NCBI GenBank assembly: GCA_030692565.1
Contig: JAUYAO010000031.1
Coordinates: 62,001 to 126,000 of the forward strand
Source: Nitrospira sp.
GTDB lineage: Bacteria > Nitrospirota > Nitrospiria > Nitrospirales > Nitrospiraceae
Direction: 5' to 3'
Length of the DNA stretch: 64,000 nt
This document shows, in pieces, positions 1-64,000 of the stretch. The position numbers and the translations under genes were made by a program. How positions within the stretch are numbered: position 1 is the first letter of the stretch; every line of letters starts with the position of its first letter. The notes beneath the pieces were generated by a model, which saw nothing but the letters and a program-made list of their open reading frames with translations, had not been told where the DNA came from and did no database searches.

Positions 1-1121
1 TCACTCAGCCGCTCTGCGCGGGCATCCTGCACCATCTGCTTCAGCGATGATTTCGGGATAGACCGTCCTCCCAATCCCGCAATGACCGTGTGGACAGGGA
101 TCGGTAATCCTTGGAGAGCCCTCTGGACGTCGGCAGACACGATCCCTCCGATGCCCACCGCCAAGTCTTTTTCGACCACGATGACACGCCTGACGCCTTC
201 CAGCTCGGCGCGAAGCTGCTGCATCGGGAAGGGCCGATAGCATCCGATTTTCACGCAGCCGGCCGCGATTCCGTCGAGACGCAATTCGTCGATAGCATCT
301 TTGATCGTGCCGATCACCGATCCCAGCGCGACCACCGCCACGTCGGCCTCTTCCATACGATAGGGCGAGCAGAGGCCTCCGGATGGACGCTGGAACTGTT
401 GCCCAAACGCGCCGGCCACTTCTGGGATGAGTGCAAGCGCCCGGAGCTGTTGCAGGTGCGCCAGATACTTGACCTCTGTAAAGGCTTCCGGTCCGACCAT
501 CGCGCCGATCGAGATCGGCACAGTCGGATCGAGCACCTGGACCGGCGAGAAGGGGGGAAGGAATGCATCGACCAGACCTTGAGTCGGCACATCGACCGCT
601 TCATAGGCGTGCGTGAGAATGTACCCATCCATGCAGACCATGACCGGGCAGCTCAGTTCCTCCGCCAGCCGAAAGGCCTGGATATGGAGATCGGCGGCTT
701 CTTGATTCGTGTCGGCATAAAGCTGAATCCAACCGGCATCGCGCAATGCCATGCTGTCGGAGTGGTCGTTCCAGATATTGATCGGCGCGCCGACTGCTCG
801 ATTGGCAATGGTCATCACGATCGGAAGTCCGAGCCCCGCCGCGTTGTACACCGCTTCAGCCATAAAAAGGAGGCCTTGGCTGGTCGTGGCGGTATAGGTC
901 CGTGCTCCCGTCGCCGAAGCCCCGATCAGGACGCTGAGCGCCGCGAACTCAGATTCCACATTCAGATATTGGCAACGACCGACATCGCCCTGTTTGACCA
1001 TACGCGACAGGCGTTCAACGATATGCGTTTGCGGTGAGATAGGATAGGCGGCGATGACCTCCGGCCGGCACAACACGACCGCGTCGGCCACGGCCTGCGA
1101 TCCTTCAATTTGCGCGAGCAT
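1..1121 (-). CDS. porA: Pyruvate/2-oxoacid:ferredoxin oxidoreductase alpha subunit, partial (C-terminus off window)
   Basis: Reading back from the ATG at 1121 gives about 373 codons with no stop before the left edge, so the last residues are missing. The protein carries the family's pyrimidine-binding domain: YPISPQT at residues 26-32, ESEFAAL at 56-62 and TATTSQGLLFMAE at 78-90. With the gamma and beta subunits this enzyme reversibly couples 2-oxoacid decarboxylation or carboxylation to ferredoxin; in reductive-TCA organisms it makes pyruvate from acetyl-CoA and CO2. The start overlaps the end of porG by 17 bp, and beta and ferredoxin-like subunits probably follow to the left. Substrate (pyruvate versus 2-oxoglutarate) cannot be decided from this part. 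Confidence 0.9.
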   Translation of the reverse strand, partial: MLAQIEGSQAVADAVVLCRPEVIAAYPISPQTHIVERLSRMVKQGDVGRCQYLNVESEFAALSVLIGASATGARTYTATTSQGLLFMAEAVYNAAGLGLPIVMTIANRAVGAPINIWNDHSDSMALRDAGWIQLYADTNQEAADLHIQAFRLAEELSCPVMVCMDGYILTHAYEAVDVPTQGLVDAFLPPFSPVQVLDPTVPISIGAMVGPEAFTEVKYLAHLQQLRALALIPEVAGAFGQQFQRPSGGLCSPYRMEEADVAVVALGSVIGTIKDAIDELRLDGIAAGCVKIGCYRPFPMQQLRAELEGVRRVIVVEKDLAVGIGGIVSADVQRALQGLPIPVHTVIAGLGGRSIPKSSLKQMVQDARAERLS

Positions 1122-1707
1122 GGGGTGTGACTCTCCCTGGTTCGTTCAAGTACGCGGTGACCTGATCATACGCCTCTCTGGCGGCGGCGGCGTTCGCCTC
1201 CCCCAGAGCGCCGGGAAACTTATGGCGAATCGCCGATTCGACGGACGCGAGCGTGATCCACCCGGTGATCGCGGCGAATCCGCCCAGCAATGCCGTATTC
1301 GCGATGGGCCGTGTGAGATGTTTCTGCCCGATGTCTGAGGCCGGCAAGGCGCACACATGGCCCCCTGGTAAGCGGCTCAGAAATTCTTCGAGCCCGAGTT
1401 CGTCCAAGCTGAAGGTCGAATTGAGCAGGACATATCCCGATGGTGCCAGGCCGCCGAAGACCTCGACATGGTGGAGTAACGTCGGATCCTGCACGATGAT
1501 GACATCGGGATGCGTCACGGATTCGCGCGTGCGAATAGTCTGCTCGTCGATGCGGCAGAAGGCCATGACCGGAGCCCCCATCCGCTCAGATCCAAAACTC
1601 GGAAAGGCCTGGGCATGCTGGCCGCCGGTGAACGCCGCGATCGATAGCAGCTCCGCCGCCGTGACCACGCCTTGCCCGCCCCGACCGTGAATGCGAATTG
1701 CATGCAT
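1105..1707 (-). CDS. porG: Pyruvate/2-oxoacid:ferredoxin oxidoreductase gamma subunit
   Basis: This 200-residue protein opens with the gamma-subunit signature IRIHGRGGQG (residues 4-13), followed by a conserved FPSFGSERMGAPV segment. The gamma domain closes the active site of the multi-subunit enzyme in the cytoplasm. Length matches stand-alone gamma subunits of about 180-200 residues. It is the first visible gene of the por operon and overlaps porA by 17 bp, which suggests translational coupling. Assignment to the family is secure; the exact 2-oxoacid is not. Confidence 0.9.
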   Translation of the reverse strand: MHAIRIHGRGGQGVVTAAELLSIAAFTGGQHAQAFPSFGSERMGAPVMAFCRIDEQTIRTRESVTHPDVIIVQDPTLLHHVEVFGGLAPSGYVLLNSTFSLDELGLEEFLSRLPGGHVCALPASDIGQKHLTRPIANTALLGGFAAITGWITLASVESAIRHKFPGALGEANAAAAREAYDQVTAYLNEPGRVTPHARAN

Positions 1708-1711
1708 CTAA

Positions 1712-2059
1712 CTACGCTCCCACCGTCTCTCTTGCCTGGACGCAGGCGACATAGAACATCGTCGCCGGCAGCGCCAGCAATCGGCCATCAGGGATGTCGC
1801 CGCGGCACTGCTCACAAAAGCCATACTGACCCGCGCTGAGCCGGACCAACGCCTGATCGATCGCCTCAATCTCTGTCTTGAGCCTTGTCTCCATCTGGTC
1901 AAGGAACCGAACCAGCTTCTCCTGCTGACCGCGCTCTTGCACTTCTGGCTCAACGTCGGTTTCTAACCACAACAACTCGTCTTCAGTTTTCGCCGCCCGA
2001 CGAAACAGCGCCTTCCGTTCTCCGATCAATTGTCTGCGGACCTGCTCGAGATCATGCAT
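1712..2059 (-). CDS. DksA/TraR-type zinc-finger protein with an incomplete finger
   Basis: A 115-residue protein with an N-terminal helical region (about 1-75) and a C-terminal DksA/TraR finger. The finger keeps FCEQC (C82, C85) and C106, but the position of the third cysteine is tyrosine (Y103). Known family members bind the RNA polymerase secondary channel with a coiled coil and modulate initiation. The ATG at 2059 was chosen because GGAG lies upstream and because the longer reading frame runs through the neighbouring gene. The start overlaps the end of the YtxH gene by 8 bp, and the gene ends 5 bp before porG. Zinc binding may be weak or absent. Confidence 0.75.
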   Translation of the reverse strand: MHDLEQVRRQLIGERKALFRRAAKTEDELLWLETDVEPEVQERGQQEKLVRFLDQMETRLKTEIEAIDQALVRLSAGQYGFCEQCRGDIPDGRLLALPATMFYVACVQARETVGA

Positions 2060-2447
2060 TGGGTGTGTCTCCAGGATGAACCGCCGTGGGCGGTCGCGTA
2101 CTCCGCAAGCTCTTTTCTTTCTGAAACGCGTCCTTGCCAGCCTCGAAGGCTTCAATGAATACCGCTGTGCTCTTCGCAAAAGCCTGCTTGCCCGATTCCA
2201 TACGGGCGTGAAGGCCACCCCGAACCGCGTCAGCTTTCGCCAAGACACCCTCTTCAACTTCCTGAGCCAGTTTCACAATCGAACGTCTCGTTTCCTTCCC
2301 TGACCTGGGCGCAATAAGCACTGCGGCGATGACCCCGCATATCGCGCCGCTCAGAAATCCTACGAGCACCACTCCGGTTGATGACCGCTTTTCCGTTCGG
2401 TTTTCCACCACTCCCCCCTCAACAGCAAGAGATCGTCCTCTCTGCAT
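2052..2447 (-). CDS. YtxH-domain membrane protein
   Basis: A 131-residue protein with one membrane segment (about residues 25-46, VLVGFLSGAICGVIAAVLIA), then the YtxH-type continuation APRSGKETRR and a long charged amphipathic helix. YtxH proteins are small membrane stress proteins of unclear mechanism, sometimes linked to general stress regulons. The ATG at 2447 has GGGAG ten bases upstream; an alternative GTG at 2408 sits behind a GAGGGGGGAG run and is also possible. It overlaps the downstream DksA-like gene by 8 bp, so the two are likely co-expressed. Confidence 0.75.
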   Translation of the reverse strand: MQRGRSLAVEGGVVENRTEKRSSTGVVLVGFLSGAICGVIAAVLIAPRSGKETRRSIVKLAQEVEEGVLAKADAVRGGLHARMESGKQAFAKSTAVFIEAFEAGKDAFQKEKSLRSTRPPTAVHPGDTPNA

Positions 2448-2705
2448 GGAAGAAATACTCCCGCTCTTGGATTAGCGGAACAAGCAACAGCGCACGTACC
2501 TGAACTCTTCTGCAAGAAAACAACCAGGGCGGCGTACGATATGCCTAATATTTTCTAGTAACTTAAGAGAGGGACTGCCCGGAAGGGAGAATCGCTGTGG
2601 GGCATTTCAGGTCTCGATGCAACTACGGCCTGCGGCAAAAGGCGACAGGGGATAACCATCGTGTCGATCCATAGCAAGCGCGACAGCCGGAATCCTCCCG
2701 AACAG

Positions 2706-3671
2706 CTATACCACGGAAGGCGGGAAAAGCGGTTCCCCGGCGGCCTCATGCCAACGCAGAATCCCGTCCCAGATGTCCTGCGCGGTTTCCGCGAACCAGA
2801 AGAGTTCACGGTCCTCAACATCGATAACGCCCTCCTCAACCAGAAAATCCACATTGAACGCCTGGCGCCAATACTGCTCCCCGACCAAGACGACAGGAAC
2901 CGGTTTAATCGTTCGCGTCTGCACCAAGGCAAGCGTTTCAAATAGTTCATCCAACGTGCCATACCCGCCGGGGAATGCAACCAATGCCTTCGCGCGCAAG
3001 AGGAAGTGCAGCTTGCGTATGGCAAAGTAATGGAACCGGAAGCATAGCTCCGGTGTGATGTAAGGATTGGGATACTGTTCTGAGGGAAGATGGATGTTCA
3101 ATCCAATTGTTTTAGCTCCGACATCATAGGCGCCCCGATTCGCGGCCTCCATAATCCCTGGGCCGCCGCCGGTCACGACGACGAGTTTCTGTCCGGAATA
3201 CCCCTGATCGCTCTCAGCCACCAGCCGCCCGAACTCGCGGGCTACATCATAGAATCCGCTCTTTGCCAGCAAACGTTCTGCAATGCAGAGACGGCGTGCC
3301 ACTTCGGGATTCATCGGATCGGCTGCCTTTGCTACACGCAACTCTTCGACCTTCCGCATCGCGGTCGCCGGTTCATGGATTCGCGTGCCTCCAAACACCA
3401 CGATGGTCTGTTGGATCTCATGTTGATCGAGCAGGAGTTGCGGTTTGAGATAATCCAATTGGAGGCGTACCCCGCGCGCTTCATTGCTCTGCAGAAACTC
3501 CACATCTTCATCGGCTTCCCGATAGCTGGAGTTCTCGAGAATGGCCTGGATGCGCTTTTGCGCATCGGGGTCTTCCTCGACTGGTTTCGGACTCTGCCAC
3601 GGCAGCGATTCGCGACGTCGGGACGGATCCGGCGGCATGGGCGCTTGCACTTTCTTCGCTGGGTCCGGCAT
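2706..3671 (-). CDS. LOG-family (TIGR00730-like) nucleotide phosphoribohydrolase-type protein
   Basis: A 321-residue Rossmann-fold protein with the family motifs GGGPGIMEAANRGA in the middle and PGGYGTLDELFE in the C-terminal half. The family (LOG, YgdH/PpnN-like) cleaves nucleoside monophosphates to base and ribose 5-phosphate. The N-terminal roughly 100 residues are extra compared with minimal LOG proteins and are proline- and charge-rich. The ATG at 3671 is preferred over a GTG at 3731 because GGGAGGGAG lies just upstream. It is preceded by a decayed ATPase fragment and followed by about 258 bp without a convincing gene. Confidence 0.85.
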   Translation of the reverse strand: MPDPAKKVQAPMPPDPSRRRESLPWQSPKPVEEDPDAQKRIQAILENSSYREADEDVEFLQSNEARGVRLQLDYLKPQLLLDQHEIQQTIVVFGGTRIHEPATAMRKVEELRVAKAADPMNPEVARRLCIAERLLAKSGFYDVAREFGRLVAESDQGYSGQKLVVVTGGGPGIMEAANRGAYDVGAKTIGLNIHLPSEQYPNPYITPELCFRFHYFAIRKLHFLLRAKALVAFPGGYGTLDELFETLALVQTRTIKPVPVVLVGEQYWRQAFNVDFLVEEGVIDVEDRELFWFAETAQDIWDGILRWHEAAGEPLFPPSVV

Positions 3672-3773
3672 ATCGCAGTCTCCCTCCCTGTGCTCGTCGT
3701 CAGCACTCGTGTTGTTTTTCGTCTCGCGCACGGACCGGCAAACGCGCGCCTCGACACACTTGAGCTCAGTATT

Positions 3774-4079
3774 TTACATCAGGCCATACAGTGATAACAT
3801 GCATTCGCCTGCGCAACGCAGTAACCCCGATGGAGTACGATCAAAGATCCGATACGCCATCAGTTTGACCCGATCATTGATGAGGAACCCAGTCAGCGCA
3901 TAGCTCCAGACAAAGCGCGTCCAGTTCCACAGGAGCGGAGGCATGAACAGGCCCTACACGGCGATCAGCGGCGCGGCGATCTGAGTTCCGAGCACCGCCG
4001 CGAACAAGATGGGGGCCGGGTCGCCCTTCCTACGATCCCGGACACAGTTCCATAGGCGACGGGGATTCAAGAAGGCCGC
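3774..4079 (-). pseudogene. Remnant of a plasma-membrane-type P-type H+-ATPase (C-terminus only)
   Basis: No intact gene lies here, but the minus strand reads as the last transmembrane helices of a P3-type proton ATPase. One frame runs DPAPILFAAVLGTQIAAPL, then a TAG at about 3955, then GLFMPPLLWNWTRFVWSYAL followed by FLINDRVKLMAYRIFD, ending at a TAA at 3776-3774. The in-frame TAG stands where family members usually have a tyrosine (IAVYGLFM). All cytoplasmic catalytic domains are missing. This is a decayed, truncated gene; recognition comes from remembered family sequence and not from a search. Confidence 0.7.
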
Positions 4080-4093
4080 ACATTACAGAAAGA

Positions 4094-5151
4094 TCACTGT
4101 GGAGGGAAAGCTCGAATCGCGCCGACCTCCTTTCTCGGAGACCGCATGACAATGCCACGCAACAGACGTCCCAGGAGATCACTGCCGGTGATCAGGCGAG
4201 GCTGATCTGTCCACAGCAGAATCGTGTCATACGTGATGATGTGATCCCCGGGGGCTGCGGTGTCGAAACTGAGCTGTGCCACAACTTTTCCGAGTGGCTC
4301 CTTGCCATTGCGGATAATCACAGGCCGGTGGCAATAGTCGTAGGGATCCGTTGGCTGGTCGGTAAAGAACACATGCCGGAGAAACCCGTCGGCGTCCATC
4401 ATCAGGTGAGGCTGATTGTGTTCATCGGCGATCACCACCCACGTTTTGCCGGATGCATCGATCTGATTCAGCAATGGATCGTCGGAGGACTTCGTGAAGG
4501 GAGGAAAATGCGGAATGCCGTCCCGCAGAGGAAGATGAATGATGCTTGCCGGATCGATCGGCACGCCTTCCCGCTCGACGGGAATATCGTCGATCGTCAG
4601 AAAATTGAGAGAGCCGATGGCTTCGATTCGGTCCACCTCCGACTCTTCCGCAAGCATATGGCGCCGGATGATGTCCTTGAGTTCCGATTCACGGAAGTAC
4701 CGAATGGCCTCTTTGCCGAACCAGGCGTCTAACATCAGCGCCGAAGGCTTGACCACCGGGTAGAGCAGCGTCCGGTAGCCGCGTAATAGGGGTGAGAAGA
4801 CGGAGGCCATTTTCAGCGCGTGCCGAGAGAACAGGCCTTGCGGCACAATTTCCCCAAAGATCGTAATGAAAAACGTCGAGAAGAGAAACGCCGCCACGCC
4901 GGTCAGCAGGAATTCGATAGCAACGTGAGCAGGACATTGACACTCACGTTACCCCAGGCAATCGTAGCCAGCACGCAGTTCGGGTCCCGGCGCATTGCCA
5001 ACACCGTGGCCGCATCCCGATTGCCGTCCGCCGTCTCCGCTTCCAGCCGAAATCGGCTCAGGCTGAACACCGCCAGGTTCGATCCTGCAAAGGTCGCCGA
5101 TTGGCTGAGACAGAACGCAATCCCGATCCAGATGAAGACGTCGTTTGTCAT
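4094..5151 (-). pseudogene. DUF21 (CNNM/CorC-type) membrane protein, frameshifted
   Basis: Two frames together make one DUF21 protein. The first (5151 to 4903) begins MTNDVFIWIGIAFCLSQSATF and ends NVLLTLLSNSC-stop. The second (from about 4912 to 4094) picks up as FLLTGVAAFLFSTFFITIFG and EIVPQGLFSRHAL. The span is 1058 bp, two short of a multiple of three plus one, which fits loss of one base near 4912. DUF21 proteins are membrane proteins related to Mg2+/Co2+ efflux and haemolysin-C-like families. No clear CorC/HlyC terminal domain is present. It may be a true pseudogene or an assembly indel. Confidence 0.75.
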
Positions 5152-5514
5152 CGTCCCTTTGTCATATGGCTGACGTTGCGCTGCTAAGCAGAGCCCATCT
5201 CTTTGCCTGGAGATGAGAGAGATGTGGGGTGATCGCCGGGACGGGAAGCGCCCTCAACACGATACACGCGCCAGCACATGCTGCATTGTCCAGACCGACG
5301 CCTTGCGACGTCACTGCCAGAGCGCCCTCCCCGCTCCTCGACTCGAGCACTCCAAGGGCGAACGGCCCGCACGACAACGCCGCGAAAGCGGCGATGACTA
5401 TGGCTGATTGAACAGAGCCGCTCTCTTCTCGTGCTACGAACAGAACACGAGAAAGCGATCTCTGCAGGCAGACGATCATCCAACACAACCGAAACCGTAC
5501 ACGGCCTCGCCTCG
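5152..5514. other. Gap without a convincing gene
   Basis: About 363 bases lie between the DUF21 start and the end of the cytochrome c gene. A minus-strand open frame (5162 to about 5479, first ATG) encodes an alanine-rich stretch with a possible hydrophobic segment (SAIVIAAFAALSCGPFALG). It has no good ribosome binding site and no recognisable family. I would not call it a gene without homologues. The DUF21 promoter probably lies here. Confidence 0.4.
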
Positions 5515-5877
5515 CTAACTGATCGGATTAAACGGAGACAGCATCCGCACATACCCGACGATGTCCATCATCTCACGTTCGGACAGCCGATCCCGCCATC
5601 CATGCATCGCACTGAACAAGACTCCACTCGAGATGGCCGTCAGGAGTTCCGCATCTGTCTTGTTTCGCACGCCTGGGGAGTTGAAGTTGGCCGGCGGGAC
5701 GATCAAGTGCTGGGCATCCGGTCCCAGCCCATTGCCGTTGCTCCCATGACATCTGGCACAATGCTGTGCATATAGTACCTGCCCGCGTTTGAGATTCGAC
5801 GGTCCCACTTGCGCCGCGACCCACGAGCTCACACACATTATCGTCACAATGCTGCAGAGAATTATGAATCTTCCCAT
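5515..5877 (-). CDS. Small class I cytochrome c, periplasmic
   Basis: A 120-residue protein with a signal peptide (about 1-22), one haem c site CARCH (residues 40-44) followed by GSNGNGLG, and a likely axial methionine at M91 (SAMHGW). The C-terminal DIVGYVRML helix is typical of class I cytochromes. It would carry electrons in the periplasm. GGAGGAT upstream of the ATG supports the start. A small exported protein is encoded 68 bp upstream on the same strand. The partner is unknown; the cbb3-type oxidase at 20.6-23.5 kb is a candidate. Confidence 0.88.
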   Translation of the reverse strand: MGRFIILCSIVTIMCVSSWVAAQVGPSNLKRGQVLYAQHCARCHGSNGNGLGPDAQHLIVPPANFNSPGVRNKTDAELLTAISSGVLFSAMHGWRDRLSEREMMDIVGYVRMLSPFNPIS

Positions 5878-5945
5878 CGACCATCCTCCTTCTTGGCGCT
5901 GAAACGTACCGCGCTTGCTGAATGATCAGCGCAAGTCTCATGCTA

Positions 5946-6167
5946 TCAGGCCGATGGCCTGTCCTGACATCGCATACCCAAGTCTAATTGGAAGAAAGCG
6001 ATTTTGCGATGTGCTGTCTGTTTGCACGTCAGGCAAAAGGCCCCACACCATTCAGGCCGGCTGTTGCGAGATGCCTCGATAGGTGAGAAGGGCGTGAGGT
6101 CAGAGTTCTGGGGCGCAAAGGCCGCCGTCAGCAACGCCAAGATCAACGCGAAAAATACAAATCCCAT
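5946..6167 (-). CDS. Small exported cysteine-containing protein, unknown function
   Basis: A 73-residue protein whose N-terminus (MGFVFFALILALLTAAFA) looks like a signal peptide or anchor. The mature part has three clustered cysteines in WCGAFCLTC and a fourth near the C-terminus. The ATG at 6167 is chosen because GGAGG lies six bases upstream; a GTG at 6182 is the alternative. It is followed by the small cytochrome c on the same strand. I do not recognise the family; the cysteine cluster hints at metal or thiol chemistry, which is inference. Confidence 0.5.
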   Translation of the reverse strand: MGFVFFALILALLTAAFAPQNSDLTPFSPIEASRNSRPEWCGAFCLTCKQTAHRKIAFFQLDLGMRCQDRPSA

Positions 6168-6467
6168 CACATACCTCCGCACCGTGAATATACATTCGTG
6201 TCGTACACGTCCCCGTCGCGGAAACAGTGGGAAAGAAGAGCGTCTGCGGCGACCCTTCCCACGAATATCAACCGGACGAAACCTGTGGAATTGGCGCTCT
6301 GGAGACAGGTTGAATCAGCATTGTATCGATCACCTGCACCGGGTTACGAAGCTCCGCAAAGAAATCGCACGACGAATTGGAGCCCGCGCGCACCTGCATC
6401 TGCTGATCGCTCATCCCAGCAGTCAGGCCGTGTACGCTCCCCTCGCTCCATGGCGCGTCACAGATTG

Positions 6468-7352
6468 TCAGGAGGTTGTCGGCGCCTTGCGCGCCGCGCG
6501 CTCGGCGAGCACATGGTAGGCCCAGCCGACCTCGGCTCCGACGATAAATACCGCGGCGGCGTAATAGAGCCACAGCAAAAAGAACAGCAGTCCACCGAGT
6601 GCCCCATAGAGCGCGATCGCATCTTGGGCGAACACGACATACCACGCGAACCCCCACATCGCGAGCTGATAGAGCATCGTGCCCGTCACAGACGCGACGA
6701 GGAGCGCTCGGTGGCTGAGCGAGCTGGCCGGCGAGAAGCGATAGAGGACATAGAGCAGCGTACCGGTCAAGACTACGCCGAGCAGCTTGCTGGCGACCGC
6801 CAGGCTTGGTTGCCGCAACAGGCTCAGGAGGGGCAGCTCGTTCCCGAAAGCATGCACGAACGTGAGGGCCGCCACCGCTCCGATGGTGAGCGCGAGCAAG
6901 GCCGCCGTCAGCAGCATCATGAGGATGTCTCTCCCGATTCCTTCCAGGAAGCCGCGCGGTTGGCCGGCTTGAAAGACCAGGTTGAGGACGATGCGAACGG
7001 AGCCGAAGAGGGTGCTGCTGAACACAAAGAACGACAGACTGCCGGCCGCCCCCAACAGGCCTCGATTAGCCACAATCGCGCCTAGGTTCTCCGCGAGGGC
7101 CTGTTGGGAACGAGGGAGGATTCTTTGCACGACCGATTGAACTTCGTGCACCGCGCGCTCAGAGTCCAGCACCGTGTAACCAAGCAGCGAGATCATCAGC
7201 AGGGCGAGGGGAACGGAATAGAGCAAGAGGTTGAAGGCCAGCCCGCTCGCGAGAAACAGCCCATTGTCGGCCACAAACTTGCTGACGGTCTCCTTGACCA
7301 TGAGCCAGGCAAGCCGAACGCCAGATGCCATAGACCTGGGATGTATGCGCAT
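6468..7352 (-). CDS. YihY/BrkB-family inner-membrane protein, copy 1
   Basis: A 294-residue protein with about six membrane segments and the family hallmarks LASGLAFNLLLYSVPLALL near the N-terminus and ALYGALGGLLFFLLWLYYAAAVFIVGAE near the C-terminus. BrkB/YihY proteins are inner-membrane proteins of unproven transport function. It ends the AI-2E/BrkB pair: the AI-2E-type gene lies 30 bp upstream on the same strand. A related but frameshifted BrkB gene lies at 30.7-31.6 kb, again next to an AI-2E-type gene, so this pair seems to have been duplicated. Confidence 0.88.
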   Translation of the reverse strand: MRIHPRSMASGVRLAWLMVKETVSKFVADNGLFLASGLAFNLLLYSVPLALLMISLLGYTVLDSERAVHEVQSVVQRILPRSQQALAENLGAIVANRGLLGAAGSLSFFVFSSTLFGSVRIVLNLVFQAGQPRGFLEGIGRDILMMLLTAALLALTIGAVAALTFVHAFGNELPLLSLLRQPSLAVASKLLGVVLTGTLLYVLYRFSPASSLSHRALLVASVTGTMLYQLAMWGFAWYVVFAQDAIALYGALGGLLFFLLWLYYAAAVFIVGAEVGWAYHVLAERAARKAPTTS

Positions 7353-7382
7353 GACGAGGCGGTCCTTCTGAGACGGGAAGGC

Positions 7383-8474
7383 TCAGCGTTCGGTCGTGGT
7401 GATGACGAAGGCTGCCTTCTCCGCGCGATAACTGTCTATCAACGCGACACCCACCGCCACCACCAAGGGACCGGCCACAATGCCCACCAGGCCGAAGAGC
7501 TGAATCCCTCCGAGCACACTGAAAAACGCCAGCATCGTATGCATCTTGGAGGCGCCCCCGACCACAATGTTCCGCACAATATAATCCAGTACGGCAATGA
7601 CAAGTCCGCCAACCGTCAGGATGATCACCTTGAGATAGGCTCCCTGCACGAACAGATACAGGGCCGCAGGTACCCAGACCAGCGTGGCGCCCAACACCGG
7701 CAGGTAGGCCAGAATCGCCATCACGGCCCCCCATAAAAGCGCCGAAGGAAGTCCGACCATCCAGAAGGCAATCCAGCCGATGGCTCCCTCCAACGCCGCC
7801 ACCAGTGTGTTGCCATAGACCGCCCCGGAGACGACGTCACCGAATCGACGGATTACCAGGTGCTGCCGTTCCGTGGGAATCGGGACGACCTCTTGAACCC
7901 ACGTGAGGAGCGTCTCGCCATCCCGGAAAAAGTAGAAGGCGGACAGGAGGATCAATCCCAATTCAACCAGGCCCTGCAGGACATTCCCGGCCACTTGCGT
8001 CAGCCGCTCTACCAGGGCCTTGCCCAGCTCGGTCAGATTATCTACCAGGAGCGCGCGAAGATCCACACCGGTCACCCGCTGGAATTCCAGAAGCGGGTCG
8101 ACCATTGCGGCAATCGCCGGATAGCCGCGCCAGCGTTCGAGGAGGCCCGGCTCTTCTTGTAAGGAGGCGACGAGCGCGAGCGAGGTCCTGGCGAGCTCTT
8201 TGCCGATCAAGAAGGACAGGGCGACGAGGGGAAGAATGAGCCCGACAGTCATGGCAAGGCTCATGAGGACCGCGCTGAGCGTCTGGCGTCCGCGCGTGAC
8301 TCGAACCAGTCGCTGGTAGAGCGGGTACAGGGCGTAACAGAGGACCCCGGCCCAGGTCAGAGCGGAAAAAAACGGGCGGAACGTGGCGAACAGCAGGTAG
8401 CTGATGCCCAGCAACAGCGCCACTCGCACCAGGCGGATCGCCTGCTCACTCCCCTGTTGTGACGGCTCGCTCAC
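7383..8474 (-). CDS. AI-2E-type (PerM/YdiK) membrane transporter
   Basis: A 363-residue polytopic protein with paired N-terminal helices, a central soluble region (about 110-190) and the family's C-terminal helices. Characteristic segments are YNTLVAALEGA-like (seen as YGNTLVAALEGA), KMHTMLAFFSVLGGIQLFG and GIVAGPLVVAV. Some members export autoinducer-2 and others act as Na+/H+ antiporters; the substrate here is unknown. The GTG at 8474 has GGGGAGG seven bases upstream and is preferred over a TTG at 8513. The BrkB gene follows after 30 bp. Confidence 0.87.
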   Translation of the reverse strand: MSEPSQQGSEQAIRLVRVALLLGISYLLFATFRPFFSALTWAGVLCYALYPLYQRLVRVTRGRQTLSAVLMSLAMTVGLILPLVALSFLIGKELARTSLALVASLQEEPGLLERWRGYPAIAAMVDPLLEFQRVTGVDLRALLVDNLTELGKALVERLTQVAGNVLQGLVELGLILLSAFYFFRDGETLLTWVQEVVPIPTERQHLVIRRFGDVVSGAVYGNTLVAALEGAIGWIAFWMVGLPSALLWGAVMAILAYLPVLGATLVWVPAALYLFVQGAYLKVIILTVGGLVIAVLDYIVRNIVVGGASKMHTMLAFFSVLGGIQLFGLVGIVAGPLVVAVGVALIDSYRAEKAAFVITTTER

Positions 8475-8712
8475 CGGTGCGCCTCCCCGATTGCATGAAC
8501 TAGCACGGGACAAAAACTCAGGCCGAGCCAGTGCCGCTGTTTCTGGCAGACAGCCCCGGATCTGTCACGCGCCGTTCCGTCCCTTCCACCCTCCCACGGT
8601 CGCCCCCGTAACCCTGCACGCGATTGCCGATTGTGACCTGACGCAACGCCAGCAAACGGTTGCGCTGACACGGCATCTCGCAATGTGATGTTCCGGTGGG
8701 ACCTCGCCCGCG

Positions 8713-9240
8713 CTATTCCACTTTCCCCCTGAAGACCAACTCGCGAATGCGGCAGTGCGTACACCTCTCCAGAAATTCCTTGAGTTGTTCGTGCACGCAT
8801 GCTCGCTGGACCTCTTCCGGCAACTTGCTGGCGTCTGGATGGAACGTGAGTGCATAGGGCTCGACCTTCACGGCCCGGAGTGTTCCACCCTGAAGAAAGC
8901 GCATATAGGTCGCGGCGGCATCGAGTGTCCGGGCCCCGATATAGACTCGCTCCATACTCCCTTGCGCGGTGTGCAGAGGGACCGAGAGGGTGAAGAACCC
9001 CGTTTCCACGTGAAGCGTCACGTCATCAAGTGACAGCTGGGAGACCGGGACGGACACGAATGGAACAGCCTGGATAATCTTTGTTGCGCAGCTCTCATCC
9101 AATTCATCCCGTTCTTCGAGTCCACGGAGCCCATCCCCTACTGTGGAAGCCTTGGTCTGACCGTAGGCAGGATGCACGGGGTGAAGGAGAATCATCCATC
9201 CCACCAACCACAGGATCAGCAGCGCATCAGTCTTTATCAT
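8713..9240 (-). CDS. Exported hypothetical protein
   Basis: A 175-residue protein with a hydrophobic N-terminus (residues about 6-26, ending near AYGQ) that looks like a signal peptide. The mature part has no motif I recognise; cysteines occur at CAT near residue 51 and in the C-terminal segments RACVHEQ and ERCTHCR. It lies alone between the AI-2E gene (238 bp downstream, no gene seen in between) and a cation/proton antiporter 45 bp upstream, on the same strand as both. Function unknown. Confidence 0.6.
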   Translation of the reverse strand: MIKTDALLILWLVGWMILLHPVHPAYGQTKASTVGDGLRGLEERDELDESCATKIIQAVPFVSVPVSQLSLDDVTLHVETGFFTLSVPLHTAQGSMERVYIGARTLDAAATYMRFLQGGTLRAVKVEPYALTFHPDASKLPEEVQRACVHEQLKEFLERCTHCRIRELVFRGKVE

Positions 9241-9285
9241 AGGCGTTCCCCTTCACTCTATCCCTCCTGGTTCGGCGCTATTCTG

Positions 9286-10545
9286 TCATGACGCCGTGTC
9301 CGTTTCGACCGGCGGACTCCAGCGCTGATAGATCATGAGCACGATCGTCATGCCCACCACGCCCATCACAATCACGGTCAGCGCGTACATCGGAAACAGC
9401 TCGGTTCCGGGAATCCCGCTCGCCACCGGAAGAAACGCCATGACGGCCGTGGCGACACCGCGAGGGAACATGGCGGCGATCACCAACCGCTCGCCCCCCG
9501 TCCAGGCACCGGTCATCCGGCCCAAGGCTTCTGTGGCCATCCCGCGCACCGCGACGACAACCACGAAGAGCCCCAACCCGGTGAGCGCGATGCTCGTTGT
9601 GAGCGCGGAGAAATCCAGCATTAACCCCAGCAGGACATAGAAAAACGTCCGCACGAGAAACGATAATTCTTCGTTGATCCGCTTCAGGAATACGTCCAAC
9701 ACGAACTTCGCCTGGTCCAATTCGTAGCCGATCAGGGCCCGAATCGGTTTGGCCAGCCGTCCGACCAGATACTGCATGTTGCTCAGCACAAGGCCGAACA
9801 GGAGAATGGTGATGGCTCCGTTGGCCCCGATCAATTCAGCTACATAATACAGGACCAGGATTGCCGCCATCGTCAGCATATACGAAAGGGCCTGCCCCTC
9901 CAGCCAGGCCAGCAGGCGCGCCCACAGCGCTCCAGCCAGCACCGCCAACATCATGGCATCCCAGAACGCATGGAATAGTTCCCGAATGATGACGCCAGGG
10001 CTCCCCGATTCCTTCATCGCGCCCATCAGCGCTAAGGCCACCACCACGACAAAGACTTCCGAAATGGCCGAATCCAGACTGAGCAATACTTTGGTCTGCT
10101 CACGGAGCGAGGACATGTTCGAGGTGACGGGAATGATGATGGCGGCAGCCGTCCCGCCCACAATCGATCCAAGCAACAGGCCGTGCAACCACGTACCCTC
10201 CATCCACCACACATAGAATCCCATGATGCCCAGGGCCGTCAGAGTGAACACGGTGACCGAAAGGAACAGCGCCAGCGGCGTTTCGCTGACCACCTTCATG
10301 ATATGGAGATTGATGCCGCCATCGAAGAGGATGATGAGCAGCGCGAGGGTCCCAAAATAGGGCGCCAATTTCATGACCAGGGCCGGTTCGGCAAGATGGA
10401 ACACCGGCCCCAGCAGCACGCCGAACCCCATGAGGAATAACACACTGGGTATGCCGGTCCGCTTGAACACCAGCTCACCGGCCAGGCCGACCAGAATGAT
10501 CAATCCGGTCAAGCCGAGCACCGATTCGACGCTCAACGATTCCAT
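9286..10545 (-). CDS. Cation:proton antiporter (CPA family)
   Basis: A polytopic protein of 419 residues with about twelve membrane segments. Recognisable family segments are GIPSVLFLMGFGVLLGP near the N-terminus, LLIILFDGGINL, SDSAISE-type SLDSAISEVFVV with a membrane aspartate, and RGVATAVMAFLP near the end. It probably exchanges Na+ or K+ for H+ at the inner membrane. The ATG at 10545 (MESLSVESV) is chosen because the upstream frame is arginine-rich and not membrane-like. It is divergent from the MscS operon, sharing about 190 bp of promoter DNA. Confidence 0.85.
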   Translation of the reverse strand: MESLSVESVLGLTGLIILVGLAGELVFKRTGIPSVLFLMGFGVLLGPVFHLAEPALVMKLAPYFGTLALLIILFDGGINLHIMKVVSETPLALFLSVTVFTLTALGIMGFYVWWMEGTWLHGLLLGSIVGGTAAAIIIPVTSNMSSLREQTKVLLSLDSAISEVFVVVVALALMGAMKESGSPGVIIRELFHAFWDAMMLAVLAGALWARLLAWLEGQALSYMLTMAAILVLYYVAELIGANGAITILLFGLVLSNMQYLVGRLAKPIRALIGYELDQAKFVLDVFLKRINEELSFLVRTFFYVLLGLMLDFSALTTSIALTGLGLFVVVVAVRGMATEALGRMTGAWTGGERLVIAAMFPRGVATAVMAFLPVASGIPGTELFPMYALTVIVMGVVGMTIVLMIYQRWSPPVETDTAS

Positions 10546-10737
10546 GAAACCAAGACCTTTCGAGCAACACACAGTTTTCGTAGCACGGGGCATTATGCGG
10601 GAGGGCCTCCACCGGCGCAACCGAAGAGCGTCGGAATGCCCGACCGGGCGATCCGATCCATGTTGACTGTGGCGCAGCGTCTTTGAGTGTGCCACAATTC
10701 CTTCCAAATCGACTGGATCTCGCTGGAGGACTCAGCA

Positions 10738-12486
10738 ATGACGAACTCGAAGAAAGAGGGTGTGAGCTTGCTCAACCGGAGACCCTACTTCTGGACGATC
10801 GCCGTATTCTGTTGGCTCATCTTCCCCTGCTCCGGGTGGCACAGCCTGCACGCCGAAACGGCCGCCCCCACATTGAGCCAGGCTCCGCTCCCTCAGCCTA
10901 TTGGCGCGCCGGTGGTGTTGGGAGAGGATACGCTTTTTTTGATCTACGACAAGCTGGGCCCCTTCACCCCGCAGGAACGGGCTCAGGCCATCACAGACCG
11001 GTTGACTCGCCTCGCCAAAGATCCCTTCACCAGCGTGCACTCCGTCACAGCCACGGATCAAGAACTCACGAGCGAGCTCGTGCATGGCGAAATGGTGGTG
11101 ATGACCATCACCGACCGCGATGCCCAGCCCACCGGCAAGAGCCGGCAGGATCTCGCAAGAGACTACGCACAGAAGATCCAAACGGCGCTCTCACAATCCC
11201 ACGAACAGTTCTCCATACGCGCCCTCATCATCGACGCCGCCTGGGCGCTGCTGGACACCGCCATTCTCATCGTCCTTCTGGTCCTATTCCACAAAACATT
11301 TCCAAAAATCTACGCCAAAATCGAGGCCTGGCGCGGGACCATCATCCGCCCGATCAGGATCCAGCGCGTTGAATTGCTGTCGGCTGATCAGATTGCGACG
11401 GCACTCACAGCGCTAGCCAAGACTATCCGCATTGTGGCGGTCTTGGTCCTGTTTTACGTGTATCTCACGACCGTTCTGGGCATCTTCCCGTGGACCCGAG
11501 GCATCTCAGCCGCGCTCTTCGGGGCTGTTGTCTCCACCTTGCAGGCCATTGGCCAGGCCTTTGCGACCTATATCCCCAATGTCGTGTCGATCGCGGTCAT
11601 CATCGTCGTCACCCGGTACATCCTCAAAATGATTTCGTTGTTATTTGTCGGGATCGAGCGAGGAGCCATCACACTCACGGGGTTTCACCGGGAGTGGGCC
11701 GAACCGACCTATAAGATCGTCCGGTTCCTGGTGATCGTGTTCGCCGCCATCGCCTGTTTTCCCTACATTCCCGGATCACAGTCCGAAGGGTTTCGCGGCA
11801 TCTCCGTCTTCTTGGGTCTCCTCATCTCGTTGGGATCGGCCGCTGCCATCGGCAACGTCGTTGCCGGGGTGGTCCTCACCTACATGCGCCCGTTCCGCGT
11901 CGGCGATCGCGTCAAGATTGCCGATACCATGGGAGATGTCATGGAGAAAACACTCCTCGTCACGCGCGTCCGGACGATCAAAAACGTGGACGTTACAATT
12001 CCCAATGCCATGGTCCTCGGAAGCCATCTCATCAATTTTAGTTCCGTGGCCAAAGAGCAGGGTCTCATTCTCCATACCAGGGTGACCATCGGCTACGACG
12101 CCCCCTGGCGAACAGTCCATGCCCTGCTGATCTCAGCCGCGCGGGCGACGACGCATATCCTCGCAAGCCCGGAACCCTTCGTGCTGCAAACCAGCCTGGA
12201 CGATTTCTATGTGACCTATGAAATTAACGCTTATACCGATCAAGCCAATCTGATGGCGACGATCTACGCGGAACTGCACCGGCACATTCAAGATCAGTTT
12301 AATGAAGCGGGTGTCGAAATCATGTCGCCACACTATGCTCAGATCCGTGACGGCAACCAGACCACGATTCCAGACCAGTACCTGCCCAAAACCTACCAGG
12401 CTCCGTCGTTCCGCTTGGGTCCGCTGGGCAACTTGTTTCGCGCCGGTCCAGATCCAGAAAGCCCCAAGGGAGGGCCGAAACCATGA
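10738..12486 (+). CDS. Large MscS-family mechanosensitive channel
   Basis: A 582-residue protein: a signal/anchor segment near residues 17-37, an extracytoplasmic domain to about 160, several membrane helices, then an MscS core. The pore-helix region reads FLGLLISLGSAAAIGNVVAGVVLTYM and the beta domain has RVGDRVKI and VTIPNAMVL. MscS channels release solutes on hypo-osmotic shock. The ATG at 10738 has GGAGGA eight bases upstream. It overlaps the next MscS gene by 4 bp (ATGA), so the two are translationally coupled. The C-terminus is proline-rich and longer than in minimal MscS. Confidence 0.88.
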   Translation: MTNSKKEGVSLLNRRPYFWTIAVFCWLIFPCSGWHSLHAETAAPTLSQAPLPQPIGAPVVLGEDTLFLIYDKLGPFTPQERAQAITDRLTRLAKDPFTSVHSVTATDQELTSELVHGEMVVMTITDRDAQPTGKSRQDLARDYAQKIQTALSQSHEQFSIRALIIDAAWALLDTAILIVLLVLFHKTFPKIYAKIEAWRGTIIRPIRIQRVELLSADQIATALTALAKTIRIVAVLVLFYVYLTTVLGIFPWTRGISAALFGAVVSTLQAIGQAFATYIPNVVSIAVIIVVTRYILKMISLLFVGIERGAITLTGFHREWAEPTYKIVRFLVIVFAAIACFPYIPGSQSEGFRGISVFLGLLISLGSAAAIGNVVAGVVLTYMRPFRVGDRVKIADTMGDVMEKTLLVTRVRTIKNVDVTIPNAMVLGSHLINFSSVAKEQGLILHTRVTIGYDAPWRTVHALLISAARATTHILASPEPFVLQTSLDDFYVTYEINAYTDQANLMATIYAELHRHIQDQFNEAGVEIMSPHYAQIRDGNQTTIPDQYLPKTYQAPSFRLGPLGNLFRAGPDPESPKGGPKP

Positions 12487-13415
12487 CAACCTCTCTCCAG
12501 CGGTTCATTGAAAGCTGGTTGTTCGATCCGACGGTCGGCAAGCTGGTCTCTACCACGGTCGCGATCCTCCTGGTCATGGCACTGGTGCGGATATCCCGGA
12601 GAGTGCTGAATCGCTACGTGCAGGAACCAGGCAATCTGTACCGTGCCAAGAAGATGGTGACGTTTCTTGGATACTTCACGGGGCTGATTGCCATCTCTCT
12701 GATTTTCAGTGATAGCCTTGGGAGAATGGCCGTGGCCTTTGGCGTCGCCGGTGCCGGAATCGCCTTCGCCTTGCAGGAAGTCATCGCCAGCCTCGCCGGA
12801 TGGGTGGCCATCTCATTCGGCAACTTCTACAACACAGGCGACCGGGTTCAGCTCGGCGGCATTAAAGGGGACGTGATCGACATCGGCATGTTACGGACGA
12901 CGATGATGGAGATCGGCCAGTGGGTGAATGCCGACCTCTACAACGGGCGTATTGTGAAAATTGCCAACAGTTTTGTCTTCAAAGAGCCGGTGTTCAACTA
13001 TTCCGGCGACTTTCCCTTCTTGTGGGATGAAATCACGGTCCCGGTGAAATACGGCAGCGACTACCGCTTCTCCCGTGAGATCTTTCAACGGATCCTGGTC
13101 GAGATCACCGGAGAATATTCCACACAAGCCAAGGCGAGCTGGACGGAGCTGATTCAACAGTACCGAGTGGATTCAGCCGAGATCGATCCCCGCGTCTTCC
13201 TCGTCGCCAACGATAATTGGATGGAGTTCACGCTTCGCTATGTCGTGGACTACAAGAAGCGGCGGATCACCAAGGATCGGCTGTTCACCCGCATTCTGGA
13301 AGAAGTGGACCAGACCAACGGTCGCGTGGCGCTCGCCTCCGCCACCTTCCATCTCGTCGAAACCCCTGAGATCAAAGTTCAGCTGGTCGCCCCCCCACAA
13401 GGTCGCCAGGCTTGA
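12483..13415 (+). CDS. MscS-family mechanosensitive channel, short form
   Basis: A 310-residue MscS-type protein with two or three N-terminal helices and a core region AVAFGVAGAGIAFALQEVIASLAGWV (pore helix), followed by NTGDRVQLGGIKGDV, a typical MscS beta domain entry. It is the second gene of a tandem pair and begins inside the stop of the first (ATGA overlap). A beta-barrel gene begins at its stop codon, so the three form one operon. Having two different MscS proteins translated together suggests either mixed function or different gating thresholds, which is inference. Confidence 0.87.
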   Translation: MTTSLQRFIESWLFDPTVGKLVSTTVAILLVMALVRISRRVLNRYVQEPGNLYRAKKMVTFLGYFTGLIAISLIFSDSLGRMAVAFGVAGAGIAFALQEVIASLAGWVAISFGNFYNTGDRVQLGGIKGDVIDIGMLRTTMMEIGQWVNADLYNGRIVKIANSFVFKEPVFNYSGDFPFLWDEITVPVKYGSDYRFSREIFQRILVEITGEYSTQAKASWTELIQQYRVDSAEIDPRVFLVANDNWMEFTLRYVVDYKKRRITKDRLFTRILEEVDQTNGRVALASATFHLVETPEIKVQLVAPPQGRQA

Positions 13416-14605
13416 TCGCGTTCGGACGCACGACAACCCATTGCCAAGGCCTGCGATGGATTGGATCGTTCTGGCTTGCCCTGCTCCTCCCTGTAATCAG
13501 CCTAGGTCTAGCCTTCGGCGAGGAATCTTCCGTCTGGTCGTCCGATTGGCACTATGGCGCGACGGTTGATCTGAGCTACGCGCTCGACTTCAACTTTCCT
13601 GACAACCACCGTTGGCGGAGCAAGAGTACCACTCCACGCGTCAATGAACTGGCTCCCAATATGGTGCAGGGATACGTTCGCAAAGACGTCTCCGAAACAT
13701 CACGCTGGGGCATGGAACTTGGCCTGCAAGCAGGCTATGACACCAATGCATTGGTACCGGATCCGAATCCCGGCAGGGGAAAGCCCGTCGGTGGAGCGGA
13801 CACGCTGCGCCACATTTCCCGGGCGAATGTATCGTACTTGGCCTCCGTCGGCCACGGCCTGACCCTCACCGCAGGACTCTTCAACAGCTTCATCGGGTAC
13901 CAGTCGATCTATGCGAAAAACAACCTGAACTACACCCGCACCTACATGGCCGACAACGCGCCCTACTTCATGTTCGGTCTCGGCGCGCAGTACCCACTGA
14001 GTGACACCCTGCAACTCGGCCTCTATGTGATCAACGGCTACAGCTATCTGTCCCATCAGAACGACCAACCTAGCTACGGCACACAAGTGGTCTGGAAACC
14101 TGCTGCCCGCCTGACCGTCACGGAAAACCTGTACTACGGCCCGGACCAGTCGAACACGGCCATCGAATTCTGGCGATTCTTTTCCGACAGCATCGTGGAG
14201 TGGAGAGACGGGCCGCTCATCCTTGCCGCGGCCTACGACATCGGCACGGAGAACGCCGCGGAACTGCCGGGCCAACCCCGGACCTTCTGGACAGCGGCGG
14301 CAGTGTATGCGCACTGGAACATCAGCGGCCCCTGGAGTGTGGCTGTACGCCCGGAACTCTATTGGGACCGCAATGGTCGGATTTCCGGATCCGAGCAACT
14401 ATTAAAAGCCATGACGACCACCCTGGAATACAAATGGACCCACCCCTGGCAGACGGCTCTTCTAAGACTGGAACATCGCTACGATGAATCCTCGGGCGCC
14501 GGCGGCGGGTTTTTCAAACGCGGGGAGATCTCGCCAGGCGTCATCGGCTTGGCCCGGGAGCAGCACCTTCTGCTCTTCTCGGTCGTGTGGTCGTTAGATA
14601 AATGA
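13412..14605 (+). CDS. Outer-membrane beta-barrel porin-like protein
   Basis: A 397-residue protein with a signal peptide (hydrophobic about 15-35, ending LAFG) and a mature part rich in alternating aromatic and polar strands, as in the putative porin family OmpL/BBP2 (recalled, not searched). The only start upstream of the signal peptide is a TTG at 13412, which overlaps the stop of the upstream MscS gene. The last strand ends VVWSLDK; a terminal aromatic strand is usual for barrels. Its operon partners suggest a role in envelope permeability. Confidence 0.72.
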   Translation: MIAFGRTTTHCQGLRWIGSFWLALLLPVISLGLAFGEESSVWSSDWHYGATVDLSYALDFNFPDNHRWRSKSTTPRVNELAPNMVQGYVRKDVSETSRWGMELGLQAGYDTNALVPDPNPGRGKPVGGADTLRHISRANVSYLASVGHGLTLTAGLFNSFIGYQSIYAKNNLNYTRTYMADNAPYFMFGLGAQYPLSDTLQLGLYVINGYSYLSHQNDQPSYGTQVVWKPAARLTVTENLYYGPDQSNTAIEFWRFFSDSIVEWRDGPLILAAAYDIGTENAAELPGQPRTFWTAAAVYAHWNISGPWSVAVRPELYWDRNGRISGSEQLLKAMTTTLEYKWTHPWQTALLRLEHRYDESSGAGGGFFKRGEISPGVIGLAREQHLLLFSVVWSLDK

Positions 14606-14626
14606 CCACTGATGCCCCGGTCATTT
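14600..14626. terminator. Inverted repeat between convergent genes
   Basis: AAATGACC (14600-14607) and GGTCATTT (14619-14626) form a perfect 8-bp stem around an 11-base loop. The porin stop (14603-14605) and the antiporter stop (14621-14623) lie symmetrically inside the two arms. It probably acts as a two-way terminator, though there is no long T run. Confidence 0.55.
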
Positions 14627-15874
14627 CCGTGTCAACCTATTCTCTTGGCTCCCTCCCATAGAAAGCACTCGATTGATCGTCAGCCCTTGAACCAAAATCG
14701 AAAAGACCACCACCGCATAGGTAATCGTGATCAGCGCGTCGCGCTCCTGGCCGACCGGCAGGGACAAGGCTAACGCCACGGAAATCCCGCCGCGGAGCCC
14801 GCCCCATGTTAGAATCGTAACGGTCCGCTCGCTAAACTCCCGGGCGAAGCTGAAGGCTTTCACTTGCACGAAGACGCTCAACCAGCGCGCCGCGAGCACC
14901 AGCGGAATGGCGACCAGGCCAGCCAAAAGATATGGCCGCTGAAAGCTCAGCACCAGCACTTCCAATCCGATCAGCACGAACAGCACGGCGTTCAACAATT
15001 CATCGAGCAATTCCCAAAAATTGTCGAGGTGCTCTCGTGTGGTGTCGGACATCGCCCATTGCCGGCCATGGTTTCCAATCAGCAAACCCGCCACGACCAC
15101 GGCGATCGGTCCGGACGTATGGAGAAGGTCCGCGAGGGCGAAACTCCCCATCACCAACGCCAGAGTAATCAAGATCTCGACCTGATAATTATCCACTGAC
15201 CGGAGCATACGATAGGCGACGTAGCCGAGGGCCAATCCCAGCGCCGCACCCCCGAGGGCCTCTTCCGCAAAGAGCGCAAAGATGTCGGTCACGCTCACCG
15301 AGGGTTTCGGTAAGAGGTTGAGGACCACCAGGAAAATCACGACGCCGACTCCGTCGTTGAAGAGCGATTCGCCGACGATCTTCATTTCGAGGGCCTTCGG
15401 AAGACGCGCCTGCCGCAACACACCCATGACGGCAATCGGATCGGTCGGCGAAATCAGCGCGCCGAACAGCAGACAATAGAGAAAGGGCAGTGGCAGCCCG
15501 ACAAAATCAAAGAGCCAATACCCCAGCAAGCCGGTGATGAGACTCGAGAGGATCGTCCCGACGACCGCCAGCGTGCCAATTACCCACTTGAGGTCCAGCA
15601 ATTCGTCCAGTTTTACGTGGAGCGCCCCGGCGAACAACAGAAACCCCAGCATACCGTGCATGAGCGCCTCGTTGAAATCGATGGCGCCGATGAACCGTTG
15701 GGCTTCCGCTTCGACTCCAAACCCCAGCTTGCCCAGTACGAGCAACACGAGCGAAAAGACCAGCGCCACCGCCATCAGCCCGATGGTAATCGGCAGCTTC
15801 AACAGCCGATGGTTGACGTAACTGAACAACGCGGCCAGGCAGATCAGAATAGTCAGCGTATGAATTAACGGCAC
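14621..15874 (-). CDS. CPA1-family Na+/H+ antiporter (NhaP-type)
   Basis: A 417-residue polytopic protein with CPA1 motifs: LFGALISPTDPIAVMGVL, GESLFNDGVGVVIF (the membrane ND pair) and WGGLRGGISVALALSLP near the end. It exchanges Na+ (or K+) for H+ at the inner membrane. The start is GTG at 15874 with GGAGA seven bases upstream. It converges on the porin gene. Together with NhaA and the CPA-type gene at 9.3 kb it is one of three cation/proton antiporters in this window. Confidence 0.9.
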   Translation of the reverse strand: MPLIHTLTILICLAALFSYVNHRLLKLPITIGLMAVALVFSLVLLVLGKLGFGVEAEAQRFIGAIDFNEALMHGMLGFLLFAGALHVKLDELLDLKWVIGTLAVVGTILSSLITGLLGYWLFDFVGLPLPFLYCLLFGALISPTDPIAVMGVLRQARLPKALEMKIVGESLFNDGVGVVIFLVVLNLLPKPSVSVTDIFALFAEEALGGAALGLALGYVAYRMLRSVDNYQVEILITLALVMGSFALADLLHTSGPIAVVVAGLLIGNHGRQWAMSDTTREHLDNFWELLDELLNAVLFVLIGLEVLVLSFQRPYLLAGLVAIPLVLAARWLSVFVQVKAFSFAREFSERTVTILTWGGLRGGISVALALSLPVGQERDALITITYAVVVFSILVQGLTINRVLSMGGSQENRLTRK

Positions 15875-16053
15875 GGCATCTCTCCTTCGGCGAACCCTCT
15901 CTGGTGAGCGACGCTCGCCTTTGACAGGGGTAACTGTTCCTTCAGCCGCTCAGGCGATACGGAGACATCGCCTGGGCCGCATCATCCGAATTCTCTCCAT
16001 GGACCGCATCCCATGGCATCTGTGCGACAGAGAGGCTCAGCTGAGGCGCCAGG

Positions 16054-16980
16054 CTAGGATTTCGCTATACTTGCTCCGGCGACGACCTCGACTTTGAAGG
16101 GGGCGCTGGCTTCCCCCATATACCAGGTTCGATGCGGGAACGGAATCTCGATCCCCTGCCCGTCAAAGGCCCTCTTCAGTCGCCGGCGGTATTCGCGTCC
16201 CACATTCCATTGTTCCAACGGCCTGGTCTTGATCCGAATACGAATGACGACGGCTGAATCGGAAAAATCGTCTACGCCGATGATTTCGATGGGGGCGACG
16301 AACTTATCGCGAAAGGCAGGGTCTTCCCGTAGCTCTTCGCCGACCTGGCGCATGACGTCGGCGACCCGATCCGTATCCTCTTTGTAAGCCACGCCCATGT
16401 TCAGTACGAACGCCGACCATTCCTTCGTCATGTTCGAGAGCGTCGTGATCGTGCCGTTCGGGAAGACATGCACCACTCCTGAAAAGTCGCGCAACGTGAT
16501 CGTGCGGAACGTGATCGATTCGACCAGGCCGCCGGTGCCGTTGATGACGGCCACATCACCCAGCCTGATTTGATCCTCCAGAATGATGAAGAAGCCGCTG
16601 ATCAAATCCCGGACGAGATTCTGCGCCCCAAAGCCCACGGCTAGGCCGAGAATCCCGGCCCCCGCCAGGATCGGTCGGATATCCAGTCCGATCTGGTCCA
16701 GCACTTCGACGATAATCACGGCCCAGATGAGGCTGATCACAATGGTGCGGAGAATCCCCGTCAGCGTCGCAGCCCGTTTCCGGCTGGTGTCGGAGTCCAC
16801 GTCCCCCGGCATACCGGTTCTGGCTACCAGAGATTCCAGGTGTCGAATGCCCAGCCGGAGAAACCGCATCGCGACAAGCCCCAGGACGACGATCAATGCG
16901 ATCTTGGCGCCGGCCTTGCCGATGGTCGCTCCCATCGAAATCAGCCAGGGCGTGAGTTCCTGCAGTGTCCCTGTATCCAT
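16054..16980 (-). CDS. MscS-family mechanosensitive channel
   Basis: A 308-residue protein with three N-terminal helices. The pore helix reads ILAGAGILGLAVGFGAQNLV and the beta domain has DQIRLGDVAVINGTGGLVE and VHVFPNGTITTLSN, close to the E. coli-type MscS/YkuT plan. The ATG at 16980 has GAAGGAG upstream. It is the third MscS protein in the window and lies 49 bp downstream of an outer-membrane protein gene on the same strand. About 180 bases between it and the CPA1 gene hold no gene I can see. Confidence 0.9.
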   Translation of the reverse strand: MDTGTLQELTPWLISMGATIGKAGAKIALIVVLGLVAMRFLRLGIRHLESLVARTGMPGDVDSDTSRKRAATLTGILRTIVISLIWAVIIVEVLDQIGLDIRPILAGAGILGLAVGFGAQNLVRDLISGFFIILEDQIRLGDVAVINGTGGLVESITFRTITLRDFSGVVHVFPNGTITTLSNMTKEWSAFVLNMGVAYKEDTDRVADVMRQVGEELREDPAFRDKFVAPIEIIGVDDFSDSAVVIRIRIKTRPLEQWNVGREYRRRLKRAFDGQGIEIPFPHRTWYMGEASAPFKVEVVAGASIAKS

Positions 16981-17029
16981 ATGGGCTCCTTCATCAAGTA
17001 GGTTAGGGGTAAAACAACCTGCCGCGTTG

Positions 17030-18007
17030 TCAAAATTCCCTGATCATGCGGAACCCGATCTGCGGAATTGCCAGATCCTGCGTGAATCGCGCGCCGACAC
17101 CGGCTTGTATCATCCAATGCCTGCCGAGTTCGTAATGCACCTGCGGCATCACGAGAAACGTCGTGTGGCCGTTTATGACCTGCGCGTGGTTGACTTCGAT
17201 GCCGGCCACCAGCCGGTCCGATACATCGGCAAAGAGCGTCACGTTGGCCAACATCTCCGTATTGCGTCCGCCGATCTGACCTCCATGTTCAAAGCGGGGC
17301 CCGACCATGGCGAACAGGCTCCAAGTCTGGTCGAACCGGTATCCGGCCAGATACAGCCAGGACGTCGTCCACAGGCCGGGATCGCGGTCGTACTGAGCAA
17401 TGACCTGGGCGCCGTGAATGAATCGATGGTCGAATCCGGTGCCGAACGTGAGTTGTCCGGCCGCTTTGTATGCTTCAAGCGACGCATTCTCCATCGGCGC
17501 CTCAAACTCGATCGAGATCCCATCGGCCACCGTATACTCGATTTCAGGCGCCCATTCCATCCCCTGCCTATCGGAGCTGCGCCTCGCGAGGCCCAGCGGG
17601 TCCGGCGCATGGTCGACCGTCTTGCTCGTTCGCCTCAGAGGGACCAGGCCAAGAACGTTGATCTCACCGGCGCCGCGTTTTTCCCCCAACGGCCGTACCA
17701 GGTCGAACACCATCGGCTCCGGAATCCGGGGCCCCTTTTCTTCTCCCGAGACCCGTTCAATCGTTTCGACCTCGCTGGCCGGATACGACCACACACGAAA
17801 GTCCGCCCGTCCGAAACCCTGTCGCGGCATCGCCGGTTCCGGAGAGAAACGCGTCAACCACCGGCCGTCTGTATTCATGAACAGGATCGGACGGGCACAA
17901 TCCGTTTGGGACTGTTCAGGACCGTAGATGTCCGCCTCGACCGGGTCCGCTGCAATTACAATTGCGCCCAGCGTGGCCGCACACAATGCCATGACAACAG
18001 GGGTCAT
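17030..18007 (-). CDS. Predicted outer-membrane barrel protein, unknown function
   Basis: About 325 residues. The start at 18007 gives a plain signal peptide (MTPVVMALCAATLGAIVIAA), while the open frame extends much further upstream; another ATG at 18079 is possible. The mature part has repeated amphipathic strands with aromatic ends, such as TTSWLYLAGYRFDQTW and GAQVIAQYDRD, and ends RMIREF, as in barrels with a terminal phenylalanine. I do not recognise a specific family. It follows the DUF481 gene, which is another outer-membrane protein. Confidence 0.6.
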   Translation of the reverse strand: MTPVVMALCAATLGAIVIAADPVEADIYGPEQSQTDCARPILFMNTDGRWLTRFSPEPAMPRQGFGRADFRVWSYPASEVETIERVSGEEKGPRIPEPMVFDLVRPLGEKRGAGEINVLGLVPLRRTSKTVDHAPDPLGLARRSSDRQGMEWAPEIEYTVADGISIEFEAPMENASLEAYKAAGQLTFGTGFDHRFIHGAQVIAQYDRDPGLWTTSWLYLAGYRFDQTWSLFAMVGPRFEHGGQIGGRNTEMLANVTLFADVSDRLVAGIEVNHAQVINGHTTFLVMPQVHYELGRHWMIQAGVGARFTQDLAIPQIGFRMIREF

Positions 18008-18134
18008 GGAGCGAGCGCCCGTTGAGGTGATAGCCGGACAGGGACAAGCCCCTGCGGTTGCGGCTCCGCTGACGGGCATCCGTTCGCGCTTAACGAGGCC
18101 GGTCCTTCCTGTCGATTGCACCCTAAGACTCCCG

Positions 18135-19193
18135 CTAACTCTTGAATTCAAATCCGACTCCGAAGATGACGGCCTCGTCGGTCCGCTTTCTTCCCGGCGC
18201 AGGAGCGTCGTTGTAACGGATGTCATACTCCACGTTGAAAAACAGATTATTGAACAGCGTGACGCGAAGCCCCTGGTCGGCAAAGATGCGCAACGCCGAC
18301 CGTTGATCGAAGTCGAGAAACCCCTCGTGCTTGTGGAACAGTTTCACCCGGTCCGGAATCAGCAAAAACTCGGTGCGCAAGGACCAGCGGGCCGACGGGG
18401 TTTTTATCGAAGGCGCATTCGTATAGTGCTCGCTCACATGCGCCAGGCCTGTCACGACCGAGATCGACACCCGCTGCGTGTCGATGAACTGATACCCGAG
18501 TCCGGCGCCGATGGTGCTTCGGAACGACAGGTTTTGAAAGGTGTCCTTTTCCATCAGGCCTTCGGCGCTGGCGAAGAGCTTCTTGCTCAGGAAAAAGTCG
18601 TATTTCAGAGAGGCGAGGGAATTGCGCACCGTGACCCGGCTTCCCACCTCTCCGTAGTTGTACTTGCCTTCAGCCAGCATGCGATGCCGATCCGAACGAA
18701 CCGTCCATCGGGTGGAGGCATTGACGGCTTGTGTTTCGGTGTTCCCCTGGGTGCGATTGCCTCCCACGTTCAGCGTTCCATGGTAGCGGATCGGCGGCGG
18801 GGGATTGATCGCCTTTACGGCATCGAGAGCGAACGGGCCATCGACCCCGATTCGGCCGGCTTCGACGGTCGTATGGTGTGTGTAGAGCCACTCAGTCCAG
18901 CCCGTTTCTTCGACCTTGTCATGCAACTGGATCGTGAGCGGTTTGTCGGCCGAGAGACTCTGAATTTCCGGCCATCGAATTTTGACTTCGCCGCTGTGCG
19001 CCGTACTTAAGATAAGGATCTCTTCCTCCATCCTGACGATCGTGCCGGTCAGGCGGTCACCATTGCGCAAGTGCACCTCGTCGGCCCAGCAGGGCGAAAA
19101 CAGAACCGTCACGGTAAGCCATCCTGCCGCCAGTACAGAAAACCGGGGCAAAAGAATTCTCAATGAGGTCCCGTGAATAGATCGTGCCGTCAT
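18135..19193 (-). CDS. DUF481 family outer-membrane protein (YdiY-like)
   Basis: A 352-residue protein with a signal peptide (hydrophobic to about residue 32, SPCWADE). An N-terminal module EVHLRNGDRLTGTIVRMEEE resembles the LSm-like part often fused to DUF481. The C-terminal barrel contains GNRTQGNTETQAVNAS and ends GVGFEFKS with a terminal aromatic strand. DUF481 proteins are often described as salt-induced outer-membrane proteins. The ATG at 19193 is the last start that keeps the signal peptide; the longer frame upstream is not protein-like. Confidence 0.78.
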   Translation of the reverse strand: MTARSIHGTSLRILLPRFSVLAAGWLTVTVLFSPCWADEVHLRNGDRLTGTIVRMEEEILILSTAHSGEVKIRWPEIQSLSADKPLTIQLHDKVEETGWTEWLYTHHTTVEAGRIGVDGPFALDAVKAINPPPPIRYHGTLNVGGNRTQGNTETQAVNASTRWTVRSDRHRMLAEGKYNYGEVGSRVTVRNSLASLKYDFFLSKKLFASAEGLMEKDTFQNLSFRSTIGAGLGYQFIDTQRVSISVVTGLAHVSEHYTNAPSIKTPSARWSLRTEFLLIPDRVKLFHKHEGFLDFDQRSALRIFADQGLRVTLFNNLFFNVEYDIRYNDAPAPGRKRTDEAVIFGVGFEFKS

Positions 19194-19276
19194 GAGTGGA
19201 ATCAGTCGTGTCTCCAAGTAGCGGGGGTGCCGGCAAGGATTCTGCGCCATGCAAGATATCTCAGCGGGCATGTCGG

Positions 19277-20011
19277 CTAAGGGGGATCGATCAGGTCCGT
19301 CGAACGAAACGAGAAGAAAAAGAACACGACGTACTGGTTGTAATACGCCGAGCCGGTGTACTTCGGCGTAGCACGTACGAACCGCCCCGAATGGTTCTCG
19401 TAGACATCCAGATGCACCCGCACATGCGCCAGTTGATCTTGTTCCTGGTAGATCGTGATCTGCGGGAGTGCGAAGGGAATGATGACGCTTTGGATGGGCG
19501 GAAGGCCGAAAAAAGTTTTCCCCTGATTCGTGCCCATGGATTCCACCTTGACGCGGACGAGATACGGCGCGTCGTCTTCCGTTTTCTTGATGGAATACCC
19601 CAATTCTCCCAGCCGCGCGGAAGCGGCGTCCCGCACATAGGCCAAATCCCACGAGGGGGAATCGATCACCGCGAAGCTGGCGTCCTCTTCACTCACATGC
19701 ATATGTGCCCGGTCGGTCTGCAGCCCGCTGACCTCCACCATGACCGTCGTGCCTTCCGGCAGCGGCACGGTGAGGTCGGCCAGCGACCGTTCCACAGCCT
19801 GCGTCAGTAATAGCTGTTCGATCGCGCTTCTCGGTGTCCGAGAGACTTCTTGCGTTAGCGCACAGTCGACACTGAGCGCAGCCAGGGCAGCGACCAACAG
19901 ACCTCGCCCGATCTGCGGAAGCGGCTTGCCGAATCTGGGTGGACGAGCCCAGCGGCCCGACAAACCATTGCCTCTCTCTGAGCGGACCATATCCGGCATA
20001 ATGTCATTCAC
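19277..20011 (-). CDS. Predicted lipoprotein, conserved hypothetical
   Basis: A 244-residue protein with a long charged N-terminus, a hydrophobic stretch (GLLVAALAALSVDC) and a lipobox-like cysteine at about residue 51. The mature part begins with TPRSAIEQLLLTQAVERSL, which I associate with an uncharacterised lipoprotein family (possibly DUF6655; not checked). A phenylalanine run (VVFFFFSF) near the end is unusual. Its ATG overlaps the lapA stop by 4 bp. The function is not known. Confidence 0.6.
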   Translation of the reverse strand: MNDIMPDMVRSERGNGLSGRWARPPRFGKPLPQIGRGLLVAALAALSVDCALTQEVSRTPRSAIEQLLLTQAVERSLADLTVPLPEGTTVMVEVSGLQTDRAHMHVSEEDASFAVIDSPSWDLAYVRDAASARLGELGYSIKKTEDDAPYLVRVKVESMGTNQGKTFFGLPPIQSVIIPFALPQITIYQEQDQLAHVRVHLDVYENHSGRFVRATPKYTGSAYYNQYVVFFFFSFRSTDLIDPP

Positions 20012-20310
20012 GGGGCCGGAGGGGAAGTCTCGTGTGATCCTCTGGCGATCCGTTCCAAGTCACGAATTCGCTCGCCTTGCGAGCGGACAGTCTCCTCAAG
20101 CTGCCTGGTTTGTTTCGCACGCGTGAATCTGGGACCGAGCGATGCCAGAAACGTCAGCAGCGCGCCCAACATGGCGGAACCAAGAATGATCAGCACCAGC
20201 GACGTATCATAGTCCCATAGGAGAAAATGGACGGTGACGGCCACGGTGTTCTGCAGCGCGAAAACGGCAATCAGAATGGCGAACAGGAAGGCAATGAATA
20301 GTGTGGGCAT
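20008..20310 (-). CDS. LapA-domain (DUF1049) membrane protein
   Basis: A 100-residue protein with two membrane helices: FIAFLFAILIAVFALQNTVAV, containing the family's ALQN motif, and LVLIILGSAMLGALLTFLASL. A cytoplasmic helix rich in arginine and glutamate follows. In E. coli LapA acts with LapB in control of lipopolysaccharide synthesis. The ATG at 20310 has GAAGAGGA upstream; longer starts lack this. It sits 40 bp after a small oxidase-linked protein and is coupled by ATGA to the downstream lipoprotein. Confidence 0.8.
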   Translation of the reverse strand: MPTLFIAFLFAILIAVFALQNTVAVTVHFLLWDYDTSLVLIILGSAMLGALLTFLASLGPRFTRAKQTRQLEETVRSQGERIRDLERIARGSHETSPPAP

Positions 20311-20350
20311 GTCAGAATCCTCTTCAGCAATCTGCCGGACTCGATCGATC

Positions 20351-20566
20351 TCAGCCCGGGCTCCAATATTCAATGGCGTAATAAATACTCCAGAGAAGCA
20401 ATCCCACCACAACCAGGATCAGCCAAAACGGAATACGCCCGTCATGCTCTGTAATCCCCGCGTGCCGGTACAGATAGGGCTGTCCAGGATCCGAACTATC
20501 CTGCCGCTCCGGCCCCGATGGACCGGAACTCGACTCGTCCGCTTGTATCACGTCTCGATCTCTCAT
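20351..20566 (-). CDS. Small membrane protein resembling the FixP/CcoP N-terminal domain
   Basis: A 71-residue protein with a polar N-terminal half and one membrane helix (IPFWLILVVVGLLLWSIYYAI) ending YWSPG. The segment GITEHDGRIPFW resembles the GI-x-E-x-D-NPxPxW lead-in of the FixP/CcoP N-terminal domain. It overlaps the fused oxidase gene upstream by 4 bp. This fits a stand-alone version of the CcoP anchor, complementing an oxidase chain that carries CcoP-like haem domains without that anchor. It could also be a CcoQ-like assembly factor. Confidence 0.65.
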   Translation of the reverse strand: MRDRDVIQADESSSGPSGPERQDSSDPGQPYLYRHAGITEHDGRIPFWLILVVVGLLLWSIYYAIEYWSPG

Positions 20567-23457
20567 GGTTGCCGCCCTTCATTGGCGGTCTCAGCCGCCG
20601 GCCGGGCCGTCTGCCGTTCGTCAGGCTGTCGCTGAACGACGTCCTTGTCCAGCTCCCCCCGTCTGGCAGCGGGCGAAAGCGCAGCCCAGATGCGCGATCG
20701 GGCCTGCTCCCGATCCGTCTCCTTCAAGCCGGCCGCAACCAACTCCGCCTCGTGCGCCTTCACGCGGAGCGATTGGACGTAGTGGACGATATCCCATATC
20801 TCCTCCGGACTGAGCTGCTCCCAGAACACCGGCATGGGCGTTCCCCCGATTCCCGTTATCACGGTTTTATACAGATGCTCGCCATCGTGCCCGAGCTTCA
20901 CGCCTCCGGACAGACCGGCCGGCAGCGTGAAATTCGCCGGCTTCAACGGTTGCCCCCACACATCTTTTAAGATCGGCGCCATCGGCCCATCTCCTTTTCC
21001 CTCGGCGCCATGACAGAGCATGCAGTTCGCCCCGAAGAGGGCCTTCCCCTTCTCGAGCGACACGATCGAGATCGGAGGCTCCGCCGCGATCGTCATCGAC
21101 GGCGGGACGACCTCGTCTCTCCATCGGCCAGAAAATGTCTTGATGTACTGCACCACGGCCCGCCGTTCGTGGTCTGAAACTTCCTGCCAGGCCGGCATGG
21201 CCGTCCCCCAGAGTCCGTGGGTAATGGTGCTGTAGAGATCGATGTCGGTCGGCAGTGAATCCTTGCCGGAGGTCGATCGAAACTTGAAGATCCCGGTCGT
21301 GAAATCTCTCGGACGCGGAGTCATGAATCGTGCGGACGGTCCCAGGCCATCACCCTTGCCCCCATGGCACCCGAGACAGCGGCGTTCGTACACCGACTTT
21401 CCGAGCATCAGCAGCTCGTCCTGCGATTGAGGACTGGCATTCAACACCTGGCCGGACGAAACCTGTGTTGCAACGAACCCTTCCCGCCAATCGCCGATGC
21501 CGGTCCCGAGCTTTTGCACATACAGCACCAAGGCCTTGCCGTCGTCGTTCAATTCCGGCGCATCGCCGGCTTTGGCCGGTTCGAACAGCCAGGGGAACAC
21601 CGGCATGATAGAGTCCGGCACGACTTCCCGCGGGTTCCAAAAATGGGCGGCATGCCAATCGTCGCCATATTTCCGGCCCACTCTGGTCAGGTCCGGACCG
21701 ATGCGTCGCGTGCTGAACAGGTGTGGCCGGTCATAGGCATATTCGCCGGCCTGCGACACCGGCCCCCAGCGGAACGACTCTCCGGTGACGGGACGCACGT
21801 ATTGCGAATGACAGTACCAACAGCCCTCGCGGATATACACCTGCCGGCCCTTCAGCTCTTCGGGCGTATAGTCCGCCACCTGGATCGCCGACTTTGTGAC
21901 GGGGTCCTCGACGGTGGTCGTGCGCGTTTCAGTCATCAACCAGGGGGTGACGCCCTGCACGCCGACGGCAAGAAAGAAAAACCCGAACCCCGCAACCAGG
22001 AAGACCGTGGAGGGGCTTTCGATCCAGCTTCCCTTGGCGACAACCTCTATCGGCGTATCGGCCGGGCGGGCGGCCTCGAACACCTCCGGCTCCAACGCCT
22101 CCCCCTCTCGCGCAGTCTTGTAGAAATTGATGACCATCAGGAGCAGCGCCACGTCCATTGCCACGCCTCCCAGTGTGCGCGCGACCCACCAGGGCTTCAT
22201 CTCTTTCACCGTATCCACGAAATTGGCCCCGTACTCGAGCATGGAACCCTGGACGAACCCTTGAGCAGACAGCCCCACGACCATCACCGTGAAGCCGGCG
22301 ACGGTCAACCAGAAGTGCCAACTCGCCAGCTTGTCGCTCCAGAGCTTCCGGCCTGTGACGCGCGGCCAGACATAATAGGCGGAGCCTACCGCCCACACGA
22401 CGAAGGTGCCGAACACGGTGAGATGGGAATGGGCGATCACGAAGTCATTGAAGTGGGTCAACTCCTGAACCCGACGCAGCGCCTCGACCGAGCCCTGGAA
22501 ACAGCCGATCAGATAATAGACCGCTCCCATCATCAGAAACTTGGCTGCATAGTTGTCGCCTCCGCCCCCGCCGGCGACAGTGCCCCATCGTCCCAGCATC
22601 GTACCGAAGAAATTCACCACCACCGTCCAAACCGGAATAATGAGCAGCATGCTGGTCACGATCGAGATCGTCTGGGTCCAGTGCGGAATCGGACTGTACA
22701 GATAGTGATGCGTGCCGACAAACGGATAAAAGAAAGCCAGCCCCCAGAATCCCAGCAACGACAGCTTGTGACTATATAACGAGCTCTTGGCGCTGAGCGG
22801 TAAGAAGTAATAGACCAGCGCCAGGCCGGCGGGAGTGATCCAGAGCCCGACGATGTAGTGGATGTACAACCCGTGCATGGCCGCACTGTTGACCCCCGCA
22901 ATATCTTCGGCATAGGTCAACAGCACATTGCCGAGAATCAGGTTCATGATCGTCCAGATCAACGCGGCGGTCGTGTACCACATCGCGACATAGAACCGCC
23001 GCTCGGTCCGCCGAAAGACGGTGCCAAGCACCTGCACGGTGATCAAACCCAGGATAACGAACCGGAGCAGATTGAAGGGCCATTCGAACTCCCCGGCTTC
23101 GAGTCCCATATTGAACCCGAACAGAAACGAGGCGTTGCCGAGAACCAGAAACCCGTTCCATAGCCACAGGAGCCACCAGCCCCACTCCTCTTTGTACATC
23201 CGCACCCCGCAGAGACGCGGCACGATGTAGTAGAGGAGCCCGAGGAAGACGGTTGAGAACGATCCGAAGATGACGCCATTGACATGGATCGGACGCAACC
23301 GGCCGAATGTCAACCAGGAGATGCCATCGAGAAATCCCGGATTGTGAAACTTGATCGACACCACCACCCCGACGATCGGAAAGAACGTTAACCAGATCAA
23401 CGCCCACCACAACCAGGCCCTGATTAGCGGTCGATTAATCACTTCTTGATCGTTCAT
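20563..23457 (-). CDS. Single-chain cbb3-type cytochrome c oxidase: CcoN-CcoO-diheme CcoP-like fusion
   Basis: One 964-residue polypeptide holds what are normally three subunits. Residues 1-460 are a CcoN-like catalytic core with the expected ligands: H58, H200, the Y244 and H250-H251 segment (FFYPFVGTHH) and H343/H345 (VIAHSHLTVFG). Residues 480-660 form a CcoO-like part with a helix (about 483-502), haem site CWYCH (546-550) and a methionine in MPVFPW (M619). Residues 685-900 add two cytochrome c domains with CLGCH (694-698) and CMLCH (812-816), with M754 and M875 as likely ligands. The ATG at 23457 has GGAGGGAAG upstream and overlaps the nhaA stop. It would reduce O2 at high affinity and pump protons. 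Confidence 0.9.
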   Translation of the reverse strand: MNDQEVINRPLIRAWLWWALIWLTFFPIVGVVVSIKFHNPGFLDGISWLTFGRLRPIHVNGVIFGSFSTVFLGLLYYIVPRLCGVRMYKEEWGWWLLWLWNGFLVLGNASFLFGFNMGLEAGEFEWPFNLLRFVILGLITVQVLGTVFRRTERRFYVAMWYTTAALIWTIMNLILGNVLLTYAEDIAGVNSAAMHGLYIHYIVGLWITPAGLALVYYFLPLSAKSSLYSHKLSLLGFWGLAFFYPFVGTHHYLYSPIPHWTQTISIVTSMLLIIPVWTVVVNFFGTMLGRWGTVAGGGGGDNYAAKFLMMGAVYYLIGCFQGSVEALRRVQELTHFNDFVIAHSHLTVFGTFVVWAVGSAYYVWPRVTGRKLWSDKLASWHFWLTVAGFTVMVVGLSAQGFVQGSMLEYGANFVDTVKEMKPWWVARTLGGVAMDVALLLMVINFYKTAREGEALEPEVFEAARPADTPIEVVAKGSWIESPSTVFLVAGFGFFFLAVGVQGVTPWLMTETRTTTVEDPVTKSAIQVADYTPEELKGRQVYIREGCWYCHSQYVRPVTGESFRWGPVSQAGEYAYDRPHLFSTRRIGPDLTRVGRKYGDDWHAAHFWNPREVVPDSIMPVFPWLFEPAKAGDAPELNDDGKALVLYVQKLGTGIGDWREGFVATQVSSGQVLNASPQSQDELLMLGKSVYERRCLGCHGGKGDGLGPSARFMTPRPRDFTTGIFKFRSTSGKDSLPTDIDLYSTITHGLWGTAMPAWQEVSDHERRAVVQYIKTFSGRWRDEVVPPSMTIAAEPPISIVSLEKGKALFGANCMLCHGAEGKGDGPMAPILKDVWGQPLKPANFTLPAGLSGGVKLGHDGEHLYKTVITGIGGTPMPVFWEQLSPEEIWDIVHYVQSLRVKAHEAELVAAGLKETDREQARSRIWAALSPAARRGELDKDVVQRQPDERQTARPAAETANEGRQP

Positions 23458-24800
23458 CGTCTTCCCTCCATGTGAATCCGTCTCAACAACCACCACCCGA
23501 TGGTCCCCGCCACCGCCGAGGCGGTCAGGATCCCCACTTTGGCCGGGGCGTCGAGCGGCGTTTTCCCGAACGCCAGCCCTTCGATGAACAGCGACATCGT
23601 GAAGCCGATACCGGCCAGAAATCCGATCCCGATGATGTGGCGCCAGGTCAGATCCGGCGGCATGGTCGCCAATCCGACACGAATCGCCAGCCACGACGCC
23701 ACGATCACCCCGACCGGCTTGCCGATGACCAGGCCGGCCAGGATGCCGAGCGCGACGGGATGACCCAATGTCACGACCGGATCGCCTTCGAGCGTGACGC
23801 CGGCGTTGGCCAATGCGAAGATAGGCAGAACCACAGCCGTCACCCACGGGTGCAGGGTCTGCTCCAGACGTTGGAGAGGAGTGCCCACTTCACGGACCGC
23901 CTGTTGCAAACGGGAGGCCACTTTCTGTCTGGTCTTGTTGGCAAGCGGAGGGCCGCCCGGCTCCATCGCCTTCTGAAACCTATCGAGCAGCGCACGGCTC
24001 CGCGTGATGAACTCCTCGCCGGACAACCGTGTTCGCGCCGGAATCGTGAACGCCGCGAGCACGCCGGCGATCGTCGGGTGGACACCGGAGAGGAAGAACG
24101 CCAGCCACAAGCCGCCGATCCCCAGCATCCCGTAGACGAGCGGATGGCGAATACCGACGACGTTTGCGCCGATCAGGGCAACCAGGAATCCGCCCCCCAC
24201 CTCCAAACTCACCCAGGAGATCGTCGAGGTGTAGAAGAAGGCGATGATCAGGACCGCGCCTAAGTCATCGCCGATGGCCAGCGCGACGAGGAACACCTTC
24301 AGTGCCAGCGGCACCCCTTTCCCGAGCAACGAGAGAATCCCGAGTGAGAAAGCGATGTCCGTGGCCATGGGAATGCCCCAGCCCTTGGCCCCTTCCGTCC
24401 CCCCGTTGAACGCCGTATACAGCAGCGCGGGAAGGACCGCTCCCCCCACCGCGGCGGCGAGAGGCAACGCGGCTTGTCGCAGGGAGGAGAGTTCACCGAC
24501 CAGCACCTCTCGTTTGATCTCCAAACCGACGACGAAAAAGAACATCGCCATCAACCCATCGTTGATCCAGAGGACCAGCGGTTCCGTGAGTACGAAGTCG
24601 CCCGCCCCGAACGTCACCGGCAGTCGCCGGAACGCGGCATAGGCATCCGCCCACGGCGAGTTGGCCCAGACCAGGGCGATGAGCGTCGCGGCCATCAGCA
24701 GAATGCCCGCCGCCGACTCCGTATGGATGAATGCCCGGAACGGTTCCACCATCGGTTGGATCAACGCGTCACCCGCCCGGTTGTGATTTGTTTGCGACAT
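23454..24800 (-). CDS. nhaA: Na+/H+ antiporter NhaA
   Basis: A 448-residue protein with the NhaA plan of twelve helices. Key segments are ATDIAFSLG (146-154) and AIGDDLGAVLII, where D178 and D179 correspond to the ion-binding aspartates of E. coli NhaA. The C-terminal helices include IGIGFLAGIGFTMSLF. It is longer than E. coli NhaA (388) because of a charged insertion around residues 255-320. It expels Na+ in exchange for protons. Its stop overlaps the start of the fused oxidase by 3-4 bp, so both are probably translated together. Confidence 0.93.
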   Translation of the reverse strand: MSQTNHNRAGDALIQPMVEPFRAFIHTESAAGILLMAATLIALVWANSPWADAYAAFRRLPVTFGAGDFVLTEPLVLWINDGLMAMFFFVVGLEIKREVLVGELSSLRQAALPLAAAVGGAVLPALLYTAFNGGTEGAKGWGIPMATDIAFSLGILSLLGKGVPLALKVFLVALAIGDDLGAVLIIAFFYTSTISWVSLEVGGGFLVALIGANVVGIRHPLVYGMLGIGGLWLAFFLSGVHPTIAGVLAAFTIPARTRLSGEEFITRSRALLDRFQKAMEPGGPPLANKTRQKVASRLQQAVREVGTPLQRLEQTLHPWVTAVVLPIFALANAGVTLEGDPVVTLGHPVALGILAGLVIGKPVGVIVASWLAIRVGLATMPPDLTWRHIIGIGFLAGIGFTMSLFIEGLAFGKTPLDAPAKVGILTASAVAGTIGWWLLRRIHMEGRR

Positions 24801-24903
24801 CGTCTTTTCTCCTGTCCAGTCTCGAACAGCGGATGGCGAAGAGCTAAATTAATTATTGTGGCCCACAACCGCAAGCAAGAGTGTTCCGCTCGCTGCAGGC
24901 CAT

Positions 24904-25418
24904 TCACGACCGGCTTTTCGCCGCCTTGTAACCCAGTTCCGAACGGATCTGATCCACGATCCGGTCGGGGCTTTCCTCGACATCGATGACCAGCGCCCGG
25001 TCCGGGACCTCAAGAATATCGAACTGACTGCCACCAGGTCTCGATGCATGAAGTGGCCTTCCCGGACGGCCAGCCGTCGGGTCAGGAGGTCGATGTTACC
25101 TTTGAGGTAGACCAGCCGGACCCGGTCTGCCACACCTTCGAGCAGTACCTCGCGATACAGACGCGTGAGAGCCGAACAAGCCAGCACGACAGGCCGTTGT
25201 CCTTCAATCCATCCCCCGATCAATTGACGAAGCTGCTGCAGCCACGGGCGGCGATCCTCATCGGTCAGTGGCACGCCTCGCTTCATCTTTTCGATGTTGG
25301 TCGATGGATGAAACTCATCCGCGTCGTGGAAGGTCCATCCCAGCTTGTCGGCCAGCAACCGGCCGACGGTCGTTTTCCCGGCGCCTGAGACGCCCATAAT
25401 GAGCACGACCTGCGGCAT
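24904..25418 (-). pseudogene. gntK: Gluconokinase, frameshifted
   Basis: From the ATG at 25418 (GGAG upstream) the protein reads MPQVVLIMGVSGAGKTTVGR with a P-loop at residues 9-16, then DADEFHP and CSALTRLYRE, all typical of gluconokinase. After GHFMHRDLVA the frame is lost; the next frame continues SQFDILEVPDRALVIDVEES and stops at 24904. The 515-bp span fits loss of one base near 25034. It phosphorylates gluconate to 6-phosphogluconate, upstream of the pentose phosphate pathway that zwf feeds. It is either a recent pseudogene or an assembly indel. Confidence 0.85.
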
Positions 25419-25493
25419 CACATGCTCCGCCTCTGTATCCCTCACTCCCGACACCAGTCTCCGCCCTCCAAATCCTTCGGATGCTCTTGCCCC

Positions 25494-28211
25494 TCATCCG
25501 TTTCTCTTAACCCTTCCCTCCTGCGTATGCGTCCGGCGGCTTTGAGCCAGATCCTCCAGACATCGGATCACCAGCGCCGTCCATCCGGTCTGGTGGCTCG
25601 CGCCGCAGCCCCGTCCCGTGTCGCCGTCGAAATATTCGTGGAACAGTTGAAGGCCACGCCAGTGCGGATCCCCGGCGAACCGCTGATCGTCTCCCTGCCA
25701 GGGTCTCGCTCCCCGCTCGTCCGGGAGGAAGAGGCCCGCGAGGCGCGCGGACAACAACGTGGCAATTTCTCCCAAAGACTTCTTCTGCCCTGAACCGGTC
25801 GGATACTCGACCTGAAACTCGTCACCATAGAAATGGTGGTACCGTTCAAGTGCCTCGATGAGGAGATAGTTCGTCGGAAACCAGACCGGACCTCGCCAGT
25901 TCGAGTTGCCGCCGAACAGGTCGGAATCGGATTCGCCCGGCACATAGGCCACTCGATACTCGTTGCCCTCTGCCTGAAACACGTACGGACGTTCCAGATG
26001 GACCCGCGACAGCGAGCGAATCCCGTACGGCGACAAAAACTCGCTTTCGTCGAGGGCATAGCGCAGCACCCGTTCCAGCCGGTTCCGCGATGGGATAGCC
26101 AGAAGCAGTCGATCGTGCGAAAGGTCCTTCGCCGACTCCATGTATGAGATTTGTTGAGCAAGGTCCTGCCGGTTCTCTAAAAACCAGCGCATCCGCTTCG
26201 TGAAACCCGGGAGGCGGTCGAGCGCGGTTCGCTCCAGAACTTCCACGGCAATGAGCGGAAGCAGCCCGACCATGGACCGGATCTTCAACGGAACCGGTTC
26301 GCCGTTGATATGAAGATGATCGTAATAGAACCCCTCACCTTCCTCCCATAAACCGGTTCCGTCGAGATTGTTCATCGCATCCGCGATCGACACGAAGTGC
26401 TCGAAAAACTTCGATGCCACGTCCTCGTAGGCCGGATCCTCCTGAGCCAGTTCGAGAGCCATCGCCAGCATCGTCAAGCAGTAAAAGGCCATCCAAGCGG
26501 TGCCGTCCGCCTGCTCGAGATGTCCGCCGGTGGGAAGGGTTTTGGACCGGTCGAAGACGCCGATGTTGTCGAGCCCGAGAAACCCGCCGGAAAAGAGGTG
26601 CTTGCCGCGAACGTCCTTGCGATTCACCCACCAGGTGAAATTGATGAGCAGCTTCTGGAACGCACGGGCGAGAAACATGCGATCCCGCGTCCCTCGTGGC
26701 CCCGACATCTTGTAGATGCGCCAGCAGGCCCAGGCATGGACGGGCGGATTCGTATCGCCAAACGCGAATTCATACGCGGGAATTTCGCCGTTCGGATGCA
26801 TATACCACTCGCGCAGAAACAGGAGCAGCTGAGACTTGGCGAAATGCGGATCAATGCGGGCGAACGGAATCATGTGGAAGGCCGAGTCCCAGACGGCATA
26901 CCAGGGGAACTCCCATTTGTCCGGCATCGAGAGGACATCGCGATTGTAGAGATGCCTCCAGTCGCTGTTGCGACCGGTGCGCCGGCTCGCGGGCGGAGTC
27001 GGCTGAGCAGGGTCGCCATCGATCCAATCCTTGACCGCATAATGATAGAACTGCTTGGTCCAGAGGAGCCCGGCACAGGCCTGACGGGCGACATGCCGCT
27101 CTCCTTCGGACAGGGCCGACGGGAGCGCGGAGGCATAGAACTCATCAGCTTCGCGGATCCGCTCGTCGAACAGGCGGTCGAACTTTTTTCCGAACGGCGA
27201 CTTGGGCGCATCACGCTCGGACGACAGCCGCAACCGTACAACTGCCTGATGACCAGCCGGCACGTCGAGACGATACAGACCTGCCACCTTCGTCCCGACG
27301 CCCGCGGGGTTGACGGCCTCAGTTCGTCCCTGGATGAGATACTCATGAAACGCATCCTTGGCGTAGGGCAAAGGATGCTCCGCCCCGAACAGGCGCATCA
27401 CATTGGTTTCGTTCTCAGTGAAGAGGAATTCCGGGCCATGCTGTCCGGCAACCGGGTCCGCGACGAATCGATACCGTCCCAACTCGTGGTGATCGGCGAG
27501 CAAGGCCGTTTCGTTGCTCCGTACGATCTGCGGCTTCGGTCCATACCCCTCTCCGGAACGGCCCCAGGCCCAGGTGTTGCGGAACCAGAGGGTCGGCAAC
27601 AGATGGATTGTTGCCTGATCCGGCCCGCGATTGGCCACGGTGAGCCGGATCAGGACGTCGTCGGACGAGGCTTTCGCGTATTCTGCAAAGACATCCCAGT
27701 ACCGGTTGTCGTCGAACACTCCCGTGTCGGCCAACTCGAATTCTGGCTCGCCCTTCCCGCGGTGACGGTTCTCTTCAACCAGCCGCCCATAGGGAAACTC
27801 GGCCTGCGGATACTTATACAGAGCTTTCATATAGGAGTGCGTCGGCGTCGAATCGAGGTAGAAGTAACATTCCTTGACGTCTTCCCCGTGGTTGCCTTCT
27901 GGGCCAGACAGGCCGAAGAGACGCTCTTTCAGGATCGAGTCCCGTCCGTTCCAGAGAGCGAGCGCGAAACAGAGGCGAGCGCGCCGGTCGCAGATCCCCA
28001 GCAAACCGTCTTCTCCCCATCGGTAGGCGCGACTGCGCGCATGGTCATGGGGAAGATAGTCCCAACAGGTCCCGTCGGCTGAATAGTCTTCCCTGACGGT
28101 TCCCCACTGCCGTTCAGAAAGATACGGCCCCCATCGTTTCCAGTCGCCGACTCGCTCCGCATCCTCGATGAGACGCTTCGCCTCAACACCCGGCTGTCCA
28201 GTCTTTCTCAT
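25494..28211 (-). CDS. GH63-type glucosidase (MGH1-like glycoside hydrolase)
   Basis: A 905-residue cytoplasmic protein without a signal peptide, related to GH63/mannosyl-oligosaccharide-glucosidase-like enzymes. It begins with the typical RLIEDAERVGDWKRWGPYLSE and has DKWEFPWYAVWDSAFHMIPF, the conserved (alpha/alpha)6-barrel segment with an acidic residue, and NWRGPVWFPTNYLLIEAL near the end. Such bacterial enzymes hydrolyse alpha-glucosides, in some cases glucosylglycerate or mannosylglycerate; the substrate here is unknown. The neighbours are a gluconokinase and a GH15 gene. Confidence 0.85.
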   Translation of the reverse strand: MRKTGQPGVEAKRLIEDAERVGDWKRWGPYLSERQWGTVREDYSADGTCWDYLPHDHARSRAYRWGEDGLLGICDRRARLCFALALWNGRDSILKERLFGLSGPEGNHGEDVKECYFYLDSTPTHSYMKALYKYPQAEFPYGRLVEENRHRGKGEPEFELADTGVFDDNRYWDVFAEYAKASSDDVLIRLTVANRGPDQATIHLLPTLWFRNTWAWGRSGEGYGPKPQIVRSNETALLADHHELGRYRFVADPVAGQHGPEFLFTENETNVMRLFGAEHPLPYAKDAFHEYLIQGRTEAVNPAGVGTKVAGLYRLDVPAGHQAVVRLRLSSERDAPKSPFGKKFDRLFDERIREADEFYASALPSALSEGERHVARQACAGLLWTKQFYHYAVKDWIDGDPAQPTPPASRRTGRNSDWRHLYNRDVLSMPDKWEFPWYAVWDSAFHMIPFARIDPHFAKSQLLLFLREWYMHPNGEIPAYEFAFGDTNPPVHAWACWRIYKMSGPRGTRDRMFLARAFQKLLINFTWWVNRKDVRGKHLFSGGFLGLDNIGVFDRSKTLPTGGHLEQADGTAWMAFYCLTMLAMALELAQEDPAYEDVASKFFEHFVSIADAMNNLDGTGLWEEGEGFYYDHLHINGEPVPLKIRSMVGLLPLIAVEVLERTALDRLPGFTKRMRWFLENRQDLAQQISYMESAKDLSHDRLLLAIPSRNRLERVLRYALDESEFLSPYGIRSLSRVHLERPYVFQAEGNEYRVAYVPGESDSDLFGGNSNWRGPVWFPTNYLLIEALERYHHFYGDEFQVEYPTGSGQKKSLGEIATLLSARLAGLFLPDERGARPWQGDDQRFAGDPHWRGLQLFHEYFDGDTGRGCGASHQTGWTALVIRCLEDLAQSRRTHTQEGRVKRNG

Positions 28212-28330
28212 ATCCGTTCCCTTCGTGCTGAAGACCGCTCAGGAAACACCGACCCTCCACAGGACATGGCTCCAAACACCCGGGGGTTGTCGCGTGTCGA
28301 ACCGACGCCTGTGTCGGCCACCTGCCGCCG

Positions 28331-28618
28331 TTACTTGAATCTGGCCGAGGCGCTGTCGACTGCCGACTTCAATTCGCTCCACGCGCCTTCGGCACCGGTC
28401 TTGAGGATTTCCCACGCCTCTTCACCGGCGGCACTGATTTCGCCGAGCTTTGTCTGCGCCGCATCCCGCTTGGCCTTGAGCGAGTCGAGTTGCTTCATAT
28501 ATTCGATCTTGGCGCTGGCCTCGGCCTTGTCCGCCTTGGCTTTGAGCACATCGATCGTGGCACCCCATTCACGGAGTTGCGCCTCCATTTTCTCGATATA
28601 CGCAGTTTTCAGATTCAT
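28331..28618 (-). CDS. Small coiled-coil protein, possibly sll1863-type stress protein
   Basis: A 95-residue, almost wholly helical protein rich in alanine, lysine and glutamate (LKTAYIEKMEAQLREWG, then ATIDVLKAKADKAEASAK). It has no signal peptide or cysteines. The pattern matches small coiled-coil stress proteins that I recall under the sll1863 name. The ATG at 28618 has AAGGAG seven bases upstream and is preferred to the longer frame from 28648. It lies between a GH63 gene and a frameshifted small helical protein, all on the minus strand. Confidence 0.65.
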   Translation of the reverse strand: MNLKTAYIEKMEAQLREWGATIDVLKAKADKAEASAKIEYMKQLDSLKAKRDAAQTKLGEISAAGEEAWEILKTGAEGAWSELKSAVDSASARFK

Positions 28619-28648
28619 CGAGGCACTCCTTTCGTCATTGAGCCGCAT

Positions 28649-28823
28649 TTATCCACCTGCATCTTTGACCCGCTCGGCTGCGTCTTTCGCTCTACCTTGC
28701 ATCGCCGTTACGATTTCCTCCGTCGCATCCTCGATCCTCTTCGCTCCCTCCGCACCCGTCTCGATTTCCTTGGCCTCCAGCTCCTTGGCGTTCTCACTCG
28801 TCTTATTCAATCAAGTGACTCAT
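28649..28823 (-). pseudogene. Small helical stress-type protein, frameshifted near its start
   Basis: The ATG at 28823 has AGGAGG seven bases upstream, but its frame stops after six codons (MSHLIE). One base later a frame reads LNKTSENAKELEAKEIETGA followed by EGAKRIEDATEEIVTAMQGR, ending with AKDAAERVKDAGG and a TAA at 28649. The 175-bp span leaves one base over, so one extra base or two missing bases lie near 28810. The highly charged helical composition resembles CsbD/LEA-type small stress proteins. The ribosome site argues this was a real gene. Confidence 0.6.
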
Positions 28824-28848
28824 GAGGAACCTCCTGCCACCTCCTCTC

Positions 28849-30687
28849 TCATACCGGATGGCCGCCCTTCTTCAACAGCCTCGCTAAGTTGACCCCGCTC
28901 GAGATCACGCCGATATGACTGAATGCCTGGGGGTAGTTGCCGAGAAAGGCCCCGGTCGATGGATCGATTTCTTCCTGCAGGAGTCCGAGTGTGCCCGCTC
29001 TCGCGCAGAGAGAGTCGTATAACTCAAGTGCCTCATCCAGTCGGCCTTGCTTGGCCAGATTATCTACCAGCCAGAAGCTGCAGAGCAGGAACGCGCCTTC
29101 GTGACCGGCGATGCCATCGGGCGATTCCTCCGGCAAGTACCGGTAGAGCAACCCCTTCCCCGCGCCCAATCGCTTGACGATCGCGCGGGTCGTCGCGATC
29201 ATTTGGGGATGATCCGCCTTGATGACTCGGCGTAACGGCAATGTCAGCAAACTCGCATCCAGTCCGCCCCCGCCTAAATGTTCCGTGAACGACTGTAGTT
29301 TCTCATCCCAGGCTTCTTTCATAATCGCCTGCCTGATCTCATCTGCCGTGTGTTGCCATGTCTGAGAAGGTCCGGGGAGCGAGAAGCGTTCTGCCATCCG
29401 GGCGGCGCGGTCCAACGCCACCTGGCACATGGCAGCCGAGTAAGTGAAAGGCCGCCCACTCGTGCGGACCTCCCAGATGCCATGGTCGGGCGTCCGCCAC
29501 TCCTGCGCAGCGGCATCCGCCAGTTTCCGGAGCCGTTCCCAGAGCGGAACGGGAATGGCCCCATGATGCACGGCCCATTGATGGGCGCAGTCCAGGATTT
29601 CTCCGTAGACATCGTGCTGATGTTGCGCGGCCGCCGCGTTACCCCACCGAACCGGTCCGGAGCGGCGGTACCCCTCCAATTCGCCGTCCTCCCGTTCGGC
29701 CGGAGGCATCCGCCCATCGAAGTCATACATCACGCGCGGCATACCGTCCCGGTCCACGGCATCCAGCACCCAGCCGAGAAATCCGGCCGCTTCGTGAGAG
29801 AGACCGACACGATGGAGGGCGTAGACGGAGAAGGCCGCATCCCGCACCCAGGCATACCGGTAGTCCCAATTGCGGGACCCGCCGATGAGCTCCGGCAGTG
29901 AAGAAGTCGGAGCCGCGACGATCGCGCCGTTCTCAAAATGGTCCAGCAGCTTGATGGTAATGGCCGACCGGCGAACCAGCGCCTCCTGAGGACCGTGATA
30001 CGTCAGATGCGCGAGCCACCGCCGCCAGACGGCTACCGTGTCCCTGCGGAGCGCGGCCTCGTCGAAGCGGGGAGCATGCGCAGCTCCTTGCCTCCAACAG
30101 AGGAGCAGGTGGAGCGATTGCCCGGCCTTAATCGTCACCGACGTGCGCAACCCGGTCAACGGAACCGTGGAGTAGAGGTGAAGGGTCAGATCGGGCTGTG
30201 CGCGGCAACGAATGCGAATCCCACCGTCACGGGGATCCGCCTCAGCTCCGCCACGAGGCTCGAGGTGAATCGTCAGGTCTATGCTTCCTTCAACGACCGT
30301 GGCAGTCCGCAGCAATTCTCGCCGCGTCGCCGACACGTCCTCCGAGAGGTCGGCTCCCGCCACTAAGGGACAGAAGTCCGTGACCCGCAACAGACCGGTG
30401 GACGTTCTCATCTCTGTCACCAACAGGGCGGTATCGTGTTCATAGAATTGGCGGGACTCCAGCACGCTGGCAGGCGCGACGGTGAAATGGCCCCCGTGCG
30501 TTTGATCCAGCAGACTGCAGAACAAGGGTGGTGAATCGAAACGAGGCAGACACAACCACGCCAGGCTTCCGTCCCGTCCGATGAGCGCTGCCGTGGCTCC
30601 GTCTCCGACAAGGCCGTAGTCTTCGATCGGCAGATAGCCGTCGAGTCGATGAAGCCCGTTCAGTGCCGATTGCCGATTTGCTGCCAT
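28849..30687 (-). CDS. GH15 glycoside hydrolase, copy 1
   Basis: A 612-residue protein of the glucoamylase/trehalase GH15 type. It starts with LPIEDYGLVGDGATAALIGRDG and has the family's RNWDYRYAWVRDAAF at residues 272-286 and GNYPQAFSHIG near the end. There is no signal peptide, so it acts in the cytoplasm on an alpha-glucan, maltooligosaccharide or trehalose. A second GH15 gene lies at 51.2 kb next to trehalose synthesis genes. The two share the motifs but differ in length and detail, so they are not recent copies. Confidence 0.88.
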   Translation of the reverse strand: MAANRQSALNGLHRLDGYLPIEDYGLVGDGATAALIGRDGSLAWLCLPRFDSPPLFCSLLDQTHGGHFTVAPASVLESRQFYEHDTALLVTEMRTSTGLLRVTDFCPLVAGADLSEDVSATRRELLRTATVVEGSIDLTIHLEPRGGAEADPRDGGIRIRCRAQPDLTLHLYSTVPLTGLRTSVTIKAGQSLHLLLCWRQGAAHAPRFDEAALRRDTVAVWRRWLAHLTYHGPQEALVRRSAITIKLLDHFENGAIVAAPTSSLPELIGGSRNWDYRYAWVRDAAFSVYALHRVGLSHEAAGFLGWVLDAVDRDGMPRVMYDFDGRMPPAEREDGELEGYRRSGPVRWGNAAAAQHQHDVYGEILDCAHQWAVHHGAIPVPLWERLRKLADAAAQEWRTPDHGIWEVRTSGRPFTYSAAMCQVALDRAARMAERFSLPGPSQTWQHTADEIRQAIMKEAWDEKLQSFTEHLGGGGLDASLLTLPLRRVIKADHPQMIATTRAIVKRLGAGKGLLYRYLPEESPDGIAGHEGAFLLCSFWLVDNLAKQGRLDEALELYDSLCARAGTLGLLQEEIDPSTGAFLGNYPQAFSHIGVISSGVNLARLLKKGGHPV

Positions 30688-30726
30688 CTCGTCTTCCTCC
30701 TCATGCGTGTATCACGGTCGACAACC

Positions 30727-31604
30727 TCACCGTTCCGCTCGCGCCGGCTGATCGAGCCTCTCCCAATGTTCAAAGACCCAGCCCGCTTCCGCGCCCACTA
30801 GAAACACCACCGACACGTAATAGAGCCAGACGAAGAAAAAGAGAAAGGCGCCCACCGCCCCGTATAAGGCTATGCTGGCCTGAGCGAAGTGCACGTACCA
30901 GGCAAACCCCTGCCTGGCAAACCAGAACAGGACGACCGCCACGCCTGCGCCCACGCCCAGGGACCCGAGCTTCAACGTCTTGACCGGAGAGAACCGGTAG
31001 AGCCCTAGGATCAAACTGCCGCCGAGCATGGTCGCTATGACCGGATGGAGCACTTGCATGCCCTGTCCCCACAGAGCCCCTGCCCAGGGGACCTGCTCAC
31101 CGAGATTGCCGATGATGGTCTCCACCGACGCGAGGCCGATCGCCACGATCAGCAGACCGACGCAGAAAGCCATCATGAGCAGATCCTGGGCCGTCCCGCG
31201 CAGGAAACTCCTGGCGGGGCCGGCTTGGAACACGATATTCAGCACATGCCGGATCGAACCGAACACCATCGTGCTGAACAGCAGAAACGAGATAAATCCC
31301 ATGATCCCAGCAGTCCCCGATCGGCGACAATGGCGCCCACGTGCTCAGCAAAGATCTGTTCCGACCGGGGAAGAAATTGCCGAATGACGGATTGCACTTC
31401 TTCCAGAGCCTGCTGCGACTCCAGCACTGTATAGCCCAGAATGGAAATCGCAAGGAGCGCCAGCGGAATCATATACAGAAGCAGGCCGAAGGCCAGGCCG
31501 CTCGCCAGAAATAATCCGTAATCCCGGTCGAATTTCAGGATCACCTCACGGGTCATTGTCACGACCAAGACGGCGGTCTGGCACACGCTCATACGTACGG
31601 ACAT
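30727..31604 (-). pseudogene. YihY/BrkB-family protein, copy 2, frameshifted
   Basis: The first frame from the ATG at 31604 reads through LFLASGLAFGLLLYMIPLALL to VADRGLLG and is then lost. A second frame continues MGFISFLLFSTMVFGSIRHV and runs to 30727 with the BrkB end LYGAVGAFLFFFVWLYYVSV and FLVGAEAGW. The break lies near 31300, at a GGGATCATGGG sequence, and the 878-bp span fits one missing base. Paralogue of the intact gene at 6.5 kb. Its neighbour upstream is an AI-2E-type remnant, mirroring the intact pair. Confidence 0.85.
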
Positions 31605-31650
31605 AGCCTATCCACCTTCCAACACGTTTTATTGTCGGCGGTCGCGCGCG

Positions 31651-31841
31651 TTACCAACCCGGCGGAGGAACAGCCACCAACAGCGATTCCGTCCGGTAGC
31701 TTTCGATCAACGTGATCCCCACGGCCACCACCAACGGACCGGCGATGATCCCGACCAATCCAAAAACCACCAGCCCTCCCAGCACAGAAACAGCAACGTG
31801 TGCAGATGCGATTGTGCTTTTGCCAGAAGCACGAGCGCGAG
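31651..31841 (-). pseudogene. Remnant of an AI-2E-type transporter (C-terminus)
   Basis: Only the last portion of the family is visible: one frame has LLAKAQSHLHTLLFL and, after a one-base shift, VLGGLVVFGLVGIIAGPLVV, ending AVGITLIESYRTES and GW before a TAA at 31651. This parallels the intact protein at 7.4-8.5 kb (KMHTMLAFFSVLGG, LVGIVAGPLVVAV). Everything upstream of about 31841 is missing. It sits just before the second BrkB gene, the same order as in the intact pair. Confidence 0.75.
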
Positions 31842-31937
31842 ATCTATTTATGCCGTTTACCCTTTACATGAAACGCACAGTTGTCTCATGGATACCGCAC
31901 GATCCGGACTTCACTTCCTTTTCAATCACACCGAGAC

Positions 31938-34900
31938 TTACGGAGTAGTCGGGACAATCAGCTGCTGAGGAAGCATGAGGATATTCGTCAGCACGTCGAT
32001 GGCCAGGCGGGGATAGCCTGTCAGCCCCTTGGCGATGGACTCAAGCGGAAGATACCGGATATCGGGATCGCTCCGAGGGCCCTTCACTTCGAACAGGGCC
32101 GTGGACAATCCGGGGCGATCGCCCGCGAGCAGCCGACCGAACAGCGGGATCTTGCCGATCAGATCGGAATAGGCGCCGAGCGGACTCACCGCGATGGCCA
32201 GATCGAGTTCATCCGCCGGAAGATCAAGCGTGCCGGCCCCGGTGATCTTCACCAACGGACTGTCGAACACGATGTTCCGGGACGTTAATACTCCGTCCAG
32301 TACCGTGACTGTGGCCGTGACCGAGTCGAACGGGATCCCGTCATGATCGAGATCCACCTTGCCTTTCAGCAGAGCCGGCAGATTCAGGACCTTCAGCACT
32401 TTGGGCAGCACCGTGCCGTGCAGAACACGCCCCTTGTCGAGACGCAGCGTCAACGGACCGCGGCTGTTCAAGGTGCCGAGAAAGGGAGCGGCTGAGGACA
32501 GCGTCCCGTGCAGACCTCCGGTCAACGAGAGCAACCCCCGGAGAGGCTCCGCCTCCGGGTCGATGATCGAAAGGATCTGGTGCACCGGCATCCCGTCGAT
32601 CTTCATCTCGGCCTCGATCCCGATCGGCATTCGAGGCCGGATGGTTGCCACGATCCGCCCGGAGAGATTGCCCTGCGGAGTCTCTCCGATCAGATGCGCG
32701 AATTCCGCCTTCCCCTCGCCGACGTGAAGATGACCGGAAAGCATCGTGAACAGCAGCCGATGGTACCGGGCTTGCTTGACCAGCGCGGTGATCTCGGCGC
32801 GACCGGATTGAGCCCATTGCCGAACTCGATCGCGCGAACCGTCGTCGGGCTCTGCCGTGCCGCCGTCCGAAAACAGCCTGCTGAAATCGAGGCGTGAGGA
32901 TTCCACCGTGAGTGTCGGTACCGGACGCGTCGCCCAGTTCTTCACCAGTCCCCGCACCATCACATCACTGTCCCCGAGTTTGAACGACACCCGTTCGATC
33001 ATGGCGTCGCGGCCCGCCGCCTGCGCCCGGAGCGACACCTCCCGCAACCGATCCCGCAGGCCGTCAATCGTGATCGCCCCCTGGTGCAGCTCGACGAACC
33101 CTGACGAAGTCCACGAGCGCCAATTCAAACCGCGCCCCGTTACCGTGATCGCGCCCTGGAACATTCCCTCTGTCCCGGGCGGTATGGTGAACCCTTCAGC
33201 CAGTCTGGCGAGCGGAAGAGGGCTCACCTTCACACGCACGGTGAAATCAGGCCGGTTTCCCAGGCGCAGATCCGCCTGCCCCTCCACACGGGCCAGAGGC
33301 AACACTAGCGCAAGACGGCGTGCCGCCAGCCGGTTGCCCTTTATCAGCGTCCCCTCGATTTCCAGCGCCGCGGCCACGCCGCGATGTTTTCTGATTGCGG
33401 GCGGCACCACGACCTCCAACTCGGTCATGTCGATGCGGCCTTTCCACCCGGGAGAGGAGACAGGACCGGACAAGTGAACGGTCGCATGGGTCGGTCCCTC
33501 CAGCAGGACATCGGACGCCATAGAGAGCTTCGCTGACAGAAACCGGCGCAATTCCGCCCCCTCAGAGGACATCTCCACGGTCACATCCTCAAAGCGAGAC
33601 GTCGCTCCCAACTGCACGGCGCCTTGAGCATCGAAAAGGATTGCCCCCACACTCCCCCGCACATGCTTGAGTTCTATGAAGCCGGGCGTAATTCCAACGG
33701 TTCCGTCAAGATGTTCAGCCGAGAGGTTCCACTCCGGAAGGCGCACGCCCAAACCATGAACGGTCATCTCGGCCCTGACGAGATCGATGTGCGGAACCGG
33801 CGCAAGCGGCCCGGCGATATGGATCGACACCTGCACATCCCCCTTCGGATCCGCAATCGCGTTCAACGCCGTCACGCCGGCGGCGGTTCCGCTGAAGGCC
33901 TGCAGCAGCTCGAACAGGGCCCGCGTCTTCCCAGTACCGGTCAATTGAAGATCCAGAGCCGGCTGCACATCCAGATGAGACAGCGCCAGCGTGCCGTCCG
34001 AAACCTGCAACGCCCCAACGCCGCCTGCCAGGTTCATCGCATCCACCCGATCCGGACCGAAAAACACGGTGCCCGACAGGTTCCGGACGGGCGTCCGGTC
34101 GGTTCCGAACAGCCCGCCTCCCTGCGAGAGCTTGGCTACCCCTTTCCAGTCTCCCTGTTCCGGCCGATCCATTCGCCCGCTGAGCGTTGCGGACACGAGT
34201 TCGAGCGTTCCCGCTAATTCATGCTCGATGACGGCCGAGCGGACGCTCGGAGGAATCCACGCGCTCGGAACTTGCCGCAGAGCAGTCTCAAGCCCGACCG
34301 GCGACGTCGAGAGGGTCGCCGAATAGGCGGGATGCTCCGCGCCGAGGTCCTGAATCCGTCCCTGGCCGCGAACAACCACCCAATCCATTCGCGCCTCGAC
34401 ATGAGAAATCTCCGCGTCATATCCCGCACCCCCCGGCATGACGAGAGCCCGGGCAGACAGGTCTGCGTGCCACGGCCGTTCCTCGCGCGAACCAGGCCTG
34501 TCGGGCGCATGAATCCATGGCGCCAGATCGAACCGGTCAATCGTGATGGAGCCCTCGAATCGAACCGGAGGCCGGTCGGCATCGAATTTCGCGGAGGATG
34601 CGGAGAGCGCCTCCATGGAGAGAGTCCCCGCGAGCGTCATCGCAGCCGGCGCTCCGGCTTCGTCGACCTCTCCCGTGAGTGCCAGCTCCGCCTCGGTTCG
34701 CAGAAAATCGCTGTCCAGCGCCCCCTTCATGTTTTGGAGTCTCATTTGGTGGGGCGTCTCCCGCCCCTGCTCGTCCACGATAAGGATGCTCCCTCCGGTC
34801 AGCTGAAGGTCAGGAAGGAGCCACCGCAACCGGAATCCCCCTTCGCGGCCGGGTGCCGCCGGTGCTGGCTCGCCGGCCAGTGGAACATGCCAACCTCCCT

Positions 34901-35261
34901 CCCGATCCCTCCGGAGGACGAACTGTGGTTCGACCGCGACGACTTTGACGACGGCGACCTGTTTTCTCAGCAAGGGTAGGACACGCAACGTAAGCGATCC
35001 CTGACGGACGCGAACGGTCGCATCCGGCTGCCGATCGTCCCGCATTACCAAATTCGAGAATTCAATCACGAGCCTCGGGAAGAGGCGGATGCGGAGATCG
35101 GTAACCTCGATGCCGGTATCGGTCTTCAGACGCTGCATAATCATTCCGCGCACCACCCCGTGATTGAGGAAGAGGGACAGGGCTGGGACGACCGTAGCGA
35201 GCACAACGGCAACTACAAACCAGCGCGGAATCCGTGGAGTCTGAAGGTGTTTTGGTTCCAT
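31938..35261 (-). CDS. AsmA-like envelope protein
   Basis: A 1107-residue protein with one N-terminal membrane helix (about 14-35) and a very long extracytoplasmic part. The N-terminal region (TGIEVTDLRIRLFPRLVIEF) and the C-terminal region (LRLDKGRVLHGTVLPKVLKV, VKITGAGTLDLPADELDLAI) are typical of AsmA-like C-terminal domain proteins (YhdP, TamB and relatives), which are thought to bridge the periplasm and move lipids. It is the largest gene in the window. A decayed paralogue lies at 40.9-41.3 kb. The site-2 protease gene lies 21 bp upstream on the same strand. Confidence 0.8.
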   Translation of the reverse strand: MEPKHLQTPRIPRWFVVAVVLATVVPALSLFLNHGVVRGMIMQRLKTDTGIEVTDLRIRLFPRLVIEFSNLVMRDDRQPDATVRVRQGSLTLRVLPLLRKQVAVVKVVAVEPQFVLRRDREGGWHVPLAGEPAPAAPGREGGFRLRWLLPDLQLTGGSILIVDEQGRETPHQMRLQNMKGALDSDFLRTEAELALTGEVDEAGAPAAMTLAGTLSMEALSASSAKFDADRPPVRFEGSITIDRFDLAPWIHAPDRPGSREERPWHADLSARALVMPGGAGYDAEISHVEARMDWVVVRGQGRIQDLGAEHPAYSATLSTSPVGLETALRQVPSAWIPPSVRSAVIEHELAGTLELVSATLSGRMDRPEQGDWKGVAKLSQGGGLFGTDRTPVRNLSGTVFFGPDRVDAMNLAGGVGALQVSDGTLALSHLDVQPALDLQLTGTGKTRALFELLQAFSGTAAGVTALNAIADPKGDVQVSIHIAGPLAPVPHIDLVRAEMTVHGLGVRLPEWNLSAEHLDGTVGITPGFIELKHVRGSVGAILFDAQGAVQLGATSRFEDVTVEMSSEGAELRRFLSAKLSMASDVLLEGPTHATVHLSGPVSSPGWKGRIDMTELEVVVPPAIRKHRGVAAALEIEGTLIKGNRLAARRLALVLPLARVEGQADLRLGNRPDFTVRVKVSPLPLARLAEGFTIPPGTEGMFQGAITVTGRGLNWRSWTSSGFVELHQGAITIDGLRDRLREVSLRAQAAGRDAMIERVSFKLGDSDVMVRGLVKNWATRPVPTLTVESSRLDFSRLFSDGGTAEPDDGSRDRVRQWAQSGRAEITALVKQARYHRLLFTMLSGHLHVGEGKAEFAHLIGETPQGNLSGRIVATIRPRMPIGIEAEMKIDGMPVHQILSIIDPEAEPLRGLLSLTGGLHGTLSSAAPFLGTLNSRGPLTLRLDKGRVLHGTVLPKVLKVLNLPALLKGKVDLDHDGIPFDSVTATVTVLDGVLTSRNIVFDSPLVKITGAGTLDLPADELDLAIAVSPLGAYSDLIGKIPLFGRLLAGDRPGLSTALFEVKGPRSDPDIRYLPLESIAKGLTGYPRLAIDVLTNILMLPQQLIVPTTP

Positions 35262-35282
35262 ATTGTCTTGGGAAGTGCGCCT

Positions 35283-36476
35283 TCAGTCGGGCATGCCGTC
35301 AGTGGGCGGCTTCTGTGACGCGACCGCTGCCGATGGCCAGCTGAGGCCGGTTTTCGAGCTGTCATCCAGTTCCATTTTCGCGGCGAGCACGCGTAACAGA
35401 TGGTCGCGCGTGATCAGGCCCAACAGCCGGTCACCGGCGACAACCGGGACTTGATTGATGTCCTCGCCTTCCAGGATCTGCAACACGTTCAGGATCGGCG
35501 TCCCCGGCGCGACCGTCCGCACTGTCGCCGGAGGCGTCATGGCCTCGGCAACCGATACCTCCGACCAGCGCTCCTGCGGCACCGCTTTGACCTGATGCAG
35601 GGTGACCAATCCGTCCAGCCGGCTGCCGTCGGTCACGAGAAAGCATCGCTGCCCAGTCTTGAAGATATGTTCCTGTACCAACGCGGCGAGGCTCATCCGT
35701 CCGGTCACGGCCGGACAGTCTCGGGCCATCACATCTTCCGCCACCAACCCGGTCAACGCGGAGCGCACGCTGACTTGCACGACGCTCTCCTGCGCCGCGT
35801 TCAGAAGAAACCACCCGATGAACGCCAGCCACATCCCGTTGAACCAATTCACGGTGAAGCCGGTCCAGATGCCGATCACCATAAAGGCATATCCCACTGT
35901 CTGGCCTGTACCTGCCGCAATACGCGTGGCCTTGCTCAGACTGCCGGTAAAGTGCCAGAGGATAGCCCGGAAGATCCGCCCCCCGTCGAGCGGGAAGCCG
36001 GGCACGAGATTGAACAGCGTCAGCATCAGGTTGATCGACGCGAGCCAGCCGGCGAGCGCTGAGATCCGTTCAAACTCATCGCCGGCCAGAGAGGCGATCG
36101 TCCAGAAGCCGGCAGCCAGCAACGCGCTCGCCATCGGGCCGGCGACCGCGATCTGAAATTCCGTGAGCGGCCGGTCCGGCTCGCGGCCGATCTGAGCGAC
36201 GCCGCCGAAGACGAAGAGCGTGATGGAGCGGACCGGAATGCCCTTGGCCAGGGCGACGAAACTGTGCGCCAGTTCATGCAGTAGAATCGACGAGAAAAAC
36301 AGGAGACTCGTCAGAATTCCGACCGCATAATGCTCACTCTGTGTCCAGCGGGGATGCGCCGACGCGAACCGCCCGGTCAGGGAAAACGTGATGAGAAAAA
36401 AGATGATGAACCAGGAGTAATGGACGCCGATCTCGATCCCGCGGATGGTCGTCAGCTTCACGGATTGTCCGATCAT
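35283..36476 (-). CDS. Site-2 protease family protein with CBS pair
   Basis: A 397-residue membrane metalloprotease. The zinc-binding motif HELAH lies at residues 67-71 and the second metal ligand in NLVPGFPLDGGR (D164). After about six helices the C-terminal part has two CBS domains (VAEDVMARDCPAVTG and VAEAMTPPATVRTVAPG). S2P enzymes cut membrane-bound regulators such as anti-sigma factors. The CBS pair may sense adenine nucleotides, which is inference. AGAGGTG precedes the ATG at 36476. Substrate unknown; a membrane coiled-coil candidate lies at 44.3 kb. Confidence 0.87.
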   Translation of the reverse strand: MIGQSVKLTTIRGIEIGVHYSWFIIFFLITFSLTGRFASAHPRWTQSEHYAVGILTSLLFFSSILLHELAHSFVALAKGIPVRSITLFVFGGVAQIGREPDRPLTEFQIAVAGPMASALLAAGFWTIASLAGDEFERISALAGWLASINLMLTLFNLVPGFPLDGGRIFRAILWHFTGSLSKATRIAAGTGQTVGYAFMVIGIWTGFTVNWFNGMWLAFIGWFLLNAAQESVVQVSVRSALTGLVAEDVMARDCPAVTGRMSLAALVQEHIFKTGQRCFLVTDGSRLDGLVTLHQVKAVPQERWSEVSVAEAMTPPATVRTVAPGTPILNVLQILEGEDINQVPVVAGDRLLGLITRDHLLRVLAAKMELDDSSKTGLSWPSAAVASQKPPTDGMPD

Positions 36477-36552
36477 GGGTCACCTCTCGATATTGGGTAT
36501 GGCCGTGCCCCCGCACCGCCCCCGTTGCCAACGCGATACGCTGTTTCAGCGG

Positions 36553-37011
36553 TTACCCGACCGGCACATCGAGCACGTACAATTCCCCTTGCATCTCCGG
36601 ATGCAGATCGCACCGAAAGGCGATCTTTCCCTGTTGATCCAACGTCAGGCGGATGAACAGCGTCTTGCCCGGATCTATGTGAAATCCTTCGATGCCTGTT
36701 CCGAACGCCTCGATACCCTCCCCTCCACCCTGAAGAGCACGGCCCAGGAAGAGCGGTGAGATGAAGCCATGTGTGACGGAGTCCTCGTTGTGGACGACCA
36801 ATATCATTGGCGCTCCCGCGCGAATCACTTGCATCTTGGTCCGCACGTACATGAAGTCGTGGATGGTGATCTCGATGCGCGGCTCCTCCACGGCCATCGC
36901 CTCCCGCACAGCCGTCGGCGCCCAGACGACCCACGCCGCGACGGCAAGAATAGAAACGATACCGACGATTCGAAACCCTGTCCACAATGCGCAGATGCTG
37001 CCCTCTTTCAT
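36553..37011 (-). CDS. Cupredoxin-domain protein, membrane-anchored or exported
   Basis: A 152-residue protein with a hydrophobic N-terminus (about 14-34) and a cupredoxin fold. Likely type I copper ligands are H81 (VTHGF), C134, H137 and M140 (FRCDLHPEMQGEL). The CxxHxxM arrangement is that of plastocyanin- and nitrosocyanin-like domains. The start at 37011 has AGGAGG seven bases upstream. It would carry electrons or bind copper in the periplasm. It lies between zwf and the site-2 protease on the same strand. Confidence 0.85.
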   Translation of the reverse strand: MKEGSICALWTGFRIVGIVSILAVAAWVVWAPTAVREAMAVEEPRIEITIHDFMYVRTKMQVIRAGAPMILVVHNEDSVTHGFISPLFLGRALQGGGEGIEAFGTGIEGFHIDPGKTLFIRLTLDQQGKIAFRCDLHPEMQGELYVLDVPVG

Positions 37012-37147
37012 ATTGCAACCTCCTGGGGGTAAGGGACCGGTCAATGAGGGTTGTCCCGCATTCCTCGATGTACATCCATCCTGCTTGGGCGGAACGCCTG
37101 CACACCGATGACGAGGGCCAAGGAAGTCAGGGGCATCACCGGTCTCC

Positions 37148-38518
37148 TCAATGCAAAGCGGGAGGTCCGTCTGAACCGGCAGCATATTCGACCAACGGCA
37201 CGGCCCCCTCGGCCCACACCGCGAGAATCGGTTCCACGATCCGCCACGACTCCTCCGCTTCGTCATCCCGTATCGACAGGATCGAGTCGCCGCTCATGAC
37301 ATCAAGAAGCAACCGCGCATACGCCGGCAGGCCTCCCGATCCGAACGCGCTGTCCAATTCGACCCGCTCGAGGTCGAACAGATCACAGGGCCTGTTTACA
37401 TTCAGCGACAAGGCGATCCGGTCCGGCGCTAATTCGATCCTCAACATGTTCGGCTCGGGATCGGACTCCCGCCCGAAAGCCAGGTGCGGCACCGGCTTGA
37501 AGTGGATGGCGATCTCCCGGCGCTCGCGCCCCAGGGCCTTTCCCGAGCGGAGCAGGAACGGAACACCGGCCCATCGCCAGTTGTCGATGGACAGCACGAC
37601 CTGCGCGAAGGTTTCCGTCTTCCGTCCGGAATCCACGCCGACTTCATCGACATAGGGACACACCTCCTGATCTCCGACTCTGCCCCCTCCGTACCGGCCC
37701 CGAACAGTCTGCCTGACGACCTCCTCCGTAGACAATCGACGGACCGACCGGAACACATCGACCTTCCGGTCCCGCAGCGTCCGTTCATCCAGGGTGTGAA
37801 GGGGCTCCATCGCGATCAGCGCAAGCAGTTGAAGCAGATGGTTCTGGACCATGTCGCGCAGCGCTCCGGTGCTGTCGTAGAACGAAGCGCGGCCTGCCGC
37901 CGTAATGGTTTCGTCCCAGACAATCTCGATCCGTTCGATATGCTGTGAGTTCCAGAGCGGCTCGAACATGCGGTTGGCGAACCGCAGCCCGATGATGTTT
38001 TGGACCGTCTGCTTGCCCAGGAAGTGGTCGAGCCGGAAGACGTCCCGTTCGGGGAAAGATTCGTGCAACAGCCGGTTCAAGGCTTGCGCCGACGCCAGAT
38101 TCTCGCCGAACGGTTTTTCCAGCACGATCTTACTGCCGGCCGGAAGGCCCAGCGCGGCCAGTGCTGTGACCGTCGGCTCAAACAGCGCCGGGGGGAGGGC
38201 AAGATAGATGACGATCGGATCGGAACCGGCGCCGATAGCCTCAGCCAGTCGTTGCCGGTCCGTCACATCGACCTGGCGATATTCAGCAGACGAGAGCACG
38301 GCGTCGCGCGAAGCGGGAACGGCCTTGGACGCCGATTTCGACAGCTTCTCCCGAACGTGCTGCCGGAACTTCTCCGTATCCCAGTCATCGCGCGCGAGTC
38401 CGATGATCCGGAACCCCTCGGGCAGCTCTCCTTCCTGGTGAAGACGCACGAGGGCCGGAATCAGGAACCGGGACGTCAGATCACCCGACGCGCCAAGGAT
38501 AACAAGCGTGTGAATCAT
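37148..38518 (-). CDS. zwf: Glucose-6-phosphate 1-dehydrogenase
   Basis: A 456-residue enzyme with the N-terminal nucleotide-binding motif GASGDLTSR (9-17) and the active-site segment RLDHFLGKQTVQN. It oxidises glucose 6-phosphate to 6-phosphogluconolactone with NADP+ or NAD+ as the first step of the oxidative pentose phosphate pathway. The length is slightly shorter than the usual 480-490. A gluconokinase (frameshifted) at 25 kb and a truncated ROK sugar kinase at 40 kb feed the same metabolic area. A cyclase-family gene lies 26 bp upstream. Confidence 0.93.
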   Translation of the reverse strand: MIHTLVILGASGDLTSRFLIPALVRLHQEGELPEGFRIIGLARDDWDTEKFRQHVREKLSKSASKAVPASRDAVLSSAEYRQVDVTDRQRLAEAIGAGSDPIVIYLALPPALFEPTVTALAALGLPAGSKIVLEKPFGENLASAQALNRLLHESFPERDVFRLDHFLGKQTVQNIIGLRFANRMFEPLWNSQHIERIEIVWDETITAAGRASFYDSTGALRDMVQNHLLQLLALIAMEPLHTLDERTLRDRKVDVFRSVRRLSTEEVVRQTVRGRYGGGRVGDQEVCPYVDEVGVDSGRKTETFAQVVLSIDNWRWAGVPFLLRSGKALGRERREIAIHFKPVPHLAFGRESDPEPNMLRIELAPDRIALSLNVNRPCDLFDLERVELDSAFGSGGLPAYARLLLDVMSGDSILSIRDDEAEESWRIVEPILAVWAEGAVPLVEYAAGSDGPPALH

Positions 38519-38544
38519 ATTCTGGTCTGCCTCATCCGTCCGGT

Positions 38545-39216
38545 CTATCCGGTTTGTTTAGTCCGCCTGGTACGCAGGGGTTTCACGAGCGCACGGGCCG
38601 GGGCGCCGTCGCTCCGCGCAATCTTGATCGGTAGACAGAGCAACTCGTATGAGCCGGCCCGCACGCACGATAGATTCAATCCCTCAATGATCCAGATGCC
38701 CGCCTCCAGCAAGGCGCGATGGATGGCCACGGTGTCCGATCCATAACCAGCGACCGACAGATAATCAATCCCGACCGTACGCACACGACGCTCGGCCAGC
38801 CAAAACGCGGCCTCTTCGCTGATGGAAACAAAATCTTTGCAAAAGGTGTCCGTCTGCCAACACCGGGAAGAATTGCGGGTCTTGAAGAGCACGCGTTCGC
38901 CCTGCCGTATTCGATGCAGCCGCAATTCATCCGGCTTGATCAACTCCCTGTCCTCGATCTCGATGACCCGGGCCGGCCCCATCGCGGCCTCGATCGGCAT
39001 GGCCTCCATGCCCTGCCCGGTCCGGATGAAATGCAGGGGGGCATCCATATGGGTTCCGGTATGAACTCCGAATGAAACTTCGGTCAGGTTACAGTCGTCG
39101 CCCCGATCCAGGTCTTGCACGCGCGTCACACGCACCGGTGGATTGTCCGGCCAGCGGACCATCCCGTCGCGGAGAGGGACGGTAATATCAATCCATCCTC
39201 CGGATCCGTTAGGCAT
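38545..39216 (-). CDS. Cyclase family protein (kynurenine formamidase-like)
   Basis: A 223-residue protein with the metal-binding motif HTGTHMDAP (52-60), the hallmark of the cyclase/formamidase family (PF04199 type), plus the WLAERRVRTVGIDYLS segment that is also conserved. Known members hydrolyse N-formylkynurenine or cyclic amides using divalent metal. The substrate here is not known. Its ATG overlaps the stop of an upstream 38-residue membrane peptide by 3-8 bp, which implies coupling. zwf follows. Confidence 0.87.
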   Translation of the reverse strand: MPNGSGGWIDITVPLRDGMVRWPDNPPVRVTRVQDLDRGDDCNLTEVSFGVHTGTHMDAPLHFIRTGQGMEAMPIEAAMGPARVIEIEDRELIKPDELRLHRIRQGERVLFKTRNSSRCWQTDTFCKDFVSISEEAAFWLAERRVRTVGIDYLSVAGYGSDTVAIHRALLEAGIWIIEGLNLSCVRAGSYELLCLPIKIARSDGAPARALVKPLRTRRTKQTG

Positions 39217-39325
39217 GGGTGCGAGGCTGCGCTCCTTTCCTCTTTTTCTTCCCTCGAAAGAGCACCACCACTCCGATCACCCCGATGATGATGGCAAGCA
39301 GACCGAGCAAGCCAAGCGGATCCAT
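39209..39325 (-). CDS. 38-residue membrane peptide
   Basis: Reads MDPLGLLGLLAIIIGVIGVV followed by VLFRGKKKRKGAQPRTHA. One hydrophobic helix (about 4-23) is followed by a strongly basic tail. The ATG at 39325 has GGGAGG seven bases upstream, and the stop TAA overlaps the cyclase start (ATGCCTAA), which supports real translation. Small single-helix peptides of this form often modulate membrane complexes. I do not recognise the family. Confidence 0.6.
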   Translation of the reverse strand: MDPLGLLGLLAIIIGVIGVVVLFRGKKKRKGAQPRTHA

Positions 39326-39361
39326 AGGCAAGCCTCCCGCAATCGTCTATACTCGTCCGTC

Positions 39362-39823
39362 CTATTTCGCTCCGCAGAAACTTCTCACATAGGCAAGAAT
39401 CTTCCAGGCTTCTTCCTCCGTCACCATTCCCGGCGCAAAGGACACCATCCCCGTTCCCTGCACGCCGTTCTTCACGACCCAGAAAAGCTCTCCATCCGTG
39501 CGCGCCTTCTGGAATGCGCAGTTCGTGAAATCGCGCGCTCCCGGATCGAGCATCGCACCGGCCATGCCGTCGCCCTTGCCGCTCTTGCCGTGGCAGTTGA
39601 AGCAGGTGCCCTTGCTTTCATAGAGAGCCTTCCCCTCTTCCACCACTTTCGGGGGCGCGCTCTTGGCGTCTTTAAACAACGGGGTGGCGAGCTTCTTCGC
39701 TTCTTCCAGTTGCGCCGCCGGCACGCGCGTCTTCAGTGGATCCTTTTCCGGGGCGGCGACCGCCAGGCTGGCCGAAATCAGCACCACAGTAGTCACACAT
39801 AGCGCATATATCCGCAGTTGCAT
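39362..39823 (-). CDS. Mono-haem cytochrome c, periplasmic
   Basis: A 153-residue protein with signal peptide (about 1-23), a linker, and one haem c site CFNCH (74-78) followed by GKSGKGDG. A likely axial methionine lies in GTGMVSFAPGM. The C-terminal KILAYVRSF helix fits class I. The ribosome site AAGGAGG lies inside the end of the truncated ROK gene, and the ATG overlaps that gene's TGA. It could shuttle electrons to the cbb3-type oxidase, but no partner is shown by the sequence. Confidence 0.88.
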   Translation of the reverse strand: MQLRIYALCVTTVVLISASLAVAAPEKDPLKTRVPAAQLEEAKKLATPLFKDAKSAPPKVVEEGKALYESKGTCFNCHGKSGKGDGMAGAMLDPGARDFTNCAFQKARTDGELFWVVKNGVQGTGMVSFAPGMVTEEEAWKILAYVRSFCGAK

Positions 39824-40221
39824 CAGTTCCTCCTTGGTTTGGTTACTACGTCCTCTTCATCACTCGCCGTTTCCGTGATCGGGACGGCGGTTCCGGTTCG
39901 ATGCCTTCGCGCCACCATGCGTCCCAGACTCTCCCCCCCGACGAAGGCGTACGCGTTATGACCCAACCGCGCGCCCTCGGGTAGACGCCGCAGTTTTTCT
40001 CGCGTTGCCGCCCCCACGACCACATGGTCGACCACCAGCGGGTCCTTGAGGCGCGCCACGACATCGGCGACAGCGCGCCGCCACTTTTTCTGCCCCAATC
40101 GCTTGAGCCCACGATACCCCACATAGTCCTCGAAGGTATGTCTCTTTTGATACAGGAGATGCCCGAGTTCCATCGGCAGAACGGCATGCTCCGAGATCAC
40201 CGCGCTGCCCAGCCCGCTCAA
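39823..40221 (-). pseudogene. ROK-family glucokinase fragment (C-terminal half)
   Basis: About 132 codons match the second half of polyphosphate-glucokinase-like ROK proteins: GLGSAVISEHAVLPMELGHL, then HTFEDYVGYRGLKRLGQKKW with RRAVADVV, and the end RLGHNAYAFVGGESLGR. The whole N-terminal phosphate-binding half is absent and there is no ATG at the left side of the frame (a TTG at 40221). The frame stops being similar exactly before GLGSAV. It is probably a truncated gene; an unrelated lipoprotein gene lies 30 bp upstream. Confidence 0.72.
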
Positions 40222-40251
40222 CGGCCGCGGGCTCCGGTGTGACGGCGGGCG

Positions 40252-40689
40252 TTACTTCCCCATGCTACCGACTCTCACGACGCCCGGGGAGATGACTTTG
40301 CCACCGGGCAACGCCGATTCCATGCGAAGGTTGTAGTTGACCACTCCGGCTTTCGCAAAGCAGACACTCGCGCTTTCGTTCGGCTTGATTGTGGCCGACT
40401 CCTGCACAGTACCGACGATGTTCGAAAATCCCCGCTCACAGGACAGGTCTTCATGGTTGATATTGACAAAATCGACCCGCACCGGAAGCGTTCTGGCATT
40501 CACAAACCTGACCTCGTCCCCGAGATTGACTATCAAATCAGCTGGTTCCGGTCCTTCGATGATGCGGATGTCGCGCACGGCACCGGACCGGGTTGTGGGC
40601 GGATGGGAACAGGCTGCGGCCAACGCGGTGACCATGACAAGGCTGAAGAAAAACAATGGACGGAAACGTGGCATAGATGAAATCGACAT
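40252..40689 (-). CDS. Cupredoxin-like lipoprotein, copy 1
   Basis: A 145-residue lipoprotein: lipobox ALAAAC (cysteine about residue 27), then a mature domain of Greek-key type with IVNLGDEVRFVNARTLPVRV and SVCFAKAGVVNYNLRM. The GDEVRFVN segment is typical of cupredoxin-like folds, but no complete type I copper site is evident: the cysteine of VCF has no HxxM partner. The ATG at 40689 has GGGGGA upstream. A paralogue lies at 53.0-53.5 kb. It may bind metal or serve as a structural periplasmic protein; function is unknown. Confidence 0.7.
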   Translation of the reverse strand: MSISSMPRFRPLFFFSLVMVTALAAACSHPPTTRSGAVRDIRIIEGPEPADLIVNLGDEVRFVNARTLPVRVDFVNINHEDLSCERGFSNIVGTVQESATIKPNESASVCFAKAGVVNYNLRMESALPGGKVISPGVVRVGSMGK

Positions 40690-40869
40690 GGCATCCCCCT
40701 TGATTGTTGGTTGCAACATTTATCCTACCTTTATTCGAAATAGAACCATGCCACGAAAACGTCAGCCTATACAGAGGGGAAAGCCCTACAGAGTGGCGAG
40801 GCACGTCGGGAGAACCCTGACGCCAGCAAAACATAAACATTCGGTCACACCTCCGTTTGTTTGATTTGC

Positions 40870-41325
40870 CTGACGGGCCAGTCCCAACTGTGCCGCTGAA
40901 ACTGTCGCCGAATAGGCCGGATGCGTCGATCCAAGTCCCTGAACCAAGCCCTTCCCGCGAAGGTTCAGACGGTCCAGCCGCGCCTCAACTTGAGACAGGG
41001 CCACGTCGTAGCCCGCGCCGGCTGACACGATTAGCGCATGTGCCGGCAGATCCGTGAGCCATGGTTGATCATTCCCTCAAGGCGCACCCGCGGCAGAATT
41101 CACGTCGAGTCAGGAGAGTAGAACGGAGATGCGATCGAGAGAGATCCTGCGAGTACAACCCAGGACGGTTTCTCCGGATCGTAGAAATCGCCCGTTAGCG
41201 TGAGGTCGGGATACTTCCGTATCGAACGCCTGTACGACGGATGTCAGGAACTTTCAGGCCATCCTCCTCCGCCGTGAGCGTCGGATCCTGCGCGAGATCG
41301 CGCTTGCGCTCCACCACGACAGGAT
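40870..41325 (-). pseudogene. Decayed AsmA-like gene (paralogue of the 31.9-35.3 kb gene)
   Basis: Fragments in different minus-strand frames align in order with the intact AsmA-like protein. PDLTLTGDFYDPEKPSWVVL AGSLSI (from about 41210) parallels ELALTGEVDEAGAPAAMTLAGTLSM. ILPRVRLEGMIN parallels DRPPVRFEGSITI. PWLTDLPAHALIVSAGAGYD, then VALSQVEARLDRLNLRGKGL and GSTHPAYSATVS, parallel PWHADLSARALVMPGGAGYD and its continuation. Frame changes and internal stops separate them, and the C-terminal two-thirds is missing. Confidence 0.72.
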
Positions 41326-41445
41326 GGACGAGTTTCGCCTATCAGCCGGATCGCCAACAGGACAGCGGGGGAAATCATGACAACAGAGAGGTCGCGTCCG
41401 GAACAACCTGGCGTGGTCGTGGGGACCGCTTGCGAAGACACTGGA
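41326..41445. other. Short stretch without a gene
   Basis: Between the AsmA-like remnant and the response regulator stop I see no gene. A minus-strand open frame (MISPAVLLAIRLIGETRP) has a short hydrophobic run and might be the worn N-terminus of the decayed gene, but I cannot align it. Confidence 0.3.
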
Positions 41446-42129
41446 TTAGTCGGACGGAATGAGCTGCTCCGGCGTGAGCAGGCCGGACACCACCGCATAC
41501 CGGACAAGTTCCGCGCGGGTGCGCACGCCCAGCTTCTCCAGCAACCTGGCGCGATACGTCTCCACCGACTTGACGCTCAATCCCAACTGTTCGGCGACCT
41601 GTTGATTGGTGTATCCCTGCGCCACCCGGCGCAGTACCTCGGATTCCCTGCGACTGATGGTGCCGAGCGGCACGAACGTCTGCGGTTGGCGCTCGCCTTC
41701 CGAAAGACCCAGCGCTTCTTCGCGCTCAGACGGCAGGCCGATCGCAAGATCGACGAACATGCGTCCTTGAGCGACCGCTCGAACTGCCGACAGGAGATCC
41801 GAATCAGCCGCGCTTTTCGTCACATACCCCATGGCCCCGGCCGCGAACGCCATGCGCACGTAGGACACTTCCGCATGCATGCTAAGAACAAGCATCTTGG
41901 TCTTAGGGGACGTTTCGCGGATATTCGCGATGGCCTCGTGTCCGGAGTGCGGCCCCATCGACAGATCCACGATTACAATGTCCGGTTGAGTTTCCAGAAC
42001 TTGCCGAACGGCCGAAAATCCGTCTTCGGCTTCTCCCACTACTTCGAGATCCGGTTGGGCGTTCAAAAACATGGCCAAACCGGTCCGCAGGACCGCATGA
42101 TCGTCCGCCAGCACCACCCGCACCTTCAT
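41446..42129 (-). CDS. NarL/FixJ-type response regulator
   Basis: A 227-residue protein: receiver domain (about 1-120) with acidic pocket D9/D10 and phospho-acceptor D55 in IVIVDLSM, and a C-terminal LuxR-type helix-turn-helix (about 165-215: YTNQQVAEQLGLSVKSVETYRARLLEKLGV). It binds DNA after phosphorylation by the sensor kinase, whose stop codon overlaps its ATG (ATGA). Targets are unknown. Confidence 0.93.
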   Translation of the reverse strand: MKVRVVLADDHAVLRTGLAMFLNAQPDLEVVGEAEDGFSAVRQVLETQPDIVIVDLSMGPHSGHEAIANIRETSPKTKMLVLSMHAEVSYVRMAFAAGAMGYVTKSAADSDLLSAVRAVAQGRMFVDLAIGLPSEREEALGLSEGERQPQTFVPLGTISRRESEVLRRVAQGYTNQQVAEQLGLSVKSVETYRARLLEKLGVRTRAELVRYAVVSGLLTPEQLIPSD

Positions 42130-44099
42130 GACTGACCTCCCTTGAGCGGAAGACGGACATACACCGCCGTCCCTTTCCCGGGCAACGACTCGATCTCCAC
42201 AGTTCCCCGAAGCAGCGCCGCACGCTCTCGCATGCTGGCGATGCCGATGCCGGCGGCGGACTTGCTGCCGGCCGCATCAAACCCGCACCCGTCGTCTTCG
42301 ACGACGAGGCTGATCGTAGACGGGCCGCAATTGAGCACGACCCCGACGTGCCGAGCGGCCGAATGCTTCATCACGTTGGTCATCGCTTCCTGGACAATTC
42401 GATACAGCGCGGTTTCCACCGGGCCAGGGGGACGAGGTTGCTCCTCACCCTGGATATAGAGATCGACGGCAATGCCTTGGGTCAGACCATATTCGCGTGC
42501 ATATTGTCGCAGGGCCTCGTACAGACCCAGGTCGTCGAGCACGCTCGGCCTCAGCCCTCGGGCGATGCGCCGCAAGTCTTCGACGGCGGTGGAGGCTGTC
42601 TGCCGTAAGATCCGCATTCGGGGCACTGTCGACTCCACGCACCCTTCGCCTTCAATGGAGCACAGCCCGACAGCCAGCGAGGTGAGGATTTGCCCGATGC
42701 CGTCATGAAGCTCGCACGCGATCCGCCGTCGCTCCTCCTCCTGGGCGGCGATGATCCGTGCGACCCACTGGTTCTTGGTCGCCTCCGCCCTTTTCCGCTC
42801 TGAAATATCCTTCACCATGCCCAAGGCGTAGCGCGCTCCTCCTCCACCATCGAGTAATCCACTCACAGTCAGGTGCCCCCAGATCGCCTTGCCGGTCTTG
42901 GTGAGGTACTGTTTTTCAAGCTGATAGGCCTGCAGTTTCCCCGTGAACACCTGCTCGGCCAATCGACGGTCGGCGGCGGCGTCTTGCGGATGCGTGATAT
43001 CGCTGAAGGTCTTGCTCGCCAGCTCAGCGGGGCTGTAGCCCACCATCGAGCAGAAGGCGTCGTTCACTCTCATAAACCGGCCGTCCGGCCCGACAAGACC
43101 CATGCCGATAGGCGCGCTGTCGAAGATCCGTCGGAAGCGCTCTTCGCTTTCCCTCAGTTGCGTGGTCATCCGCCTGGATTCCGTGACATCGTTGACCACA
43201 GCGAGCCGCGCCCGCCGGCCGTTGCTCATGAACGAGTAGAGCCCGATCTCGACGTCGATGATCGACCCGTCTTTCTTGCAGTGGCGCCACACCCCTTCGA
43301 TCCGAAGGCTGTCTTGCGCCAGAGGCACGGCTTCCAGAAACTGCGGCACGTCTTCGGGCGGCCGAATGTCCTTGGCGGTCATCCCAAGAAACTCGTCTCG
43401 CGAGTAGCCGTAATGACGGACGGCCGTCTCGTTGACGTCCAGAAAAGCGAGTGTGTCCAGATCCACGATCCACATCGGATAGGGGGCATGATCAAACAAC
43501 AGCCGGTAGCGTTCCCGGCTCTCGTCCAGCAGCCGCTCCGCCTGACGGCGTTGGACCAATTCGGCTTCGAGCGATTCCACGGCATGTGAGAGATCCACCG
43601 TCCGCTGCCGGACTCGGACTTCCAAGACGGCATGAGACTCCTGCAGCGCCTGATGCGCCTCGCGTCTGGTCAGGCCGAGCTCCAGCGTAATCCACAGCAG
43701 CACGACCGCAAAGAAGCGGTTCGCCAGATCGATCCAGGCCGCGGTGCCGACGGAGGACAGCATGAATCCCGCGATCGTGAGCCCCGTGCATCCCACGGTG
43801 ACCAGAACGGGAAATCGTGTTCGCAGCGACCACAGCGAAAAGTAGACCACTGCCGCGTAAAGGAACTCCGGGGCCGCCCCCAGCGGCAGCTCCAGGTCCA
43901 AGACGAACAGCCCGAGCATGAGCGCGATCAGCGCGCCCTCGAATAGGCCGCCGCGCTGCGCATAGTGCGCACAGACCGCCAGCAGGACCTGTGGCCATCG
44001 TCGCCCGGCACTCCTCTCGGCATCGTTCTCGCGCCCGCGGTCCTCCGGCCCACCCGCGGATGGGTCCGGCCGGCTCCATAAGAATAAACGAGACCCCAT
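42126..44099 (-). CDS. PAS-domain sensor histidine kinase (NarX-type, HisKA_3)
   Basis: A 657-residue membrane kinase. Four or so hydrophobic segments occupy about residues 50-140, followed by a short coiled coil, two PAS domains (about 190-305 and 315-435), the HisKA_3 dimerisation domain with ELHDGIGQ (H465) and a HATPase domain containing VVEDDGCGFDAAG. PAS1 has a Cys-containing loop WRHCKKDGS. The ATG at 44099 has GGAGGGG upstream; the longer frame lacks a good start. It is coupled by ATGA to the response regulator. The ligand is unknown; membrane helices and PAS domains fit redox or small-molecule sensing. Confidence 0.92.
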   Translation of the reverse strand: MGSRLFLWSRPDPSAGGPEDRGRENDAERSAGRRWPQVLLAVCAHYAQRGGLFEGALIALMLGLFVLDLELPLGAAPEFLYAAVVYFSLWSLRTRFPVLVTVGCTGLTIAGFMLSSVGTAAWIDLANRFFAVVLLWITLELGLTRREAHQALQESHAVLEVRVRQRTVDLSHAVESLEAELVQRRQAERLLDESRERYRLLFDHAPYPMWIVDLDTLAFLDVNETAVRHYGYSRDEFLGMTAKDIRPPEDVPQFLEAVPLAQDSLRIEGVWRHCKKDGSIIDVEIGLYSFMSNGRRARLAVVNDVTESRRMTTQLRESEERFRRIFDSAPIGMGLVGPDGRFMRVNDAFCSMVGYSPAELASKTFSDITHPQDAAADRRLAEQVFTGKLQAYQLEKQYLTKTGKAIWGHLTVSGLLDGGGGARYALGMVKDISERKRAEATKNQWVARIIAAQEEERRRIACELHDGIGQILTSLAVGLCSIEGEGCVESTVPRMRILRQTASTAVEDLRRIARGLRPSVLDDLGLYEALRQYAREYGLTQGIAVDLYIQGEEQPRPPGPVETALYRIVQEAMTNVMKHSAARHVGVVLNCGPSTISLVVEDDGCGFDAAGSKSAAGIGIASMRERAALLRGTVEIESLPGKGTAVYVRLPLKGGQS

Positions 44100-44303
44100 G
44101 GCAGCAGCCCCTCCGCCGATCAGTCCAGAGCGGACTCCGAGACAAGACCGGCCCGCTCGTACGCTCAGGCCGGTCAGCACACTGTCCGATGACGAGCACC
44201 CGTTTGAGCCGGGATGTGAGCTGATTGCACGGGGGATCCCCGGAGACCGGGATCGGATCGAGCCCGGTATATTTCCCTGCGACACATCCAAAACGGACGG
44301 CGC

Positions 44304-45569
44304 TTACCGGCTGACCCGCACCGCCTTCACGATCTGCGTCTGCTTCAGGCGATCCAAAAACCGCTCCATCGGTTCGGCCGGAGGGACGATCTCGACTGCC
44401 TGCCAGCCCTCGCTCAAGGCGCCTTTGCGGCCATGCATATCACGCACCCACTGGTCGATACTGTCCTGGCTGGTCCCTTCACTGAACGTTACCCAAAATA
44501 AGAACGGAGGCTGTTGTACGGCTTTCGCTTCCGCCACCGGCGGCGATTGAGACGGAGCAGTCTGCTGCGCTACGACCGTCTTCTCACGATCCGGGACCAC
44601 CGCCTTCGACACGTCGGGGCCGACTGTTTTCAGGCGTTTGCTCAGTTCCTGATTATGTTGTTCCAACTGAGCTCGTTCGCGGGCAAGCCGCTCGTTCGCG
44701 ATCACGAGGCTATGAATCTCGGCTTCCAGCTGCTCCTGCTCACTGAGGGCTTTGCTCATCAGCACGCGCGTCATACGATCGGTATCTCGGCCTGTCCCCT
44801 TCCGCCGTTGTTCGATCTCCTGCTTCACGGTCAGCACGCTGGACGCGACGGTTTCCTGGGTCGAGGACAATTTGGCCATCGTCCGCTGGAGTTGCGCCAT
44901 TCCCTGTTGCTGCGCCTGAATCGTATCGATCGCTTTCGATTGCATCTGCGCAAGTTCGCCGAGTTGCCGATCAAGCTTGGTCACTTCAACGAGCGGGGCC
45001 GCCCAGGGGACTTCTGCCTGCGTAACGGTCAACGGCGGCTTCACCGGCGTCATCCAGCCGGTGAACCGATCGGTAACTAGTCCGGCCAACGTGACGGCCA
45101 GCAGGATCTGTGTGAACACAAGTGCCCGGCCGCCAGTGCGGGGAACGGTGAGCGGATGCGGGACCGTGCCTCCGGCTACGCTGCTCCATGCTTGCCGCGC
45201 CCGGCTCCAGAACCCCTGCACAGGTTGAAACACGGCATTGACCGATCCGCCGCGCGCAGTATTATGAACGCGGAGTTCGACGGCGGCTCGTGTAAGGGCA
45301 ATGCGACAACTCCTGAATCCATACTCGGGAGCGGACAGTCCGCCGAGAAGCACACCATCTTCCGATCGCAGATGAACACTGTCAACGGAAGTCTGACTCT
45401 GAACCTGCAATGTGGCTTCGGCGCCCGCACTTTCCAACAAGCCGACGCGCCGCTGATTCACAAAGACATGGATCGGGTCAGATCCGCCGCAACCGGATCG
45501 CCGGGGCCCTGTCCGTATGGCATTCAGCAGGTGCTCGCGATAGCCTGAAAATTCGTGTTCGGAATCCAT
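44304..45569 (-). CDS. Single-pass membrane protein with long coiled coil, unknown function
   Basis: A 421-residue protein. The N-terminal cytoplasmic part (about 1-145) has a beta-rich segment (PIHVFVNQRRVGLLES), followed by one membrane helix (about 149-167), a long coiled coil (about 195-320, many Q, E and L) and a globular C-terminus ending RLKQTQIVKAVRVSR. GGAGGAGG precedes the ATG at 45569. It follows the sigma-like gene by 51 bp. A cytoplasmic domain, membrane span and extracytoplasmic sensor-like domain resemble an anti-sigma factor or S2P substrate, but this is inference. Confidence 0.6.
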   Translation of the reverse strand: MDSEHEFSGYREHLLNAIRTGPRRSGCGGSDPIHVFVNQRRVGLLESAGAEATLQVQSQTSVDSVHLRSEDGVLLGGLSAPEYGFRSCRIALTRAAVELRVHNTARGGSVNAVFQPVQGFWSRARQAWSSVAGGTVPHPLTVPRTGGRALVFTQILLAVTLAGLVTDRFTGWMTPVKPPLTVTQAEVPWAAPLVEVTKLDRQLGELAQMQSKAIDTIQAQQQGMAQLQRTMAKLSSTQETVASSVLTVKQEIEQRRKGTGRDTDRMTRVLMSKALSEQEQLEAEIHSLVIANERLARERAQLEQHNQELSKRLKTVGPDVSKAVVPDREKTVVAQQTAPSQSPPVAEAKAVQQPPFLFWVTFSEGTSQDSIDQWVRDMHGRKGALSEGWQAVEIVPPAEPMERFLDRLKQTQIVKAVRVSR

Positions 45570-45620
45570 ATCCTCCTCCTTCCCATTGCTTCCCACCGGC
45601 TTAACTTGACTCCACTCACC

Positions 45621-46499
45621 TTACGGCAGGAGCTGGAAAACCACGCGTGGCTTCTCCGTCACCGAAGCCCCGTCGAGCCCCAGATCCCAGGCCAACTGTA
45701 GACAATCCAGGCACAGAGCCAGATGCCAGATCCGGTATTCAACCCCGTAGCCCTCCAGAAACATGTCCTCCCACTGATGCCGGAGCAGGCAGGGATAATG
45801 GTCGGGCTCGCTCTTCCGATAATGAGCCTGCGCAAAACGCAGCAGGCGTTCGGCCTCGCCGTTGAACCGGTGTCGCTGCTGTTGCTGTTCGGTCAGCCCT
45901 TGCACGTCGGCTTCAGTGAAGCCGATATCATCAAGCGTGCGCTTCCATCCGCTCTCCCGCCATCGTTGAAAATTCTTGTAGATGCGCGGGCTCTCCGAAC
46001 CGTTCAACCGGAGCGCCGTAATCACCTGGCCGGGTCCTAACCCATAACAATGATGGTACAGGGCAATCAGCGCGTCACGGCTGACGACTGCGCGCCCTAC
46101 CAGTCCGTCAAGAAAGCGGCCAAGCGGCGTGAGCAGGTCCTTGTGATAGCAGAAGGGCTCCGGCCGGCTATGCTGTCTGGCTACCATCGAATCCAGCAGG
46201 AAGAGCGGACGGCAGGGCACCTCGCTCCGGCCCGACACGAGAAACTGTTCGAGATATTCCGCCCCCCAGCGCAGCACGAATTTTTCATGGGCGACATCGT
46301 CGCTCCACTGGCCGGTTTCCCGAAGAAAGCGTCTGGTATAGCCGGCCGCCCGGTCGAGCAACAGGGGCAGCGATTGCGAGACAACCCGGTCGAAGTCCTC
46401 GGCAGTCGACACCACTTCTTCAAGACGGCCGACAGCCGTCATGCGATCCGACATGGCACGGTCTCTATTGAGCATATGGGATTGTCCAATGGAATTCAT
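45621..46499 (-). CDS. Putative sigma-like/HTH regulatory protein
   Basis: A 292-residue cytoplasmic protein that I do not recognise firmly. A central segment (VSRDALIALYHHCYGLGPGQ, then VITALRLNGSESPRIYKNFQ RWRESGWKR) has the look of a sigma region 4-type helix-turn-helix, with an ALIALYHHCY lead-in. An N-terminal helical segment (SLPLLLDRAAGYTRRFLRET) could be region-2-like. AGGAG lies six bases before the ATG at 46499. It is followed by the membrane coiled-coil protein and divergent from a repeat peptide, with an 11-bp inverted repeat in between. It might instead be a phage-like or unrelated DNA-binding protein. Confidence 0.5.
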   Translation of the reverse strand: MNSIGQSHMLNRDRAMSDRMTAVGRLEEVVSTAEDFDRVVSQSLPLLLDRAAGYTRRFLRETGQWSDDVAHEKFVLRWGAEYLEQFLVSGRSEVPCRPLFLLDSMVARQHSRPEPFCYHKDLLTPLGRFLDGLVGRAVVSRDALIALYHHCYGLGPGQVITALRLNGSESPRIYKNFQRWRESGWKRTLDDIGFTEADVQGLTEQQQQRHRFNGEAERLLRFAQAHYRKSEPDHYPCLLRHQWEDMFLEGYGVEYRIWHLALCLDCLQLAWDLGLDGASVTEKPRVVFQLLP

Positions 46500-46527
46500 T
46501 GTGTCTCCTTCCCGATCTGCGCGCATT

Positions 46528-46562
46528 GGACAAAAGCGGCTATTCATTCGGCGCTTTTGTCC
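46528..46562. promoter_or_regulatory. Perfect 11-bp inverted repeat in a divergent intergenic region
   Basis: GGACAAAAGCG (46528-46538) and CGCTTTTGTCC (46552-46562) are exact complements around a 13-base spacer. It lies 29-63 bases upstream of the sigma-like gene's start and about 107 bases before the repeat peptide. Because the genes diverge, an operator or regulatory hairpin is likelier than a terminator. Confidence 0.55.
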
Positions 46563-46655
46563 GTTGTACCGACTGCGGCCCGCTTGATAAAGATTCGATA
46601 TCGGTTATGCGTGGGGCATGACCGGAACAATATTTTCACCTTATTTTTCATTTAT

Positions 46656-46667
46656 GGAGGTTCCTCC
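46656..46667 (+). promoter_or_regulatory. Self-complementary ribosome binding site
   Basis: The Shine-Dalgarno GGAGG (46656-46660) is followed after TT by its complement CCTCC (46663-46667), and the ATG is at 46669. A GGAG/CTCC stem with a four-base loop could mask the site. Two other genes share this plan. Confidence 0.45.
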
Positions 46668-46668
46668 T

Positions 46669-46893
46669 ATGACACGCTTCAACGGATTGATGGCCTTGGT
46701 GGCGTTCCTCAGCTTCAGCACGATGTCCACGCTCGCCCTGGCCGATGAGGATAAGAAAGAAGAGAAGAAGGACAAGGGCGGCCACGTGGTCGTGTTCGGC
46801 GACGATAAGAAGGAAGAGCACAAGGACAAGGGCGGCCATGTGGTGCTCAGCGACGACAAGAAGGATGAGAAGAAGGACCAGGGCAGCAAGTAG
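46669..46893 (+). CDS. Small exported lysine/aspartate-rich repeat protein
   Basis: A 74-residue protein with a signal peptide (about 1-26, ending LALADED) and a mature part made of imperfect tandem repeats of DDKKEExKDKGGHVV (about residues 27-42, 46-60 and 62-74). It is highly charged, with regularly spaced histidines. The ATG at 46669 has GGAGG eight bases upstream. It is transcribed away from the sigma-like gene. It may bind metal, sequester water or act as a small matrix protein; the family is not recognised. Confidence 0.55.
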   Translation: MTRFNGLMALVAFLSFSTMSTLALADEDKKEEKKDKGGHVVVFGDDKKEEHKDKGGHVVLSDDKKDEKKDQGSK

Positions 46894-46902
46894 GCCGGTC
46901 CG

Positions 46903-46931
46903 GCGGGGCGCGGCGAAGCGCCGTGCCCCGC
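46903..46931 (+). terminator. GC-rich hairpin after the repeat-peptide gene
   Basis: GCGGGGCGCGGC (46903-46914) and GCCGTGCCCCGC (46920-46931) form a 12-bp stem with one mismatch and a five-base loop, 10 bases after the stop. No T run follows, so termination is plausible but not assured. Confidence 0.5.
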
Positions 46932-47153
46932 ACCGTATGCCTGCACCGGCACCTCCATAAAGCTCTCGCTCGTCCCCCGCCGACCCGACGGGCATCGACC
47001 AATCGACAAGCCAAAACAGATCACAAATAGTGACTGAGCCATCGGCACCGCAGCGCTCCTCTTGCACGACGAAGTTATGACACGCAGATCTCACGAGCGG
47101 CTTCCGATTCACGGAATCGGCTCCGGGCGCCGCAATCCCGGCGGACTCTGAAT

Positions 47154-47264
47154 TTATCTTCCCGGCCGCTTCACATCCCGGATCGCGCGCCTGATCAGCA
47201 ACACGACCAGCATGAGAAAAATCACTCCTCCGACCAGCACGATCCAATTATGGATAGTCATCAT
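47154..47264 (-). CDS. 36-residue membrane peptide
   Basis: Reads MMTIHNWIVLVGGVIFLMLV then VLLIRRAIRDVKRPGR: one hydrophobic helix (about 7-24) and a basic tail. AAGGGGA lies upstream of the ATG at 47264. It lies 22 bp after the beta-propeller lipoprotein gene on the same strand and probably ends the otsA operon. Similar in plan, not in sequence, to the peptide at 39.2 kb. About 250 bases on its other side hold no further gene. Confidence 0.5.
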   Translation of the reverse strand: MMTIHNWIVLVGGVIFLMLVVLLIRRAIRDVKRPGR

Positions 47265-47286
47265 GCATCCCCTTGGAGGCGCGCGA

Positions 47287-48120
47287 TCAACCAGCCGCCC
47301 GGGAGCCGGCCGGCACCTGCTGAATCGCTCCCGTCTTCAGATCATAGACAAAGACCTGCTTCGCTTGCTCCGGCGTAACCGGCAGCAGGTTGGTGGCAAA
47401 CGACTCGAACCTGACGTAGCGGCCGTCAGCACTGATCGTCGGATTGACGCTGGCGTTGTTGGCCTGAGTCCCGTCGTTGCCGACAGACACCCGGCTGGTT
47501 CGTCCTGTCTGCCGATCATGCACGAACACGTCGATCACTCCGTTGGTGTCGCCCGAGACAAGATTCGAGGCCAAAGACTCGAAGACGACGCAGCGTCCAT
47601 CCGCGCTTAGCTGCGCCGACTGGCTGAAGTTGTTGGCCTGGTTGCCGCTGCTGTCCACCGACGCGCGCGTAGTCAGGTCCGTCATCCGGTCATGGACAAA
47701 GATGTCCCGTTGGCGATTCGTATCGTCACGCACCAGATTCGTCGCTAAAGATTCGAACACCACGACCCGTCCGTCCGGCGTGAGCGCGGGCGAAAAACTC
47801 CCGCCGTTCCCCTGAACTCCGCTGCTGCTGATGGAGACACGCACGGTTTGCTTGGAATCATTGTCGTAGACGAACACATCCGTCACCCCGTTGGTGTCGG
47901 TTGTCGTCAGGTTCGCGGCGCGAGATTCGAAGGCCACATAGCGCCGACGACCCGTGACCGGGACATCCTCCTGTCCGATCGGCCTACCGGCATCTGTTTC
48001 CGCCTGGAGCGCGCGCCCTTCGACCGGGCTTGCTGCAACGGTCTGGACGGGATTGTTCTGATTCCCGCAACCCGCGAGGGCGAGACAGCAGGCGCACAGG
48101 ACCAAAGCCTTAGCCGTCAT
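47287..48120 (-). CDS. PD40/TolB-type beta-propeller lipoprotein
   Basis: A 277-residue lipoprotein with lipobox LAGC (cysteine at residue 18) and four imperfect repeats with FESLATNLVRDDTN-like and DVFVHDRQTG-like segments, each ending with a SADGRxVxFES turn. Such WD40-like propellers (TolB-type) act as protein-binding scaffolds. Its start overlaps the end of otsB by 11 bp, and GGAAGCGGAGC precedes the ATG. Why a propeller is coupled to trehalose synthesis is unknown. Confidence 0.75.
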   Translation of the reverse strand: MTAKALVLCACCLALAGCGNQNNPVQTVAASPVEGRALQAETDAGRPIGQEDVPVTGRRRYVAFESRAANLTTTDTNGVTDVFVYDNDSKQTVRVSISSSGVQGNGGSFSPALTPDGRVVVFESLATNLVRDDTNRQRDIFVHDRMTDLTTRASVDSSGNQANNFSQSAQLSADGRCVVFESLASNLVSGDTNGVIDVFVHDRQTGRTSRVSVGNDGTQANNASVNPTISADGRYVRFESFATNLLPVTPEQAKQVFVYDLKTGAIQQVPAGSRAAG

Positions 48121-48940
48121 GCTCCGCTTCCTTGTGTGGAGTCATCGCCGGTCGATCGGCGTGCTGGCCCTGTTCCGGTGTCCGATCCAGGCGATGGATC
48201 AGAAACCGCAGGACATCTTCGATCTCCCCTTGATGCTTGATGTACAACTTCGCACGGGACCCGGCGTGCTGTCCAACCCGCACACCCATAACCAGCCCCT
48301 CCGTCAGTCCAAACACATCCTCGTCCGTCTCGTCATCTCCGATGAAGAAGAAGCCTGACTGGCGAAGATGCCGCATCAATGCGAGGGCCGCCCCCCCCTT
48401 GCCGCCTTTCCCCGGAGGCAAGAGATTGATCGATTGTTTCCCGATGACCAGACGAGGAGCCGGGCTCAGCTGAGTCAGCAGCGCCAGCACAGCCAGACGG
48501 ACGCGGTCCTGGTCTTCATGTTCCCGATAGTGCAACGTCAGTGAATACCGCTTGTCCTCCACATCAATGCCGAGATCCGCCAACTGCGGCGCCAGCTCCC
48601 CCTTGATCGCCGCTCTCCACCCGGCACAGATCCCATCGGCCCACAGGAGCGTCACCGATGGCGTCAACGGACTTTCCAACCCGTGGTTGCCGATCAGATA
48701 CGGAACGGCCCCGTTCACTCTCGGGGCCAGGTCGCTGAGCGCCCGTCCCGAGATCACGGCACAGGGAGCGCGCTTGGCCAGCTCCACCAGCCATTCATGG
48801 ATCGAGCGGGTGAGTTTGACCGACTCACGATCCGGAGAAATCTTGGCCAGCGTCCCGTCAAAATCGAAGGCGTAGAGCATCGGCCCGCCGGCGAGGGCTC
48901 TCATCGCTTCCCGTCCCTCAGGCGAGAGCAAATATATCAT
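48110..48940 (-). CDS. otsB: Trehalose-6-phosphate phosphatase
   Basis: A 276-residue HAD-family phosphatase. Its motif I FDFDGTL (D26, D28) and motif IV GDDETDEDVF are typical of trehalose-phosphatases. It removes phosphate from trehalose 6-phosphate in the cytoplasm. The ATG overlaps the otsA stop by 4 bp and the C-terminus overlaps the lipoprotein start. Together with otsA it forms the OtsAB trehalose pathway, an osmotic and desiccation response. Confidence 0.93.
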   Translation of the reverse strand: MIYLLSPEGREAMRALAGGPMLYAFDFDGTLAKISPDRESVKLTRSIHEWLVELAKRAPCAVISGRALSDLAPRVNGAVPYLIGNHGLESPLTPSVTLLWADGICAGWRAAIKGELAPQLADLGIDVEDKRYSLTLHYREHEDQDRVRLAVLALLTQLSPAPRLVIGKQSINLLPPGKGGKGGAALALMRHLRQSGFFFIGDDETDEDVFGLTEGLVMGVRVGQHAGSRAKLYIKHQGEIEDVLRFLIHRLDRTPEQGQHADRPAMTPHKEAEHDG

Positions 48941-51186
48941 GCCTGTCCTCCTGTGATCGTCCGCACATCCCTGGCCCCAGTCTGGCGCACGATGCGGGCG
49001 CGTTGCCGCATGCGGGCGGCATCCATCAGCATCCGGCCGGCCCAGCGGTACACGTTAAACTCCTGGACGATCCCGCGCATGCTGCGCATCCGCGCCCGCT
49101 GTTCGGTCGGCGCCATGGTGAGCGCCAGATGCATGGCCGCCGCGCATTGATCGATATTGTACGGATTGATGAGCACCGCTTCAGGCAGCTCCGTCGCCGC
49201 CCCGGTGAATTGGCTGAGAATCAGCACGCCCTGCTCGTCGTCGCGCGCGGCGACGAATTCCTTCGCGACGAGATTCATGCCGTCATGAAGACTGCTGACG
49301 ATGCAGAAGTCCGCGCCTCGGTAATAGACGCTGACATCCTGCGGCTCGTGATGCTCGATCCGCACTTGAATGGGGCAATAGCCTTCCCGGCCGAATCGCG
49401 CGTTGATGCGTTCCGCCGACGCCAGCACATTCCGGCTGAACTGTTGATACTCCTCGATTTTCGATCGGCTCGGGGCGGCAATCTGGACAAACGAAAAACG
49501 ACCGATCCATTCCGGCTGCAGTTCCAGTAGTCGTTCCACCGCGAGGAACCGCTCGAGGATGCCTTTGGTATAGTCGAGCCGCTCGACGCCGACGCCGACG
49601 CGATGGGTGTGTGGAAGCGTATTCAACGTGCGAATGCGGGTTTTGCACTCGGAGACCGGCGGCAGCTGCGCCATCTGCTGCCCGGGCCATGCGATAGAGA
49701 TCGGGTAAGGATTTACGGCCGTCATTTTCCCTTGATAAGAAATAGTGGAGCTGTCGCGGTCGATTCTCGTTTCGAGTGACCGGTCCACCGTCTCGATGAA
49801 GTTGCTGCAATGAAAGCGCGTGTGAAATCCGAGAATGCTGCTCCCCAGGAGCCCTTCAAGAATGTCCCGATACCAGGGACAGATGGCATAGCGCTCCGGG
49901 TTGGGCCAGGGAATGTGCCAGAAGGTGATGATCGTCGCGTTCGGCAAATGGTCGCGCACCATTTTCGGCACCAGCGCGAGGTGATAATCCTGGACGAGCA
50001 CGACCGGATTATCGGTCTTGGCCTCCTCAATGATGGCCAGGGCGAACCGCTCATTGATCTCTTTGTAATGCTGCCAGTCAGAAGAACGAAAGACTGGCCG
50101 GACGTGAGCCAGGTGGCAGAGCGGCCAGAGGCCTTCGTTGGCAAATCCATAGTAATAGCCGGCCTCTTCTTCCGCTGACATCCAGATCCGTCTGATTTCG
50201 TATTCGGGATGGTCCGGCGGTACGCGGACATGGCCCCGCGCATCAACGACCTCCCGATCGGCGGTCCCGCTGCCGTGCGCGATCCACACCCCGGAACAGG
50301 CGCGCATGACCGGCTCCAGCGCGGTGACCACCCCGCTGGCCGGCACCTGCACTTCGAGCTGCTGATCGTGCCAATTGTGAATATAGGGTTCACGGTTAGA
50401 GACGATGAGCACTTCGTCGCCCGCGAGGTGGTCGTGGAGAATGGTCTTCAGTGTGGCAGGTGTCCAGCTCATCTGGCTTTCGTCCCGCATGCGTTTGTCC
50501 GCCTCGAGATCGTGTATGAGGGCGCGAAGATCCTGGGCGACCGGATGCATGTCGGCGCCGGGCTTCGGCTCTCCGATCAAGGCGACCAAGCCTTCCCCCC
50601 GAAGCATCGACCGCACACCTGCGATCCATCCCCGCCAACTCAGATGCGCGACCAGAACCGTCACCAGTGAGATCACGCCGCCGATGACGGCGAAGAGATA
50701 AAAGAGATACCATTTGGTGTCGCTGCTACGCCGCTCGATCCAGCTCATGTCGTGGACGAGCATGAGGCGCCCCCAGTCCCTGCCGTTCCCTTCGATGCCC
50801 ACGGCGGCGACATGAACAGCCCCCTGGGAGAGACGCAGGAGGGCCGTCTGACCTGCTTTGAGCGTACTCGCACCATCACAGGATATCGAGTCGGGGTACG
50901 TGAGAGTCTTGTAGATCAATTTGCCGTCACGGTCGCAAAATCCGACGGCGTACAGCCGTTCGTCCTGAATGATCCGATGGAAGTAGTTCAGCAGCTTGGT
51001 CTTCGACTCTGTCGCCAGAAGATCGACCAGAGGACTTTCGACCATGCGGCCGATCAGGGCCGACCGGATTTCGAGATCCCGCACGAACCATTTGAGCGTC
51101 AACGTATCGACAAGAGGAATAACGGCATAAGCCAGACCCGCCAGCACCAGGGCCAGCGGCAACAGGAATCGCAGCGATAACCGCAT
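48937..51186 (-). CDS. otsA: Trehalose-6-phosphate synthase (GT20) with N-terminal membrane sensor-like domain
   Basis: A 749-residue protein: a helix at 5-27, a periplasmic domain of about 130 residues (30-157), a second helix (about 159-181), then a cytoplasmic linker and the GT20 synthase domain (about 255-725). Core motifs are [32 protein letters not shown] and [14 protein letters not shown]. coli OtsA is 474 residues, so about 245 extra residues form the membrane and periplasmic part. It makes trehalose 6-phosphate from UDP- or GDP/ADP-glucose and glucose 6-phosphate. It is translationally coupled to otsB. Confidence 0.93.
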
Positions 51187-51234
51187 CGTTCACCTCTCGT
51201 TTACATCGGACAGCAAATCGCCTATGGTGAAGGC

Positions 51235-53019
51235 ATGTATCCCTACGGCCTTGTCGGCAATTGCCAAACCTCGGCGCTGATCGGCTTGAACGGCAGCGTG
51301 GAATGGATGTGCGCGCCCCGCCCGGACAGTCCTCCGGTCTTCGGCCGGCTGCTGGATCCGGACGGCGGGCATTTTTCGATCTCGAGCCCCCTCGCGCCCT
51401 CCGGCCTCAGGTCCGAGCAGCGCTATCTGCCGAACACGAACATTCTGATCACCACCGTCACGTTGCCGAACGGCGACGCCTTCCGGATCACCGACTTCTG
51501 TCCGCGTTTCGAACAATACGGCCGTATCTACCGGCCGTCGGCCCTGTTCCGGATGGTCGAACCGCTCCAGGGCACTCCGGCGATCCGGGTCAACTGCTGT
51601 CCGGTTTCCGGCTGGGAGAAGACTCCGGTGCAACCCGTGCGAGGCAGCAACCACCTCCGCTACGAGATTCGCGGTGACGTCCTCCGGCTGCTGACCAACA
51701 TGCCGCTGACCTACCTCTGCGAAGAGATCCCGATGGCGCTGACACAGAAATTCTATTTCGCCATGACCTGGGGACTCGGCATCGAAGACGATCTCATCAA
51801 GGTCACGCACGACTTTCTGGAGCAGACCGCCCGCTATTGGCGCATCTGGGTGAAGAACTGTTCGGTGCCGCTGCTGCACCAACAGGAAGTCATCCGCTCG
51901 GCCCTGGCGCTCAAGCTGCACTGTTTCGAAGACACGGGAGCCATCCTGGCGGCCCTCACGACGAGCCTTCCGGAACAGCCGGGCGGACAGCGCAACTGGG
52001 ATTACCGGTTTTGCTGGCTGCGCGATGCCTATTTTGCGCTCACGGCATTTCATAACCTGGGCCATTTCGAAGAGATGGAAGCCTTCCTGAAATTCCTGCT
52101 GAACATTGCGCATACGCATGAACATTCCCGCGACCGGCTACGGCCGGTGTACACGCTCAGCCAAGGATTGCCGCTTCCCGAGACGGAGCATCCGAATTGG
52201 TCCGGCTACCAGAACAGCCGACCGGTGCGCAGCTACAATCAGGCCGCGGAGCACGTGCAGAACGACGCCTACGCCGAAATGATCCTGACCTTCACGCCGA
52301 TCTTCTTCGACGAACGGTATGTCGATTTGCGCACGCGAGATCTCGATGCCCTGCTGGCGCATCTGGCGAAACTGTGCGTCCGCAGTATCGGCCAGCCGGA
52401 TGCCGGTCTCTGGGAGATTCGCAACGGCTGGCAGGAGCATTCCTTCACGAATCTGCTGTGCTGGGCCGGACTCGAACGATTGGAACGGATCAAACAGGCC
52501 GGGCATCTCCCCTCCGTCTCGACCGGCCTCACGGCCGGACGCATCCAGGCGGAAGACGCCTTGCTCCGCGCCGTCCGCGAGGGAGCCGTTCGGAACGGTC
52601 CCACCGACCCCAGTTTCGACGCCGCGCTGGCCCAGCTGCCCATCCTCGGCTACCCGAATCGCCCCCTGTGCGAGTCGACGGTCACCCACATCACCCGCGA
52701 GCTGTCGCTCCGCATCGGAGGCGAGGATACCGGCTTCTTCTACCGCTATGTGCGGAACGACGACTTCGGAAAGCCGGAGGGTGCCTTCGTCATCTGCTCG
52801 TTCTGGATCGCCCAGGCCCTCGCTCGCCTGGGATGCGTGGACGAAGCACGGACGATCCTCGACCGCGTACTGACGGCGTCCAATCATGTCGGGCTGTTTT
52901 CCGAACACTTCATTCCCTCCACAAACACCCAGTGCGGAAACTTTCCCCAGGCCTACTCCCACGTCGGCCTCATCAATGCCGCGTTCGCCGTCAGTCCTCC
53001 CTGGAGCGATGTGCTCTGA
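51235..53019 (+). CDS. GH15 glycoside hydrolase, copy 2
   Basis: A 594-residue GH15-type protein with YGLVGNCQTSALIGLNGSVE at the start, the catalytic-barrel segment RNWDYRFCWLRDAYF (253-267) and GNFPQAYSHVGLINAA at the end. No signal peptide. It diverges from otsA with 48 bp between start codons, so the two share a promoter region. As GH15 members include trehalases and glucoamylases, it may balance trehalose or glycogen. Few other plus-strand genes interrupt the minus-strand run of the middle of the window. Confidence 0.88.
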   Translation: MYPYGLVGNCQTSALIGLNGSVEWMCAPRPDSPPVFGRLLDPDGGHFSISSPLAPSGLRSEQRYLPNTNILITTVTLPNGDAFRITDFCPRFEQYGRIYRPSALFRMVEPLQGTPAIRVNCCPVSGWEKTPVQPVRGSNHLRYEIRGDVLRLLTNMPLTYLCEEIPMALTQKFYFAMTWGLGIEDDLIKVTHDFLEQTARYWRIWVKNCSVPLLHQQEVIRSALALKLHCFEDTGAILAALTTSLPEQPGGQRNWDYRFCWLRDAYFALTAFHNLGHFEEMEAFLKFLLNIAHTHEHSRDRLRPVYTLSQGLPLPETEHPNWSGYQNSRPVRSYNQAAEHVQNDAYAEMILTFTPIFFDERYVDLRTRDLDALLAHLAKLCVRSIGQPDAGLWEIRNGWQEHSFTNLLCWAGLERLERIKQAGHLPSVSTGLTAGRIQAEDALLRAVREGAVRNGPTDPSFDAALAQLPILGYPNRPLCESTVTHITRELSLRIGGEDTGFFYRYVRNDDFGKPEGAFVICSFWIAQALARLGCVDEARTILDRVLTASNHVGLFSEHFIPSTNTQCGNFPQAYSHVGLINAAFAVSPPWSDVL

Positions 53020-53048
53020 GCGAAGGAGGTTTCTTTACTTGCAACTCA

Positions 53049-53459
53049 TTACCCGCCACTCTCCACGCGAATGGTTGCTGTCGGAGTAATACGCCCTCGT
53101 GGATTATCCGGCTCTAGCCAGACGTTGTACTTCAAGTCTCCACGACGGACGAAGCAGAGACTGACCGATTCGCCGGGCGGAATCGTGACCAGGTCGTTAA
53201 TCTGCCCAAAGAGTGTTGTGATGCCATGATCACATCCCACTTCATCAAGCAGTCTCATCGTCAGAAATCCCAACCGAATCGGGTTCGAGCGGAGATTGGT
53301 CCAACGTACCTCTTCCCCAGGGACGGCGTAGAGAAGGCTCGGCGTCACCTCGTCTGTGACTTCGACTGTACGGACCTGTGCCTTAATATCGGGCACGGAG
53401 GGGTGGCTGCAGGCTGTGACGATGCCCACCAGCACCAGACAAGACCAGATCATTCGCAT
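53049..53459 (-). CDS. Cupredoxin-like lipoprotein, copy 2
   Basis: A 136-residue lipoprotein with lipobox VTAC (cysteine about residue 17) and a mature domain AVPGEEVRWTNLRSNPIRLG and SVSLCFVRRGDLKYNVWL. It parallels the lipoprotein at 40.3 kb in cysteine position, length and strand order, so the two are paralogues. No complete copper site is evident. The stop is 30 bp from the convergent GH15 gene. Function unknown. Confidence 0.7.
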   Translation of the reverse strand: MRMIWSCLVLVGIVTACSHPSVPDIKAQVRTVEVTDEVTPSLLYAVPGEEVRWTNLRSNPIRLGFLTMRLLDEVGCDHGITTLFGQINDLVTIPPGESVSLCFVRRGDLKYNVWLEPDNPRGRITPTATIRVESGG

Positions 53460-53657
53460 CTTCTTTCCTTCTTTCAGTTTGAAAATAACGGCGCAGGACG
53501 CTTTGACTTTCCATCAACACCACGCGCCTGCCTGTCGCAAACGCGTACCCTGCCCAGCACGTCAAAGATGTGAACAGCCGACAAACTGAGCCAGAGAGGT
53601 CAGAGCTCTCCGAACTACGACTCAAAATGAGGGGGCCGTGGAAAAACCAGAAGAACG
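53460..53657. other. Intergenic stretch without a gene
   Basis: About 200 bases upstream of the lipoprotein start with no convincing frame. The promoter of the minus-strand lipoprotein is likely here. Base composition is less GC-rich than the neighbouring genes. Confidence 0.35.
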
Positions 53658-53948
53658 CTAAAGTACGGGAGGGTGAAAGAACACGGAGGGTAACAGTGAT
53701 ACATGTAGAGGAGACGCGACATCAGCGACTTGAAGGAATTCAACGGAGGGATCCAGACGAAGAGACATTGAGGGAACGGAAAACCCTTCCAGAACCGACG
53801 CCCCTAGCGTATCGATAGTAAGCAAAGGGCTCAGAAGTGTCACGGGAACTCCCAGCATCTGCATAATTACGCAGACACAGAGAAACAGGACGATCCCGAG
53901 CATAGGGCCTTGACTGCCTGGATGAGCAAAACGGATCGCAAATAGCAT
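53658..53948 (-). CDS. Small membrane/exported hypothetical protein near the metal-efflux locus
   Basis: About 96 residues: one hydrophobic region (MLGIVLFLCVCVIMQMLGVP) followed by VTLLSPLLTIDTLGASVLEG and a proline-rich C-terminus ending FHPPVL. The open frame extends further upstream, but the upstream part is arginine-rich and unlike protein. The ATG at 53948 has no strong ribosome site. I vaguely associate short proteins with such endings with metal-efflux loci, but no family is assigned. It might be an overlapping spurious frame. Confidence 0.4.
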   Translation of the reverse strand: MLFAIRFAHPGSQGPMLGIVLFLCVCVIMQMLGVPVTLLSPLLTIDTLGASVLEGFSVPSMSLRLDPSVEFLQVADVASPLHVSLLPSVFFHPPVL

Positions 53949-54128
53949 ATGGGCAAAAGATACTCTTTCGTGAACGGCCTGACAAGGCAATCTTTTCAAT
54001 TCCCATCGCTGTTGTGCCTGACAGCTTAGATTCAAGGACCATCTCACAAGGCCAATAGGTTTGGGGTACTTCGCAGATTGGTCAGTCGGACTGTGTCGAA
54101 CTCGATGACGCCAGTTTGCCGAACGAGG

Positions 54129-54359
54129 ATGACTGAATCTCTCAGAACCAGGGGCGTGCCACCGGAGCAGATCCCACTCTTTTTCGGGAAGTACTTCGCG
54201 TTTCTGAAAAGCGAACTGGGCGTCGACATCTACGGGAATCAAACCATGATGCTGCTCTACAACATCGATCCGGCGCGAGTCGCCGATTCGGTCACCCCCG
54301 TTCCACTGGCCAAGATAGTGGACCTGTTCGCGTCAGCCGACCGAATGATTGTGTATTAG
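54129..54359 (+). CDS. Hypothetical protein, possibly truncated
   Basis: About 76 residues: RGVPPEQIPLFFGKYFAFLK, then SELGVDIYGNQTMMLLYNID, then a soluble end ADSVTPVPLAKIVDLFASAD. It looks like a genuine folded protein but lacks a good start: ATGs at 54105 and 54129 have poorly placed ribosome sites, so the N-terminus may be missing. It precedes the exported protein and the efflux genes on the same strand. I do not recognise the family. Confidence 0.45.
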   Translation: MTESLRTRGVPPEQIPLFFGKYFAFLKSELGVDIYGNQTMMLLYNIDPARVADSVTPVPLAKIVDLFASADRMIVY

Positions 54360-54404
54360 GAACACCGTGTTGACGCCCGAAATAGAGGGGAATAGACTGA
54401 CGCT

Positions 54405-54776
54405 ATGCATGTACGTTTTCATCGTCCCCATGTAGTTCTCGCCTGCACGCTCATCGTGCTCTTTTTCGCGTTGAGCTTTAATGCCTATGCCTGTCTCCTG
54501 CCGGTGAATGGGGCCACGGCCGCTGCCATGGGCAATGGCTGTTCGACTCCGGATGAGCAACCGGTCTATCAGTTCTGCGATGCGTTTAAGACGCTCGGTG
54601 TGCAGTCGGCCGATAAGCTCCATGTCAGCAGTGACTGCCAGCCGATCTGTTCTGACGATACCGCCTCGTTAGCGCTACTGGTCATCGTGACCTCACAAAG
54701 CAGCCGCTTGTCCGATCATCCCATGGTCGGTCCGCCTCAGGATCTCCTGCTCAAGATCTCCGTGCTTCGCATCTGA
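54405..54776 (+). CDS. Exported cysteine-containing protein of the metal-efflux locus
   Basis: A 123-residue protein with a signal or anchor helix (about 10-29, VVLACTLIVLFFALSFNAYA) and a mature domain with CLLPVNGATAAAMGNGCSTP, then QFCDAF and SSDCQPICSDD. A second hydrophobic run, SLALLVIVTS, lies near the end. The five cysteines suggest disulfides or metal binding. It lies just upstream of TolC-CusB-CusA and probably belongs to the same operon. I do not recognise the family. Confidence 0.6.
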   Translation: MHVRFHRPHVVLACTLIVLFFALSFNAYACLLPVNGATAAAMGNGCSTPDEQPVYQFCDAFKTLGVQSADKLHVSSDCQPICSDDTASLALLVIVTSQSSRLSDHPMVGPPQDLLLKISVLRI

Positions 54777-54932
54777 TCTCCCCGGCCCATACCTCGTAAT
54801 CGGTCCATTGCAATAATCTGTGCTGCACGATGCTCGGTTTCGGCGTCCGGCCTGCCGTCTCATTCTTTTGGGCGCGTACGACCAGAGCAGAGATTGGGCA
54901 TCGAGCGTGGGGGAACTCTGGGAGGTCTTGCT

Positions 54933-56222
54933 ATGAGACAGAATAGACGACGTCAATGTGTGGCTATCGCGTCAGTGCTGATGATGGTGTTCAGCAGCGG
55001 ACTGTCGAGGGCCCACAGCCCCGACTCTGCACCACGCAATCGTTTGGTGTTACCGGAATTGATCCAGGAGGTCCTGGCCAAGAATCCCGAGCTGCTGGCG
55101 GCGCGCAAGCAATGGGAAGCGGCCACGACTCGGAGTACGCAGGTGCGGTCGCTGGAGGACCCGACGCTGTCAGTCCAGTTGTGGAATATCCCGCAGACCT
55201 TCAATGTCACGCAGGCGCAGAACACGATCTTCGGGCTCTCGCAGAGTTTCCCGTTCCCCGGCAAACTCGCGCTCAAAGGCGACGTGGCGAGTCGTGCGGC
55301 CGAGATGACCGAGCAAGCGGTCCGTGCGAAGGAACGGGAGTTGGTCGCTCGCCTAAAACAGACCTACTACGATCTGTTTCTCACGCACAAGGCGATCCAG
55401 ATTCATCAGGAACACGTCGCCCTGCTCGGACAGTTCGTCGAAAGTACGACTGCAAAGTTCCGGACGGGCAAGGGAAGCCAAGCCGATGTCCTCAAAGCCC
55501 AGGTCGAGTTGTCGCTGTTGTTTCAGCAACTGCCCGTCCTGGAACAGCGCCGCGAGACGGCCGAAGCGATGCTGAACACGCTGCTGGATCGGGATCCCAC
55601 CTCATCCTTGGACCTTCCTCAAGAGCCGTCTCAGATCCCGCTCGACAACACCCTCGACGATCTCCACCGGCTCGCGCTCACCGACCGGCCGGAGCTCAAG
55701 GTCGCCGAACTGGCCGTGCAACGGAACGAGCAGTCCCTCACGCTGGCCCAGCGGCAGTACTACCCGGATTTTCAAGTGGCGTTTCAGCGCTTCCAGAATT
55801 TTCAGACCAACGACGGGTTCGGCGCTTACGTAGCGATGAGTATCCCCTTCGCGTTCTGGACCAAACCGAAGTATGACGCCAGCGTACAGGAAGCTGCGGC
55901 CGCGGTGTCGACCGCTCGGGCACAGCACCATACCGTAGAAAACCTGACTCGTTTTCAGATCAAAGACCTTCTGGCCAGGCTTCGGGCGACCGACCAGACA
56001 GCCACGTTGTACCGCACCACCATCTTGCCCCAGGCCGAGCAAAGCCTGGAAGCCGCGCGTGTCGGGTATCGGACGGGCAAAGCAGGGTTTCTAGATCTGA
56101 TCGAGACCCAGCGGGCGTGGCGAGGATTTCAGCTTGAGTACGTCAAGACCCTCGTAGATCGACAGCATCGACTGGCTGAACTTGAGCAGGTCGTTGGGGT
56201 CGATCTCGATCGTCAGCACTAA
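54933..56222 (+). CDS. TolC-family outer-membrane efflux protein (CzcC/CusC-type)
   Basis: A 429-residue protein with a signal peptide (ending about SRAHS) and the two TolC/OEP repeats. Segments such as LRQVRSLEDPTLSVQLWNIP, with PFPGKLALKGDVA in the first repeat, are typical of the CzcC branch. The ATG at 54933 has GGGAGG eight bases upstream. It is the outer-membrane exit duct of the tripartite heavy-metal efflux system encoded with the next two genes, with 24 bp to the adaptor gene. Confidence 0.88.
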   Translation: MRQNRRRQCVAIASVLMMVFSSGLSRAHSPDSAPRNRLVLPELIQEVLAKNPELLAARKQWEAATTRSTQVRSLEDPTLSVQLWNIPQTFNVTQAQNTIFGLSQSFPFPGKLALKGDVASRAAEMTEQAVRAKERELVARLKQTYYDLFLTHKAIQIHQEHVALLGQFVESTTAKFRTGKGSQADVLKAQVELSLLFQQLPVLEQRRETAEAMLNTLLDRDPTSSLDLPQEPSQIPLDNTLDDLHRLALTDRPELKVAELAVQRNEQSLTLAQRQYYPDFQVAFQRFQNFQTNDGFGAYVAMSIPFAFWTKPKYDASVQEAAAAVSTARAQHHTVENLTRFQIKDLLARLRATDQTATLYRTTILPQAEQSLEAARVGYRTGKAGFLDLIETQRAWRGFQLEYVKTLVDRQHRLAELEQVVGVDLDRQH

Positions 56223-56246
56223 TTCGGACTCAAAGGAGAACTCCTC

Positions 56247-57932
56247 ATGAATCGACAGACATCCATAAACAGTTTCGTGATTGGCGCTGTGGCCATCGGT
56301 GTGATGGCCGGAGTCGCTGGTGGTTTCTTCATCGCTCACAGAATGACGACGGGGGACATGAAGCAGGGGGAGATGAACGGGATGCCGATGGAGGGCACGA
56401 TGTCCATGAAAGACATGGCACCCGTGGGAGAAGCAGGCGCCTCGGCGCCCGCGAGGCGGGTGGGTGAGATAGGAGGCATGTCCGGAGCGCCGTCGGGGGC
56501 GGTGGTGGTTCCGGCTGTGATGAGGCAGCTGATCGGAGTCCGGAGTGCCTCGGTCACCTCCGCATCCTTGGGGCAAGAGATCCGCGCGGTCGGCACGGTC
56601 GGCTATGACGAGCGTGGCTTGACGCAGGTCACCGTGAAAACGTCCGGGTGGGTGCGAGAGGTCTTTGTCGATTCGATCGGTCGCCCGGTCCGGACAGGCG
56701 AACCCCTCTTTACCCTCTACTCACCGGACCTTCTGGCCACGCAAGACGAATATCTTCTGGCCGTGAAAACGCAAGACCAACTGGCGGCCAGTCCACTTGC
56801 TGCCGTCACAGCCAATGCGGCGTCCCTCGTCGCGAGTGCGCGGGAACGCCTTCGATTGTGGGATGTGACCGATGCGCAAATCGCGGCGCTGGCGCGTCGA
56901 GGGACAGCGGAGCCGGTGCTCACGGTCTATGCCCCGTCCTCCGGGATCGTTCTGAAGCGAGACGCCGTGCCAGGGAAATATGTGGAGCCAGGCACAACAC
57001 TCTATGAGGTGGCGGATCTGTCCACGGTCTGGATCTCCGCCGATATCTATGAGTCCGAAGTCGCGGCCGTGAAGCTCAATCAGCCCACCTCAGTCACGTT
57101 CGCGGCCTATCCAGGCACAACCTTTCGCGGCACGGTGGCCTATGTCTATCCGTCGTTGAATACCGAAGCCCGTACGGTGCGCGTGCGGGTGGACTTACCG
57201 AATCCTGGACTGAAGCTGAAGCCCGGCATGTACGGGAACGTCATCGTACAGACGGATACGGTCCATACCTTAGTCGTGCCGAAGGAAGCGGTGCTGGAGA
57301 CGGGACTTCGCCAACTCGTGTTCATGGATCGGGGGCAAGGCCGTTATGAGCCGGCGTCAGTCAAGTTAGGGCGTCGGAGTCAGGACTCTGTGGAAGTGCT
57401 GGAAGGACTCACCGCAGGAGATCGCATCGTCACCTCGGCCAATTTCTTGTTGGACGCAGAGAGCAAATTGGCCTCGGCGTCGAGCATGCAGGGCATGATG
57501 GGCCGGATCGGCATGGCTGATTGGCAGATGCGTGGCGCGCATGAAGGCAAGATGGAAGACATGTCGGGCATGGAGATGGGGAGTCAGAAGGGGATGACTG
57601 TGGCCGAGACCCGTCAGATGGACGGGCTCACGCTCTCACTCACTACGGTGCCGGAAAAACCCAAGGCCGGTGACGTACTGCTCCGGCTCAACGTGACAGA
57701 TCAGGCCGGCAAGCCGGTGACTAATGCGCAAGTATTCTTCGTCTATACCATGCCGATGCCGGGCATGGCCGATTCCAAGGCGCCGGCTCGCCCCACCAAG
57801 GCGGGGCTCTACGAAGGGACGGTGAGATTCGGCATGGGTGGCACCTGGGTGGTGACGGTCAAGGTGACGGTACCAGGGCGACCGCCGATTGCCGAAACGT
57901 TTCGGTTCTCGGTCGCCGGCGGAGGCATGTAA
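56247..57932 (+). CDS. RND metal-efflux periplasmic adaptor with Met-rich segments and FixH-like C-terminus
   Basis: A 561-residue adaptor (CusB/CzcB type) with a membrane anchor (about 10-30), a methionine-rich stretch (33-57, seven methionines), the barrel-sandwich/HlyD core (TVGYDERGLTQVTVKTSGWV) and, after a second Met-rich linker (about 412-455), a C-terminal FixH-like domain (about 455-555). CusB adaptors usually end after the barrel, so the extra domain is unusual. Met-rich segments fit Cu(I) or Ag(I) binding. The SD AGGAG is followed by its complement CTCCT just before the ATG. Confidence 0.88.
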   Translation: MNRQTSINSFVIGAVAIGVMAGVAGGFFIAHRMTTGDMKQGEMNGMPMEGTMSMKDMAPVGEAGASAPARRVGEIGGMSGAPSGAVVVPAVMRQLIGVRSASVTSASLGQEIRAVGTVGYDERGLTQVTVKTSGWVREVFVDSIGRPVRTGEPLFTLYSPDLLATQDEYLLAVKTQDQLAASPLAAVTANAASLVASARERLRLWDVTDAQIAALARRGTAEPVLTVYAPSSGIVLKRDAVPGKYVEPGTTLYEVADLSTVWISADIYESEVAAVKLNQPTSVTFAAYPGTTFRGTVAYVYPSLNTEARTVRVRVDLPNPGLKLKPGMYGNVIVQTDTVHTLVVPKEAVLETGLRQLVFMDRGQGRYEPASVKLGRRSQDSVEVLEGLTAGDRIVTSANFLLDAESKLASASSMQGMMGRIGMADWQMRGAHEGKMEDMSGMEMGSQKGMTVAETRQMDGLTLSLTTVPEKPKAGDVLLRLNVTDQAGKPVTNAQVFFVYTMPMPGMADSKAPARPTKAGLYEGTVRFGMGGTWVVTVKVTVPGRPPIAETFRFSVAGGGM

Positions 57933-57938
57933 TCCATT

Positions 57939-60900
57939 ATGATCGCGCGACTCATTGAAGGAAGCGCCCGCAATCCGATTCTGGTCCTCCTCTGTGTCTT
58001 GTTGCTGGCTGCCTGGGGTGCATGGGCGGTCTTGCAGGTTCCGCTGGATGCGATTCCGGATCTGTCCGATGTCCAGGTGATCATCTACACCGAATGGTCG
58101 GGGCACAGCCCCACGTTGATTGAAGACCAGATCACCTATCCAATCGTCACGTCCCTACTCGCTGGGCCGAGCGTCAAACGGGTGCGGGGGGTCTCGGAGT
58201 ATGGGGTCTCGTACGTGTACGTGATCTTCGAAGACCGGACAGACGTGTACTGGGCGAGGAGCCGCGTGCTGGAATATCTTCAGAAGCTCACCGGAAAACT
58301 TCCGGCCGGCGTTACACCAACCTTGGGACCGGATGCTACGGGAGTCGGGTGGGTCTATCAGTACGCGTTGGTGGACGAATCTGGAGCACACGATCTGGCT
58401 CAGCTCCGCGGCCTTCAAGACTGGTACCTGCGCTACCAATTAGAAAGTGTGCCAGGAGTGGCAGAAGTGGCAGCGATCGGCGGGTTCGTCAAACAATATC
58501 AAATCGAGGTAGACCCGAACACGTTGGCCGCCTATCGATTGTCGATCAAGACGATCATCGAAGCGGTCCGGAACAGCAATGCGGAGGTGAGCGGCCGTGT
58601 CTTGGAAATGGCCGGCACGGAATACGTGATTCGAGGGCGCGGCTACCTGCGCTCGGTTGAGGATATTGAATTAATCCCTGTCGGGACAGATGGTCGCGGC
58701 ACGCCTACCTTGATTCGTGATATCGCCCATGTCCACATCGGGCCGGACCAGCGGCGAGGGATCGCTGAGTTGGACGGCAAGGGCCAGACCGTGGGAGGCA
58801 TTGTGATCATGCGGGCCGGCGAACATGCGCTCGCCGTGATCGAGCGGATCAAAGCCCGGCTGGATGAGATCACACCAGCCCTGCCAAAGGGTGTGCACAT
58901 TATTCCTACCTATGATCGATCAGATCTCATTCATCGGGCCATCGCCGTGCTCCGCGAAAAGCTCGTGGAGGAGAGTGTCATCGTTAGCCTGGTCGCCGTG
59001 CTGTTTCTGTTCCATCTACGCAGTGCGTTGGTGGCCATCCTCATTCTGCCCGTGGCCGTGCTCCTCGCCTTCATTCCGATGGCCTACTTGAAGATCACGT
59101 CTAACATCATGTCGCTCGGTGGGATCGCCATTGCTATTGGCGCAATGGTCGATGCCGCCATTGTGATGGTGGAGAACGCGCATAAGCGGTTGGAGCAACA
59201 TCCCCATTCGGACAGGATTGAGACCATCATCTCGGCGGCCAAAGAAGTCGGCCGTCCCTTGTTCTTCTCGCTGCTGGTGATCGCCGTGTCGTTCCTGCCG
59301 ATTTTTGCCCTGGAAGCGCAGGAGAGTCGACTGTTTACGCCGTTGGCGTATACCAAGACATTTGCGATGCTCGCTGCCACCGGGCTCTCGGTGACGTTGG
59401 CTCCTGTGCTGATGGTCCTGCTGATCCGGGGGCGTATCCGAGCGGAAGCCATAAATCCCTTGAACCGGCTGCTGATATTTTTATATCGGCCCATCCTTTC
59501 GGGTGCGTTGCGCGTTCGGTGGCTGACATTGGCGCTGGCAGTGGCGGCAGTCGGGCTCACGGTGCCGGTGTTCATGCGCCTGGGGGCTGAATTCATGCCA
59601 CCACTGAACGAGGGGACCATCCTCTACATGCCAACCACCGTCCCCGGCCTTTCGATCCCCGAAGCGGCCAAGGTGTTGCAGGTCCAGGACCAGCTACTCA
59701 CGACCTTTCCCGAAGTGGAGCGGGTGTTCGGCAAGATGGGGAAGGCCCCCACGGCCACCGATCCGGCCTTTGTCGGGATGGCTGAGATCACAGTCACCCT
59801 CAAACCGGAAGCGCACTGGCGACCCGGCATGACCTGGGACCGTTTGCTGGATGAGATGGATGCCAAGCTGCGCATTCCTGGCTTTCCGAACATTTGGTGG
59901 ATGCCGATCCAGACCCGCACGGAAATGATCACGACCGGTGTCCGAAGTCCCGTCGGGATTAAAGTCCTGGGACCGGATCTGAAGATGATTGAGAAAATTG
60001 GAATAGACATCGAGCAGGTCCTGGCGAGCGTGCCAGGCACCAAGAGCGCATTCGCGGAACGGCTCAACGAAGGGTACTATCTGGACCTGATCGTGAACCG
60101 ACGCGAAGCGGCCCGCTACGGCCTGACGGTGGGAGATGTGCAAGCGGTCATTACTACAGCCATAGGGGGAGAAACCGTCACGACCACGGTCGAGGGGCGG
60201 GAGCGGTATCCGGTCACGGTCCGCTATCAGCGTGAGCTGCGCGATGACCCTGACCGGCTCAAGCGGGTGCTGATCCCCACATCAAGTGGTACGCAGATCC
60301 CACTCGGACAGGTCGCGGAGATGGTGATCACGCAGGGGCCGACGTCGATCGCGGATGAGGCCGGGGCGCTGGCCGGTCTCGTGTCGGTTGCGGTCAGTGG
60401 ACGCGACTTGCGCGGCTATGTCCAGGACGCCCAACGAGCGGTTCGAGACCGGGTAACAGTACCTCCTGGGTACCGACTGATTTGGACCGGTCAATACGAG
60501 CATCTGGTGCGGGCTGAAGAGCGATTAAAGCTGGTCGTCCCCATAACTCTGGCCTTGATCCTCTTGTTGCTGTATCTGAATTTTCGGTCGCTGGCGAAAT
60601 CGCTGATCGTGCTGCTGTCCGTCCCCTTCGCCGCGATCGGGGCGATCTGGTATCTCGACTATCTGGGCTACAACCTCAGCGTGGCGGTCTGGGTGGGCAT
60701 CATCGCGCTGGCCGGTGTGGCGGCGGAGACGGGCGTGGTGATGCTCGTCTATCTGGACGAAGCCTATGAGCGTCGAGTGCGTGAAGGTCGCATGACGACC
60801 GTTCACGACCTGCGCGAAACCATCATGGAGGGCGCAGTTCAGCGGGTCCGGCCCAAGATGATGACCGTCGCCGCGATTATGGGCGGGTTGCTCCCGATCA

Positions 60901-61052
60901 TGTGGACCACCGGCACGGGCGCCGACGTGATGAAACGGATTGCCGCGCCCATGATTGGCGGCATGGTGAGCTCGACAGTGCTCACGCTGCTGGTGATTCC
61001 GGTCCTCTATGGCCTGTGGCGTGGACCATGGTCAAGGCCTGGCATCAAGTGA
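57939..61052 (+). CDS. Heavy-metal efflux RND pump (CusA/CzcA family)
   Basis: A 1037-residue inner-membrane pump with twelve helices in the HME-RND arrangement. Typical segments are VPLDAIPDLSDVQVII near the start, the TM4 run GAMVDAAIVMVENAHKRLE with an essential-type aspartate, and ETGVVMLVYLDEAYERR. It exports metal ions by proton antiport through the adaptor and TolC. Whether the substrate is Cu/Ag or Co/Zn/Cd is not shown; the Met-rich adaptor favours Cu/Ag. It starts 6 bp after the adaptor stop. Confidence 0.92.
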   Translation: MIARLIEGSARNPILVLLCVLLLAAWGAWAVLQVPLDAIPDLSDVQVIIYTEWSGHSPTLIEDQITYPIVTSLLAGPSVKRVRGVSEYGVSYVYVIFEDRTDVYWARSRVLEYLQKLTGKLPAGVTPTLGPDATGVGWVYQYALVDESGAHDLAQLRGLQDWYLRYQLESVPGVAEVAAIGGFVKQYQIEVDPNTLAAYRLSIKTIIEAVRNSNAEVSGRVLEMAGTEYVIRGRGYLRSVEDIELIPVGTDGRGTPTLIRDIAHVHIGPDQRRGIAELDGKGQTVGGIVIMRAGEHALAVIERIKARLDEITPALPKGVHIIPTYDRSDLIHRAIAVLREKLVEESVIVSLVAVLFLFHLRSALVAILILPVAVLLAFIPMAYLKITSNIMSLGGIAIAIGAMVDAAIVMVENAHKRLEQHPHSDRIETIISAAKEVGRPLFFSLLVIAVSFLPIFALEAQESRLFTPLAYTKTFAMLAATGLSVTLAPVLMVLLIRGRIRAEAINPLNRLLIFLYRPILSGALRVRWLTLALAVAAVGLTVPVFMRLGAEFMPPLNEGTILYMPTTVPGLSIPEAAKVLQVQDQLLTTFPEVERVFGKMGKAPTATDPAFVGMAEITVTLKPEAHWRPGMTWDRLLDEMDAKLRIPGFPNIWWMPIQTRTEMITTGVRSPVGIKVLGPDLKMIEKIGIDIEQVLASVPGTKSAFAERLNEGYYLDLIVNRREAARYGLTVGDVQAVITTAIGGETVTTTVEGRERYPVTVRYQRELRDDPDRLKRVLIPTSSGTQIPLGQVAEMVITQGPTSIADEAGALAGLVSVAVSGRDLRGYVQDAQRAVRDRVTVPPGYRLIWTGQYEHLVRAEERLKLVVPITLALILLLLYLNFRSLAKSLIVLLSVPFAAIGAIWYLDYLGYNLSVAVWVGIIALAGVAAETGVVMLVYLDEAYERRVREGRMTTVHDLRETIMEGAVQRVRPKMMTVAAIMGGLLPIMWTTGTGADVMKRIAAPMIGGMVSSTVLTLLVIPVLYGLWRGPWSRPGIK

Positions 61053-61159
61053 TGATTCTGGTGGATGCGCATCGATGTGCTGGGGTCACTGTGAGATGGC
61101 CCCGATCTCGCTGAGTCAATAGACGCTCCGGAGTGCAGTCGGCCTGCACAAAGAGGCTG

Positions 61160-61537
61160 TTAGAGGCTCTTCCGATTTCGGAAGTAGTTCCAGACATCAA
61201 TCGTATCGAGCACCAGGGAGATGGCCATGGAGACCGACAAGATGAGCAAATACTGTTTGAATGAAGCTTCAGCGGTAGGAATCTTGATCACGATATAGGC
61301 CAGCAACGGGATCCATGGGAAGTGGCCGAGCCCAAGGATCTTGGTGAATCCATATCGCGCATAGAGCCCCATCATCAGCATCGCGCTCGCGAGAAAATTC
61401 ATGAAGATGAGCTGGGCGACCGCTTCCTGCCAGAAGGCGAGACTGGCCATGTTGACGAGCATGAGAAACAGTACCCACAGGGAGACCCATACGGGCTGCT
61501 CCATCAATTCAATGAAAAATCGTAATGGGTTTCTCAT
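61160..61537 (-). CDS. Small polytopic membrane protein, hypothetical
   Basis: A 125-residue protein with about four membrane helices (WVSLWVLFLMLVNMASLAFW, IFMNFLASAMLMMGLYARYG, FPWIPLLAYIVI and LLILSVSMAISLVLDTI). The ATG at 61537 has an AAGGA upstream. It converges on the RND pump gene. I do not recognise a family. It is on the strand of the DsrE gene but separated from it by 111 bp. Confidence 0.6.
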   Translation of the reverse strand: MRNPLRFFIELMEQPVWVSLWVLFLMLVNMASLAFWQEAVAQLIFMNFLASAMLMMGLYARYGFTKILGLGHFPWIPLLAYIVIKIPTAEASFKQYLLILSVSMAISLVLDTIDVWNYFRNRKSL

Positions 61538-61648
61538 GCCTGAATTCCTTCTGATGATTGGGATCAGCCGTGTGTTGGTGATCACTGATAAGGGGCGGAC
61601 ACCCGGCTGGATCGATAGCGCCGACCGGATGTCCGCTGGACTACCGCA

Positions 61649-62005
61649 CTAGAACGTGATGACCTGATACCCCTGAGACACAAGCTTCTTGAAGCTTGGA
61701 TGGCCGTCGTATTCGCCTGCCAGCTTCACTCCGCAGGCCACGACTTTGTCCTTCACACCGAACGCCCCGGCGCAAAAGTCGCACGCCCCGCTGATTCGAT
61801 CTTTCACCGCCACGTAGAGCCCGTGGGCCATGTGATCGGGCTTCTCCAGTTCCGGAATCCACTTGGGCCCGGCGCCATCGAAAATGAGTTGAACGTCGTC
61901 GTGGGCGTCCTTGAACTCTTTGACAGCTTCCATCGCATTCACCACGCGCCCGAGGCTTTCATGAGTCTCCGTATCAGCCAAAATCACAATGGCGACTTTC
62001 GACAT
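61649..62005 (-). CDS. DsrE-family sulfur-relay-like protein
   Basis: A 118-residue protein with the DsrE fold start KVAIVILADTETHESLGRVV, then DDVQLIFDGAG, and a cysteine pair in GACDFCAGAF (about residues 74 and 77) plus a further cysteine in VVACGVKL. DsrE-type proteins carry sulfur or act in thiol transfer. AGGAG lies upstream of the ATG. It is divergent from a zinc-ribbon gene, with about 257 bp between the starts and no gene between them. Confidence 0.83.
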   Translation of the reverse strand: MSKVAIVILADTETHESLGRVVNAMEAVKEFKDAHDDVQLIFDGAGPKWIPELEKPDHMAHGLYVAVKDRISGACDFCAGAFGVKDKVVACGVKLAGEYDGHPSFKKLVSQGYQVITF

Positions 62006-62262
62006 CGTGCACTCCTTTCAAGAGACAAACAGATAAATGATGATGAACATCTCCGCCTCCTGTGTGTGGCGGAAGCGACCTCATGCCGCAACGATCGCGC
62101 ACTCTACCGTCGATAGGCTTGGTGCATCTGTAGTCTGGCTTACATTACCCGACTTCATTTTTTTCCGAAAACGTGTGGTGTGCCTTACAGAAGATTGGCG
62201 AGGCCCCGCGTAGGATCGTGCGCAGGATACGAACACACCTATCACGCATAAGGAGGTGCGCT

Positions 62263-62475
62263 ATGACCTGCGAACGATGCGGTGGCCTGATGGTGAGCGA
62301 GCGGATCTATGATCTTCAGGGGATGAACAGCGACCTCTGTGCGACCGGCTATCGCTGCCTGCTCTGTGGAGATTTGGTGGACACGGTCATTCTCGCGAAC
62401 CGATCGCGCTCGACCGGCGCGGTCGAGCCAATGACGCTCAGGAGACCTCGCATGCAGCGCCTCGTAGCGGTATAA
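62263..62475 (+). CDS. Small zinc-ribbon protein
   Basis: A 70-residue protein with a four-cysteine ribbon: C3-C6 (MTCERCGG) and C32-C35 (RCLLCGDLVD), with a fifth cysteine at C26. A basic C-terminal tail follows. AAGGAGG lies seven bases before the ATG at 62263. Such small ribbons often act as regulators or RNA/DNA-binding adapters. A tautomerase gene follows at 62598. The family is not named from memory. Confidence 0.65.
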   Translation: MTCERCGGLMVSERIYDLQGMNSDLCATGYRCLLCGDLVDTVILANRSRSTGAVEPMTLRRPRMQRLVAV

Positions 62476-62597
62476 GTCACGGCGTGATCACCAATATGGT
62501 CACGCGTAGGCAAGCCGATAGTAGACAGAGAGCTATTTCAACTTGTTGTGCCACATCGATCCAGAGCAAGGAATCCACCGGAAAATGGGATGAATGT

Positions 62598-62819
62598 ATG
62601 CCACTCGCGCAATTAAAAGGCCTCAGTGGTTTCCTCAGCACAGAGCAAAAGCAGGAGCTGATTCAAAAGGTGACGGATGCGATCGTCTCGGTCGAAGGAG
62701 AAGGGTTGCGGCCCGTGACCTGGGTGATTATTGAGGACGTCCCGTCAGGTCAGTGGGGCGTCGGCGGAACACCTGTCACGACCGAAGGGCTGAAGAAGAT
62801 GGCCGCACAAGGGAAGTAA
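62598..62819 (+). CDS. 4-oxalocrotonate tautomerase family protein
   Basis: A 73-residue protein starting MPLAQLKGL with a proline after the initiator, as required for the catalytic Pro1, and TDAIVSVEGEGLRPVTWVII, the usual beta-alpha-beta body of the tautomerase superfamily. The start was chosen for that proline; the ribosome site is weak. It lies 33 bp before a carboxymuconolactone-decarboxylase-like gene. The substrate is unknown, and such proteins often have stress or detoxification roles. Confidence 0.72.
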   Translation: MPLAQLKGLSGFLSTEQKQELIQKVTDAIVSVEGEGLRPVTWVIIEDVPSGQWGVGGTPVTTEGLKKMAAQGK

Positions 62820-62852
62820 CCGAAGTTCATATCAGGAGGGAGGATTATTATC

Positions 62853-63416
62853 ATGAAATTTCAGATCCACACGAAAGACACGGCTCCGGAAGCGTCGCGG
62901 GCGACACTCGACGCCACCGCGAAGAAATACGGGTTTGTGCCAAATTTATATGGTGTGCTGGCCGAATCGCCGTCGGCGGTACAAGCCTATGCGGGGATCA
63001 ATAAAGCGCTGGAACAGAGTGCGCTCACGCCAGTTGAGCAGCAGATCGTGACGTTGACAGTCAGTGCCGCCAATGGCGGTACCTACTGCATGGGGGCCCA
63101 TTCCACGGTGGCGCAGATGGTCCATATGCCTGAGCAGCTTCTCGCAGAACTGCGGGAGCAGCGCGACCTTTCCGACGCGAAGCTTAATGCACTGCGCCTA
63201 TTGGTTGTCTCCGTCCTGCACCACCGAGGATGGGTGCCAGAGGCGGAGCTTACGCAATGTGCAGCGGCAGGCTACACTGAGCGGCATGTGTTGGATGTAC
63301 TTACCATCGTGGCGCTCAAGACCCTGAGTAACTACGTGAACCACATCGCCCATACCCCGCTTGACTCTCAGTTTGTGGCGCAAGCGTGGACGTCACAGGC
63401 AGCTACGGTTGCCTGA
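62853..63416 (+). CDS. Carboxymuconolactone decarboxylase/AhpD-like protein lacking the CxxC pair
   Basis: A 187-residue protein with the AhpD-like helical fold; the active-site segment reads NGGTYCMGAHS, with C79 and H83. The family usually has Cys-x-x-Cys-x-x-x-His; here the first cysteine is replaced by G76, so a redox disulfide cannot form in the usual way. AGGAGG precedes the ATG at 62853. It follows the tautomerase gene and may form a small operon with it and the zinc ribbon. A GC-rich hairpin lies just downstream. Confidence 0.8.
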   Translation: MKFQIHTKDTAPEASRATLDATAKKYGFVPNLYGVLAESPSAVQAYAGINKALEQSALTPVEQQIVTLTVSAANGGTYCMGAHSTVAQMVHMPEQLLAELREQRDLSDAKLNALRLLVVSVLHHRGWVPEAELTQCAAAGYTERHVLDVLTIVALKTLSNYVNHIAHTPLDSQFVAQAWTSQAATVA

Positions 63417-63453
63417 CACAGCCTTTCATCTGCTCAAGTCCGGCACGAATGAA

Positions 63454-63489
63454 GGAGGGGCCTGCGCCTGTGAAGACGCGGGCCCCTCC
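63454..63489. terminator. GC-rich hairpin between convergent genes
   Basis: GGAGGGGCCTGCG (63454-63466) pairs with CGCGGGCCCCTCC (63477-63489), a 13-bp stem with a single G-T pair and a ten-base loop. It lies between the AhpD-like stop and the convergent SDR stop. It probably terminates both directions. Confidence 0.65.
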
Positions 63490-63569
63490 CATGATGTCCT
63501 ATAGTATGTCGTCGCACTTTACGCCGGCGGCCGCGCACGTCCTCGCGAATGCCGATCGGAGTCGATTGG

Positions 63570-64000
63570 CTAGTTCCGGCCCGCCATGACACCGCCATCG
63601 ACATCCCAAATAGCCCCCGTTACCCATTGGGCGTCATCGCTGAGCAAGAAGTTTATGGCGTTTGCCACGTCTTCCGCCGAGCCAATACGGCCGATCGGAT
63701 GAAAGCTATTGAACGTGGCGAGTGTCTCGTCCATGTCCTGCGGATCAATGAAGGCGTGATAAATGGGCGTCTTGACCACCGCCGGCGACACGGCGTTGAC
63801 CCGAATGTTGCGGCCGGCCAGCTCCATCGCCATATGCTGCGTGAGAGCATGCAGCCCGGCCTTCGCCATGGAATACGCAGAGGAAGGGGTCGCTTTGATG
63901 GCCTGTTTCGCCCACATCGATCCGATATGCACGATGGAGCCGCCACCATTCGCGGCCATGTTCTTTGCGACGGCCTGTGAAATGAAAAAGAGGGCTCGGT
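63570..64000 (-). CDS. Short-chain dehydrogenase/reductase, partial (N-terminus off window)
   Basis: About 143 codons from the stop at 63570 to the right edge. The frame continues upstream of an internal ATG (63959) with [14 protein letters not shown], so the N-terminal Rossmann motif is outside the window. The catalytic YxxxK lies in [11 protein letters not shown] and the SDR end has [20 protein letters not shown]. It reduces or oxidises carbonyl or hydroxyl groups with NAD(P)(H); the substrate is unknown. Confidence 0.87.

Follow-up and report, generated by a model that had tools for sequence, protein, structure and literature searches.

A fused cbb3-type oxidase gene in a Nitrospiraceae genome and a small neighbouring gene that seems to encode its missing CcoP helix

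The locus described here, on the minus strand of a 64,000-nucleotide stretch of Nitrospira sp. DNA (the window), is likely to encode a two-chain C-family cbb3-type cytochrome c:O2 oxidoreductase; judged by sequence, it would consist of a 964-residue fusion protein and a 71-residue detached CcoP helix. A cbb3 oxidase is normally built from three separate subunits. The 964-residue chain carries all redox centres and seems incomplete in that it lacks the N-terminal membrane helix of CcoP, which a separate gene for 71 residues seems to encode. The fusion itself is already published for related bacteria (PMC3578206, PMC7784846, PMC10839748); what seems to be new here is the tiny conserved gene behind the fused gene, which appears to supply the omitted membrane helix. 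A detached helix goes unmentioned in the available portions of the published descriptions of fused cbb3 oxidases.

The fused gene (20563..23457) is read on the minus strand from 23457 to 20563 as one open frame, from ATG to TGA, and translates into 964 residues; the plus-strand translation of the same interval runs into several stops. Pfam recognises COX1 (residues 13-432, E 7.9e-74), FixO (478-627, E 2.3e-46) and two cytochrome c stretches (Cytochrom_C). The CcoN-like catalytic domain (residues 1-460; 22078..23457) aligns by phmmer with Pseudomonas stutzeri CcoN (3mk7_A) at all six histidine ligands and the tyrosine: H58, H200, H250/H251, H343/H345 and Y244 pair with H60, H207, H257/258, H345/347 and Y251, and H58, H200, H250, H251, H343, H345 and Y244 are kept in 36/36 alignment rows, fused and outgroup alike. 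A change of CcoN Glu323 to Gln was considered as a special feature and dropped, Gln being found in 35/36 rows, outgroups included. The CcoO-like domain (residues 478-650; 21508..22026), with a FixO score of 158.5 bits against a cut-off of 29.6, a membrane helix at residues 481-505 in the hydropathy profile and the haem c site CWYCH (546-550; 21808..21822), has the make-up of a membrane-anchored mono-haem CcoO. Two further haem c sites, CLGCH (694-698; 21364..21378) and CMLCH (812-816; 21010..21024), lie in a C-terminal dihaem domain (676-900; 20758..21432). The ligating residues of the three sites (C546, C549, H550; C694, C697, H698; C812, C815, H816) are invariant in the alignment of fused proteins, from which G056 (99% identical) and G090 (broken frames) are omitted. 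No strongly hydrophobic stretch is found C-terminal to the CcoO helix in the hydropathy of the 964-residue chain. A single-chain AlphaFold2 model from an alignment of seven fused proteins was too poor (mean pLDDT 42.9) to lend structural support; residues 482-507 are among its predicted helices. The chain misses the NCBIfam equivalog cut-offs for CcoN (252 against 583 bits), CcoO (143 against 201) and CcoP (54 against 180).

A sequence-only reading of this DNA had proposed a single cbb3-type chain with CcoN, CcoO and dihaem c parts, and the frame, the Pfam domains and the phmmer alignment agree on it; every histidine, the tyrosine and each of the three haem c motifs it named are present at the residues it gave. 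It had left the strand unstated and overlooked the small gene at 20566-20351. Its further claim, that the chain unites ccoN, ccoO and ccoP, holds for the N, O and dihaem modules; it fails for CcoP in the strict sense, the CcoP-type helix being a separate gene and the dihaem part matching another dihaem cytochrome far better than any CcoP chain. In a single-sequence search, residues 681-897 match the dihaem cytochrome 6h5l_B at E 2.2e-43, against only 1e-5 for the best CcoP chain (8smr_G), and the CcoP profile TIGR00782 also finds this part (E 1.6e-14, 53.9 bits, cut-off 180). By sequence, the dihaem part appears closer to dihaem proteins of the NxrC-like and 6h5l types than to CcoP. The canonical CcoP layout, an N-terminal helix and haem c domains on one chain, is replaced by a C-terminal dihaem domain without a helix of its own. 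Directly upstream lies nhaA, encoding a Na+/H+ antiporter (23454..24800, minus strand; TIGR00773, 396.8 bits), which overlaps the start of the fused gene by 4 bases (ATGA) and is also upstream and overlapping in G056 and G002; it is a possible operon partner, outside the enzyme. Elsewhere in the same genome, a second PF00115 match (G000:C36, 38.2 bits) falls in a 430-residue frame in which no haem c motif was seen.

The gene for the 71-residue, single-helix, FixP_N-like protein (20351..20566, minus strand) begins with an ATG that overlaps the stop codon of the fused gene. Intact fused genes were found in 19 genomes of the samples searched (14 Nitrospirota and 5 Nitrospinota); the small gene follows immediately in 18 of them, and in the 19th (G287) a FixS frame intervenes. 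Of 147 Nitrospiraceae genomes, precisely those 10 that have the oxidase are matched by a profile of the small proteins at E<1e-15, a co-occurrence that is partly by construction, as the profile was built from 9 of these 10, with G090 independent; the sole other match is marginal and lies inside a 528-residue frame. In the final 43 codons, dN (0.02-0.24) is lower than dS (0.10-1.96) in 7/7 pairs.

Homology of the small protein to the CcoP helix emerges at the level of profiles. The window protein alone matches FixP_N (PF14715) at E 5e-4 and 20.2 bits, under the Pfam gathering cut-off of 24.9, and was not recovered in a genome-wide PF14715 search at E<=1e-3. This search, like those for assembly factors and SCO1-SenC, took in three split genomes, six without oxidase and 16 of the 19 in which the fused gene is intact, and recovered the small gene in 7/16 fused genomes, three of them above the cut-off (G012, G320, G002). 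No Pfam family other than FixP_N is matched by 9/9 small proteins of the profile alignment (best E 1e-6), and FixP_N is also the top family for 6/7 additional ones (E 4.8e-4 to 0.023); the small counterpart in Sinorhizobium meliloti, of 74 residues, matched no Pfam family at E<=0.5. Against the PDB, the best match of the small-protein profile is weak (E 0.043) and falls on the helix of CcoP in 3mk7; PsbJ follows (0.13). When aligned by hhalign with CcoP/FixP_N helices, the profile scores 45.5 (95.8%), while the controls reach at most 27.1 (66.6%) for block-shuffled profiles (n=100), 14.9 for column-shuffled ones (n=100) and 19.1 for the reversed profile; six further single-helix proteins encoded at these loci give no more than 16.2. 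E40 of the small protein aligns with CcoP E49, which we take to be the proton-entry glutamate. Glu occupies this position in 15/19 aligned small proteins; Val in L062, Ser in L059 and Ala in two rhizobial proteins weaken the case for a proton-entry residue that never varies.

Accessory subunits of a single helix are a common feature of cbb3 oxidases (PMC8267372), and the small protein might be an unrelated stabiliser of this kind, an analogue of CcoQ, CcoM or CcoH whose IPxWL helix start arose by chance; PsbJ does match the window protein (E 0.0022), and its FixP_N match is short as well as under the cut-off. This is nonetheless unlikely, given that FixP_N alone is matched by all nine small proteins, that the hhalign score exceeds every control, and that in other Nitrospirota loci the same kind of helix shares its chain with a haem domain if CcoO is of the one-haem form (3/4 distinct loci, L050 and L067 being the same locus and counted once) and is mostly free-standing if CcoO is of the two-haem form (5/7). 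In four of these seven two-haem loci a haem-less FixP_N-like mini-gene lies right behind ccoO, and in a fifth a FixP_N match was placed there by the genome-wide PF14715 search; L076 has FixP_N still attached to a haem domain, and L051 showed none. The split locus L061 yielded no FixP_N-like mini-gene. That all redox centres sit on the 964-residue chain would also suit a complete stand-alone enzyme, the small gene being a translational by-product or serving a separate function. Such a reading is very improbable in view of the purifying selection on the small gene and of its presence behind the fused gene in 19/19 genomes and, one marginal match aside, its absence from those of the 147 Nitrospiraceae genomes that lack the oxidase.

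The fused chain itself invites two other readings. The CuB-neighbour signature HGLYIHY (residues 195-201; 22855..22875), which places His202, Gly203, Tyr205 and Tyr208 in P. stutzeri numbering, is identical in 20/20 fused rows, and its relaxed form HGL[YF][IL]HY is found in 25/25 fused, split and rhizobial rows and 0/11 outgroup rows; with its N, O and dihaem modules encoded together and HG.Y.HY beside CuB, the window protein belongs with the fused cbb3 oxidases of nitrite oxidizers. The conserved Trp203 beside CuB is absent from it: position 203 (Gly196 in the window) is Gly in 25/25 clade rows, while the outgroup has Trp in 10/11 and Gly in L099. This exchange, together with the handling of nitrogen oxides by nitrite oxidizers, could mark the enzyme as a reductase of nitric oxide or as some other member of the haem-copper superfamily that does not use O2. 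We give this little credence, as none of the 36 rows has lost a CuB histidine (there are three) or the cross-link tyrosine, and as PMC8115632 reports a 3.6-fold rise at low O2 for the N. marina cbb3, which it calls highly similar to the N. gracilis enzyme. Nor is an assembly or frameshift artefact a serious contender, even if indels do arise in the gene or its assemblies, as G090 illustrates with the same gene split over three frames. The chance of it is negligible because the fusion is intact in independent genomes: both junctions are crossed without interruption in independent assemblies, including three on single contigs (G012, G064, G380), which bears out the continuity on which the sequence-only reading had depended. 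In the Nitrospinota sample the frame is unbroken across both junctions in 5/77 genomes; in G056 a stop ends it about 21 residues sooner, past all domains.

In a midpoint-rooted tree all 20 fused rows group together, Nitrospinota rows among them, with support of 93/85, just below a strict 95/80. Being truncated or broken, L028, L031 and L032 are omitted from the tree; its 11 outgroup rows, among them L050 and L067 from the same locus, were picked as loci at hand from many more distant CcoN matches. Unfused sisters of the gene, in S. meliloti pSymA (L077), Rhizobium gallicum (L078) and three Nitrospirota genomes (G354, G160, G274), share the CuB signature, with Phe for Tyr205 in G354. As in the fused chain, their CcoO is fused to a dihaem c module, whereas ccoN stands as a gene of its own that shares 4 bases with ccoO; a separate FixP_N-like mini-gene accompanies 4/5 (that of S. 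meliloti recognised by motif, not by Pfam) and was not found in G274. As CcoO and the dihaem module are already fused where CcoN stands apart, CcoN was probably the last module to join.

Few of the usual assembly factors accompany the fused gene. No CcoS, CcoH or CcoG was found in the window's own genome at E<=1e-3. FixS occurs in 1/16 fused genomes and in all three unfused Nitrospirota genomes (G354, G160, G274). FixH exceeds its cut-off in 2/16, as partial matches inside frames of 573 and 564 residues, and a third match stays below it. CcoG is represented in the 16 fused genomes by weak pieces of <60 positions, its cut-off being reached in 0/25 genomes, with full-length matches in G160 and G354. 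The CcoI profile PF12156 (0/16 fused, 3/3 split) was rejected as a marker because it also matched 0/14 control genomes, and SCO1-SenC, matched in 25/25 genomes with or without oxidase, is uninformative. The earlier suggestion that fusion may alter assembly needs fits the general lack of CcoS, full-length CcoG and CcoH in fused genomes and is not proven thereby.

In the two-chain oxidase that we favour, a periplasmic carrier would hand electrons to the dihaem domain at the C-terminus (C694 and C812 haems); the next stations would be the CcoO-type haem (C546), the low-spin haem b (H58/H345) and finally the haem b3-CuB site (H343; H200, H250, H251; Y244), where O2 would be reduced. The 71-residue helix probably packs on CcoN at the position of the CcoP helix and may provide the proton-entry glutamate E40. 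In a broader reading, to which we incline by a small degree, CcoP has been dismantled: its haem duty would have passed to an NxrC-like/6h5l-type module behind CcoO, to which CcoN was later added, the helix would remain as an obligatory micro-subunit, and the fused form would assemble without CcoS, CcoH and CcoG. A like rearrangement with another haem module in other Nitrospirota cbb3 loci would then suggest that the helix is the indispensable part of CcoP, perhaps for proton entry. The fusion as such enlarges a kind of oxidase that has been published before. The detached helix alters what must be co-expressed and what to look for in a structure of a fused oxidase. The natural separation of the electron-transfer and membrane parts of CcoP makes the role of its helix in cbb3 testable. 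A likely order of fusion can be read from the unfused sisters, and that CcoS, CcoH and CcoG are nearly absent raises the question of how the copper site is assembled in nitrite oxidizers.

Compared with known systems, P. stutzeri CcoNOP (3mk7/5djq) shares with this locus the CcoN ligands, Tyr251, the glutamates E122/E125 (the Ca site), the CcoO fold and a CcoP-type helix; it differs in having three genes, Trp203, and the CcoP helix and two haems on one chain. Bifunctional CcoNO (NF011053/PRK14485) and CcoO-cytochrome c proteins (NF011054/PRK14486) are the same kinds of fusion, and the window protein scores far under their cut-offs (434 against 1080 and 195 against 447, respectively). Fused cbb3 was also reported in a 2024 survey of Nitrospinota (PMC10839748). 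The 2020 description of 'Ca. Nitrospira alkalitolerans' (PMC7784846) likens its fused cbb3 genes to those of N. gracilis; the available portions of this account and of that of N. marina (PMC8115632) hold no residue-level or small-subunit description and give the same module order as in the window. Among the closest is the N. gracilis oxidase of 2013 (PMC3578206), whose account, in its available part, makes no mention of a separate helix gene, a CcoO-dihaem intermediate or oxidase assembly factors. It describes three subunits in one gene of 954 residues, against 964 in this Nitrospiraceae genome, with His202, Gly203, Tyr205 and Tyr208 around CuB and one plus two haem c sites; the one-gene fusion, the four CuB-neighbour residues and the haem c sites are all shared with the window protein.

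The oxidase gene is a single, uninterrupted frame encoding 964 residues on the minus strand (23457-20563), in which Pfam recognises COX1 at residues 13-432, FixO at residues 478-627 and two stretches of cytochrome c in the C-terminal part. When aligned with P. stutzeri CcoN (3mk7_A), H58 corresponds to H60, H200 to H207, Y244 to Y251, H250/H251 to H257/H258 and H343/H345 to H345/H347, so that every CcoN residue singled out in the sequence-only reading falls on a known ligand position; H60, H345, H347 and Y251 of the P. stutzeri chain have ligand roles. C546/C549/H550, C694/C697/H698 and C812/C815/H816 are unchanged across eight fused proteins; the same holds for M618, M754 and M875, which are likely axial ligands. 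The CuB ligand numbering of P. stutzeri CcoN follows the N. gracilis paper (PMC3578206).

The one-frame fusion, already read as such from the sequence, is a true gene and not an artefact, as it is intact in 14 Nitrospirota and five Nitrospinota genomes, three of them single-contig (G012, G064 and G380). The full-length frame occurs in 9 of 147 Nitrospiraceae genomes (own genome counted), in 12 of 395 genomes of the phylum Nitrospirota and in 5 of 77 Nitrospinota genomes; the first two samples overlap and between them supply the 14 intact Nitrospirota genomes. Named carriers among the loci include Nitrospira sp. CR1.2, Nitrospira defluvii isolate NOB1 and Nitrospina sp. MSP, which suggests that the window comes from a Nitrospira-like bacterium. 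One copy (G056) has a premature stop about 21 residues before the usual end, downstream of every domain. In a tenth Nitrospiraceae genome, G090, additional to the 12 of the phylum sample, the gene is split over three frames on contig C9 (L032/L075), with the small helix gene about 1 kb past the last piece; this points to indels in the assembly or to a copy in decay.

After the CcoO helix (residues 481-505) the chain shows no strongly hydrophobic segment (the hydropathy maximum beyond residue 520 is 1.18), so the dihaem part lacks a CcoP helix of its own. Immediately downstream lies a 71-residue frame with one helix (20566-20351, minus strand), whose ATG overlaps the TGA of the fused gene and which is followed by a LapA-like gene. 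Every one of the 19 genomes with an intact fusion (nine Nitrospiraceae, five other Nitrospirota and five Nitrospinota) carries an orthologue behind the fused gene, in G287 with a FixS frame in between. Over the final 43 codons dN is lower than dS in 7/7 pairs. A profile of nine orthologues, searched against the 147 Nitrospiraceae genomes, matches at E<1e-15 precisely the ten that bear the oxidase; nine of these ten supplied the profile, so the informative evidence comes from G090 and from the 136 genomes that gave no match. The sole further match (G079, E 5e-4) lies within a 528-residue frame.

FixP_N is the sole Pfam family common to all nine aligned Nitrospiraceae small proteins (best E 1e-6), and in the window's own protein it ranks first, yet under cut-off. 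It likewise comes first for six of seven further such proteins (Nitrospinota L025 and L030, L062, L066, L059 and R. gallicum; E 4.8e-4 to 0.023), the S. meliloti protein being the exception, and three other queries from other loci match it in the same search. Genome-wide, PF14715 at E<=1e-3 is found in 7 of 16 fused genomes, always at the small gene, at the second cbb3 locus of both G160 and G354, and in none of six Nitrospira genomes without the oxidase. Profile against profile, the 19 small proteins and eight CcoP-type helices match with 95.8% probability and a score of 45.5, against at most 14.9 for 100 column shuffles, at most 27.1 for 100 block shuffles (best probability 66.6%), 19.1 for the reversed profile and 16.2 for six other one-helix proteins of these loci. 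E40, a Glu in 15 of the 19, aligns with E49 of CcoP (3mk7_C), a residue that lines the proton entry. The rhizobial counterpart of the small gene (L077, 8148-8372) was found in 39 plasmid records, and is labelled hypothetical protein or unannotated in the 15 listed.

Unfused sisters suggest how the chain was assembled. Three genomes (G354, G160 and G274) and two rhizobial plasmids have a separate CcoN gene, 50-54% identical, which overlaps by four bases a gene already joining CcoO to the dihaem domain; a separate FixP_N-like gene lies downstream in L059 (about 2.7 kb away), L060, L077 and L078, with none found in L061. In the midpoint-rooted CcoN tree, whose supports are moderate, the 20 fused rows form one group (93/85) with Nitrospinota nested within, adjoining the split and the rhizobial sequences (88/89). 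The CuB-neighbour signature, HGL[YF][IL]HY, is present in 25/25 fused, split and rhizobial rows and in 0/11 outgroup rows, of which L099 bears its Gly alone. Given this gene layout, tree and signature, CcoO and the dihaem domain were probably joined first and CcoN later, a single time, with inter-phylum transfer.

The dihaem module matches 6h5l_B, a Kuenenia protein titled 'conserved hypothetical cytochrome protein', at E 2e-43, and CcoP at no better than 1e-5; the CcoP profile TIGR00782 matches its second half (E 1.6e-14, under cut-off). The module shares 39% identity with the N-terminal region of a further protein of this genome, 596 residues long, that also has an EB_dh domain, a domain that suggests an NxrC-like protein. 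That protein (L104, 1404-3194, contig C1) combines dihaem c, the ethylbenzene-dehydrogenase-like domain and a hydrophobic C-terminal stretch, and the adjoining frame encodes a membrane protein that carries a single haem c site. The dihaem module may plausibly be tied to nitrite-derived electrons; rhizobia have it as well.

Among assembly factors, searched in 16 fused genomes, FixS was found in one (G287, immediately behind the fused gene) and in 3/3 split genomes; a diverged form of this 44-residue family may have been overlooked by the search. FixH exceeds the cut-off in two of the 16, as partial matches within long frames, and falls below it in one more. For CcoI, PF12156 proved a poor marker, matching none of the 16, 3/3 split genomes and none of 14 controls. 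CcoG gives short weak pieces at most in fused genomes and full-length matches, likewise under cut-off, in G160 and G354.

An NhaA-type Na+/H+ antiporter adjoins or is near the fused gene in several carriers (window, 23454-24800; L072/L004, L069, L073, L074, L025 and L030): it lies upstream, overlapping the fused gene, in G000, G056 and G002, whereas G069, G092 and two Nitrospinota loci have it no more than about 1.7 kb beyond the small gene (in L025 on the opposite strand). It was not seen in the fetched stretches of G012, G064, L023, L026 and L062-L066. Judged from translations, the window also holds three MscS-type mechanosensitive channel-like frames (10687-13415 and 16054-16980) and, near them, another Na+/H+ antiporter-like frame (14621-15874).

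The CcoN-CcoO-dihaem fusion is already known from Nitrospina gracilis, with one gene of 954 residues for the three subunits (PMC3578206), and from 'Ca. Nitrospira alkalitolerans' (PMC7784846); a Nitrospinota survey names fused carriers and unfused cases (PMC10839748), and the N. marina cbb3 oxidase is reported to be up 3.6-fold at low O2 (PMC8115632). The literature passages searched make no mention of a detached helix, and the terms 'CcoQ' and 'FixP' are absent from the main text of the N. gracilis paper (PMC3578206). The detached helix has a parallel in other Nitrospirota-type cbb3 loci, in which a two-haem CcoO, with an extra C-terminal haem, mostly goes with a free FixP_N-like helix gene. 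Where CcoO has one haem, FixP_N is attached to a haem domain in three of four distinct loci (G189, G160 and G362) and was not recognised in the Eremiobacterota locus L033. Among seven loci with two-haem CcoO, a free haem-less helix gene stands immediately behind in four (L068, L054, L055 and L057) and a fifth, L118, has a genome-wide PF14715 match at that place; FixP_N stays joined in L076, and no helix gene was seen in L051. As for the catalytic subunit, the N. gracilis paper places His202, Gly203, Tyr205 and Tyr208 near CuB and finds His202, Gly203 and Tyr208 elsewhere just in some Sinorhizobium oxidases (PMC3578206); the window protein shares these residues (P. stutzeri numbering), as HGLYIHY at 195-201.

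Follow-up and report, generated by a model that had tools for sequence, protein, structure and literature searches.

A conserved palindromic element beside a candidate sigma-like regulator gene and a membrane-protein gene in Nitrospira

ECF sigma factors with fused anti-sigma or zinc extensions are known from the groups ECF48, ECF52 and ECF53 (PMC8999054). In ECF48, ECF53 and the ECF52 protein SCO4117, a sigma-like region is followed in one polypeptide by a C-terminal zinc-finger-like motif, and regulation is linked to the membrane (PMC8999054). The same order of parts is suggested for P1, the first of two adjacently encoded Nitrospira proteins described here. These three groups, however, have membrane helices fused to the sigma factor, whereas the membrane part of the present locus is the product of a separate gene, P2. 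Also unlike them, the sigma domains of P1 stay below every curated cut-off and the site upstream of its gene is palindromic. The metal-sensing proteins CorE and CorE2 (ECF238) resemble P1 as ECF-like proteins with a Cys-containing regulatory domain at the C-terminus. In CorE, a Cys-rich domain is combined with a CxC linker motif (PMC8999054), whereas P1 carries just one HC2-type ligand set and is encoded beside a membrane protein. The spacing C-x21-H-x3-C-x2-C of P1 fits ZAS / zf-HC2 domains, with all four residues invariant, but unlike ZAS / zf-HC2 as a separate protein the motif is joined to a sigma-like part and scores below the Pfam cut-off. Finally, classical pairs of an ECF sigma factor and a membrane anti-sigma factor share with P1 and P2 the arrangement of adjacent genes for a cytoplasmic regulator and then a single-span membrane protein; they differ in that P2 has no recognised anti-sigma domain and was not detected adjacent to P1 in sister families. 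As ECF sigma factors carrying a fused zinc domain are known, these are the closest kind described, of which a palindromic operator with a separate membrane partner would be a variant. A literature search revealed no paper on the P1-P2 pair among the listed titles and abstracts.

Nitrospira are key nitrite oxidisers and include complete ammonia oxidisers; to our knowledge, little is known about their stress regulation. The stretch of DNA analysed (the window) comprises 64,000 nt of Nitrospira sp. GCA_030692565.1 (contig JAUYAO010000031.1, positions 62,001 to 126,000; genome of 4.17 Mb) and includes the following features:

35283-36476, about 8 kb away: site-2 protease-like gene, identified by reading of its sequence
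44304-45569, minus strand: P2, 421 residues from the ATG at 45569, one predicted membrane span and a coiled coil
45621-46499, minus strand: P1, 292 residues, ATG at 46499, with a Shine-Dalgarno sequence 5' of the start
46524-46566, no strand: full conserved element with flanks, CAAYGGACAAA-N20/21-TTTGTCCAATG as read on the P1 strand
46528-46562, no strand: inverted repeat (IR1), palindromic candidate operator with core GGACAAA...TTTGTCC
46669-46893, plus strand: secreted hydrophilic Lys/Asp/Gly-rich repeat peptide, divergent, across the operator from P1
48110-48940, minus strand: trehalose-6-phosphate phosphatase
48937-51186, minus strand: trehalose-6-phosphate synthase
51235-53019, plus strand: GH15 trehalase-like enzyme, its gene pointing away from that for trehalose synthase

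P1 and P2 are open frames, both with good ribosome-binding sites, and a sequence-only reading of the window had located them, the inverted repeat and the divergent peptide correctly; the peptide starts at 46669, with an earlier in-frame start at 46618. The peptide consists of KKDEKKDKGGHVVVFGD-type units and is hydrophilin-like. In the window, P2 is followed by a histidine kinase and response regulator pair.

The sequence of P1 suggests three regions:

P1 residues ~33-112: predicted sigma2-like region
P1 residues ~135-192: predicted sigma4-like helix-turn-helix (HTH)
P1 residues ~210-292: predicted zinc-binding, HC2-like region

As had been anticipated, the curated libraries assign neither protein to a family. 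P1 and its homologue sets (n = 34 and n = 21) gave no Pfam or NCBIfam match, sigma families included, and no Sigma70 region 2 or region 4 domain exceeded the curated cut-offs. There was no meaningful sequence match in the PDB either, where profiles gave weak matches to unrelated proteins or coiled coils. The sigma-like character proposed earlier nevertheless found some support in a profile of aligned ECF sigma factors from the same genome and its relatives. Locally, the P1 family scored 24.8 against this profile (P = 0.0049), which was reached by none of 300 shuffled alignments (maximum 23.1). Globally, residues 33-192 scored 16.8 (P = 0.003, HH probability 4%), with a null of 4.8 (sd 2.8, maximum 16.35) and none of 200 shuffles reaching that score. 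The HTH part by itself gave P = 0.0018, with two of 100 block shuffles reaching the score. The resemblance to ECF sigma factors thus appears weak but reproducible from end to end, and it is taken as a lead rather than as proof, since the HH-suite probabilities of the P1 profile comparisons are low (4-15% here, 4-23% overall). LuxR-type regulators, used as a control, gave P = 0.45 over the full length and 0.23 for the HTH region, and there was no Pfam GerE match; identification of P1 as a LuxR-type HTH regulator was rejected because neither the profile nor the Pfam tests revealed a GerE-like HTH.

The C-terminal third of P1 is characterized by the residues C237, H259, C263 and C266, which do not vary among 34 homologues or among a broader set of 21. 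From this zf-HC2-like ligand spacing we infer that P1 binds zinc. Comparison of the C-terminus with zf-HC2 proteins gave P = 0.0009, a score beyond all column shuffles but one that the block-shuffle null does reach, and no match to PF13490 (zf-HC2) exceeded the cut-off. The structure search that had been suggested was uninformative: AlphaFold modelling from a 9-sequence alignment yielded an unusable model (pLDDT 41), and the Foldseek hits of that model to the ECF/sigma chains 4cxf, 8z6g, 8x6g and 6n61 (E 4-9) are not counted as evidence.

P2 is modelled with a confident beta-sandwich (residues 30-118), a hydrophobic helix (~145-171) at low confidence, a coiled coil (~193-321) and a small, poorly modelled C-terminal region. 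Basic residues precede the span, suggesting that the N-terminus lies inside the cell. Pfam and NCBIfam gave only coiled-coil noise for P2, PDB sequence profiles gave weak unrelated or coiled-coil matches, and Foldseek on the model returned nothing at E 0.001. VIA-align gave Z 6.9 for the coiled coil and Z 5.8 (rmsd 2.9, 77 aligned residues) for C2-like beta-sandwiches, the level of a common structural arrangement. The earlier comparison of the pair with a sigma/anti-sigma layout finds no domain support on the side of P2: family scans recognise no anti-sigma domain in it, its cytoplasmic part being a predicted beta-sandwich, and two sister families have P1 with no P2 detected adjacent to it. 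The anti-sigma-like zinc motif is located in the C-terminus of P1 instead.

In the inverted repeat, 13 nt separate two arms that match exactly over 11 bp (46528-46538 and 46552-46562); no such repeat appeared in 100 dinucleotide shuffles of the window. A regulon was sought in the genome itself by pattern searches, and the exact arm pair occurs a single time in the 4.17 Mb; the genome-wide scan proposed earlier thus gave no second exact copy, but the element is conserved in relatives. The conserved part of the arms in these relatives is only the outer 7 bp, GGACAAA/TTTGTCC, plus the flanking CAAY/AATG, so that the description as an exact 11-bp repeat is true of this genome and the inner 4 bp of its arms are partly accidental. 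Nearly all Nitrospira-type loci carry the element 5' of P1, with a span from GGACAAA to TTTGTCC of 34 or 35 bp, and in most of them it ends ~24 nt from the P1 start codon. Over 31 distinct sites, conservation amounts to 1.80 bits per position in the left arm and 1.74 in the right arm, compared with 0.56 in the spacer and, outside the element, 0.41 on its upstream and 0.54 on its downstream side. More distant genera retain degenerate forms, and sister family f3 has GTACAAA-like-N-TTTGTAC in similar geometry, with both arms altered alike. The repeat is a real conserved element and not a product of chance; its conservation across genera, the parallel arm change in the sister family and a second copy (see below) strongly support its earlier reading as an operator. 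Two degenerate palindrome copies were seen 5' of P1 in genus g5 (L080:8232 and L080:8530).

The element is a symmetric inverted repeat with 20-21 nt between its arms. A -35/-10 promoter located in the arms was ruled out by this spacing, as such promoters have ~16-17 nt. Sigma factors do not recognise symmetric palindromes. We do not class P1 among the ECF sigma factors because both the Sigma70 cut-offs and the form of the promoter were tested: no domain of P1 reaches the former, and the upstream element is not of the -35/-10 type.

P1 was found in 69 of the 118 genomes of the family and in 15 of its 22 genera, and is present in single copy in the window genome. In named records its relatives belong to Nitrospira and Nitrospirota, including N. 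moscoviensis NSP M-1. A search of the phylum found clear homologues outside the family solely within the same order, with two copies in some genomes there, and none was found on plasmids. Wherever the available flanks are long enough, family loci have P2 adjoining P1. Family f3 and genus g26 (family f2) do possess P1, but no P2 was detected beside it there. Two f3 loci (L157 and L159) contain second, more diverged P1 copies, apparently lacking both the palindrome and P2.

A second palindromic site, A[CG]TGGACATAT-N-TTTTGTCCGTTGAG with single-base exceptions, was identified in all 16 genomes examined from Nitrospira lineages, located 82-245 bp past the P2 stop codon. A family-4 glycosyltransferase gene begins 189-227 bp further on, and MFS transporter genes follow that gene:

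L087:9204-9244, equivalents in L063, L068, L086 and L180-L193: second palindrome copy, between P2 and the family-4 glycosyltransferase operon

Forms of this site also occur in L063 and L068, and a weaker one in G056, the genome most closely related to that of the window; in the window itself, the glycosyltransferase operon is absent at this place. Scanning 775 kb with a position weight matrix (PWM) returned the P1-linked sites, the second element close to P2 and a few weaker sites, and one Markov-shuffled copy of the 775 kb contained no site above 13 bits. As the P1 sites had served as the training set, it is the recovery of the second element that counts as the independent result.

The divergent repeat peptide gene is kept in several genera. 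Nine genera have a gene resembling glucosyl-3-phosphoglycerate synthase downstream in the same orientation. It usually comes straight after P2, or straight after P1 in g26, where P2 is lacking. Matches to the GpgS models are strong (E ~1e-101 to 1e-106) yet below the equivalog cut-off. In some genera a second glycosyltransferase gene and a mechanosensitive channel gene accompany it:

L164:7511-10029 and L079:8682-11961, 3' of P1(-P2): GpgS-like genes and mechanosensitive channel gene

Trehalose-6-phosphate synthase, phosphatase or GH15 trehalase-like genes are found nearby in the window lineage, g9, N. moscoviensis and g5. This gene neighbourhood suggests compatible-solute protection as the output of the module. 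The site-2 protease to which attention had been drawn is indeed present, but a synteny check found none near P1-P2 in other genomes, and the link was rejected for that reason.

We propose, at about even chances, that P1 and P2 form a conserved Nitrospira-type module in which a sigma-like autoregulator, a membrane partner and the palindrome act in osmolyte or envelope stress. P1 would be a cytoplasmic DNA-binding regulator of remotely ECF-sigma-like build, with a sigma2-like region, a linker and a sigma4-like HTH, and its zinc-binding, anti-sigma-like C-terminus may restrain it. P2 could retain P1 through its cytoplasmic beta-sandwich and sense an envelope or osmotic signal through its outer coiled coil. 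P1 would bind, probably as a dimer, the ~42-bp palindrome between its own gene and that of the peptide, and would by this binding control itself, P2 and the peptide; in some lineages it may also control the glycosyltransferase operon through the second palindrome copy. The output would likely be compatible-solute or envelope stress protection. P1 is taken as the binder of the palindrome because it is the most likely candidate among the cytoplasmic parts of the module and because family genomes without P1 contain no clear element, having only isolated 3-mismatch matches and some exact-core matches. This absence is partly trivial, as the element sits in the promoter region of P1 itself. Of the exact-core matches elsewhere in the family, several (at least two) lie inside one response-regulator coding gene and were rejected as coincidence.

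The same observations can be read in other ways. The palindrome might be the operator of an unrelated dimeric regulator encoded elsewhere, with P1-P2 and the peptide as mere targets and P1 as a cytoplasmic effector that does not bind DNA. Dimeric regulators typically have palindromes with half-sites of roughly 11-12 bp, as has this element, P1 matches no DNA-binding family and its link with the site is indirect; against this, the HTH-like segment of P1 can be aligned to sigma4 and P1-less family genomes are without a clear element, partly as expected from its position. We consider this alternative doubtful, though plausible enough to carry real weight. It is rather unlikely that P1 is a genuine, if highly diverged, ECF sigma factor that carries a zinc anti-sigma domain as a fusion, is set free by P2 and recruits RNA polymerase to its own promoters. 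The end-to-end profile likeness, the HC2-like C-terminus and the fused anti-sigma extensions of ECF48, ECF52 and ECF53 (PMC8999054) agree with such a role, whereas the lack of a Sigma70 domain match at any curated cut-off and an inverted repeat in place of an asymmetric -35/-10 promoter speak against it. As to promoter architecture, autoregulation is usual, though not universal, among ECF factors, and P1 may have a further promoter of unrecognised form.

It is very improbable that the repeat works as a hairpin in the leader RNA of P1 instead of as a DNA site. The strand folds more stably than shuffled sequences in the window (z -3.3), L060 (-3.3) and L087 (-3.1), but other genomes show no excess stability and the second copy stands in a different gene context. 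Moreover, flank positions are conserved while unpaired (A.A in 34 of 41 sites, with a C.A mismatch at the next position in 21 of 41), which favours recognition of sequence in DNA over an RNA stem, and double-sided changes are almost absent in this family.

Returning to the proposed P1-P2 module, its conserved palindrome, often near protective-sugar genes, points to a stress-control module that has not been described. The more specific idea, that a sigma-like protein with a built-in zinc anti-sigma-like domain has turned into a palindrome-binding autoregulator and, with a membrane coiled-coil partner, controls compatible-solute protection, is a tentative one to which we give limited credence. 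If P1 is sigma-like and does bind the palindrome, it would exemplify the way in which a sigma fold that contains a zinc domain can become a transcription factor. With a single-copy candidate in more than half of the sampled family genomes, an operator of ~42 bp and predicted targets, the circuit is directly testable.

Some palindromes were also observed away from P1. In L194 near 2788 (G114:C33:38790-38823), an exact-core palindrome lies directly 5' of an MFS transporter gene. Two f3 loci (L158 near 1850 and L161 near 1926) share an orthologous weak palindrome, CATGGATAAAAC...CTTGTCTATT, several kb from P1. In two g18 genomes, a palindrome orthologous between the two is located just 3' of a galT-like gene (L033:1501-1533 and L034:1501-1533).

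Follow-up and report, generated by a model that had tools for sequence, protein, structure and literature searches.

The window analysed here, 64,000 nucleotides of Nitrospira sp. DNA (GenBank assembly GCA_030692565.1, contig JAUYAO010000031.1, positions 62,001 to 126,000 of the forward strand), contains a gene for a trehalose-6-phosphate (T6P) synthase, OtsA, whose 749-residue product carries its enzyme only in the C-terminal part, and the locus raises the question of what the residues ahead of the enzyme are and what they might do. The gene (48937..51186, reverse strand) has an ATG start, and its coordinates, its strand and the completeness of its GT20 domain (profile positions 2–471 of 473) agree with the original prediction. 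The protein is organized as a first transmembrane helix (TM1), a periplasmic domain of ~130 residues, a second transmembrane helix (TM2), a linker, and a complete GT20 synthase. Fusion to OtsB was rejected as the cause of the 749-residue length, since the GT20 part ends at residue 735 and otsB is a separate gene.

That the N-terminal 182–240 residues are untranslated or a chance fusion, with the gene starting internally, is a reading to which we give virtually no chance. There are internal ATG codons at residues 47, 141 and 146 that could serve it, but dN/dS for residues 1–182 is 0.06–0.08 relative to the four closest relatives, the fusion is present in many genomes and contigs, and both the ATG and the ribosome-binding site directly 5' of it (GAGAGGTGA, 51190..51198, reverse strand) are conserved, the latter in relatives L058, L050, L045 and L057. 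With the same four relatives, dN/dS is 0.05–0.08 for the GT20 part and 0.08–0.19 for the linker, which is looser than either the N-terminus or the enzyme. These values indicate purifying selection of similar strength on the sensor and synthase parts, and argue for an otsA N-terminus that is translated and under selection. The dN/dS of residues 1–182, together with a fusion that recurs across Nitrospirota (75 of 296 genomes), excludes an internal start for practical purposes; a start near residue 240, the objection foreseen when the gene was first described, does not hold and was rejected, and to judge from these selection and conservation tests the artefact reading is already refuted.

Hydropathy reveals two hydrophobic helices, centred on residues 1–26 and 161–179, and the resulting TM1 (residues ~7–27, 51106..51168) and TM2 (residues ~160–182, 50641..50709) lie on either side of a predicted periplasmic single-Cache/PAS-like sensor domain (residues ~28–159, 50710..51105), all on the reverse strand. 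In the AF2 model, made with 52 relatives in the alignment, residues 1–257 have a pLDDT of 87.6 and the periplasmic domain is mostly above 90. Its elements are a helix at residues 2–59 that includes TM1, a helix at 62–76, a five-stranded PAS-like sheet, and a helix at 148–195 that includes TM2, and the Cache/PAS layout of a long N-terminal helix and PAS-like sheet with TM1 and TM2 either side is thus present. The helix and domain limits match the earlier proposal of two helices in the first 182 residues around a domain at about 30–157. A short basic N-terminus (MRLSLRF) precedes TM1 and basic residues (SWRGW..GVRSMLR) follow TM2, which would fit an N-in, C-in topology; sequence and prediction alike support the anchoring that places the synthase at the cytoplasmic side of the membrane, as had been suggested.

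The structures ranked highest by both Foldseek and VIA-align are extracytoplasmic sensor domains, namely those of WalK (Z 12–13), LuxQ, CitA, TlpB and DctB. VIA-align places sensor domains in the range Z 10–13 with a top Z of 13.0, including the WalK extracellular domain 4ywz (Z 12.1, 2.6 Å over 125 residues, residues 29–158) and CitA 8biy (Z 10.5), and Foldseek returns WalK at E 1.9e-7 and the LuxQ, DctB and CitA domains at E <1e-3. No Pfam model, Cache-clan models included, is matched by the N-terminus of the window protein itself, and the N-terminal profile had only chance matches among PDB sequences. Nitrospirota relatives have weak, sub-threshold matches to sCache_3_2, dCache_3 and Cache_WalK, the best Cache-clan match in any relative is sCache_3_2 at E 1.3e-8 in one member, and relatives' N-termini match models of the sensor proteins WalK (2.6e-7), CreC (1.5e-6), CztS (1.7e-5) and DgcN (6.1e-5). 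Residue R41 is invariant among relatives. Cys84 (50935..50937, reverse strand) and Cys103 (50878..50880, reverse strand) are both present in 49 of 52 relatives and both absent in the other three, a pattern that points to a disulfide and with it to an oxidising periplasmic site; the pair probably forms one. The modelled fold, the weak Cache and sensor-kinase matches and the paired cysteines bear out the original prediction of a sensor-like periplasmic domain, and no match to a known soluble OtsA extension, which would have told against it, was found. The model indicates that the periplasmic part adopts a Cache/PAS sensor fold resembling those of WalK, CitA, LuxQ and DctB.

The cytoplasmic linker (residues 183–257, 50416..50640, reverse strand) consists of a variable stretch, a helix at ~211–238, and a short conserved helix from the invariant W241. 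No other part of the protein is conserved so poorly or modelled with so little confidence, residues 190–240 having a pLDDT of 40–64 in the full-length model. No HAMP domain follows TM2 above the cut-off in 61 sequences, nor at E 0.1 in 52 members; a single sub-threshold HAMP hit (E 0.028) occurs among nine distant Nitrospirota members.

The synthase (residues 258–735, 48982..50415, reverse strand) is the sole family that Pfam finds in the protein (PF00982, residues 258–723, E=1e-115). R265, Y345, W354, D400, H424, R536, K541, R574 and D635 are invariant in 52 relatives and E643 is at least 90% conserved; the catalytic residues align with those of solved T6P synthases, which are the closest solved structures, and we take their E. 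coli OtsA equivalents to be R9, Y76/W85, D130, H154, R262, K267, R300 and D361..E369. The protein scores 398.1 bits against the OtsA equivalog model TIGR02400 (cut-off 564.85), 286 against the GgpS model (cut-off 569), and 470.6 against the highest-scoring model, PRK14501 (cut-off 634). As the TIGR02400 cut-off is missed, we class it as a GT20 T6P synthase-like enzyme and not as a TIGR02400 equivalog; the low score is what might be expected of a divergent clade. Scores below the curated OtsA and GgpS cut-offs could also mean that the enzyme makes another product, such as glucosylglycerol phosphate, or uses an ADP- or GDP-glucose donor and is not strictly OtsA, and the closest structures do include a mycobacterial enzyme with a preference for ADP-glucose (PMC11046441). 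Such a specificity is highly improbable, however, as OtsA models are matched far better than GgpS, the protein aligns throughout with T6P synthases, and the gene adjoins an above-cut-off OtsB gene and a GH15 trehalase-like gene. The donor and acceptor substrates are accordingly predicted, from structure and the otsB neighbour, to be those of T6P synthesis.

The T6P phosphatase gene otsB (48110..48940, reverse strand) scores 87.9 bits with TIGR00685 (cut-off 68.05) and matches PF02358, and its start overlaps the otsA stop (ATGA). The GH15 trehalase-like gene (TREH_N + GH15; PF00723, PF19291) is divergent from otsA, 48 bases upstream (51235..53019, forward strand), and these two neighbours fix the pathway of the synthase. 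Near otsA, otsB is found in 16 of 19 Nitrospirota loci and GH15 in eight of the 19. Among the best 80 loci of the genome scan described below, otsB and GH15 genes are near otsA in 36 and 29, respectively, of the 51 long-form loci, and in six and none of the 29 short-form loci. A lipoprotein gene with an LAGC lipobox and one PD40 propeller-type repeat (47287–48120, reverse strand) has a start that overlaps the otsB end by 11 bases; it has no match beside otsA in 120 relatives' loci searched, and was rejected as a conserved periplasmic partner. Elsewhere in the window, a small 91-residue protein that is probably secreted (46618–46893, forward strand) has lysine/aspartate-rich repeats around KDKGGHVV.

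The neighbourhood also bears on the direction in which information might flow. WalK and LuxQ sensor folds bind partner proteins, and as these folds are related to the periplasmic domain, the level of cytoplasmic substrate or T6P might alter the GT20 part and be reported to a periplasmic partner; alternatively, the protein could be a scaffold like Arthrobacter OtsA, a precedent for a second, non-catalytic OtsA role (PMC5685639). We consider either improbable, given that no conserved periplasmic partner gene was found near otsA and that the PD40 lipoprotein is absent from the 120 relatives' loci.

Searches with the N-terminal profile locate the sensor–OtsA fusion in 75 of 296 Nitrospirota genomes from many families. 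Counted among these are a frame of 207 codons that stands isolated, a hit restricted to the second half of the profile, and a weak match (E 8.5e-11). The isolated frame (G191:C8:42657-43046) matches positions 1–133 of the profile, the first half of the module, in a genome in which no GT20 gene was found; it may be a remnant, or a sensor that stands alone. When genomes were scanned with the GT20 signature of the subfamily, more than 580 stretches were obtained, of which the best 80 loci were classed: 51 are long (TM–sensor–TM) and 29 are short, with one TM helix. The hosts include Alpha-, Beta- and Gammaproteobacteria, Geobacteraceae, Bdellovibrionota, Myxococcota, Acidobacteriota, Gemmatimonadota and Patescibacteria, so that with Nitrospirota the architecture is present in at least eight phyla. 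Its distribution is patchy in one class, where only one of 190 evenly drawn genomes has the fusion. The N-terminal domain beside GT20 in other genomes, a check proposed at the outset, is therefore found in Nitrospirota and beyond, and the rarity that had been implied does not stand. That typical OtsA has no such part is true of the solved soluble enzymes, all of whose matches begin at residue 254 or later, but proteins with the extension make up a large clade of their own.

The long and short forms group as one clade (support 100/99) in a tree built from 74 GT20 domains, and the bifunctional OtsA–OtsB and soluble OtsA of Nitrospirota lie outside it. The short form, which is alphaproteobacterial (Mesorhizobium, Aminobacter, Nitrospirillum), is one branch within the long form, so the sensor was lost secondarily there with a membrane helix retained, and is dispensable in some lineages; the single-TM, sensor-less members are L062–L083, L085–L087, L089, L091, L109, L115 and L020/L021. 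Several genomes (G093, G130, G234 and others of group g10) encode both a soluble OtsA (~510–570 codons) and a membrane-anchored OtsA (748-codon frame), and two forms in one cell may have separate roles. The Nitrospirota GT20 frames of ~740 codons are of two kinds, bifunctional OtsA–OtsB and membrane-anchored OtsA, and with lengths so nearly equal, length alone misleads annotation.

The sensor-less branch favours what we regard as the main rival to sensing, namely that the N-terminus is only an anchor or scaffold: it would position the making of T6P at the inner membrane to allow channelling to OtsB, coupling to UDP-glucose users or a polar location, and the periplasmic domain would be a receptor remnant that serves as anchor or dimeriser. 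The Mesorhizobium/Aminobacter/Nitrospirillum subclade is without the periplasmic domain, yet keeps both membrane helix and synthase, and the linker is variable and flexible. A bare anchor, however, needs neither a periplasmic fold nor the invariant R41 and the C84/C103 pair that are kept across many phyla, and purifying selection on the periplasmic domain is as strong as that on the enzyme; we therefore consider anchoring alone unlikely, although far from negligible.

Sequence and model together describe a protein predicted to have two inner-membrane spans, a periplasmic Cache/PAS-type domain and a complete cytoplasmic synthase, with OtsB translated alongside. On balance we favour a receptor-enzyme whose Cache domain would let a periplasmic signal adjust T6P synthesis. 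The Cache domain would respond to a small ligand, to a partner protein, or to a change in the envelope or in osmotic state; TM1/TM2 and the linker helix would relay the response, much as they do in sensor kinases and diguanylate cyclases, and the GT20 part would change in activity or oligomeric state. The amount of T6P made would then be controlled post-translationally, without an intervening kinase or transcription factor, OtsB would turn T6P into trehalose, and the GH15 enzyme would break trehalose down. Signal binding, its transmission and its effect on synthase activity are the steps we infer, and the weak points of the receptor-enzyme reading are the variable, poorly modelled linker, the lack of a recognised HAMP, and the sensor-less 29-locus subclade. 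The broader proposal is of a widespread, undescribed class of one-component receptor-enzymes: a Cache domain in the periplasm would directly gate the making of a compatible-solute precursor, with no need of kinases or transcription, and trehalose would track the state of the envelope within seconds. This is more tentative, and we place it a little short of an even chance.

Both modules are known, and their union is undescribed in the literature searched: no account of an OtsA anchored in the membrane or fused to a Cache domain was found there, a silence that is weak evidence of novelty because few subscription papers were covered, and the word 'transmembrane' is absent from the available part of a 2024 review covering OtsA (PMC11046441). 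In known receptors Cache domains work by direct fusion to an output, and in a published survey of Cache architectures every output domain reported, other than SMP_2, was one already known in signal transduction (PMC4822843). Bacterial Cache inputs are known for kinases, chemoreceptors, cyclases and other signalling outputs, whereas the window protein and its counterparts in many phyla have a central osmoprotectant enzyme in that place. Were the coupling real, trehalose and T6P levels would be linked directly, at the protein level, to a signal from outside, and the coupling is testable in cultured hosts; since the Geobacteraceae relatives L103, L105 and L116 have the architecture, GSU2337, a T6P synthase gene of Geobacter sulfurreducens (PMC2700814), may prove a convenient member to study. 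We also note that many proteins annotated plainly as 'trehalose-6-phosphate synthase' would be membrane proteins.

Compared with known systems, the window protein shares the GT20 fold, catalytic residues and an otsB neighbour with OtsA/T6P synthases of CAZy family GT20 (E. coli 1uqt/1gz5, M. thermoresistibile 5jij, fungal Tps1), but the solved enzymes are soluble, begin at the equivalent of residues 254–285, and are without TM helices or a Cache domain. The bifunctional OtsA–OtsB proteins (PRK14501 type), also common in Nitrospirota, share GT20 and a total of ~740 residues, but their extra part is a C-terminal phosphatase with no membrane part, and they form a separate clade. The TM1–Cache–TM2 topology and fold are shared with the sensor domains of WalK, CitA, LuxQ and DctB (single Cache, sCache_3 type), but those domains feed histidine kinases, whereas this one is joined to a biosynthetic glycosyltransferase, with no HAMP above cut-off. 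The DgcN/YfiN diguanylate cyclases with periplasmic PAS domains share the plan of receptor and enzyme in a single protein, and the DgcN model is weakly matched by seven of 52 N-termini, but they make a second messenger and the window protein a compatible-solute precursor. In Ramlibacter tataouinensis the gene neighbourhood is the same, a TPP, GH15 trehalase and TPS cluster (Rta_36480-36500), and the available part of that report mentions no membrane or sensor part of the synthase (PMC3164672). A different union with a membrane device is seen in one of 396 Nitrospirota genomes, where an MscS beta-domain (PF00924, E 1.5e-11) is in frame before GT20 (L042/L142, G210:C1:76195-78348, reverse strand), the two sharing one open frame of 734 codons on a contig of 492 kb; the fusion belongs to a different GT20 branch, has a long branch in the tree, and no otsB was found near the gene. 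The tpsp-gt-msc operon of Thermoproteus tenax encodes a T6P synthase/phosphatase, a glycosyltransferase and a mechanosensitive channel, and offers an earlier example of a T6P synthase linked to an osmotic device in the membrane and dependent on a partner for activation (PMC3634074); it differs in being archaeal and in having separate genes and a channel in place of a receptor. Together, this operon and the MscS–GT20 fusion hint at more than one occasion on which trehalose synthesis became linked to membrane sensors.
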